Below, piece after piece: positions 1 to 33,393 of a stretch of 33,393 bases of DNA. The DNA is taken from NCBI GenBank assembly GCA_017440565.1, contig JAFSHA010000077.1, positions 1 to 33,393 on the forward strand. Reading direction: 5' to 3'. Origin of the DNA: Eggerthellaceae bacterium. Its GTDB lineage: Bacteria > Actinomycetota > Coriobacteriia > Coriobacteriales > Eggerthellaceae. The position numbers and the translations under genes were made by a program. Within the stretch, counting starts at the first letter, position 1. Each line of letters opens with the position of its first letter. The notes below the pieces were generated by a model. That model saw only the letters and a program-made list of their open reading frames with translations, ran no database searches and had not been told where the DNA came from.

Positions 1-80
1 TTGGCATCAAGGCCATGCAGGAGCAGGGCAACACCGGCGTGAAGAGCCTGCAGGACATTCACGCGGACATCACGTACTAA
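1..80 (+). CDS. C-terminal end of an unidentified protein (partial)
   Basis: The first 80 bases read as an open frame (from base 3) for 25 residues, beginning GIKAMQEQGN and ending HADITY before TAA at 78-80. The gene begins outside the window. A strong intrinsic terminator follows 25 bases after the stop, which supports this being the true end of a transcribed gene. The tail is too short for me to assign to a family, so no function is offered. Confidence 0.6.
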   Translation, partial: GIKAMQEQGNTGVKSLQDIHADITY

Positions 81-104
81 ACCGCGATTTCACGTTTGCT
101 TGAA

Positions 105-134
105 AAGCGGGTGCGGCAACGCACCCGCTTTTTT
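105..134 (+). terminator. Intrinsic terminator of the left-edge gene
   Basis: A perfect 11-bp stem (AAGCGGGTGCG, 105-115, with its complement 120-130) closed by a GCAA tetraloop is followed by further T residues (131-134). It sits 24 bases after the stop codon at 80. Confidence 0.9.
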
Positions 135-339
135 CATGGGCGCGCGAATGGACAAGGGCGCGTTGCCTGGCTCAAACGAATCGGAGCGCATCGCAGCGCT
201 TCGGGGTTGCAGAAAAAATCAGATCGTTTGGTTTTCCAGAAAAATGAGGCGAACTACGTCAGCACCCGAAATCGGACACACTCTTTGCCCCATAAGCCTA
301 AGCCGTACTTCACGCTTAGACGGGACGCACCCGAAGCAT

Positions 340-371
340 GAAGAAGCCCCGGGGGGATCCGAGGCTTCTTC
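340..371. other. Hairpin in long intergenic space
   Basis: GAAGAAGCC (340-348) is the exact complement of GGCTTCTTC (363-371), with a GC-rich loop. No T-run follows on either strand, so it is not called a terminator. Nothing else in 135-540 looks like a gene: the short open frames there lack ribosome-binding sites and family resemblance. Confidence 0.4.
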
Positions 372-554
372 GCAGAAAGGGAAGTTCTTTTGCGGAGGAG
401 GGGCTCCGCTGTTTTGGCGGATTGGGGAGGAGGAGAGCCGCCATTTGTAAGTACATAGGAGAGATTCTTCTTACCTGTCTTGCTTGTTTTATATGTTACC
501 ATTTTTATAACATTTTGCAAGCACTTTTTTCGACTTTCTCTCCCCTTTTGCGCA

Positions 555-860
555 TTTCGTTTTAGTTGCTTTCGTTTCAAACCATCCAAAACGAATCGCC
601 CCAATCAAATTGCTCCAGCCGAAGCGACTGGTCCAAATGAATTGCCTCAAACGAGTCATCTCAGCTGAAACAAACCGCCTCAAGCCAAATCGCCTCATCT
701 GAGGCGGGCCGCCTCAAGCGAATTGTTTTGGCTGAAGCAGGCTGCTTCAGCCAAAATTGCATCAGCCGAGGAGAATTGCCCCGGTTGAATTCCCTCAAGC
801 GAGTCAACTCAACTGAAACGGGCTGCCGCAATCTGACTTCGATCACATCGCAATCATATT
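555..860. repeat. Degenerate 5-nt-phased intergenic repeat tract
   Basis: About 300 bases are built of loosely repeated short phrases such as TCAAACGAGT, GCCTCAAGCC, AACTCAACTG and CAGGCTGCTTCAGCC. Blocks tend to recur in steps of 5 or 10 bases. The phrase TTTCAAACCATCCAAAACGA near 576-596 recurs, diverged, in the spacer 5810-6060. It fills the space between the left-edge gene and the lipoprotein gene, and no coding sequence is evident in it. The overall gene-free stretch is 81-904. Confidence 0.5.
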
Positions 861-904
861 ACGGCTAAGCCGAATGAACCCAACCTGTGCAGGAGCAGTC
901 CACC

Positions 905-1402
905 CTATTTGGAAGAGCCCGTGCCACCGGCCGAACCAGAGCCGGAAGATCCAGAAGAGCCAGAAGAGGAATTGGAAGATGAGCCGGTGGAGCCACTGGC
1001 GGTCGAGCCACCCACGATCACAGCCTCTTCGTCGTATTCAATCAAAGAGCCCGTCTTGGCGTCGATGACATAATCGTAGCTTACGCCCTTCGCATCGAAT
1101 TCGATGTCATACACCTCGACGCCACCCTCCGTCTTCTTCTCGACCTTGACGTTGGTGGCATCAGAGGCAAGCACTCCGGCATCCTCGAATGCAATGGCCT
1201 TCGCCTCATCCTCGCTCATGACCTTCGTGGCATCTTGCCCGCCAACAACGGACTCGCCCTCGACGATGGTTTCCTCAACAACGCCGCCCGGCGTGTCGGT
1301 AGCCGTCGTATCCTGCGCCGCACACCCAGCCAGCGCAGAAAGGCCCAGGGCGGAAGCCACCGCCACAACTGGCACAACGCGAGTAAAAAGGTTCTTTCTC
1401 AT
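905..1402 (-). CDS. PepSY-domain lipoprotein
   Basis: A 165-residue predicted exported lipoprotein. The N-terminus MRKNLFTRVV plus a hydrophobic stretch ends in the lipobox LSALAGC, giving a lipidated Cys near residue 27. Residues about 60-125 look like a PepSY domain (SEDEAKAIAFEDAGV, then VYDIEFDAKGVSYDYVIDA, a pattern typical of the family). The last 35 residues are a Ser/Gly-rich tail. PepSY domains are small secreted or anchored modules, some of which inhibit proteases; the role of this one is unknown. I chose the ATG at 1402 because AAGGGAG lies just upstream; the longer open frame adds 20 residues with no signal-peptide logic. It is a single-gene unit read leftward. Confidence 0.8.
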   Translation of the reverse strand: MRKNLFTRVVPVVAVASALGLSALAGCAAQDTTATDTPGGVVEETIVEGESVVGGQDATKVMSEDEAKAIAFEDAGVLASDATNVKVEKKTEGGVEVYDIEFDAKGVSYDYVIDAKTGSLIEYDEEAVIVGGSTASGSTGSSSNSSSGSSGSSGSGSAGGTGSSK

Positions 1403-1579
1403 AGTCGATCTCCCTTCGAGACGCAGTCGCGCGGAAGGCATGCTCGATCCGCGCCCAATCAAGCGACTAAGGCGTCGCGTCGATTATTCTTGCATCGGAG
1501 ACCCTGTCGAAAGCATCCCGCCCATCAGCCGAAACCAAGCCGAGGAGGCTTCGTTTTCCTTCCGAAAGATCACGTGGTA

Positions 1580-1595
1580 TGTTTCACGTGAAACA
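1580..1595. promoter_or_regulatory. parS site 1
   Basis: Perfect copy of TGTTTCACGTGAAACA, the ParB-binding palindrome. Symmetry extends only one base to each side (1579-1596). It is the outermost parS of the left arm, about 22 kb from the proposed origin. Confidence 0.9.
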
Positions 1596-1792
1596 TTCCA
1601 CAGCCCAAGCCCGCGCTCGAAGTCGACGCCGAGCACGCACCTCGCGAACAGCGCGCTCCGCCAATTTGCATGCGACGGAGCGGCGAAAGAAAGCAGCGCG
1701 TATTTTGAATGCCTCAAACCCGCCCCGTCGCCCACGCATCAAGCGGAATAAGCTCGAGCGGCTTGCGCGTTGTTTCAATCTAAAGCCAGAAA

Positions 1793-1822
1793 GCCGGAGT
1801 GTTTCACGTGAAACACTCCGGC
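1793..1822. terminator. parS site 2 inside a 30-bp palindrome at the end of murB
   Basis: A perfect parS (1800-1815) is extended by GCCGGAG and its complement to a 30-bp perfect palindrome. It lies 41 bases beyond the murB stop, and on the murB strand it is followed by a moderately T-rich stretch (TTTCTGGCTTT). Both a ParB site and a terminator role are plausible; the terminator role is inferred. Confidence 0.65.
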
Positions 1823-1863
1823 CCTTCGCTTCCTCTTGTCTTGAAATAAACGCGAGGGGAAAT

Positions 1864-2979
1864 TTAGAAACCCCACATGCGCACTTCGGGCTCCAAACGC
1901 ACGCCGCTTTCGACAAGCACGCGTTCCTGAACCTGGGAAATAAGCTCGCGCACATCGGCAGCCGTGGCTCCGCCAGCGTTCACCACGAACCCAGCATGCT
2001 TGGTAGAGACCTGCGCTCCGCCAACAGCATGCCCCATAAGCCCGGCGTCTTGGATAAGCTTGCCTGCGAAATAACCCTCCGGACGCTTGAACGTACTGCC
2101 CGCGCTGGGCATTTCGAGCGGCTGCTTTTCAGCGCGACGCGCCTGCAGATCATCCATACGCGCGCGGATCTCGCCAGAATCGCCTTCACGCAGTTGCAAA
2201 ACCGCCTCAAGAACAATGTAACCTGAGTCATCCATCATGCTATGACGGTACGACCAATCCGCCTCCTGCGCGCTCACCTCAACCACCGCGCCCTCGGGCG
2301 TCAGACAGGTAAGCGCAACGGCCACGTCCTTAAACTCGCCATCGTACGCGCCGGCGTTCATAATGGCCGCGCCGCCGATTGTTCCGGGAATTCCGCAGGC
2401 GAACTCGTAGCCCGAAAGGCCCGCAGCGCAGGCTGCTTCTGCCACTTCGGCGTTCGAGGCCCCCGCCTCGACGATCATCTTCGTCCCCTCCACGCGAATT
2501 GCGGAAAGGTTCTCCGCAATCCTTAAAACCACGCCGCGCACGCCCTCGTCGGAAACCAGCAAATCGCTTCCCAAACCAAGAACATGCAGGTCAACGCCGT
2601 GTTGCGCACAACATTGTTGAATATATTCCACATCGCTAACGCGTTCGGGCACAACAAGCCACTCAGCCGGCCCGCCAATCTTAAACGTCGTGTACTCGCC
2701 TAGCGGCACATTCTCGAAAACGTTTTCCTCACCAGCGTAGAAACGCAACTGCGCGCCGAAGTCGGTTCCCACCATCATGCACACGCCGTCCTTGCAGCAC
2801 ACGCCCGCTGGAGCGGTCTCGGCTGCCAGCGCCTCAAACGCCGCCCAGGGATCTGCCGGGCATTCTTCAGCACCAGAGACATCAACGTCACCAACACCGT
2901 CAAACCCGCCGAAAGCGCTGGCGTCACCCGATTCAACAGCTCCGCAACCAATCACTTCCTCGCGCTCGTCAAAACCCAT
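1864..2979 (-). CDS. murB: UDP-N-acetylenolpyruvoylglucosamine reductase (MurB)
   Basis: A 371-residue FAD enzyme that reduces UDP-GlcNAc-enolpyruvate with NADPH to UDP-MurNAc in the cytoplasm, the second committed step of peptidoglycan synthesis. Visible family motifs in order: TTFKIGGPAEW (about 97-107), GLGSDLLVSDEGVRG (FAD binding), GIPGTIGGAAIMNAGAY, the proton-donor serine in AGSTFKRP (Ser about 295), STKHAGFVVNAGG and the C-terminal LEPEVRMWG. The first 85-90 residues are acidic, Gly-rich and longer than the usual 25-30-residue lead-in, and include a CCKDGVC cluster. I chose ATG 2979 because AGGAAAGG lies 7 bases upstream; the ATG 18 bases earlier lacks one. A parS-containing palindrome follows the gene. 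Confidence 0.93.
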   Translation of the reverse strand: MGFDEREEVIGCGAVESGDASAFGGFDGVGDVDVSGAEECPADPWAAFEALAAETAPAGVCCKDGVCMMVGTDFGAQLRFYAGEENVFENVPLGEYTTFKIGGPAEWLVVPERVSDVEYIQQCCAQHGVDLHVLGLGSDLLVSDEGVRGVVLRIAENLSAIRVEGTKMIVEAGASNAEVAEAACAAGLSGYEFACGIPGTIGGAAIMNAGAYDGEFKDVAVALTCLTPEGAVVEVSAQEADWSYRHSMMDDSGYIVLEAVLQLREGDSGEIRARMDDLQARRAEKQPLEMPSAGSTFKRPEGYFAGKLIQDAGLMGHAVGGAQVSTKHAGFVVNAGGATAADVRELISQVQERVLVESGVRLEPEVRMWGF

Positions 2980-3012
2980 TGCCTGACCTTTCCTCGACAT
3001 TCGAACGACAAT

Positions 3013-3039
3013 ATTATACCCGCCCCTTCTTGTTATACT
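3013..3039. promoter_or_regulatory. Divergent promoters between murB and the hydrolase gene
   Basis: On the minus strand TATAAT (3013-3018) lies 33 bases upstream of the murB start. On the plus strand an extended -10, TGTTATACT (3031-3039), lies 34 bases upstream of the hydrolase start. No good -35 hexamer is visible for either. Confidence 0.5.
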
Positions 3040-3073
3040 TTCCCCATCGCTTACCCCGAGGGAAAGGAATCCC

Positions 3074-3937
3074 ATGGCAGTTGAGTACACCTTCGAGACC
3101 TTTGACGGAACGAAGCTGTTCGGAAAGATCGACGCTGTCGAAGACCCGCGCGCGGTCATCGTCATCGTGCACGGCCTGTGCGAGCATCAGGGTCGCTACG
3201 ATTATCTGACCATGCGCCTGAACGCGCAGGGCTATTCGGTTTACCGCTTCGATCATCGCGGCCACGGGCGCAGCGAAGGCCAGAAGATCTACTTCTCGAG
3301 CTTCGAGGAAGTGGCCAAGGACGTCGACGTCGTAATCGAGCGCGCGTTCGTAGACAACCCCATGGTTCCCCTGTACATCATCGGCCACAGCATGGGCGGT
3401 TTCGCCGCCGCGCTTTACGGCACCACGTTCCCGGGCAAGGTGGATGGCTACGTGCTTTCCGGCGCCTGGACGCGCGACAACAAGGGCCTGACGAAGGCCG
3501 CCGTGGCCGCTCCCGCCGACGACCTGTTCTACATTCCCAATGAGCTGGGCGACGGCGTTTGCTCCGACCCCGCCGTGGGCCGCGCCTACGAGGCCGACCC
3601 GTACGTGGAAAAGCAGATGTCGCTTGGCCTGTTCCGCGCGGTCAACGCCGGCCAGAACTGGATGCGCGAGAACGCGGCGGAGTTCATCGACCCGGTCATC
3701 TTGCTGCACGGCGCCGACGACGGCTTGGTCGATGTTTCCGACAGCCTGGAGTTCTTCCAGGAAATCGGCTCGACCGACAAGAGCCTGCGCGTGTATGCCG
3801 GCCTGCTGCACGAGATCTTCAACGAGTACGACAAGGACGCCGTGATCGAGGATGCGCTCGAGTGGCTTTCCGGTCACGCCGACCTCATCGAGTTCGGTTT
3901 TGAGGACATCGAATTCGAAGAGGACGTCGAGGAATAG
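3074..3937 (+). CDS. Alpha/beta hydrolase, monoacylglycerol-lipase type
   Basis: A 287-residue single-domain hydrolase of the Hydrolase_4 type (lysophospholipase/monoglyceride lipase group). It has the oxyanion motif VIVHGLCEHQGRY near 31-42, FDHRGHGRSEG near 59-69, the nucleophile elbow GHSMGG (Ser106), an acid residue in HGADDGLVD (Asp215) and a histidine in LLHEIFNE (His245), so the triad is complete. There is no signal peptide, so it should act in the cytoplasm on fatty-acyl esters; the substrate is unknown. The C-terminus is very acidic (EDIEFEEDVEE). Start ATG 3074 follows GGGAAAGGA at good spacing. It stands alone and ends before a strong bidirectional terminator. Confidence 0.85.
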   Translation: MAVEYTFETFDGTKLFGKIDAVEDPRAVIVIVHGLCEHQGRYDYLTMRLNAQGYSVYRFDHRGHGRSEGQKIYFSSFEEVAKDVDVVIERAFVDNPMVPLYIIGHSMGGFAAALYGTTFPGKVDGYVLSGAWTRDNKGLTKAAVAAPADDLFYIPNELGDGVCSDPAVGRAYEADPYVEKQMSLGLFRAVNAGQNWMRENAAEFIDPVILLHGADDGLVDVSDSLEFFQEIGSTDKSLRVYAGLLHEIFNEYDKDAVIEDALEWLSGHADLIEFGFEDIEFEEDVEE

Positions 3938-4023
3938 AACGCGCCACGCCAGCGGCGGCCGCGCGGTCGCTCGAAAGCTTTGACCTGCATTCGCGCCGAA
4001 ATCGACAACGGCTTCTGCTTACG

Positions 4024-4062
4024 AAAAGGTCCGGGCGAGAATTATTCTCACCCGGACCTTTT
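4024..4062. terminator. Bidirectional terminator between hydrolase and SlyD-like gene
   Basis: A perfect 12-bp stem (AAAAGGTCCGGG, 4024-4035; CCCGGACCTTTT, 4051-4062) contains an inner GAGAA/TTCTC stem. A at one end and T at the other give T-runs on both strands, fitting the convergent genes on its sides. Confidence 0.85.
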
Positions 4063-4171
4063 GCGCGAACGCTATGCAAGCAAGCGGTCGGTCATCGCAT
4101 CGTTTCAGCAAAAGCGTTTTCGCGAAACTCATTCCGCTTTTGTTCGCCCAAAGCAGAATGCGCCGTATTCG

Positions 4172-4594
4172 CTAGGCGATTTCCACAACCTCAATCTCGA
4201 ACGTGAGCGCCTTGCCCGCCAGCTCGTGATTGGTGTCGAGGAACAGCTTCTCGTCCTCGACCTTCAGGCACGTCGCCGGCATGGGGCCATACGGCGTGGA
4301 AAGCATCACCGGCACGCCGATGGGCATCTGCTCCCAATTGGGGAACTGAGCGCACGGAACCTGCAGCACGCGCGCGGGATCGTATTCGCCGTAAGCCTCG
4401 GCGGGCTCCAGGCGAACGGTACGCTTCTCGCCCAGTTCCATTTCCGCAACCGCCGCGTCAAAACCAGCGATCATCTGGCCAGCGCCAACCGTGAACTCGA
4501 TGGGCTCGCCACGATCGTAGCTGCAGTCGAACTGCGTGCCGTCGTCAAGCGTGCCGCGATAATGCGCCTTGACCTTCTTACCCTGAGCAACCAT
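4172..4594 (-). CDS. FKBP-type peptidyl-prolyl isomerase, SlyD-like
   Basis: A 140-residue cytoplasmic prolyl isomerase/chaperone. The FKBP fold is split as in SlyD: KKVKAHYRGTLDDGTQFDCSYDRGEPIEFTVG, then GQMIAGFDAAVAEMELGEKRTV, then an inserted flap (PAEAYGEYDP to YGPMPATC) and the closing strand NHELAGKALTFEIEVVEI. NHELAGKxLxFxIEV is a hallmark of SlyD proteins. The metal-binding His/Cys-rich tail of E. coli SlyD is absent. Start ATG 4594 is preceded by AAAGGAGA. It is transcribed alone, leftward. Confidence 0.9.
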   Translation of the reverse strand: MVAQGKKVKAHYRGTLDDGTQFDCSYDRGEPIEFTVGAGQMIAGFDAAVAEMELGEKRTVRLEPAEAYGEYDPARVLQVPCAQFPNWEQMPIGVPVMLSTPYGPMPATCLKVEDEKLFLDTNHELAGKALTFEIEVVEIA

Positions 4595-4801
4595 GTTTGT
4601 CTCCTTTGGTTTGCCTCGTTTGTTTGCCGTTACAAGGATAGCCGTGTTGAGCGCACATCGGCGGACAATTTACGAATCGGATGAGGAAACAAGCCAACGC
4701 CGGGTCATCCGAGGCACGAATTCGGCGCCGAAGCCGAACCCGACGAATCAAGCAGGGTTGCCCTTCACGGAAGAAAGCCGGGGCGAGGCCTTCTCGCCTA
4801 A

Positions 4802-4828
4802 GCCGTCGGAGCCGTCGGAGCCGTCGGG
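4802..4828. repeat. 9-nt tandem repeat, three copies
   Basis: GCCGTCGGA occurs three times head to tail, with one change in the last base of the third copy. It lies about 85 bases upstream of the exporter start. Confidence 0.8.
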
Positions 4829-4895
4829 GCAAAGCTCCGAACAGCGCCACCCCCTCAACCGTCGGCAAACATGCCCGCCCCCGCAAAAAAACTGC

Positions 4896-4904
4896 TGCTA
4901 CAAT
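4896..4904 (+). promoter_or_regulatory. Extended -10 promoter, probably leaderless transcript
   Basis: TGCTACAAT (TGn plus TACAAT, 4896-4904) ends 8 bases before the exporter ATG at 4913. There is no Shine-Dalgarno sequence in the gap, so transcription would begin at or within a base or two of the start codon. No clear -35 hexamer is present. Confidence 0.5.
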
Positions 4905-4912
4905 TACCCCTC

Positions 4913-5809
4913 ATGAACAAAACGCTCACATACGCGCTTCTGGTTTTCCTGGCCGGATCAAGCTACGGATTCATCGTCCCCGCCATCAAGATTGCCGAAT
5001 CGATTGACATTCACGCGGCTGACTTCCTTCCCCTTCAGTACCTCATGGCCTTCCTCCTCATGACCGGGCTTACCATGCTCAAGCGCATCAAGCTTCCAAC
5101 CCCGCGTGAGCTGGCGAAGCTGGCGTGCGTGGGTATTCTCACCGCTTGCACCTCGCTGTGCTACTACCGCGCGGTCGCGCTGCTTCCCAGCGCGGTTGCC
5201 CTCACGCTTCTGTTCCAGTTCGTGTGGATCGGAATCATCCTGAATGCCATCACGCAGCGCAGGCTTCCCGGCCGAACCACCGTTATCGCCGTGATCATCG
5301 TGCTTGTCGGCACTGTCCTAGCGGCGGGAATATTCGACATGAGCATCGCATCGCTCAACCCCGCAGGCATTGCGTTCGGTTTGGGTAGCGCCGTGTTCTA
5401 CTCGTTGTTCCTATTCGTCTCGGGGCGCATAAGCTCCGACTACGCCGTACCGCTTCGCACCACCATGTTGTCGCTCGGCGGCTTCATCACCACCACTGCC
5501 ATGAACCCCGGTTTCGTTTCCGTCGTCCTTGACAATGAGCTCACCTGGCCCGTTGCCCTCGTGATGTCGTTTCTGGGAATCATCATTCCCACAAGCCTCA
5601 TTTCGCTGGCCAGCCCCAAGCTCGATGCCAGCGTGGTGACCATCATGGCCTCAAGCGAGCTTCCCGTCGGCGTTTTGGCCGCATGGGTCATCGTCGCCGA
5701 CACACCCACCCCCGCCGCACTTGCCGGCGTGATCCTCGTTCTTGCCGGCATCGTTTACAACCAGTGGCCCGCTTTGAAGGGAATCTTGCGGAAAAATCAA
5801 GCCAGCTAG
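4913..5809 (+). CDS. DMT-superfamily (EamA) transporter
   Basis: A 298-residue integral membrane protein with about ten hydrophobic segments arranged as two similar halves of five, the EamA/RhaT plan of the drug/metabolite transporter superfamily. The motif YYRAVALLPSAVALTLLFQF in the first half is typical of EamA repeats, and PKLDASVVTIMASSELPVGVLAAWVI is the equivalent of the second. Such proteins usually export amino acids or other metabolites; the substrate here cannot be told. An upstream ATG at 4871 is in frame but also lacks a ribosome-binding site. I prefer 4913 because an extended -10 element sits 8 bases before it, consistent with leaderless translation. Confidence 0.85.
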   Translation: MNKTLTYALLVFLAGSSYGFIVPAIKIAESIDIHAADFLPLQYLMAFLLMTGLTMLKRIKLPTPRELAKLACVGILTACTSLCYYRAVALLPSAVALTLLFQFVWIGIILNAITQRRLPGRTTVIAVIIVLVGTVLAAGIFDMSIASLNPAGIAFGLGSAVFYSLFLFVSGRISSDYAVPLRTTMLSLGGFITTTAMNPGFVSVVLDNELTWPVALVMSFLGIIIPTSLISLASPKLDASVVTIMASSELPVGVLAAWVIVADTPTPAALAGVILVLAGIVYNQWPALKGILRKNQAS

Positions 5810-6060
5810 AATCATTCTGCTTCAAACCAACCAAAACGAAACGCACAGACTCTGCAAGCCCTCGCCAACCACCATATTCCGCACGATTTGAACTGAACTG
5901 CCCCAGCTCAATCTAGTTCAAATCAACTCAACTCAAGCAAACCTAGCTCGGCTCGGCCCGGCCCGACCCGACCCGACCAAGCTCTTTTCATCTCAATCCA
6001 ATCTGATTTAGTTCATTCTGTTTCAAACCATTTTGATTCAAACCAACTAAAGCAAAACGG
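5810..6060. repeat. Degenerate pentanucleotide-phased intergenic tract
   Basis: This spacer between two convergent transporter genes is almost wholly short-period repeat. Examples are GAACTGAACT (5890s), TCAACTCAACTCAA, and GCTCGGCTCGGCCCGGCCCG followed by ACCCGACCCG near 5946-5978, a clear 5-nt periodicity. The phrase CATTCTG(C/T)TTCAAACCA occurs at about 5814 and again at about 6014. No gene is supported in 5810-6134. Confidence 0.6.
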
Positions 6061-6134
6061 ACGGGGCTTGCGAATCTGCGCAAACCCCACCCGAGCATTC
6101 CCGCGAACCCTTTCCGCAGGGGAATACGACTTTC

Positions 6135-7706
6135 TTACTTCATCTTGGACTCGGCAGGATGCGGCAGCTCGGCGGCGCCCAGCTTGCTGGCGATCTCACG
6201 GTCGATGGCGCCCTCGGGCGTCGGCGGGTTCACCTCGAACTCAACCGGCTTGGTAACCAAGCTCACGAGCGGTACAACCACCAGCGAAAGGATCATGGCA
6301 ATCGCGCCCGCATTGATGGGGCTGGCAATGATGACTACGCCCAGCATGCCGGCGATCATATTGCCCGAGGTCAAGCCCACGCCGATGGCAAAGCTCGTCC
6401 ACACGGCAGCCTTCGAGATGCGTCCGCTGTACAAACCCCACAGGAAGGGGCCCAGGAACGAACCGGCGATGGCGCCCCACGAAATACCCATGAGCTGAGC
6501 GATGAACGTCACCGAGGAGTTGTACTGGAAGATGGCGATGGCCGCCGAAAGCGCCACGAACACGGCCAGCAGCACGCGCATGCACCACACCTGCTTACGC
6601 TCGTTCATGTCCTTCACGATGTTGCCCTTGATCAGGTCAAGCGTAAGCGTCGAAGACGAAGTGAGCACCAACGAAGACAGCGTAGACATCGACGCGGAAA
6701 GAACCAGCACCACCACAAGGCCGATCATGAGATCAGGCAACGTCGACAGCATGGTGGGCACGATGGAGTCGTACACCGGCTGGCCGTTGGCACCCATGAC
6801 CACCTGGTCGCCGTACAGACGACCCCAGCCGCCGAGGAAGTAGCTGCCACCCGCAACGAACAGCGCGAACACGGTGGAGATGATGGCGCCCTGCTTGATA
6901 GCCGAGCCGCTCTTGATGGCGTAAAACTTCTGCACCATCTGCGGAAGGCCCCAGGTGCCCAGAGAGGTGAGAATCACAACACCCAGCAGGTTCAGCGGGT
7001 CGGGGCCCAGAATGCTCACGAACGCGCCGGACATTTCCACGCCCTCGGCCTCGACGTGCGAAAGCGAGGTCATAGCCTCCATGAAGCCGCCGTTGTTGCT
7101 GAGCACGATGCCGATAACCGCGACAATGCCGACCAGCATCACGCATCCCTGAATGAAATCGTTCATAACGGTTGCCATGTAACCGCCCACAACCACGTAA
7201 ATGCACGTAATGATCGACATGGCCAGCACGCATGCCTCATAAGGAACGCCGAACGCCATCTCGAACAGGCGGGAAAGGCCGTTGAATACCGACGCGGAAT
7301 ACGGAATGAGGAACACGAAGATGATGGCCGCCGAGGCGATGCGCAGCGCGCTTGACTCATAGCGCTTGCCGAAGAACTCCGGCATGGTGGTGGCCTTCAG
7401 ACGATGCGTCATCTCGCGCGTGCGGGGTCCAAGCACCCACCATGCAAGCAGGCTGCCGATAATCACGTTGCCAAGGCCGATCCACGTTGCCGCCAGGCCA
7501 TACTTCCATCCGAACTGGCCGGCGTATCCGATGAAGATAACCGCCGAGAAGTAGCTGGTGCCGTACGCGAACGCCGAGAGCCACGGGCCCACATCGCGGC
7601 CGCCGAGCACGAATCCGTCGACGCTTTTCGATGATTGCCGGCAGTACACGCCGATGCCAATGGCTATCACGGCGAAGATAACTACCATCAAAATCTTTGC
7701 GAGCAT
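6135..7706 (-). CDS. Sodium:solute symporter family protein
   Basis: A 523-residue membrane transporter of the SSS family (TC 2.A.21), with about 13 hydrophobic segments, beginning MLAKILMVVIFAVIAIGIGV. Family signs include the early FVLGGRDVGPWLSAFAYGTSYFSA segment, GYAGQFGWKYGLAA, a WWVLGPRTRE segment and LSASMSTLSSLVLTSSSTLTLDL, the conserved region that forms the second sodium site in PutP and relatives. Substrates of such proteins are amino acids, carboxylates or vitamins; this one is not assignable by eye. Start ATG 7706 follows AAAGGAAAA; the longer open frame includes untranslated leader. The 370-base leader contains a mini-ORF, a terminator and a second hairpin, suggesting attenuation control. 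Confidence 0.9.
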   Translation of the reverse strand: MLAKILMVVIFAVIAIGIGVYCRQSSKSVDGFVLGGRDVGPWLSAFAYGTSYFSAVIFIGYAGQFGWKYGLAATWIGLGNVIIGSLLAWWVLGPRTREMTHRLKATTMPEFFGKRYESSALRIASAAIIFVFLIPYSASVFNGLSRLFEMAFGVPYEACVLAMSIITCIYVVVGGYMATVMNDFIQGCVMLVGIVAVIGIVLSNNGGFMEAMTSLSHVEAEGVEMSGAFVSILGPDPLNLLGVVILTSLGTWGLPQMVQKFYAIKSGSAIKQGAIISTVFALFVAGGSYFLGGWGRLYGDQVVMGANGQPVYDSIVPTMLSTLPDLMIGLVVVLVLSASMSTLSSLVLTSSSTLTLDLIKGNIVKDMNERKQVWCMRVLLAVFVALSAAIAIFQYNSSVTFIAQLMGISWGAIAGSFLGPFLWGLYSGRISKAAVWTSFAIGVGLTSGNMIAGMLGVVIIASPINAGAIAMILSLVVVPLVSLVTKPVEFEVNPPTPEGAIDREIASKLGAAELPHPAESKMK

Positions 7707-7747
7707 GATGATTTTCCTTTGCTTAATTAGGCTGAATAGGCTGGTCA

Positions 7748-7779
7748 GGAGGCCCCGAGGGCTGGACCCGAGGCCTCCC
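7748..7779 (-). other. Hairpin in the symporter leader
   Basis: On the transcript strand GGAGGCC and GGCCTCC pair around an inner GGG/CCC stem. It ends about 40 bases upstream of the symporter start and has no T-run, so it is a leader structure rather than a terminator. Confidence 0.4.
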
Positions 7780-7913
7780 GATGTATCTCGAGGGAAAGCC
7801 GTGCGGCAAGCAAATGATTCTGAAAAAGGAAACGGAAAGACATTCGCCTGCCAAAACGGCAAACCCCTGAAACCAAGGGGGGCGAAGGCGCACGCGACAA
7901 GATCACGGGTGCA

Positions 7914-7944
7914 TTAAAAAAGCACCCGGAAGATCCCGCGTGCT
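7914..7944 (-). terminator. Terminator overlapping the stop codon of a Tyr-rich mini-ORF
   Basis: On the minus strand AGCACGCGG pairs with CCGGGTGCT (one G-G mismatch) around GATCTT, followed by six T residues. The 5' arm starts within the TAG stop of the mini-ORF (7943-8080). The 3' arm CGGGTGC can alternatively pair with GCACCCG just downstream. It lies 208 bases before the symporter start, so it would either end the mini-transcript or act as an attenuator. Confidence 0.75.
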
Positions 7945-8080
7945 AGCAATATCGATAGGAATAATAGAGGGAGAAGCCGGGCGTTGCGCCCTGGGCGATA
8001 CTCTGCTGAGCGACATGCTGGCTCATGACCGCGCTATCTGCGGCCGTGGCGTGCATGATATGTCGTCCCGTGAAAATCAT
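7943..8080 (-). CDS. Possible leaderless leader peptide, Tyr-rich
   Basis: A 45-codon open frame begins MIFTGRHIMH and ends GFSLYYSYRYC. Four of the last seven codons are TAT, the less favoured Tyr codon in a GC-rich genome. A promoter (TTCACA, 18 bases, TAAAGT with TG extension) places its start 7 bases before the ATG at 8080, so it would be translated leaderless. A terminator hairpin overlaps the stop codon and the next gene on the strand is the sodium/solute symporter. This is the layout of ribosome-mediated attenuation, in which stalling at Tyr codons would cover the hairpin's 5' arm and allow read-through. The attenuation role is inferred, and the frame could instead be a chance one. Confidence 0.45.
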   Translation of the reverse strand: MIFTGRHIMHATAADSAVMSQHVAQQSIAQGATPGFSLYYSYRYC

Positions 8081-8087
8081 GTTGGGC

Positions 8088-8117
8088 ACTTTAGCACAGT
8101 GGAGCATTCTTTGTGAA
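8088..8117 (-). promoter_or_regulatory. Promoter of the Tyr-rich mini-ORF
   Basis: On the minus strand TTCACA (8112-8117), 18 bases, then TGCTAAAGT with -10 TAAAGT (8088-8093). The hexamer matches TTGACA at five of six bases. The predicted start site falls on or next to the A of the ATG at 8080. Confidence 0.5.
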
Positions 8118-8178
8118 GGACTTTTCCGCAGCTTTTTCAAAGCGGAAACATTTCGCCCCTCAGACGCGGCGGGGCAAC

Positions 8179-8742
8179 CTACAGTTCATCGAGCTCGGCA
8201 AGGAGGAGCTTCTTCTCCTGATTGAGCTTGCGCAGGTGCGCGTTGAGCGTATCGAGCGTCCTGTTCGCGGAAACCACCTGGACGACGCCCCACACGGTGG
8301 CCGTGGTGGCGGCGGCGGCCACAAAGCCGAACAGACCCATGGGTCGGCGGATGGTGAACAGCGCAACCACGGCCCCGATTGCGGCCATGATCATGCCGTT
8401 GCGGCGCTCGTCAGATACCTCGTCACGCTGCGCTACCAGCTGCGCACGCGCTGCGGCGATGCCGGCAAGCCTTGCCTCGATGTTCGCGCGCGAACCTTCC
8501 TGCGCGGCCGAGGAACGCCCGCCGCGGCCGACCTGCCCCTTCGTGCCCTTTCCCGAGGTCAGGTATGCATACGCCTCTTGCAGGTTCTTGAATTGCTCGG
8601 TTGCGCGCTCCTGCAGCTTCTTGTTGCTGGCGAACTTGTCGGGATGCAGAATCTGGGCCGTCTCCTTGTAGGCGGTCTTGATCTCATCGGCCGTGGCGTC
8701 ATCGCCCAAGCCCAGTATGTGCAATGCTTCCAAGCGATTCAT
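8179..8742 (-). CDS. Membrane-anchored J-domain protein
   Basis: A 187-residue protein with an N-terminal J-domain (residues about 3-65: LEALHILGLGDDATADEIKT, the HPD tripeptide in ILHPDKF, then FKNLQEAYAYL). A Gly/Ser linker, a coiled region and two hydrophobic segments follow (about 115-160: MIMAAIGAVVALFTI and GLFGFVAAAATTATVWGVVQ), and a short coiled tail ends the protein. J-domains stimulate Hsp70 (DnaK); the rest of DnaJ (Gly/Phe, zinc fingers) is missing, so this is a specialised, probably membrane-tethered co-chaperone of unknown client. ATG 8742 is preferred over GTG 8748, because AAGGGG precedes the ATG by 5 bases. The upstream leader contains a 9-nt tandem repeat. Confidence 0.82.
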   Translation of the reverse strand: MNRLEALHILGLGDDATADEIKTAYKETAQILHPDKFASNKKLQERATEQFKNLQEAYAYLTSGKGTKGQVGRGGRSSAAQEGSRANIEARLAGIAAARAQLVAQRDEVSDERRNGMIMAAIGAVVALFTIRRPMGLFGFVAAAATTATVWGVVQVVSANRTLDTLNAHLRKLNQEKKLLLAELDEL

Positions 8743-8766
8743 GGGCACCCCTTCGCGCTCGCGCGC

Positions 8767-8820
8767 GTTCGTTCGTTTCGTTCGTTTCGTTCGTTTCGTT
8801 CGTTTCGTTCGTTTCGTTCG
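8767..8820. repeat. 9-nt tandem repeat (GTTCGTTTC), five full copies plus partial units
   Basis: Five exact copies run from 8771 to 8815, flanked by partial units GTTC and GTTCG. It lies between the CPBP gene and the J-domain gene, 25 bases upstream of the latter's start, in its leader or promoter. Such a perfect array suggests recent slippage. It is much too short in unit length to be CRISPR. Confidence 0.95.
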
Positions 8821-8829
8821 CGGAAAATC

Positions 8830-9621
8830 CTAGCACGCCTTGCGCAAAACACGCATGCTTTTGACGCAGGGCGGCAATAAAAGCAGAATCGACGCGGCCA
8901 ATGCCGCAAGAGACGGCGCATCGAGCACCGCATATGACGCCGGCAGCCCGCCCGCAAACGCAAAGCTTGGCGCAAAGTACAAAAAGTCGAACGCTATGTG
9001 CACGAGTATGGGCCACCACAGCGAGCGACGGGCCAGAACAAGCGCGCACATGCACACCCCGAACAAAAACGCCTGCGCGAACTTCAAAGCGAGCGCCAAG
9101 CAGGCGGCAGCATCAAGTTCGGCGCTCGAAATCGAAAGGGACGAAACCACGTGCGCACCGGCAAATGCAACCGTGCTTATCAAAACCGCCAGCACCATCG
9201 CAAAACCGGGTTGTGCGGCCCATCGCTTCACGCGCGAGAGCCCCTCGGCCAGGACGTACAGAAGCAAACCGCGAAACATTGCCTCCTCGATCACGCCGGC
9301 CTCGATGCTTTCCCACAGCAGCTCTAGGGCAAGCGCTGCAAGCGAAATCACCGCCCCGTCTGCATGAACGAAACCATCGGTGCGTATCCCCATCGTGACG
9401 ACAAAGGCAGCCGAACAAGCAGCCAAAGCCGATGCTATCACCCACAGCGCGACGCCCCTCGCCTCGCTGCGCGCTGCCGCACAGCGAGCCACCCCGCAGC
9501 CCTCGCCGGCCCCGCAACGCCCGCTCCCTTCGCTGGAAACAACCTCACGACTCGGAGCTTCTTCGCGATGCATTGCCTCACGCGGCACGTCTTCGCTGCT
9601 ATGTTCGCTCAAATTCATCAT
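8830..9621 (-). CDS. CPBP-family intramembrane metalloprotease
   Basis: A 263-residue membrane protein with the three CPBP (ABI/CAAX-protease-like) motifs: EEAMFRG (Glu112, Glu113, Arg117), FAGAH (Phe153, His157) and HIAFD (His208, Asp212). The first 55 residues are hydrophilic, rich in Glu, Ala, Arg and Cys; about seven hydrophobic segments follow. Known relatives cleave prenylated proteins, bacteriocin leaders or anti-sigma factors; the target here is unknown. The start (ATG ATG at 9621/9618) has no Shine-Dalgarno, but TATACT lies 6 bases upstream, so the mRNA is probably leaderless. It is followed, 87 bases on, by the J-domain gene on the same strand. Confidence 0.85.
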   Translation of the reverse strand: MMNLSEHSSEDVPREAMHREEAPSREVVSSEGSGRCGAGEGCGVARCAAARSEARGVALWVIASALAACSAAFVVTMGIRTDGFVHADGAVISLAALALELLWESIEAGVIEEAMFRGLLLYVLAEGLSRVKRWAAQPGFAMVLAVLISTVAFAGAHVVSSLSISSAELDAAACLALALKFAQAFLFGVCMCALVLARRSLWWPILVHIAFDFLYFAPSFAFAGGLPASYAVLDAPSLAALAASILLLLPPCVKSMRVLRKAC

Positions 9622-9627
9622 GCATGC

Positions 9628-9633
9628 AGTATA
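9628..9633 (-). promoter_or_regulatory. -10 element of the CPBP gene, leaderless start
   Basis: TATACT on the minus strand lies 6 bases before the first ATG (9621). This puts the transcription start at the start codon. No convincing -35 is visible. Confidence 0.45.
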
Positions 9634-9714
9634 GTGTGTTAGCTTGCTGAGAGAACGCGAACGATAGCCGCAATCACATCAATGCGCGAGCCGCGTGCAG
9701 TACAGGAGGGGGTG

Positions 9715-10539
9715 ATGTTTCACGTGAAACACGTTTCGGGTTTTTCTGCCTTCACCCTCAAAATCGCCGCGATCGTCGGTATGGCCTGCAACCACGTTGC
9801 CAACGTGTTCTGCCCCCTGCTGCCCGATGCTGCTTCCATAGTGCTGTATGCGGCGGGCGGGGTCACGTTCCCCATCATGTGCTTTTTGCTGGTGGAGGGA
9901 TACCGTCACACGTCGAACGTGCGGAAATACGCGCTGCGCCTGGCGGTCTTCGCCGCGATTTCCCAGGTTCCCTACTCGCTTTTGTGGGGCGCCACGCCCA
10001 ACGTGCTATGGACGCTTCTTGTAGGGCTTGGCCTTTTGTGGGCTTACGACAACTTGAAGCCGCGCTGGGCTTTTTGGGCGCTTGCTGCGCTCGCCTACTT
10101 CGGAACCGCGCCGTTTGATTGGGGCGGCATCGGCGTTGCCATGGCGCTTCTGTTTTACCTGCTGAAGGACAGGCGATTCGGCACGGCCATCGTCATGTTG
10201 GTTCCCTTCGCCGCCACCGCCTTCGGGCCCGCTCAGGCCCTTGCGAACATGAGCGCATCGGGGCTGTCCGTCTTAAACGAGCTTGTCGCCATCTTCGACT
10301 TCAACGCCGAAACGGCACCGCTCTTCTTCTCCTACACCGACCCCGGCAACCACATTTTGCAAGCAGGTTTCTATGTCGCGAACTTCGCCATCTTAGGGTA
10401 TGCCACGCTGGGCTTCGGCGCAGCCGCCGTCCTGCTTTCGGCCTACAACGGCCGGCGAGGGCGACCCATCAAGTTCTTCTTCTACGCTTTCTACCCCGCC
10501 CATCTGCTTGCCATTTGGCTGCTTTCGCTCATCCTCTAG
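9715..10539 (+). CDS. TraX-family membrane protein
   Basis: A 274-residue integral membrane protein of the TraX family (PF05857), related in name to the F-plasmid pilin N-acetylase but common on chromosomes, where the role is unknown. Typical sequences are SAFTLKIAAIVGMACNHVAN near the start (TraX proteins begin with a similar segment ending in a conserved His), FPIMCFLLVEGYRHTSNVRKYALRL, and a C-terminal FYPAHLLAIWLL helix. About eight to nine membrane segments are visible. Start ATG 9715 has the excellent ribosome-binding site AGGAGG five bases upstream; the longer frame is rejected. A parS site forms codons 1-6. Confidence 0.85.
   Translation: MFHVKHVSGFSAFTLKIAAIVGMACNHVANVFCPLLPDAASIVLYAAGGVTFPIMCFLLVEGYRHTSNVRKYALRLAVFAAISQVPYSLLWGATPNVLWTLLVGLGLLWAYDNLKPRWAFWALAALAYFGTAPFDWGGIGVAMALLFYLLKDRRFGTAIVMLVPFAATAFGPAQALANMSASGLSVLNELVAIFDFNAETAPLFFSYTDPGNHILQAGFYVANFAILGYATLGFGAAAVLLSAYNGRRGRPIKFFFYAFYPAHLLAIWLLSLIL
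9716..9731. promoter_or_regulatory. parS site 3, within the first codons of the TraX gene
   Basis: A perfect TGTTTCACGTGAAACA begins at the second base of the ATG at 9715, so the first six residues MFHVKH are written by the parS site. Confidence 0.9.
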
Positions 10540-10590
10540 CATCCGAAAGCCCGAAGCCGCACCCCCTTCTTTGCGCGACAAGGCCCCGCG

Positions 10591-10606
10591 TGTTTCACGT
10601 GAAACA
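10591..10606. promoter_or_regulatory. parS site 4
   Basis: Perfect parS without extended symmetry, about 50 bases after the TraX gene stop. Confidence 0.9.
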
Positions 10607-10764
10607 TCCTGGAGCGCACGTGCGCTGCTGCCGCAGCTGAATCCACGCCATTTTCTTCGAACTTTCCGCGCGGAAGAATCCGTCGAAGCAAGTTCGAATC
10701 CCCCACGTTTCGGGTGAAGCACGTTGTTTTGACCCCCGCAGTGCAATTTTTCTCACATGAACAA

Positions 10765-10800
10765 AGGCCCCGCATGTTTCACGTGAAACATGCGGGGCCT
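10765..10800. terminator. parS site 5 inside a 36-bp palindrome between convergent genes
   Basis: The parS core (10775-10790) is flanked by AGGCCCCGCA and its exact complement, giving a perfect 36-bp palindrome. It lies between the rightward TraX gene and the leftward SPFH gene, 52 bases from the latter's stop, where a bidirectional terminator is expected. T-runs beyond the stem are weak, so termination is inferred. Confidence 0.65.
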
Positions 10801-10851
10801 GCTTGTCTCGCGAGCGCACTTGTTGCAAGGCGCAACGAAGCGGAAACGCCA

Positions 10852-11808
10852 CTACTGCTGTTGCTGCTGATCCTTCGCGCTTTCCTGCGCGACCAGCATC
10901 TGCTCGAACATGCTGGTGGTCTCGTTGAAGTTCGAGGGTAGAACCACCGTGTTCGCCTTCGACTTCTTCGCGAACTCGGTCATCATCTCGGTCCATTGCG
11001 TGAACAGGAACAGCTGGTTCGCCTCGGTGGTGGAAACGCCCGATTCGCGAATCACGTCAATCGAGTCGGCGATGCCCTCGGCTATAGCCTTGCGCTGAGC
11101 GGCAATTCCTCGGCCGGCTTCTTCCATGGCCTGCGCCTGCGCCTGCGCCTCGACAACAACCTTAATGCGATCGGCATCCGCCAACGCCTGCGCCGCCTCG
11201 CGCTCGCGCTGCGCCGAGTTGATCTTGTTCATCGACGCCTCAACGTCACGCGGCAGGCCAATGGAGGTGATGAGCGTCGACACCAGGTCAAAGCCGTACG
11301 CTACCATGCGCGCAGCAACGGTCGTGTTCACGTCATTGGCAATCAGGTCCTTGTTGTCGAACACTTCGTCCAGCGTGTAGTTCGGGATGGCCGAACGCAG
11401 TGCGTCGGTAATGTAGGCGCACATCTGCTGCTCGGGATCGGACAGCATGTAGTAACTGCGGAACACGCCGCTTTCCTCGGGCGTAACCCCACGATCATAG
11501 CTGACATGATACTGCGCGGCCACGTTCATGGTGATGGTCACGTTGTCCTTCGTCTTGCCATCGATGGAGAGCTCGGCCTGGCAGGTGCGCAGCTCCACCT
11601 TCGCCGCGATGCGCTCGATAAACGGAATCTTGAAATGAGCGCCCGCGCCGCACGTGCGATTGAACTTTCCCAACCGCTCGATGATGTATTCCGTTTGCTG
11701 CTGAACCACGAAGAAGCTGCCCGTCATGACAACGGCTATCACGAGAAGAACCAGAAGCGCCGGAATGAATCCCATAACGAGCGCAAACAAAGCTTCGAAC
11801 AAACCCAT
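10852..11808 (-). CDS. SPFH/Band 7 (stomatin-like) membrane protein
   Basis: A 318-residue protein with one N-terminal membrane segment (FALVMGFIPALLVLLVIAVV), then an SPFH domain (about 40-220: VVQQQTEYIIERLGKFNRTC, HFKIPFIERI, ELRTCQAELSIDGKTKDNV, a stomatin-type pattern). An Ala/Glu-rich coiled coil (AQREREAAQALADADRIKVV, EAQAQAQAMEEAGRGIAAQR) follows, and the tail ends in poly-Gln. Such proteins oligomerise at membrane microdomains and often partner with NfeD-type proteins, but no NfeD gene is next to it. Start ATG 11808 follows AAAGGAA; a -10 element TATACT lies at 11840-11845. Confidence 0.88.
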   Translation of the reverse strand: MGLFEALFALVMGFIPALLVLLVIAVVMTGSFFVVQQQTEYIIERLGKFNRTCGAGAHFKIPFIERIAAKVELRTCQAELSIDGKTKDNVTITMNVAAQYHVSYDRGVTPEESGVFRSYYMLSDPEQQMCAYITDALRSAIPNYTLDEVFDNKDLIANDVNTTVAARMVAYGFDLVSTLITSIGLPRDVEASMNKINSAQREREAAQALADADRIKVVVEAQAQAQAMEEAGRGIAAQRKAIAEGIADSIDVIRESGVSTTEANQLFLFTQWTEMMTEFAKKSKANTVVLPSNFNETTSMFEQMLVAQESAKDQQQQQ

Positions 11809-11839
11809 CGTCAATTCCTTTCCGTTTCGTACAACTTTA

Positions 11840-11845
11840 AGTATA
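11840..11845 (-). promoter_or_regulatory. -10 element of the SPFH gene
   Basis: TATACT on the minus strand, 31 bases upstream of the ATG, leaving room for the ribosome-binding site AAAGGAA. No clear -35. Confidence 0.4.
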
Positions 11846-11934
11846 CCGCGCGAGAACGACCTGCCGAACACGAGCACCGCTTTACTCTGGGTATTAAGGC
11901 CAGCTTGTAAATATTGGCCATTGCGCGCCTCGCT

Positions 11935-12010
11935 CCGTTTCCTCCAAACTAAACTAAAACGAATTCGAGTGATTCATTCTGTTTTAGATGATCCAAAACA
12001 GAATGGCCCA
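11935..12010. repeat. Copy of the intergenic TTCATTCTGTTT/CCAAAAC phrase repeat
   Basis: AAACTAAACTAAAACGAATTC followed by GATTCATTCTGTTTTAGATG and ATCCAAAACAGAATGG resembles the spacer phrases at 560-600 and 5810-6060. It occupies the divergent space between the SPFH and carbonic-anhydrase-like genes. Confidence 0.4.
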
Positions 12011-12032
12011 AGATAGCCAGGAAGGCCGCGGC

Positions 12033-12557
12033 ATGAACTACCATATCGCAAAGATCGATCCCACCGCCAACATCGCGCCTAATGCCACCATCATCGGCGA
12101 CGTCGAAATCGGCGCCGACTGCACCATCTTCTTCAACGCCACGCTGCGCGGCGACAATGGACGCATCGTCATTGGCCGCGGCAGCAACGTGCAGGAGAAT
12201 TCCTGCGTGCACGTGTCGAACAACTTCGACACCATCATCGGGGAAAACGTGACCATCGGTCACGGCGCCATCGTTCACGGCTGCACCATCGGAGACGGAA
12301 CGCTCGTGGGCATGGGCGCTATCGTCATCGACGGCGCACGCGTGGGGCGCAACTGCCTCATTGGCGCGGGCGCCCTGGTAACGGGGTCGGCCAACATCCC
12401 CGACGGCATGCTGATCATCGGCTCGCCTGCCAAGGCAGTGCGTGCGCTTACCGAAGAGGAAGTGGCTGGCAACGCCGCCGCTGCGGCTGAGTACATCGAA
12501 GTCGGCAATGACCTCGTGGAAAACGGCTTCATGCGCAAAGGCTCGCGGCAAAACTAG
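12033..12557 (+). CDS. Gamma-carbonic-anhydrase-like hexapeptide protein
   Basis: A 174-residue left-handed beta-helix protein. Hexapeptide repeats ([LIV]GxxxxI pattern) run from about residue 12 to 145, beginning IDPTANIAPNATIIGDVEIG. The three zinc-ligand histidines of gamma-carbonic anhydrases appear to be present in SCVHVSN and VTIGHGAIVHG. A C-terminal helix (LTEEEVAGNAAAAAEYIEVG) is as in the YrdA/PaaY group. It could hydrate carbon dioxide or be an inactive relative; many YrdA-like proteins have no proven activity. I chose ATG 12033 because AGGAAGG lies 7 bases upstream; earlier in-frame ATGs at 11988 and 12003 lack such a site. Confidence 0.88.
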   Translation: MNYHIAKIDPTANIAPNATIIGDVEIGADCTIFFNATLRGDNGRIVIGRGSNVQENSCVHVSNNFDTIIGENVTIGHGAIVHGCTIGDGTLVGMGAIVIDGARVGRNCLIGAGALVTGSANIPDGMLIIGSPAKAVRALTEEEVAGNAAAAAEYIEVGNDLVENGFMRKGSRQN

Positions 12558-12572
12558 GCTCAACCGGCCCAC

Positions 12573-12762
12573 TTGTGTGCAAAAACCCCAACGATTGGAT
12601 GTTTTCCCTGGCTTCTTCCGGGTCCTCGCACTCACGCTCCCTTTAATTCAGCTTACTTATTCCACAATTCATACTCTTACGTGGAATAAATTGAGCGTTT
12701 TCGACCAAGGGAGCATTTGAAAGCGTCAGAAATTATCCAATCGTTGGGGTTTTTGCACACAA
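12573..12762. repeat. 190-bp fold-back element with 28-bp terminal inverted repeats (MITE-like)
   Basis: A perfect 28-bp inverted repeat (12573-12600 and 12735-12762, outer end TTGTGTGCAAAAACCCC) brackets 134 bases. The inside is itself nested: GCTCCCTT (12636-12643) with AAGGGAGC (12707-12714), and TTATTCCAC (12657-12665) with GTGGAATAA (12681-12689). There is no gene inside and no clear target duplication at its outer ends. It lies between convergent genes. It could be a non-autonomous mobile element or a very long terminator/RNA hairpin. Confidence 0.7.
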
Positions 12763-12763
12763 C

Positions 12764-12900
12764 TCTCGAATGCCTTTGTTAAGCCAGGACTGACATGGGC
12801 GATTTAACCCGCTGCAGAAGCGCGGGTTGCATACGAGGTTTTGGCGGAAGGCCCAGGCCCCTATCGGGCGTATGTCAATCTTGAACAGAGGCTCTCGAAT
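12764..12900. mobile_element. Possible 121-bp miniature element flanked by 8-bp direct repeats
   Basis: TCTCGAAT occurs at 12764-12771 and at 12893-12900. The segment between begins GCCTTTGTTAAG and its other end, read in reverse complement, is GCCTCTGTTCAAG; further inward TGACATGGGCGAT matches TGACATACGCCCGAT. An 8-bp duplication with short inverted ends is the footprint of several IS families. The inner AACCCGC/GCGGGTT forms another hairpin. The right repeat abuts the thioesterase stop codon at 12901. No transposase is present. Confidence 0.5.
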
Positions 12901-13341
12901 CTAGGCGTTTTGCGCGGCGGCTTTCGCCTCAGCGCGCTTGCGCTCCTTCTCCGCAAGACGCTCGAGCGTGACAATCTTGGTCTTGAAGGTGCCGCCTGAC
13001 ATGACATCGCCCTCGTCATCATAGGCGGTCACGTTCCAAAACTGCGTGTTGCCCTCCTCATGGTCGAACTCGGCCACACCGCGCACGCTGCCCTGCTTGC
13101 CGCTCTTCCAATGGCGAATGTTCGCTTCGATGCCGAAGGGACGCTCCGTCTCCAAGTTGGCACGGTGCTCGGCAGCACGACTTGCCGCTGACTCCAAAAG
13201 CGCAATGGTCACACCGCCGTGCACGAACCCGAACGGCTGCGTAACCCGCGGGGTGATAGGCATGATCACCTCAACGCGATCAGCCGTGTCCACCACGAAA
13301 TCGAAATCCATCTCGGCTGCAAAACCACCGAAGTTAACCAT
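12901..13341 (-). CDS. Hotdog-fold thioesterase, PaaI type
   Basis: A 146-residue single hotdog domain, likely an acyl-CoA thioesterase acting in the cytoplasm. The signature is QPFGFVHGGVTIALLESAAS, where the HGG turn and the acidic residue of the central helix (Glu here, often Asp or Glu in the family) are the catalytic elements. The C-terminus is a charged helix (LERLAEKERKRAEAKAAAQN) longer than usual. Start ATG 13341 follows AAAGGAA. The gene stands alone; a repeat element abuts its stop codon. Confidence 0.82.
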   Translation of the reverse strand: MVNFGGFAAEMDFDFVVDTADRVEVIMPITPRVTQPFGFVHGGVTIALLESAASRAAEHRANLETERPFGIEANIRHWKSGKQGSVRGVAEFDHEEGNTQFWNVTAYDDEGDVMSGGTFKTKIVTLERLAEKERKRAEAKAAAQNA

Positions 13342-13486
13342 GCTCGTTCCTTTCAAAATCGGTGGCGAGGCCACACGCCCCGCCACCGATACATCTCGAT
13401 TCATTCCAAGCGAGAACACCACGCCGAACGCACCCTATTTTATTTCATTCAAAACGAAGGATTTAGTCGAGGGCGTTTCGTTTTCG

Positions 13487-15190
13487 CTACACCATAAGAC
13501 CGGTAGCCGTAACCATGAGCGCGAGCAGAATGCCAACAATGGACTCTCCGCCCAACAAACCCGACGCAAACACCAAACCGGATTCCTGCTGCGCTGCAAG
13601 TTTCGCCGTGCGTTCCTCTTCCGACAGGCCAGCAGCACGACGCTTGCAAACGATGTCGTACAGAACCTTCGCCATGCATCCCAGAAACGCGGTAAGCGAC
13701 ATGTAGAACGGCAGGTAAATACCCAAACCGATCATCATCGAGGGAAGGCCCAGGCAGTACAGGACAAACCCGGCAGCCAATCCGATCAGGAACGCGGGAA
13801 CATGTGGGATGCCGGAAACCATCGTCGCCACCACGGAGGCCTGCGCAGCCACGAACGTACCGCCCGCGCCAAACGCCTCAGCGCCATAAGCCTCAAGCAG
13901 AACGAACATGACAGCCACGGAAACGAACGCGCCGAGAACGCCTCCGATAGCCTGGCCGGCGATCTGCGCCTGCGGATTCGTGCCCAACATGCGCCCAGCC
14001 TTGAAATCGTTCATGACGTCACCGGCAAGACCACACGCAACCGCCACCACCGCGGCGATGAAGAACAGCTGCACCTGCGCCACCTCGGCAAACGCCGCGA
14101 TCACAAGCAGCGCAATGAGACCGAAGATCTCCATGGGGTCAATGCCCGTCTGGCCAACGCTTTGCGCACTCATGGCGGTGGCCACAAAGGTCAGGAGAAC
14201 CAAAACAACGCTCACCACCGGACCAAGTCCCAGACCCATCGAAATCACGACGGCAACCGCCGCCGTTGCACACGCCATGAGCCCTGCGGTAAGTTTGACC
14301 TGCTTTGCAGGGCGCGCCATGGTCGACGTCGCGGTCAAGCCAAACGCACCTGCGTTGGATTTTTTCCCACGCTCGCGCAAAAGCGAAGCGCCCTTCGGGA
14401 TGATGTCCTTAAACACAACGGCGAAGCCGCAGCCCATCATGACGCCCATACCCAGGCTCGACACAATGGCCTGACCCGTAGCGGTATCCCACAGGCCAGC
14501 GGCGGAACCACCCACGATGATGCCGAAGTTGCCCAGCACTGCGCCGGCAAACCACGCCACCACAGCGCCTGTTCCCACCAAGAAGCCCACAGCCAGCATC
14601 ATGGGCGAAAGGTACAAACCAAATGCCACACCCGGAATGGGAAGCTGCGCAACCATGGCGGGAATCACAGCCAGCCCGTCGCGCAGGACGGTGAATACGC
14701 CGGCAAAACCCATAGCGCCAAACAGCTTCTTGCCCATCTTGCCGCCGGCTTCGCCCGCAACGAGCGTCTGCGCGGCAGCCTGTCCGATGGGAAACTCCAG
14801 TTCGGCGTCATCAACAAAATGCTTGCGAAGGAGAGCCGTGCACACAAGGCCCATCGCAACACCGGCAAGCGCGATGATGAGCATGTGGGTAAGGCTGATC
14901 TGATCGGCCATTCCAAGCATCCACGCTCCGGGAATGGTGAACGCCAAACCGCCCGCCACCATGGCGCCCGCCGACATGACGGTATGAGTGACGTTGGCTT
15001 CGTTGAGCGTAGCCGATCCCTTGGAAACAGCCTTGAGGAAAAAGAGGGAAACGATGGCCGCAAAAACAATCGGCCAGGGAAGCGCGCCCATCTTCAGCGC
15101 CATGTACGCCGAGGACGCAGTGATGATTACGCAGCCGATGCATCCGATGCACACGCCGCGCAAGGTCAACTGACCCTTCCAGTCTTTCAT
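13487..15190 (-). CDS. OPT-family oligopeptide/metal-chelate transporter
   Basis: A 567-residue membrane protein of the OPT family (PF03169), with about 14-16 hydrophobic segments. It starts MKDWKGQLTLRGVCIGCIGC and shows typical OPT features: ITASSAYMALKMGALPWPIV, ELEFPIGQAAAQTL, FLVGTGAVVAWFAGA and, near the end, YCLGLPSMMIGLGIYLPFYMS. OPT proteins import peptides or metal complexes by proton coupling; the substrate is unknown. I selected ATG 15190 because GGAG lies 8 bases upstream; the ATG two codons earlier is too close to it. The leader holds several alternative hairpins. Confidence 0.88.
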   Translation of the reverse strand: MKDWKGQLTLRGVCIGCIGCVIITASSAYMALKMGALPWPIVFAAIVSLFFLKAVSKGSATLNEANVTHTVMSAGAMVAGGLAFTIPGAWMLGMADQISLTHMLIIALAGVAMGLVCTALLRKHFVDDAELEFPIGQAAAQTLVAGEAGGKMGKKLFGAMGFAGVFTVLRDGLAVIPAMVAQLPIPGVAFGLYLSPMMLAVGFLVGTGAVVAWFAGAVLGNFGIIVGGSAAGLWDTATGQAIVSSLGMGVMMGCGFAVVFKDIIPKGASLLRERGKKSNAGAFGLTATSTMARPAKQVKLTAGLMACATAAVAVVISMGLGLGPVVSVVLVLLTFVATAMSAQSVGQTGIDPMEIFGLIALLVIAAFAEVAQVQLFFIAAVVAVACGLAGDVMNDFKAGRMLGTNPQAQIAGQAIGGVLGAFVSVAVMFVLLEAYGAEAFGAGGTFVAAQASVVATMVSGIPHVPAFLIGLAAGFVLYCLGLPSMMIGLGIYLPFYMSLTAFLGCMAKVLYDIVCKRRAAGLSEEERTAKLAAQQESGLVFASGLLGGESIVGILLALMVTATGLMV

Positions 15191-15215
15191 GATCATATCT
15201 CCATTCGCATATCCG

Positions 15216-15288
15216 CTCCCCCTCAAACCGGGGAGTCGAGTTGCTTCATGCCCCGCCGATCACGCAGGGCCGGGAGCCCTGTGCTCCC
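15216..15288 (-). promoter_or_regulatory. Structured leader of the OPT gene with mutually exclusive hairpins
   Basis: On the transcript strand GGGAGC/GCTCCC (15272-15288) and CAGGG/CCCTG (15265-15281) share bases and cannot both form. A third stem CTCCCC/GGGGAG (15216-15235) lies 25 bases upstream of the start. I do not recognise a known riboswitch class; a regulatory role is inferred only from the geometry. Confidence 0.35.
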
Positions 15289-15445
15289 ACGCAAAGAATA
15301 ACGTGCAAAACATGCATAGGCACGCCACAATTTTTGCAAGGTGGGTAATTATCAGGATTAATGCGATCGAATGACCCGTGGGATCTCCCGCGGAATTTCA
15401 CGTGGTGGCAGAAAAAAAAAGCCGCTGCCGCGACCTGGAGAATCG

Positions 15446-15467
15446 TGGTGGAGCATAGGGGGATCGA
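15446..15467 (-). repeat. Duplicated 3' end of tRNA-Ala (att-like remnant)
   Basis: These 22 bases are identical to 15619-15640, the 3' end (CCA, acceptor and part of the T arm) of tRNA-Ala. The 5' part of the tRNA is missing. Downstream of each copy on the minus strand comes a short hairpin beginning GGTCGC followed by T5 (real gene) or T9 (copy). Duplicated tRNA 3' ends are typical of integration sites. Confidence 0.75.
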
Positions 15468-15618
15468 TGCGCTTTCGCTTCGCGAAATCGCGCTTCGTCG
15501 GGCCCTTCGGGCCCTCCTCGTAAAACAGCACATTGAGTGCTGTTTTACCCTCGCGGGGTTCGATCCCCTGCAAGTCGTCCAAAAATGAAAAAGGCCGCCG
15601 TAGCGACCCGTAAATTCA
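15468..15618. other. Hairpin-rich mini-island between tRNA-Ala and its partial copy
   Basis: About 150 bases hold three strong hairpins: TTTCGC-TTC-GCGAAA (15473-15487), GGGCCC-TTC-GGGCCC (15500-15514) and a 12-bp stem GTAAAACAGCAC with its complement (15520-15548). Next on the plus strand comes a T-arm-like piece, CGGGG-TTCGATC-CCCTG, that continues into a CCA-like end (15553-15582). No gene is present. It looks like the remains of tRNA-targeted insertion or deletion. Confidence 0.5.
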
Positions 15619-15694
15619 TGGTGGAGCATAGGGGGATCGAACCCCTGACCTCAGGCTTGCAAAGCCCGCGCTCTCCCAGCTGAGCTAATGCCCC
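15619..15694 (-). tRNA. tRNA-Ala(TGC)
   Basis: Read leftward, a complete 76-nt cloverleaf: acceptor GGGGCAT/ATGCTCC, D arm GCTC-AGCTGGGA-GAGC, anticodon loop TTTGCAA with anticodon TGC, T arm AGGGG-TTCGATC-CCCCT, and an encoded CCA end. It decodes GCA and, with wobble, other Ala codons. Confidence 0.97.
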
Positions 15695-15720
15695 ACTTCT
15701 TGAAAAGCACCTAGATATTA

Positions 15721-15764
15721 ATAAACGCTCCACCGGCTAACTCGGCTCACGGTGGAGCGTTTAT
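15721..15764. terminator. Hairpin between the two tRNA genes
   Basis: ATAAACGCTCCACC and its exact complement form a 14-bp stem with a 16-base loop. The stem contains GGTGGAGC, the same letters as the tRNA-Ala acceptor end. It may terminate or help process the tRNA-Ile transcript; the T-run is weak. Confidence 0.5.
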
Positions 15765-15773
15765 CGCTAAAAA

Positions 15774-15850
<77 letters not shown>

Positions 15851-15921
15851 TTCAAAAAGTGCTTGAATATCTTACACCCAAAGTGTCGTTCTTTGCAAGA
15901 ACTTTTTTCAAAACTTTTGGG

Positions 15922-15930
15922 TGTTACGAT
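15922..15930 (+). promoter_or_regulatory. Extended -10 of the bifunctional nuclease gene
   Basis: TGTTACGAT ends 43 bases before the ATG at 15974. No clear -35 hexamer. Confidence 0.35.
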
Positions 15931-15973
15931 ATTTCCTGCAAAACACCGCGCTTGCGCCAGCACAGGAGCCAAC

Positions 15974-16471
15974 ATGAAGCCTCTCCGCATTCTCACCCTC
16001 GTAGTCACCAACCCCGCGCAACCCGCAGCGCTCATCCTCGAGCCGGTTGAAGAATCCCCCGACGGAATCGCCCGCGTCCTCCCCATCTGGATCGGCCCCA
16101 ACGAAGCCGCGCACCTGGGAATGGCTATGGAAGGCTTACGCGCCAAACGCCCGCTCACGCACGATTTGTTCCTCGACGCCATAACCAACCTCGACGCGCG
16201 AATCGACCACGTGCTCATCAATCGCGTCGAGGGCCATGTCTTCTACTCGAAGCTGGTGCTTAAGCAAGGAGACCGCCTGGTCGAACTCGACGCACGCCCC
16301 ACCGACTCCATCGCGCTTGCCATACGCCAAGGCGCTCCCCTGTTCGCCGACGAGGAAACGCTGCGCGCGGCGTCGTACCCCTACGTCATCAAGCGCGCGA
16401 AAAGCGGCGAAGCGGAACTCGAGGAATTCCGGACCTTCCTTGACGGCATCTCCCCCGAGGATTTCAACTAA
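15974..16471 (+). CDS. Bifunctional nuclease family protein (DUF151)
   Basis: A 165-residue protein of the BFN/DUF151 family. Conserved stretches are LPIWIGPNEAAHLGMAMEGL, RPLTHDLFLDAI, and VELDARPTDSIALAIRQGAPLFADEE, which match the family core almost throughout. Plant members act as nucleases in defence; the bacterial role is not settled. ATG 15974 follows CAGGAG at 6 bases; the longer frame runs back through the tRNA-Ile gene and is rejected. It is followed by two parS sites and a terminator shared with gyrA. Confidence 0.88.
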   Translation: MKPLRILTLVVTNPAQPAALILEPVEESPDGIARVLPIWIGPNEAAHLGMAMEGLRAKRPLTHDLFLDAITNLDARIDHVLINRVEGHVFYSKLVLKQGDRLVELDARPTDSIALAIRQGAPLFADEETLRAASYPYVIKRAKSGEAELEEFRTFLDGISPEDFN

Positions 16472-16500
16472 CCCGAGCCACCCCAAATAGCCATTCGGAA

Positions 16501-16516
16501 TGTTTCACGTGAAACA
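16501..16516. promoter_or_regulatory. parS site 6
   Basis: Perfect parS; symmetry extends to 22 bp (16498-16519). It lies 30 bases after the nuclease gene. Confidence 0.9.
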
Positions 16517-16559
16517 TTCTGCAACAAGATGCCCGTGAAAACGTTGCCACGGTTCCAAG

Positions 16560-16575
16560 TGTTTCACGTGAAACA
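16560..16575. promoter_or_regulatory. parS site 7
   Basis: Perfect parS directly beside the terminator hairpin at 16576, 44 bases from site 6. Confidence 0.9.
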
Positions 16576-16607
16576 AAAGCGGCTGCCGGATTTCCAGCAG
16601 CCGCTTT
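16576..16607. terminator. Bidirectional terminator for the nuclease gene and gyrA
   Basis: An 11-bp perfect stem, AAAGCGGCTGC with GCAGCCGCTTT, and a 10-base loop. A and T ends give short T-runs on both strands. It sits between convergent genes. Confidence 0.85.
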
Positions 16608-16630
16608 CTTCATAGCTATCTCAAGCTTGG

Positions 16631-19180
16631 TTATTCCAGATCATCCAGATCGTCTTCGCCCAGGCTGCCGTTCTCGGATTCCGGCTCCAGAAGCGCCATC
16701 TGGTCGTCGTCGATATCAACGCCCGGCTTGGCCTTGCGGCGCTTGCCGGTGCTCGACACCGCAACAGCCGTCACGCGGTCGGCATCAGCCACGCGCATGA
16801 CCATAACGCCCTGCGTCGAACGACCCAGCTCCGAGATTCCGCTCACCGGGGTGCGCACAACCACACCCTCTTCCGAGATAATCATGATCTCGTCATCGGC
16901 GCCCACGATCTTCATCACCGAAAGCAGACCCTTCTTCTGAGTCATGGTGATGGTGTAGACGCCCTGACCGCCGCGGTGATGCTCGGGATACTCGCTTACC
17001 GGGGTGCGCTTACCGAAGCCCTTCTCGGTGATGACGAACAGGTCGGTGCCCGGGTAGGCAATCTCCATGCCCAGCACATGAGCGTCGGCCGGCACGTTCA
17101 TGCCGCGCACGCCCATGGTGTCGCGACCCATGGGACGCACCTCGTCCTCATCCCACATGATGGCCTTGCCGGCGCTCGACACCATCATGACCTTCTCGCC
17201 CTTAGCCACGCGGCGCACGGCAATGAGTTCGTCGCCGTCCTTCAGGTTGATGGCAATCAGACCGTCGCGGCGCGTGCGGTCGTACAGATCCATGGAGGTC
17301 TTCTTCACCATGCCCTGCTTGGTGGCGAACATGAGGAACTCGTCCTCGGGGAACTCCTTGGTGGCAATGACAGCCGAGATGGTTTCGCCCTTGGCAAGCG
17401 GCAGCAGGTTCACGATGGCCGTGCCGCGCGCATGACGCGACGCCTCGGGAATCTCGTGCACCTTGGTGCGGTACACCTTGCCCGCCGTCGAGAAGAACAG
17501 CATGTAGGAATGCGTGGACGCCACGAACAGGTGCTCGACGAAGTCGCTGTCCTTGAGGTTGACGCCCTGCATGCCCTTGCCGCCGCGCTTCTGTTGACGG
17601 TAGGTGGTGACGGGCAGGCGCTTGATGTAGCCGGCCTTCGTCATGGTGACCACCATGTTCTCGTCGGCAATGAGGTCTTCCACCTCGATGTCCTTCGCCT
17701 CGTGCGTGATGCGGGTCTTGCGCACGGTGCCGAAGCGCTTCTTGATCTCAAGCAGCTCTTCCTTGATGATCTCACGCACCAGGCTCTCGTCGGCCAGCAC
17801 GCGCTTGTAGTACGCAATGCGCTCACGCAGCTCGGCCAGCTCTTCCTCGATCTTGGTGCGCTCGAGGCCGGTCAGGCGGCGAAGGCGCATCTCGAGGATG
17901 GCATCGGTCTGCTTCTTGGAAAGGCCGAAGCGCTCGGAAAGGCGCTTGGCCGCCTCTTTGTCGGTTTCCGACGAACGGATGATGTGAATGACCTCGTCGA
18001 TGTTATCGAGCGCGATGATATAGCCCTCGAGAATATGCGCGCGCTCCTCCGCCTTGGCAAGCTCGTAGCGCGTGCGGCGTACGATGACTTCCTTCTGGTG
18101 CTCGATGTAGTGGAACAGGATTTCCTTGAGCGAAAGAACGCGCGGGACGCCGTTTACCAGTGCGAGCATGTTCACGCCGAAGCCCACCTGCAGCTGCGTG
18201 TGCTTGAACAGCTTGTTCAGCACCACCTGCGGGATAGCGTTGGCCTTGAGATCGATCACGATATCGATGCCGGTACGGTCAGCGGCATCGTGAATGTTGC
18301 TGATCTCGGGCAGCTTCTTGTCGCGCACCAGTTCGCCCAGCTTCTCAAGCAGGCGCTTGCGGTTCACTTGATAGGGAATTTCCTTCACCACGATGGAGGC
18401 GCGGCCGTTCTTCTTCTCTTCGACGGCGCACTTCGCACGCACCGTGAGGTTGCCGTGGCCGGTCTCGTATGCATCAATGATGCCCTTCTTGCCCATAATC
18501 ATGCCGCCAGTGGGGAAATCCGGTCCGGGCAGCACCTTCATGAGCTCCTCGGTGGTTACCTCGGGGTTATCGAGCATAAGGCAGGTGGCGTCGATGGTTT
18601 CACCCAGATTATGCGGCGGGATGTTGGTGGCCATGCCAACCGCGATGCCCGCCGAGCCGTTGACCAAAAGGTTGGGGAAACGAGCGGGCAGAACCTTAGG
18701 CTCCTGCAAGCTCTCGTCATAGTTGGGCTGGAAATCAACCGTTTCCTTGTCAAGGTCGCGCAGAAGCTCCATGGCCGGCTTGTCGAGGCGCGCCTCGGTG
18801 TAGCGCATGGCCGCCGCGCTATCGCCGTCGATGGAACCGAAGTTGCCGTGGCCGTCAATGAGCGGCACGCGCATGGAGAACGGCTGAGCAAGACGCACCA
18901 TGGTGTCGTACACGGCCGCGTCGCCATGCGGATGGTACTTGCCGATAACGTCGCCAACCGTACGCGCCGACTTCATATGGGGCTTGTTAGGCGTATAGCC
19001 GCTTTCGTTCATGGCGTACAGAATGCGGCGGTGCACCGGCTTCAAGCCGTCGCGCACGTCCGGCAGGGCGCGTGCGACGATGACGCTCATCGAGTACTCG
19101 AGGAACGACTGCTGCATCTCCTTGCCAAGCTCGGCGGTTTTGATGGTGGACTCATCCACCTTGAACAGTTCTTCAGACAT
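16631..19180 (-). CDS. gyrA: DNA gyrase subunit A
   Basis: An 849-residue subunit of gyrase that cleaves and rejoins DNA during negative supercoiling. Visible are the N-terminal breakage-reunion domain with [20 protein letters not shown], the active-site Tyr127 in [10 protein letters not shown], the GyrA-box [10 protein letters not shown] near 540, beta-pinwheel repeats, and an acidic tail ([12 protein letters not shown]). The quinolone-determining loop reads [10 protein letters not shown], with Ala88 where E. coli has Ser83, as in mycobacteria. Start ATG 19180 has AAAGGAGG overlapping the gyrB stop region; the 12-base gap shows co-transcription with gyrB. Confidence 0.98.
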
Positions 19181-19192
19181 GCTTCCCCTCCT

Positions 19193-21323
<2,131 letters not shown>

Positions 21324-22481
21324 TTAACGGCTTTCGTGAAGCAGGCGAGCCGGTGAACCCATTGTTTCCCCGCAAAGCTCCACTATATCGGCACGTGCAA
21401 GCATGGCAGCATCGAAATACGCGAGGTTCGCGGTGGTCACAAAAGTCTGCACCTCTTCCGATACATAGTCCACAAGCGCTTCCCTACGCGCGCCATCAAG
21501 CTCGCTCATCACGTCATCGAGAAGCAAAACCGGCTTCTGACCAAGCACTTCTTCAATAACCGCCGCCTCGGCCAACTTACATGATAAAACGATGGAGCGC
21601 TGCTGCCCCTGGCTTGCGAAGTGCGTGGCATCCATGCCGTCGACGGCGAAGTGAATCGTGTCAAGATGGGGCCCGACCAAGCAGCGGCGACGCGCCCTTT
21701 CCTCCGCACGTCGCTCTTCAAGGGCGCGTTCTATGGCCACGCGCGCCTCATCGCGGGTAAATTCGTGCGTTTCGGGATGATCGGGATCGAAGTTCGCCCA
21801 AGACGGAACGTAATGGACGGCAAGAGCCTCCCTACCGCCGGCGATGCTTCCGTAATTACTCTCGAAGTGTGGGCGAAGGCGGGCAAACAGCGCGCTGCGA
21901 TAGCAACTCAGTTGGGCGCCGCATGTGATGACCATCTCATCGATGCTCGCTATGAGAAGCGGTGAAGCCTCCTCCTTCAGTAAAGCGTTCTTATGGCGCA
22001 GCACTTTCTCGTAATCGCGCCTGATGGTGTGATAATTTGCGTTTATCTGCGAGCCCAGCGCATCAAGCGCCGCGCGACGGGTGCTCATGGATCCTTTTAC
22101 CAGCTCGAGGTCGTCGGGCGTGAACGTCACCGAGGGAACGAGGCCGCGTAGATCGGCAGGGCGCTTGGGCTTGCCGTTGAGCTCGTATTTCTTCGAATGC
22201 GCGGAAAGGGTCACTTTGAAGTCGAGCGATCGGTTTTCGTCCCCAGCACGCGCCTCAAGGCAAGACGCCGCCGCACCCTTCCGAATCATCTGGTCGATGG
22301 TGGCATGGCGAAACGAGGTATGAGCCGTGATCATCTGAACACCCTCGACGATGTTGCTCTTCCCCACCGCGTTGGGTCCCACGAACACGGTAAGCGCGCC
22401 CAAGCCGCCAAGCTCGAGGCGTTCGTAGCTTCTGAAATCTTTGAATTTTACTCGCTCGATGCGCAACGCCACGGCCTGCAC
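21324..22481 (-). CDS. recF: DNA replication and repair protein RecF
   Basis: A 385-residue SMC-like ATPase that helps load RecA at gaps. Walker A is GPNAVGKSN (Lys41); the family signature is SQGQQRSIVLSCKLAE and Walker B is PVLLLDDVMSELD, each in the expected order. The first residues RIERVKFKDFRSYERLEL are typical RecF. The start is uncertain: GTG 22481 and GTG 22472 are candidates and neither has a strong ribosome-binding site. Translation is probably coupled to dnaN, whose stop is 21 bases upstream in the same frame. Confidence 0.95.
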   Translation of the reverse strand: MQAVALRIERVKFKDFRSYERLELGGLGALTVFVGPNAVGKSNIVEGVQMITAHTSFRHATIDQMIRKGAAASCLEARAGDENRSLDFKVTLSAHSKKYELNGKPKRPADLRGLVPSVTFTPDDLELVKGSMSTRRAALDALGSQINANYHTIRRDYEKVLRHKNALLKEEASPLLIASIDEMVITCGAQLSCYRSALFARLRPHFESNYGSIAGGREALAVHYVPSWANFDPDHPETHEFTRDEARVAIERALEERRAEERARRRCLVGPHLDTIHFAVDGMDATHFASQGQQRSIVLSCKLAEAAVIEEVLGQKPVLLLDDVMSELDGARREALVDYVSEEVQTFVTTANLAYFDAAMLARADIVELCGETMGSPARLLHESR

Positions 22482-22502
22482 CGCCCTGCTCGAACCGAGG
22501 GT

Positions 22503-23614
22503 TTAGGAGATGCGCACCGGCATGACCAGGTACAGGTACTCGTCATCGCGCCCGCCCTCGCGCACGGCGCGGAAGATGCCCGGCTTAAGCGACGACTGCA
22601 CCTCGAGGTAAACGCTGTCGCTACCGGCGGCGGCCAGGCCGTCGAGGACGTAAGCGTAGTTGAACGCTATCTCGACATCTTCGCCCTCAATGTCGCACGT
22701 GATGGTTTCCTGAGCCGATCCCACGTCGTGCGAAGCCGCCGAGATCTGCACGGTCTGAGACGCCACGTTGAGGTCAAGACGCACGGGAGAGGTAGACGAG
22801 CCCAGCAGCGAGGCGCGCTTGACGCCGGCAACCAGACGGTCGAGGTCGATGGTGGCGCGCGTCACGTAGCTGTCGGGAAGCAGCTGCTTGTAGTTGGGGA
22901 AGTTACCCTCGATGCGGCGGTTGATGAAGGTGGTGTCTTCGCACCTCACCACGATCTGGTTTTCAGCCAACGCAATGGAAACGGGCGCCTCCGTCTTCGG
23001 AAGCGACGCGATCTCGGAGAGGAAGGTGCCGGCGATGACGGCCGTGAACCCCTCGGCGGGCGTGTTGGGCAGAGGCGTTTCAGAGATGGCGAGACGGTAG
23101 GAGTCGGTGGCCACCATGCGAAGGAGGCCAGATTCGTACGTGATGAGCACACCGGTAAGGATAGCGCGGCTCTCGTCCTTGGAAACAACGCGCGAGACGC
23201 GCTTGACCATCGAGGAGAACTTAGCGAAGGGAATCTCGATTTGCTGATGAGTGCTCACTTCGGGGAATCCCGGGAAATCCTCATGGTTGAGCGCCTTGAT
23301 GGAGAAAGACGAGGCGTCGCAGGTTATGAAGGCCTGTTCGTCCTCGGCGCGCACGTGCACGGCGGCGTCGGGAAGGTTTTTCACGATCTCGGAGAACAAC
23401 TTTCCCGGAAGCACCGCCCTGCCGGCTTCCTCAACAAGAGCCGGCGCCGAGTACTGGATGGAAAGCTCGAGGTCGGTGGTGTGAAGCGTGATCTTGTCTC
23501 CGGCCGCTTCAACGAGAATGCCCGAGAGAACGGGAAGAGTCGACCTCGTGGAAACGCCCTTGAGCACGATGGATATGGCGTTTGCAGCTCGGTGCGGTTA
23601 ATGCTGAACTTCAA
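22503..23614 (-). CDS. dnaN: DNA polymerase III sliding clamp (beta), with an apparent frameshift near the start
   Basis: The clamp of the replicative polymerase. The main frame (22503-23567) gives 354 residues starting mid-strand at LKGVSTRSTLPVLSGILVEA, through TDSYRLAISE, to the C-terminal YLYLVMPVRIS. A normal clamp begins about 16 residues earlier. Just upstream, in another frame, TTG 23614 with AAAGGGA before it encodes MKFSINRTELQ, a classic DnaN N-terminus. The two join if one A is added to the AAA at 23581-23583, giving 370 residues. So the gene either carries a real one-base deletion or the sequence has a homopolymer error. It is the first gene of a dnaN-recF unit, divergent from dnaA. 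Confidence 0.93.
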
Positions 23615-23658
23615 CTTCTTCCCTTTCGCCTATGGCCTTCCGTTTATTCACGCAAGCC

Positions 23659-23664
23659 ATTATA
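23659..23664 (-). promoter_or_regulatory. dnaN: -10 element of dnaN
   Basis: TATAAT on the minus strand, 44 bases before the TTG start at 23614. No good -35 hexamer seen. Confidence 0.45.
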
Positions 23665-23751
23665 ACGCGTGCATTGGGGACTTATTCGGCATTGGAGAAG
23701 CAGTTTTCCCATACGGCGAGAGATGTTTTCCCCACTATTCTTCATTGATGT

Positions 23752-23769
23752 TGTGGAAAATGTGGAAAA
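23752..23769 (-). promoter_or_regulatory. Two abutting DnaA boxes
   Basis: Two copies of TTTTCCACA end to end on the minus strand, matching the TTWTNCACA consensus. Confidence 0.65.
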
Positions 23770-24069
23770 CTCGCCCATTATCCGCACAGAAACACCCCCA
23801 ACCTGCATAAACGTGATTTCAGAACGTGCATTACCTTTATCCACTTTAGTATAGTAAAGTACGGTTTTTGACTGATACTACTCCTAAAAAACCGCTCTGA
23901 ACTGCGTTTTTATTATTTTCGACCGTAAAGCGAACAAAAGGGCGCTTTTTATGATTGTTGAATCGCGAAACTTGTCTCGTGATTCAAAAGCCAGCGAAAT
24001 TCATCTGGGAAAACTCAATTTGGGTGAAAGTCAAGGTTTTTTCTCAATACTTTTTAACAGCTTTCAGAG

Positions 24070-24112
24070 TTATTCACAGAATTTCTCTTCTTTGTATTCA
24101 ATGTTTTCCACA
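24070..24112 (+). promoter_or_regulatory. Two DnaA boxes 25 bases apart
   Basis: TTATTCACA (24070-24078) and TTTTCCACA (24104-24112), both on the plus strand, opposite in orientation to the pair at 23752. Confidence 0.6.
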
Positions 24113-24306
24113 TTTTATGAATAGAAAGTTGATAACTTTGAAAACACCTGATAAATAGCCCTTTCACTTTCATTTAGTCTTGAATTTGTATTTTTCCATC
24201 TCATAAAAGCGCAGGTGGGTAGATTTTGAAGGCCCAATAAAGCTACAATAGCTCTGAATTCTTTTGAATATCGCTGAATGAAACGAAACACAAACGGACC
24301 AGACCA

Positions 24307-25149
24307 TTGAATTATTCAAGCGAACAAAACACACCCGTCGGGATTTCCCCTGATGAACCCGCCACCACGTATGATTATTCATACGTGAATACCACAGCGC
24401 GCATCGCCCTGTACGACAACCTGCGCAGCGCACCGCGCATCATAGAGATTCAGCCCGCCGAAACATCCCAGTACATAGAAAACCTCGCCTCGCGCATTTA
24501 CGAGCAGGCGAAGATGGCGGGGGGAGAAGTTCCTTACACGGTCATCCGAGAGGTTTCCGAGAATTTCATCCACGCGCGCTTCAAGGAGATCATCGTATCC
24601 ATTCTCGACGGCGGCAACACCATTCGTTTCGCCGATCAGGGGCCTGGCATCCACAACAAGGAGAAAGCCCAGCTCCCCGGCTTCTCATCGGCTATCGAGC
24701 CGATGAAGCACTACATTCGCGGCGTCGGGTCGGGACTGCCCATTGTTAAGGAGTACCTCGGCTTCTCGAACGGACGCATCACCATAGAGGACAACCTCGG
24801 CGCAGGTTCGGTGGTCACTATCAGCCTGGTCGAAGACCCCGCGGAAAGCACCGCCTTCGACCGCCTTCCCGCCGTCAGCGCGCAGCCGGGAATGGCGCCG
24901 CGCAAGCAAAGGCCGGCAAAACCGCAGGTTGTCATACCGCCGCTCAGCCCGCGCGAGCGCGAGTTCCTCCCCATATTCCTTAGCGAAGGGGCCCTTGGCG
25001 TCACCGAGGTATCGAAGCTCACAAACGTTCCGCAATCAAGCACCTACGTTGCCTTGAAGAAGCTTGAGGAAGCCGGGTTGCTCGAGAAGACGTTCAACCA
25101 GAAGCGCACCCTCACCGAATTCGGCATCGAGGTTGCACGAGCGCTCTGA
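24307..25149 (+). CDS. GHKL-ATPase / winged-helix protein next to oriC
   Basis: A 280-residue soluble protein of unrecognised family. Residues about 50-175 form a HATPase domain of the histidine-kinase/anti-sigma type: N-box REVSENFIHA (Glu85, Asn86), G1 box FADQGPGI (Asp110), G2 box GVGSGLPIVKEYL. There is no phospho-acceptor His domain or sensor. A Pro/Lys linker (195-212) leads to a winged helix, residues 214-280, resembling MarR/IclR type (LSPREREFLPIFL, VTEVSKLTNVPQSSTYVALKKLEEAGLLEK). It is thus an ATP-binding DNA-binding regulator candidate. Start TTG 24307 has no strong ribosome-binding site but no better start exists. dnaA follows 121 bases later on the same strand, so it may control or be co-transcribed with dnaA. 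Confidence 0.8.
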   Translation: MNYSSEQNTPVGISPDEPATTYDYSYVNTTARIALYDNLRSAPRIIEIQPAETSQYIENLASRIYEQAKMAGGEVPYTVIREVSENFIHARFKEIIVSILDGGNTIRFADQGPGIHNKEKAQLPGFSSAIEPMKHYIRGVGSGLPIVKEYLGFSNGRITIEDNLGAGSVVTISLVEDPAESTAFDRLPAVSAQPGMAPRKQRPAKPQVVIPPLSPREREFLPIFLSEGALGVTEVSKLTNVPQSSTYVALKKLEEAGLLEKTFNQKRTLTEFGIEVARAL

Positions 25150-25192
25150 TCAGGATTATTTTCTTCGCGGTATTCAGGTAAAATCATTTGCA

Positions 25193-25246
25193 GCTTAAGC
25201 GGGCAAGCCGCAGTCGCTCGACATCGAGAATCCTGCGGTGCTTAAG
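25193..25246 (+). promoter_or_regulatory. Three-tier hairpin in the dnaA leader
   Basis: CTTAAGC/GCTTAAG, CCGCA/TGCGG and CTCGA/TCGAG stack into one long hairpin ending 24 bases before the dnaA start. A possible -10, TAAAAT (25179-25184), lies just upstream. Role unknown; it could be a leader control element or a weak terminator without T-run. Confidence 0.45.
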
Positions 25247-25270
25247 GCGGCGTGCTGCACGGTTGGAGGC

Positions 25271-26872
25271 ATGGTGAACAGCGAAAACTTGAACGAGAAC
25301 TGGGCGGAGGTTTGCGCCCTCATCAAGACGTACGAAGGAGTGGATCCTTCTCAGATCAACGCGTTCTTCTCACGCCTTCAGCCACAGGCCATGAGCGAGG
25401 GATTCCTCATGCTCACAGCCGACAACGACTTCATCAAAAACTGGATCGAGCGGCACTACCTCGACTTCGTCAAGCGGGCCCTGTTTGACATGTTCCAGGT
25501 TCCCTTCACCGTCATTGTCGAGGTCGACGACACCGCGACCAACGCAAACTCGACAAGCCCCGCCACGCAACCGGCCAAGCAAGAGTCTTTCGCACCCTCG
25601 GCCAGCCGTAACGGAGCCGTGAGTCCGGGCGAGGCGGAGCGATCCCGCGATGCTCGCGCCGAATGGCCCCCCGAGGCATCGCCGGCGCCAAATGGGCGCT
25701 TTGCACGCGCCTACGAACTCGACCGCGACGAAGAGGACCTGAAATCGCAGCTCGATCGACGCTTCCCCGCCAGCTCCTACGCGCCCGAACCCGAAGAGGA
25801 TCGCAACCAGTACGACCACCCCACCTCGACGCTCACGTTCGAGAACTTCGTCATCGGCGACTCCAACCGCATGGCATACTCCATGGCCGTCTCCGTTGCC
25901 GAAATGCCGGGTGGCACCCCGCTGAACCCCCTGTTCATCTACGGAAAGAGCGGTTTGGGCAAGACGCACCTCATGCGCGCCATCCAAAACTACATCCGCG
26001 AGACGCAACCCTACCTGCGCACGGTTTACGTCGACTCCGCCGAGCTGCTTTCCGAATACACCGCGGCAAGCGCGGCGCACGACAAGGAAAAAACCAGCTT
26101 CAAGAACTTCAAGACGCGCTATGAGCAGGCCGACGTCCTGCTCATCGACGATATCCAGTATTTCCAGGGCAAGAAGCAGACGCTCGAGATCGTCTTCCAG
26201 ATATTCAACAAACTCACCGACCAAGGCAAACAGATCGTGCTTTCCGCCGACCGCGCGCCTAAAAACATCGACATAGACGAGCGCTACCACTCCCGCTTCA
26301 ATCAGGGCGGCACCATCGACATCCAGCCTCCCGAAATCGAAACGAAGCTTGGCATCGTCAAGAGCTTTGTGAACGAGTACAAGCGCAACGAAGGGCTCGA
26401 GGGACTCAACATCCCCGAGCCTATTCAGATGTACATCGCGGAAAACTCAAGCTCCAACATTCGCGAGCTGAAGAGTGCCGTCACGAAGGTCATCTACCAG
26501 GCTATGTTCTTCAACCAGCCCGATATGTCCGTCGCCGACGTGCGCGTGCTGCTCGAAAACCACTTCTCAAGCGGCTCGGCCAAAAACCTTTCGGTCGAGG
26601 ACATCCAAAACGAGGTGTGTACCTTCTTCAAGGTGAGCCGCAGCGACATGATAGGCCCCAAGAGGGCGCGCAGCATTGTCTACCCGCGCCAGATTGCCAT
26701 CTATCTGTGCCGACAGCTACTCGACCTGCCTTTCAACGACATTGGCAAGAAGTTCAACCGAGACCACAGCACCGCTATGCACTCGGTGACCACCGTCGAG
26801 GAGATGATGAAGAAGAGCCGGGAAGTCCAGGAGGAAATCGAGGCGCTCAAGCAAATCATCCGGGAACTCTAG
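25271..26872 (+). CDS. dnaA: Chromosomal replication initiator DnaA
   Basis: A 533-residue initiator that binds DnaA boxes and opens oriC. Domain I is about 1-82; domain II is a long acidic/Pro-rich linker (about 83-182). The AAA+ domain has Walker A YGKSGLGKTHL (Lys231), Walker B VLLIDDIQYF (Asp293-294), sensor VLSADRAPK and box VII YHSRFNQGGTIDIQPPEIET. Domain IV ends in IGKKFNRDHSTAMHSV (491-506). In that signature the usual GGRDHTTV is one residue shorter (NRDHSTA). The Walker A has Lys-Ser where Gly-Val is common. GGAGG precedes; ATG 25271 is very close to it, so GTG 25274 may be the real start. It runs opposite to dnaN. Confidence 0.97.
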   Translation: MVNSENLNENWAEVCALIKTYEGVDPSQINAFFSRLQPQAMSEGFLMLTADNDFIKNWIERHYLDFVKRALFDMFQVPFTVIVEVDDTATNANSTSPATQPAKQESFAPSASRNGAVSPGEAERSRDARAEWPPEASPAPNGRFARAYELDRDEEDLKSQLDRRFPASSYAPEPEEDRNQYDHPTSTLTFENFVIGDSNRMAYSMAVSVAEMPGGTPLNPLFIYGKSGLGKTHLMRAIQNYIRETQPYLRTVYVDSAELLSEYTAASAAHDKEKTSFKNFKTRYEQADVLLIDDIQYFQGKKQTLEIVFQIFNKLTDQGKQIVLSADRAPKNIDIDERYHSRFNQGGTIDIQPPEIETKLGIVKSFVNEYKRNEGLEGLNIPEPIQMYIAENSSSNIRELKSAVTKVIYQAMFFNQPDMSVADVRVLLENHFSSGSAKNLSVEDIQNEVCTFFKVSRSDMIGPKRARSIVYPRQIAIYLCRQLLDLPFNDIGKKFNRDHSTAMHSVTTVEEMMKKSREVQEEIEALKQIIREL

Positions 26873-27310
26873 CCATACGCCTGCAATCTGCTCATTGGGG
26901 AAAACTTATTGATAGATGACTATTCGCTGACTCATAATTCGCGATTCGTCCTCATTGATAATTTTCTCAATAAAGCCAGTAGATAGCCGATACAAACAAT
27001 GAGTCATTCGCAAACCTTGTTTTATCTTGTTTGATCAGGTGTTTTGCAAGTAATCCACTTTTCAACCGCCTTTATTAGGGTTACTACTCTTTACTATTGT
27101 TTTGTTTTTGAGTTTGATCGTTCAATTTCGATCTCAGATCCTGTGCGCTCATTCCGATACCGCCCATTTCCCAACTCCGGGAATATTCCGCGAGGTCTGT
27201 CAGGCGGCGAATCTATATTTCCCCTGATGAAACTAAAAATTTTCGTTGACACGCCTTTATTCTGATATATACTTTGGAAGTTACTCTTTGAGTATGAAAG
27301 GGAAAATACA
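26873..27310. other. AT-rich region between dnaA and rpmH
   Basis: This 438-base AT-rich spacer has no supported gene and no good DnaA box. It has recurring phrases TGACTATTCGC (about 26917), TGACTCATAATTCGC (26928) and TGAGTCATTCGC (27000), where TGACTCAT and ATGAGTCA form inverted copies. It contains the rpmH promoter. It might be a second, unwinding part of the origin, but nothing proves that. Confidence 0.45.
27246..27273 (+). promoter_or_regulatory. rpmH: rpmH promoter
   Basis: TTGACA (27246-27251), 16 bases, TATACT (27268-27273): the best sigma-70-type promoter in the window. Predicted start about 27280, 30 bases before rpmH. It likely drives rpmH-rnpA-yidD-yidC. Confidence 0.85.
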
Positions 27311-27445
27311 ATGAAGCGTACTTATCAACCGAACAACCGCAAGCGCGCAAAGTGCCATGGTTTCCGCGCTCGTATGGCCACCAAGGGCGGCCGCGCCGTG
27401 CTCGCTGCTCGTCGTGCAAAGGGTCGCAAGCGTCTTTGCGTCTAG
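27311..27445 (+). CDS. rpmH: 50S ribosomal protein L34
   Basis: A 44-residue basic protein, [18 protein letters not shown] through [18 protein letters not shown], which is L34 over its whole length. AAAGGGA precedes the ATG at 27311. It is the first gene of the rpmH-rnpA-yidD-yidC cluster that flanks bacterial origins. Residue 15 is Cys where other L34 proteins often have other residues, a minor variation. Confidence 0.98.
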
Positions 27446-27460
27446 CATTGGAGCATCTTG

Positions 27461-27820
27461 TTGGATACCGTAAAATCCAGCTCGGAAATATCCAACCTCT
27501 TCAACTCGGGAAGGCGTCTTAAGACGCCTTATCTTACGTTTATCGTAGCTAAGCGGGTTCATGAGAATGAGGTAGGGGTCACGCAACACGACCTTCGCGG
27601 TCGTGTTGCTTTTATTGCGGGCAAGAAGCTGGGCAACGCTGTGTGGAGGAATGCGGCCAAGCGTCGAATGCGCGCTGTCTGTCGCGATCTTGGCGGGCCT
27701 TGGCCGGGGTACGACGTGATATTTCTCGCGAAATCGTCCATCACAGCCGCCGATTATAGTAAAGTGCTTAAGGCGTGTGAGAAGACGGTGAATGCATCGC
27801 TTTTCAACGGAGATCTGTGA
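27461..27820 (+). CDS. rnpA: Ribonuclease P protein component
   Basis: About 119 residues; it binds RNase P RNA and supports maturation of tRNA 5' ends. The RNA-binding signature is KKLGNAVWRNAAKRRMRAVC, preceded by RVAFIAG and followed by GYDVIFLAKSSI. The N-terminus (SSEISNLFNSGRRL) lacks the frequent LPKEHRLRK lead. Starts are TTG: 27461 (7 bases after GGAG) or 27458. It begins 15 bases after rpmH. Confidence 0.93.
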   Translation: MDTVKSSSEISNLFNSGRRLKTPYLTFIVAKRVHENEVGVTQHDLRGRVAFIAGKKLGNAVWRNAAKRRMRAVCRDLGGPWPGYDVIFLAKSSITAADYSKVLKACEKTVNASLFNGDL

Positions 27821-27827
27821 GGTGAGC

Positions 27828-28064
27828 ATGGTCGTGGATGTGATAAAGCGCATCCCCACCACGATTGCCGTGTGGTTGATCATGTTCTACCGCATGGCAA
27901 TTTCCCCGCATTTTCCGGGGTGTTGCCGGTTCGTTCCCACATGCTCCGAGTATGGGCTTATCGCTTTCAAGCGATACGGCTTCCGCAAGGGCTTCGTTCT
28001 GACGGCGAAGCGCTTGCTTAAGTGTCGTCCGGGAGGGCCTCACGGCTACGATCCTGTTCCTTAG
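27828..28064 (+). CDS. yidD: Membrane protein insertion efficiency factor YidD
   Basis: A 78-residue YidD family protein that assists YidC-dependent insertion at the inner face of the membrane. An amphipathic/hydrophobic N-terminus (IAVWLIMFYRMAISPHFPG) precedes the family core CRFVPTCSEYGLIAFKRYG and KRLLKCRPGGPHGYDPVP. ATG 27828 has GAGG five bases upstream and starts 7 bases after the rnpA stop, so the two are translationally close. Confidence 0.95.
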   Translation: MVVDVIKRIPTTIAVWLIMFYRMAISPHFPGCCRFVPTCSEYGLIAFKRYGFRKGFVLTAKRLLKCRPGGPHGYDPVP

Positions 28065-28103
28065 GCGGGGTCGGCCCTCTTTGGCATATAGAAGGGAAGG
28101 AAT

Positions 28104-28880
28104 ATGTGGGAAGTTATTAAGGACTTCATCTTCAGCTGCATCGAGTTCTTCTACAACTTCTGCGGTGACTGGGGTCTTGCCATCATCATCGTGACGGTGA
28201 TCTTCCGTCTCATCATGGCGCCCATCATGCACAAGCAGGCGAAGTCGAATTTTCAGATGCAGAAAATTCAGCCGAAGATCCAAGAGATTCAGAAGAAGTA
28301 CGCGGATGACCAGGTCACCCAGTCTCAGGAGATGCAGAAGGTTTACGCCGATGCGAAATATAATCCCCTGACCGGCTGCATCCCCATGCTGCTTCAGATG
28401 CCCATCTTCATCGCGCTGTTCCAGACGCTGCGCGAGATGGGTGATCGCGTTGGTGACGGCAACGTTAGTTTCTATGGGATCGTCCCCGACCTGATTATGA
28501 CCCCGTCTGGTGCTTTGACCGTGGGTTTTGGAACGTTTGTTCCCTATTTGATCCTGATGCTTCTGTTCGCCGGCGCCACTTTTGCGCCGATGATTATCAC
28601 ACAGAGGCACAATCAGAACCAGGACCAGAAGCGCCAGATGTACATGATGGCCGTTGTTATGAGCCTCATGATGCTTTGGATCTCTTGGAGCTCCCCCGCT
28701 GGCGTTCTTCTTTTTTGGGGCGTTTCCTCTCTGCTCGGCATCGCCCAGAATCAGTTCAGCACCTGGTACTACAAGAAGCAGGACAAGAAGATCGAAGCCG
28801 AGAAGGCAACCGAGGTCAAGCCGGTTAAAGTCGAGGTTACTCGTAAGGAGAAGAAGCCTCGCCCGAAGAAGAAGCGCTAG
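28104..28880 (+). CDS. yidC: Membrane protein insertase YidC/Oxa1
   Basis: A 258-residue insertase with the five-helix Gram-positive plan. It has the conserved Arg in TVIFRLIMAPIMHKQ (about Arg35), the coiled cytoplasmic loop KIQPKIQEIQKKYADDQ, CIPMLLQMPIFIALFQTLRE, and later helices ending in a SSPAGVLLFWGVSSLLGIAQ segment. The Lys/Arg-rich tail probably contacts ribosomes. It has no lipoprotein signal, and starts at ATG 28104 after GAAGGGAAGG. It sits 39 bases after yidD; a parS palindrome follows its stop. Confidence 0.96.
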   Translation: MWEVIKDFIFSCIEFFYNFCGDWGLAIIIVTVIFRLIMAPIMHKQAKSNFQMQKIQPKIQEIQKKYADDQVTQSQEMQKVYADAKYNPLTGCIPMLLQMPIFIALFQTLREMGDRVGDGNVSFYGIVPDLIMTPSGALTVGFGTFVPYLILMLLFAGATFAPMIITQRHNQNQDQKRQMYMMAVVMSLMMLWISWSSPAGVLLFWGVSSLLGIAQNQFSTWYYKKQDKKIEAEKATEVKPVKVEVTRKEKKPRPKKKR

Positions 28881-28894
28881 ATCGTTTGATGGAG

Positions 28895-28918
28895 GGAGTG
28901 TTTCACGTGAAACACTCC
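28895..28918. terminator. parS site 8 in a palindrome after yidC
   Basis: A perfect parS (28899-28914) is extended by GGAG/CTCC to 24 bp, and further by wobble pairs. It begins 14 bases after the yidC stop and is followed by TCTTGTTTGTTT, so it may act as a weak terminator between yidC and jag. Confidence 0.65.
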
Positions 28919-28942
28919 TCTTGTTTGTTTAGGGAGTTTTGT

Positions 28943-29494
28943 ATGTCCGAAGATATTCTTGAAATTTCGCAGCCCAGTGAGGTTACGTCCGCGGCGAATG
29001 AAAATGCCGTCCCCGAGATCACGGACGAGGTTCTCGACACTATTGCCGATACCGGCATTGAGGTTCTGCAGGATATCCTGAAGTACTTCAACGTTGGCGA
29101 TGTCACCATTGACGAGTATGAGGGCGATGAAGGTGAGCTGATCCTCGATATCACCGGCGATGACCTTGCTGTTCTTATTGGCCGTCACGGCAAGACGCTT
29201 GACGCACTGCAGTTCCTGGTGTCGGCCATTACGGTGAGGAAGATTGGCTTCCGTTACCCTGTTGTCGTTGATGTCGAGGGTTACAAGAGCAGGCAGCGCC
29301 AGAAGCTGGAGTCCATTGCTCGTTCCTCCGCTAACAGAGCCGCATCGCAGCATGCCAACGTGAAGCTTCGTCCGATGACACCTTATGAAAGGCGCATCGT
29401 TCACATCGCTCTTCGCGAGGATCCTCGTGTGGAAACGGTTTCCGAAGGCGAGGGTCCTGCCCGCCACGTGGTTATCGTTCCTATTAAGAAATAA
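28943..29494 (+). CDS. jag: KH/R3H RNA-binding protein Jag (KhpB)
   Basis: A 183-residue RNA-binding protein, partner of KhpA in other bacteria and linked to cell-envelope growth. The KH domain is about 60-105 with the GRHGKTL loop (IGRHGKTLDALQFLVSA). The R3H domain ends the protein, with its conserved Arg and His in PMTPYERRIVHIALRED. The usual N-terminal Jag_N domain is missing: the first 25 residues are acidic and simple. ATG 28943 follows AGGGAG; the longer frame runs through the parS site and is rejected. Its terminator is a parS palindrome. Confidence 0.93.
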   Translation: MSEDILEISQPSEVTSAANENAVPEITDEVLDTIADTGIEVLQDILKYFNVGDVTIDEYEGDEGELILDITGDDLAVLIGRHGKTLDALQFLVSAITVRKIGFRYPVVVDVEGYKSRQRQKLESIARSSANRAASQHANVKLRPMTPYERRIVHIALREDPRVETVSEGEGPARHVVIVPIKK

Positions 29495-29522
29495 CGTATC
29501 TCAGATACTCGTTGGGTTTCAT

Positions 29523-29570
29523 GAGGACCCTGGAATGTTTCACGTGAAACATTCCAGGGTCCTCTTTTTT
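29523..29570 (+). terminator. jag terminator built around parS site 9
   Basis: A perfect 42-bp palindrome (29523-29564), with arms GAGGACCCTGGAA and complement around parS 29536-29551, runs directly into TTTTTT (29565-29570). It is a textbook intrinsic terminator whose stem centre is a perfect ParB site. It lies 28 bases after the jag stop. Confidence 0.88.
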
Positions 29571-29798
29571 AGCTGCTGCGCCTTGGAGACCTGACTCCCT
29601 CCCCATCCTTTTCAGCCTCGTCTATCGAGAAGCAATCGGCAATCATTCGAATGGACTCTTCGGACTTTCGAATTCAAGCCTAATATTTGAGTTCGTTTCC
29701 CCGGTCAGTGGTTTTCTTCATGCCTATTTCAGGTCATCTGAGAGTCTTGTTGTTTCTTTTACCTGATACGAGCGTCGCTGACAGCCTATAGGTTAGAA

Positions 29799-29814
29799 TG
29801 TTTCACGTGAAACA
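29799..29814. promoter_or_regulatory. parS site 10
   Basis: Perfect parS, palindromic over 20 bp (29797-29816), then TTTG. 85 bases upstream of rsmG. Confidence 0.9.
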
Positions 29815-29868
29815 TTTTTGCTGTCTAACTCGCGGTGTTTTCTCTATTTGTTTTCATGTCCCAAAAAA

Positions 29869-29884
29869 TGTTTCACGTGAAACA
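29869..29884. promoter_or_regulatory. parS site 11 at the rsmG ribosome-binding site
   Basis: Perfect parS ending 3 bases before the AGGAG (29888-29892) of rsmG. The 20-bp palindrome would form a small hairpin in the rsmG leader. Confidence 0.9.
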
Positions 29885-29898
29885 TTCAGGAGATTGGT

Positions 29899-30558
29899 AT
29901 GGGTGAAGAAGAACTAACTCTTTCTTATCTTGAGAAGATTCTCAAGGTTAATGAAACGATTAATCTAACCAGGATAGACTCTTGGGAGCAGGCGCTTGTT
30001 CTCCATGTTGAGGATTCCTTGGTTGGTCTCGATGAGCTTAACGATGCTCCAGATGGGCTGTACGGAGATCTGGGCAGTGGCGGTGGCTTCCCAGGCGTCC
30101 CTTTGGGGATTTACTCTGGTCGAAAAACCATTCTCGTTGATTCTGTTAAGAAGAAAATGAAAGCAGTTGAAGACGTTTTGAATGAGTTGAACCTTGCTTG
30201 CCAGATAGACACGTACGATGGAAGGATAGAGGATCTCGCAAAGGAGAGACCCGCCTCGTTTTCGGTTCTTACAGCACGAGCGTTATCTCAGTTGGGTAGC
30301 TTGCTTGAGTTGGCTTCGCCGCTTCTCTGTAAAGGGGGGAGGTTGATTTGTTACAAGGCGCGCTTGGAGGATTCTGAGGTCTCAACTGCATTGCAGGTCT
30401 GCGATCTGGTTGGGATGAGATTGATCAGCCGGAGGAAAGTCCTTCTTAGCGATGGTGAGACAATCAGGGAGATCGTTGTCTTCGAGAAACACAGCAAACC
30501 GAAAATAAAGCTTCCTCGGCGAGTTGGCCTAGCTCAAAAAAATCCGCTTTGCATTTAA
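29899..30558 (+). CDS. rsmG: 16S rRNA (guanine-527-N7)-methyltransferase RsmG
   Basis: A 219-residue SAM-dependent methyltransferase (GidB) that makes m7G527 in 16S rRNA; its loss gives low-level streptomycin resistance in other bacteria. Motifs: VNETINLTRI near 17, the SAM loop GDLGSGGGFPGVPLGI, KKKMKAVEDVLNEL, the ARALSQL segment, and the C-terminal PRRVGLAQKNPL. The gene uses many T-ending codons and is visibly more AT-rich than the left-arm genes. ATG 29899 follows AGGAG. It is the usual neighbour of parAB. Confidence 0.96.
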   Translation: MGEEELTLSYLEKILKVNETINLTRIDSWEQALVLHVEDSLVGLDELNDAPDGLYGDLGSGGGFPGVPLGIYSGRKTILVDSVKKKMKAVEDVLNELNLACQIDTYDGRIEDLAKERPASFSVLTARALSQLGSLLELASPLLCKGGRLICYKARLEDSEVSTALQVCDLVGMRLISRRKVLLSDGETIREIVVFEKHSKPKIKLPRRVGLAQKNPLCI

Positions 30559-30870
30559 CAAGAAGCAGAGGGAATGTTTCACGTGAAACATTCCCTCTCT
30601 GTTTTCCACAGCGTGTTTCACCCATGCTTCCTTCAGCTTATTCTCGTCTAAATGAACTGAATTGCCTTTAATTTCTCTGATATAGCTCATTTGAGGTACT
30701 TGATGCCGTCTTTTCGTTTACCTTCCTCTTTCCTTGCGCACGGTTCTTGACACTCCATCAGGACGGTTTGCGTCCGCTTCTCGTACGGTAAATCCGCAAG
30801 GTCGTGGCGACGAAAATACGACTTGCGTTCCTATTATATTACCTGGTTCCAAAACGGAAGGAGGTAGGCG
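30559..30870. other. Intergenic region between rsmG and the DUF559 gene
   Basis: This stretch contains parS site 12, a TTTTCCACA DnaA-box-like 9-mer (30602-30610) and an AT-rich TATTATATT (30831-30840) that may be a -10. No gene is supported on either strand. Confidence 0.45.
30567..30598 (+). terminator. rsmG terminator built around parS site 12
   Basis: A perfect 32-bp palindrome with arms AGAGGGAA/TTCCCTCT around parS 30575-30590, starting 8 bases after the rsmG stop and followed by CTGTTTT. Confidence 0.75.
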
Positions 30871-31272
30871 ATGGGAACGTCGAAGCGAAGCGAAATGGCT
30901 CGAAGGGCCGAGTATTTGAGAAGGAATATGACCCCTTGTGAACGAAAGCTCTGGTTTTGCTTTCTTAAAGATCATGAGATAGGGTTTAGGCCTCAGAAGG
31001 TGATCGGAGATTATATTGTCGATTTCTATTCCAGGAAGATTCGCCTGAGCATAGAGATTGATGGTGAGAGTCACTTCAACGAGAGATCTATGGAATATGA
31101 CCGGATAAGAACCCTGAGATTGGAAATGAGGGAGATTTTCGAAATCAGATTCACGAATGATGAGGTCAAGGACAACTTTGAGGGCGTTTGCGAGAGGATA
31201 CAGGAAGTGATACAGGCTCGGAGGCATGATGTGAGGTCGCTTGATTTCAGCAAGTTGAAGGAAAGGGGATGA
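30871..31272 (+). CDS. DUF559 (Vsr-like) endonuclease-domain protein
   Basis: A 133-residue protein of the DUF559 family, a PD-(D/E)xK nuclease fold related to very-short-patch-repair endonucleases. Conserved elements are RRNMTPCERKLWFCFL, FRPQKVIGDYIVDFYSRK, LSIEIDGESHF (active-site-like Asp, Glu-x-Asp), DRIRTLRLEM and FEIRFTNDEV. The target is unknown, and no methylase or repair partner is adjacent. ATG 30871 has the excellent AAGGAGG upstream. Its stop codon overlaps a parS palindrome. It is an unusual insert between rsmG and parA, which are normally adjacent. Confidence 0.85.
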   Translation: MGTSKRSEMARRAEYLRRNMTPCERKLWFCFLKDHEIGFRPQKVIGDYIVDFYSRKIRLSIEIDGESHFNERSMEYDRIRTLRLEMREIFEIRFTNDEVKDNFEGVCERIQEVIQARRHDVRSLDFSKLKERG

Positions 31273-31296
31273 AAGTGTTTCACGTGAAACACTTTC
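31271..31296. terminator. parS site 13 in a palindrome overlapping the DUF559 stop codon
   Basis: GAAAG/CTTTC arms around parS 31276-31291 make a perfect 26-bp palindrome starting on the last two bases of the TGA stop (31270-31272). T-runs are absent, so termination is tentative. Confidence 0.6.
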
Positions 31297-31312
31297 GCAA
31301 TTCCGAGCGCAG

Positions 31313-31328
31313 TGTTTCATGTGAAACA
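31313..31328. promoter_or_regulatory. parS variant site 14
   Basis: TGTTTCATGTGAAACA: one change (C to T) from the consensus in the central CACGTG. It lies between two perfect sites, with gaps of 21 and 43 bases. Confidence 0.7.
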
Positions 31329-31363
31329 TTTCGCGTTGCATTTGTTCCCTCGCGTTTTAGTGC

Positions 31364-31395
31364 GTTTCGAATGTTTCACGTGAAACATTCGAAAC
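31364..31395. promoter_or_regulatory. parS site 15 at the parA promoter
   Basis: parS 31372-31387 sits in a perfect 32-bp palindrome (arms GTTTCGAA/TTCGAAAC). Its right end occupies the place of the -35 hexamer of parA (31382-31387). Confidence 0.85.
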
Positions 31396-31401
31396 AATCA
31401 T

Positions 31402-31410
31402 TGCTATACT
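31402..31410 (+). promoter_or_regulatory. parA: Extended -10 of parAB
   Basis: TGCTATACT (-10 TATACT 31405-31410), predicted start about 31417, 21 bases before the GTG. The expected -35 position overlaps parS, which suggests autoregulation by ParB. Confidence 0.6.
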
Positions 31411-31437
31411 TTCAGAAGTTAGAAAGGGGGCGCTCAA

Positions 31438-32421
31438 GTGGGCTTGTTTGATGGATTGCGGAAAGAGAAGCATGCGCCAGACGGTAATCTTCGAAACGAT
31501 GAAGCTAGTGGATCCAATGTGGCTGACGTTAACATGTCTTTAGCCGCTGACACGGCTGTTGTTAGTCAACGTGAGGTGACTCCGGTTAGGGAAGATGTTG
31601 TTGAATCGGCTCCCATAAAATCCTATAAGGAGAAAAAACCGGTGAACCACGTGATTGGGCAAACGAAGATACTTGCCATCATCAATCAAAAAGGCGGAGT
31701 TGGGAAATCTACGACCGCAATCAACCTGTCTGCGGCTCTTGGAGCGATGAATAAACAGGTTCTTCTGGTTGATTTGGATCCTCAAGGAAACTCATCAAGC
31801 GGCTTAGGTATTGAGAAGGGCGCTGTTGATCACTGCATCTATGATGTCCTTTTAAACGATGTTCCTATCGAGCAGGTTATCATTCCCGATGTTTGTCCTG
31901 GTCTCGATGTTGCGCCGGCTACGATCAATTTGGCCGGTGCTGAGGTTGAGCTCGTTTCGGAGATGGCACGTGAGAACAGGTTAAAGGATGCTGTTGGAAG
32001 TATGCGCGGGCGTTATGATTTCATCCTGATCGACTGCCCCCCATCCCTCGGACTTCTTACTGTTAATGCCTTGGTTGCTGCCGATAAGCTCCTTATTCCC
32101 ATACAATGCGAGTTCTACGCACTCGAGGGTGTGACAAAACTCCTTGATTCGATGAAAAGAGTCAAAACGCGCCTTAATCCGACTTTGGATATATACGGCG
32201 TTCTTCTCACTATGTACGATAACCGAACGCTGCTTTCCAAACAGGTGGTTGACGAGGTTCGTGGATATTTCGGCCGCGTAGTGTTCAACACCATGATTCC
32301 TCGCACGGTCAAGTTATCTGAGGCACCTAGTTTTGGACAGCCCATTACGGAATATGATCCGAAAGGTAAGGGCTCTATTGCTTATATAGAGCTTGCAAAG
32401 GAAGTGATTGCTCGTGGCTAA
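31438..32421 (+). CDS. parA: Chromosome-partitioning ATPase ParA (Soj)
   Basis: A 327-residue deviant-Walker ATPase that moves ParB-parS complexes over the nucleoid. The ATPase core begins at about 77: KILAIINQKGGVGKSTTAIN (signature Lys and catalytic Lys), VLLVDLDPQGNSSSGLG, YDFILIDCPPSLGLLTVNAL and IPRTVKLSEAPSFGQPI. The first 75 residues are a hydrophilic extension of low complexity, longer than in Soj of Bacillus. Start GTG 31438 with AGAAAGGGGG. parB overlaps its end by 8 bases. Confidence 0.96.
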   Translation: MGLFDGLRKEKHAPDGNLRNDEASGSNVADVNMSLAADTAVVSQREVTPVREDVVESAPIKSYKEKKPVNHVIGQTKILAIINQKGGVGKSTTAINLSAALGAMNKQVLLVDLDPQGNSSSGLGIEKGAVDHCIYDVLLNDVPIEQVIIPDVCPGLDVAPATINLAGAEVELVSEMARENRLKDAVGSMRGRYDFILIDCPPSLGLLTVNALVAADKLLIPIQCEFYALEGVTKLLDSMKRVKTRLNPTLDIYGVLLTMYDNRTLLSKQVVDEVRGYFGRVVFNTMIPRTVKLSEAPSFGQPITEYDPKGKGSIAYIELAKEVIARG

Positions 32422-33393
32422 GACAACGAAAAGCGGTTTGGGCCGCGGTTTGAACTCCCTGCTAGGCGGCGGCTACGAAGGCGGCATGCCCGATGAGCTT
32501 CCGAGAACCCGGCAAAGAGTAGTCGTTGAAGCGGGTGAGATCGATTCATATGATCCGATCATAGAGCCTAGGGAGAAACCCTTAGAGCGCCCTGTTCAAG
32601 AAAAGGAAAATGTTTCACGTGAAACAATCTCCATTCCGACAGAGGAAGTTGAAATTAAGGGCGTAAGCGAGAGGAAGCCGGTATCTGATATACCGCGTGT
32701 CCTCGATGAAGTACCTATCGATAAGGTTTTCCCTAATCCAGACCAACCACGCACTAATTTCAAGAAGGAGCAACTCGAAGAGCTTTCAGCTTCTATTAAA
32801 AAAGACGGCTTGCTTCAACCTATTCTCGTGAGAAGGATGGGTGTGGATCGTTATCAGATCATTGCTGGTGAGCGTCGATGGCAGGCATGTAAGCTTGCCG
32901 GTATGGAGAGTGTTCCCATAAGAATCAAGGATGTTGATGATGGGAAAGCCCTGGAGCTTGCTCTTATTGAGAACGTCCAGAGGTCGGATTTGAATCCGAT
33001 TGAAGAGGCGTATGGTTATCGCCGCATGATGGAGCGGAATGACATGACGCAAATGGATGTGGCGAAAGCTATGTCTAAAGGACGTTCTACGGTTGCAAAC
33101 GCCTTGAGACTGCTCGAGTTACCGGAAGAAGCACAGCAGCTTTTGTATGAGGAGAAAATTACAGCAGGTCATGCTCGTGCTATTCTGTCCATCCCGACAA
33201 AGGAAGGAAGACTTGCTCTTTCGAAGAAGCTGATGGAGACGAAGCTGAGCGTGAGAGAGACCGAGGCTCTCGCTCGCCTTCTCTCGGGAAAGAAGGATGA
33301 TCAATCGACTTCAACAAGGACCTCTTCTCCCGACTCCTTCAAGAAAGTTGCGAAGACGCTTCGTGAGATCCTTAACACGAACGTAAGGGTAAA
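32414..33393 (+). CDS. parB: Chromosome-partitioning CTPase ParB (Spo0J), cut by the window end
   Basis: About 326 codons are present; the dimerisation end lies outside. It starts GTG 32414, with AKTTKSGLGRGLNSLLGG typical of ParB, then a variable linker containing the NVSRET codons of a parS site. The core begins at IDKVFPNPDQPRTNFKKEQL and has the CTP-binding motif GERRWQACKLAG, ENVQRSDLNPIEEA, and the helix-turn-helix MTQMDVAKAMSKGRSTVANA that reads parS. ParB loads at parS, slides with CTP and organises the origin, recruiting SMC. The overlap with parA shows a coupled operon. Confidence 0.97.
   Translation, partial: MAKTTKSGLGRGLNSLLGGGYEGGMPDELPRTRQRVVVEAGEIDSYDPIIEPREKPLERPVQEKENVSRETISIPTEEVEIKGVSERKPVSDIPRVLDEVPIDKVFPNPDQPRTNFKKEQLEELSASIKKDGLLQPILVRRMGVDRYQIIAGERRWQACKLAGMESVPIRIKDVDDGKALELALIENVQRSDLNPIEEAYGYRRMMERNDMTQMDVAKAMSKGRSTVANALRLLELPEEAQQLLYEEKITAGHARAILSIPTKEGRLALSKKLMETKLSVRETEALARLLSGKKDDQSTSTRTSSPDSFKKVAKTLREILNTNVRV
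32611..32626. promoter_or_regulatory. parS site 16 inside parB
   Basis: A perfect parS lies within the linker-coding part of parB, read in frame as part of ENVSRETI. Confidence 0.9.

Follow-up and report, generated by a model that had tools for sequence, protein, structure and literature searches.

How replication initiation is controlled in non-model actinobacteria is almost unknown. In the window analyzed here (the whole stretch of 33,393 nucleotides from an Eggerthellaceae bacterium), a single-copy gene lies close to dnaA at a cluster of DnaA-box-like sites, and its predicted product joins an ATP-binding domain to a DNA-binding domain. The question raised by this locus is whether such a protein acts on the origin, on the expression of dnaA, or on neither. 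The initial annotation proposed a regulator of initiation or of dnaA expression. The reading that we prefer, in which we place about even confidence, is that the gene encodes an ATP-responsive, self-regulating transcription factor heading the dnaA operon. The features discussed are collected in Table 1.

Table 1. Positions in the window of the gene, its domains and the surrounding origin features.
Feature	Position	Strand	Remarks
dnaN	22503..23567	-	divergent neighbor across the origin region
AT-rich origin/promoter region	23568..24306	.	DnaA-box-like sites at 23726, 23752, 23761, 23778, 23837, 24070, 24104
TACAAT, probable -10 of the gene's promoter	24244..24249	+	hexamer and its place shared by most array-bearing Eggerthellaceae
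Candidate operator TGAAT-N5-TGAAT-N5-TGAAT	24255..24279	+	three direct repeats, 10-bp spacing; sole copy in genome
GHKL-ATPase/winged-helix protein gene, 280 aa	24307..25149	+	TTG start, stop included; frame, Pfam, alignment, AlphaFold2
Conserved N-terminal segment, residues 27-76	24385..24534	+	ARIAxYDDxxxAPRV, strand, helix 53-70; part of the family signature
GHKL ATPase domain, residues 77-174	24535..24828	+	Pfam; ATP-site residues invariant over the phylum
N box, E82-V-S-E85-N86	24550-24564	+	inside GHKL domain
G1 box, DQGPGI, residues 110-115	24634-24651	+	inside GHKL domain
G2 box, RGVGSGLP, residues 138-145	24718-24741	+	inside GHKL domain
C-terminal winged helix, residues 215-280	24949..25146	+	Pfam, AlphaFold2
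Winged-helix elements			helices 215-227, 232-239, 243-255; wing strands 259-261, 267-269; helix 271-279
dnaA	25271..26872	+	ATG backed by alignment; frame open from GTG 25238
rpmH	27311..27445	+	3' of dnaA in the window genome; divergent from the gene in Gordonibacter

The frame is a real gene, since 27 relatives align with it in the first alignment and their ATP-site residues are invariant. The TTG start is also backed by alignment, as many relatives begin at this position with TTG, ATG or GTG. In the Pfam search, HATPase_c matched residues 77-174 (E = 1.3e-8), and TrmB (28.2 bits), HTH_IclR (25.5 bits) and HTH_5 matched residues 215-262, all of them above the cut-offs. The AlphaFold2 model has two well-predicted domains (pLDDT blocks mostly >90), the GHKL domain and the winged helix, with a disordered linker between them (about residues 181-200). 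This linker is much longer in several genera (G001, G053, G076 and others), whose frames code for 330-430 aa. The N, G1 and G2 boxes are intact, and E82, N86, D110, G112, G114, G139, G141 and G143 are invariant in 26 relatives across the phylum. A degraded histidine kinase is ruled out by this invariance. No HisKA or DHp match was found by Pfam in the window protein or among the families listed for 27 members, and the segment preceding the N box is conserved but too short for a DHp domain. Structure prediction and profile search thus upheld the initial proposal of a GHKL domain without phospho-acceptor joined to a winged helix. Judged by its sequence, the protein appears to combine ATP binding and DNA binding in an arrangement of an undescribed type.

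No described family fits the protein, and no report of the gene was found in our literature searches. The nearest whole-chain fold is DIP2311 of Corynebacterium diphtheriae (PDB 3lmm; TM by query 0.43-0.46), in which a GHKL-type domain is likewise followed by a winged helix. DIP2311 differs in being twice as long and has only about 13% identity to the window protein. We take DIP2311 to be of the COG2865 kind; AlbA_2 and HATPase_c_4, which are typical for that kind, had no match in the window protein or in the members examined. The conserved stretch ahead of the ATPase domain is only about 50 residues long, and AlbA_2 is absent from it. MarR, IclR and TrmB regulators have the winged helix-turn-helix in common with the window protein, but their own effector or dimer domain is absent from it, and the GHKL domain holds that place, N-terminal to the HTH.

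Profile searches place the ATPase domain among histidine kinases, MutL and SpoIIAB. Two-component histidine kinases gave the best sequence matches and share the HATPase_c domain with its N, G1 and G2 boxes. However, they possess DHp/HisKA and a sensor or membrane part, whereas the window protein is without these and has a C-terminal DNA-binding domain. The MutL profile matched with E = 4.5e-6. The N box of MutL is ELVEN (E-x-x-E-N), and its Glu is the catalytic base of the GHL ATPases (MutL, GyrB, Hsp90). The window protein has the catalytic-type Glu and Asn as in MutL (E82-x-x-E-N86); a Glu four residues before the Mg-binding Asn is a GHL feature, and both residues are invariant over the phylum. 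On the other hand, the repair and topoisomerase domains of GHL ATPases are not in the window protein, and no GHL transducer domain follows its ATPase domain, since Pfam gave no match and the predicted fold has no further segment ahead of the linker.

SpoIIAB was matched over the whole ATPase domain (1th8/1tid, E = 1.6e-4) and is, like RsbW, a single GHKL domain without DHp. The window protein might accordingly, though we consider this quite improbable, be a protein kinase that uses its GHKL domain to phosphorylate either a partner or its own winged helix, and phosphorylation would release it from DNA. A precedent exists in CapK, a GHKL kinase, which phosphorylates the STAS-winged-helix repressor CapS, freeing its promoter, in a pair that controls immune operons (PMC13373217). 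In CapK/CapS, and in the model proposed here for the window protein, a GHKL ATPase or kinase is coupled to a MarR/ArsR-like winged-helix repressor at an adjacent controlled operon. By analogy, the logic of a regulator at the operon head may parallel that of CapK/CapS, although neither chain is matched in full. CapK and CapS are two proteins, both with STAS, encoded in mobile immune loci, whereas the window protein is one chain encoded in the core chromosome beside dnaA. SpoIIAB and RsbW are without a winged helix and act on STAS proteins and sigma factors. Against a kinase of this type, Pfam found no STAS domain in the window protein or the listed members, and in six genomes STAS genes were found elsewhere but none adjacent to the gene, the nearest being about 11 kb away (G544). 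The sole STAS match in a Gordonibacter genome (G066) is in a 591-aa frame, probably a transporter. HATPase_c_2 matched 4 of 26 members weakly (best E = 0.0058), and the profile scores of histidine kinases and MutL beat that of SpoIIAB.

The gene is located at the origin. GC skew turns near 27 kb in the window, which identifies the locus as the origin region. The 739-bp gap between dnaN and the gene (39% GC) contains seven DnaA-box-like 9-mers with at most one mismatch, compared with 0.48 expected from shuffles. As the initial annotation had placed it, the gene lies between this cluster and dnaA: the boxes are 5' of the gene, dnaA is 3' on the same strand, and no boxes were found between the two. 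The order in the window is dnaN< [boxes] >gene >dnaA >rpmH, and that in Gordonibacter and others is rpmH< [boxes] >gene >dnaA >dnaN. The gene-dnaA pair, or its flanks, flips as a unit, and the gene and dnaA remain together. An assembly error behind the swapped flanks was ruled out, since the same order was found in a sister genome (L038) and in Raoultibacter (L043). The origin block (22503-27445 in the window; L038, L039, L042-L048) has been repeatedly rearranged in Eggerthellaceae, and dnaA or the gene alone has been turned in some lineages. No annotated RNA element was found upstream of the gene with Rfam.

Linkage to dnaA extends far beyond the window genome. The gene is present in 116 of 138 Eggerthellaceae genomes and has dnaA as its neighbor in all 116; dnaA follows directly in 105 and across the start of the record in five, and the two are divergent in three and convergent in three. 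These family numbers are counts of genomes and not of independent events. Nineteen of the 22 genomes without the gene are also without a dnaA match, which points to an origin assembly gap. The other three, all of one genus (G100, G106 and G107), have dnaA and miss the gene; a faint N-terminal remnant was seen in one of the rpmH-dnaA gaps of these gene-less genomes (L080, among loci L080-L082). The gene is truly lost in this small clade and is thus dispensable over evolutionary time. In the class Coriobacteriia, 266 of 298 genomes carry the gene. Of these, 79 from outside Eggerthellaceae were tested for dnaA, and in all 77 that could be resolved the gene immediately precedes dnaA on the same strand. 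In the phylum sample, it was found in 120 of 296 genomes and, in other actinobacterial families, directly 5' of dnaA on the same strand in 76 of 76 resolvable cases (five across the record start). A mobile-element origin was ruled out, because searches of 72,556 plasmid and 50,697 phage records gave no match.

The initial annotation had staked its proposal on relatives keeping the gene linked to dnaA, and they do so throughout the sampled class and in further families of the phylum. A large early-branching part of the actinobacteria has retained the pairing, which suggests that the gene probably ties the expression of dnaA to a cell state sensed through ATP. It is possible, and we propose it only tentatively, that the protein is a phylum-deep, undescribed ATP-gated winged-helix replication regulator that has accompanied dnaA since early in the history of the actinobacteria and ties initiation to cellular ATP via dnaA transcription or the origin.

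The spacing of the two genes bears on how they are expressed. In other Coriobacteriia and other families, the gene often overlaps dnaA or sits tens of bases away from it. For the majority of nine distant members, its stop lies about -4 to 100 bp from the dnaA start, which makes a single gene-dnaA transcript likely, and the gene is probably co-transcribed with dnaA as a rule. In the window, the gap is 121 bp, and dnaA could be transcribed from its own promoter inside the gene or in this gap. Within the gap, 25189-25250 contains inverted repeats (CCGCAG...CTGCGG) and a terminator-like minus-strand stem at 25212-25189; these repeats are possibly a dnaA leader structure. A few lineages have the gene and dnaA in different orientations, and control of dnaA by read-through cannot apply there.

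Few gene orders in bacteria are as stable as that of the origin block, and the gene might merely be a bystander in it, an ordinary regulator of other promoters, with the repeat array at its promoter belonging to another factor. We see only a slight chance of this, because linkage across many families together with near-overlapping frames exceeds what neighborhood inertia would give.

The repeat array is the candidate operator. Its first repeat begins 11 bp after the start of TACAAT in the window and in most array genomes, which would place the start of the array close to the transcription start. A simple promoter scan missed the TACAAT promoter, probably because it has no good -35. When the last 150 bp before the gene were analyzed on the plus strand of 32 dissimilar Eggerthellaceae loci, TGAA[AT] occurred 165 times, compared with 19 in base shuffles and 63 on the other strand. 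Pairs of TGAAW exactly 10 bp apart numbered 41, compared with 0.07 expected in base-shuffled sequence. A pattern search of genomes for the strict three-repeat pattern found it once in the whole window genome. It was located at the gene in 18 of the 21 genomes with any copy (36 searched). The strict form is missing in some of the Eggerthellaceae genomes that retain the gene among the 36. The bystander reading gains from the array not being universal among carriers of the gene. Against that reading, the window genome has just this one array, which is tied to the gene, with no regulon-wide spread.

The array follows the gene rather than dnaA when the two separate. In Curtanaerobium, in which the gene and dnaA are divergent, and in MAGs with dnaA reversed, the TGAAW repeats are weaker but stay with the gene. 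The separated dnaA promoters that could be read (L046-L048) have DnaA-box-like sites and no array, which disfavors the array as a site of DnaA autoregulation. The three gene-loss genomes have no copy of the array, and in other families the sequence 5' of the gene showed no 10-bp repeat. Since the array is limited to part of Eggerthellaceae, any operator must differ in other families. The association between array and gene is confounded by descent within Eggerthellaceae. Recognition-helix sequence seemed to be linked to array presence, but this too is confounded by descent and has exceptions (L044 and L028), and we make no claim for it.

An ATP site and a DNA-binding domain in one chain, the probable position at the head of an operon and the unique phased repeat led us to the reading of an ATP-responsive autoregulator. 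In this model, the winged helix would bind operator DNA at the operon transcription start, which in Eggerthellaceae would consist of the three TGAAW repeats spaced by 10 bp. The GHKL domain would bind, and perhaps hydrolyze, ATP, and the nucleotide would change dimerization by analogy with MutL, GyrB and SpoIIAB. The change in dimerization would then switch DNA binding. The protein would thereby control its own synthesis, probably by repression rather than activation. As dnaA is probably read from this transcript too in most lineages, its supply, and possibly initiation, would be adjusted to the ATP state of the cell or to an undefined partner.

It is also conceivable, though we consider it unlikely, that the protein regulates the origin directly, binding the origin region or DnaA and timing initiation by an ATP-state switch, with autoregulation being secondary. 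A DnaA-box cluster borders the gene in most lineages (mean 1.2-2.1 strict boxes per about 600 bp upstream, compared with <0.1 in shuffles). In six Eggerthellaceae genomes with broken operon order, the gene is still within about 2 kb of dnaA, but these represent only two or three events and proximity is weak evidence. However, the sole candidate site is at the gene's own promoter and not among the DnaA boxes, and the gene has been lost in a living clade. Of the two roles first suggested for the protein, control of dnaA expression fits better, since this site lies at the promoter start and stays with the gene when dnaA is separated. A route of the SirA, Soj or YabA type has no specific support. 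These Bacillus subtilis proteins act on the DnaA protein, share with the window protein the proposed role in initiation control alone, and have no sequence or domain relation to it that we could find.

If the preferred reading of an ATP-responsive autoregulator is true, it describes an ATP-reading control of dnaA that Streptomyces and Mycobacterium may lack. It is directly testable, as the gene is a single copy before dnaA in all sampled deep-branching carriers and has a 25-bp candidate operator in gut species. The clade of G100, G106 and G107 provides a natural knockout for comparison.

Several other observations were made around the origin block. No dciA gene lies between recF and gyrB (21142-21324), and DciA had no Pfam match in the window genome (G000), in several other Coriobacteriia (e.g. 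G066, G053 and G063) or in four members of the f36 family. The gene as a substitute for DciA, the helicase operator, was ruled out because many genomes with the gene also have DciA. A DUF559 endonuclease-like gene (30871-31272, E = 1.5e-23) lies between rsmG and parA, the latter being a separate gene for a ParA/Soj homologue at 31438-32421. Sixteen parS-like sites (TGTTTCACGTGAAACA), 15 of them perfect, were found at 1580-32626 of the window, compared with 0.04 expected; all are outside 16576-28898 and thus flank the origin block on both sides.
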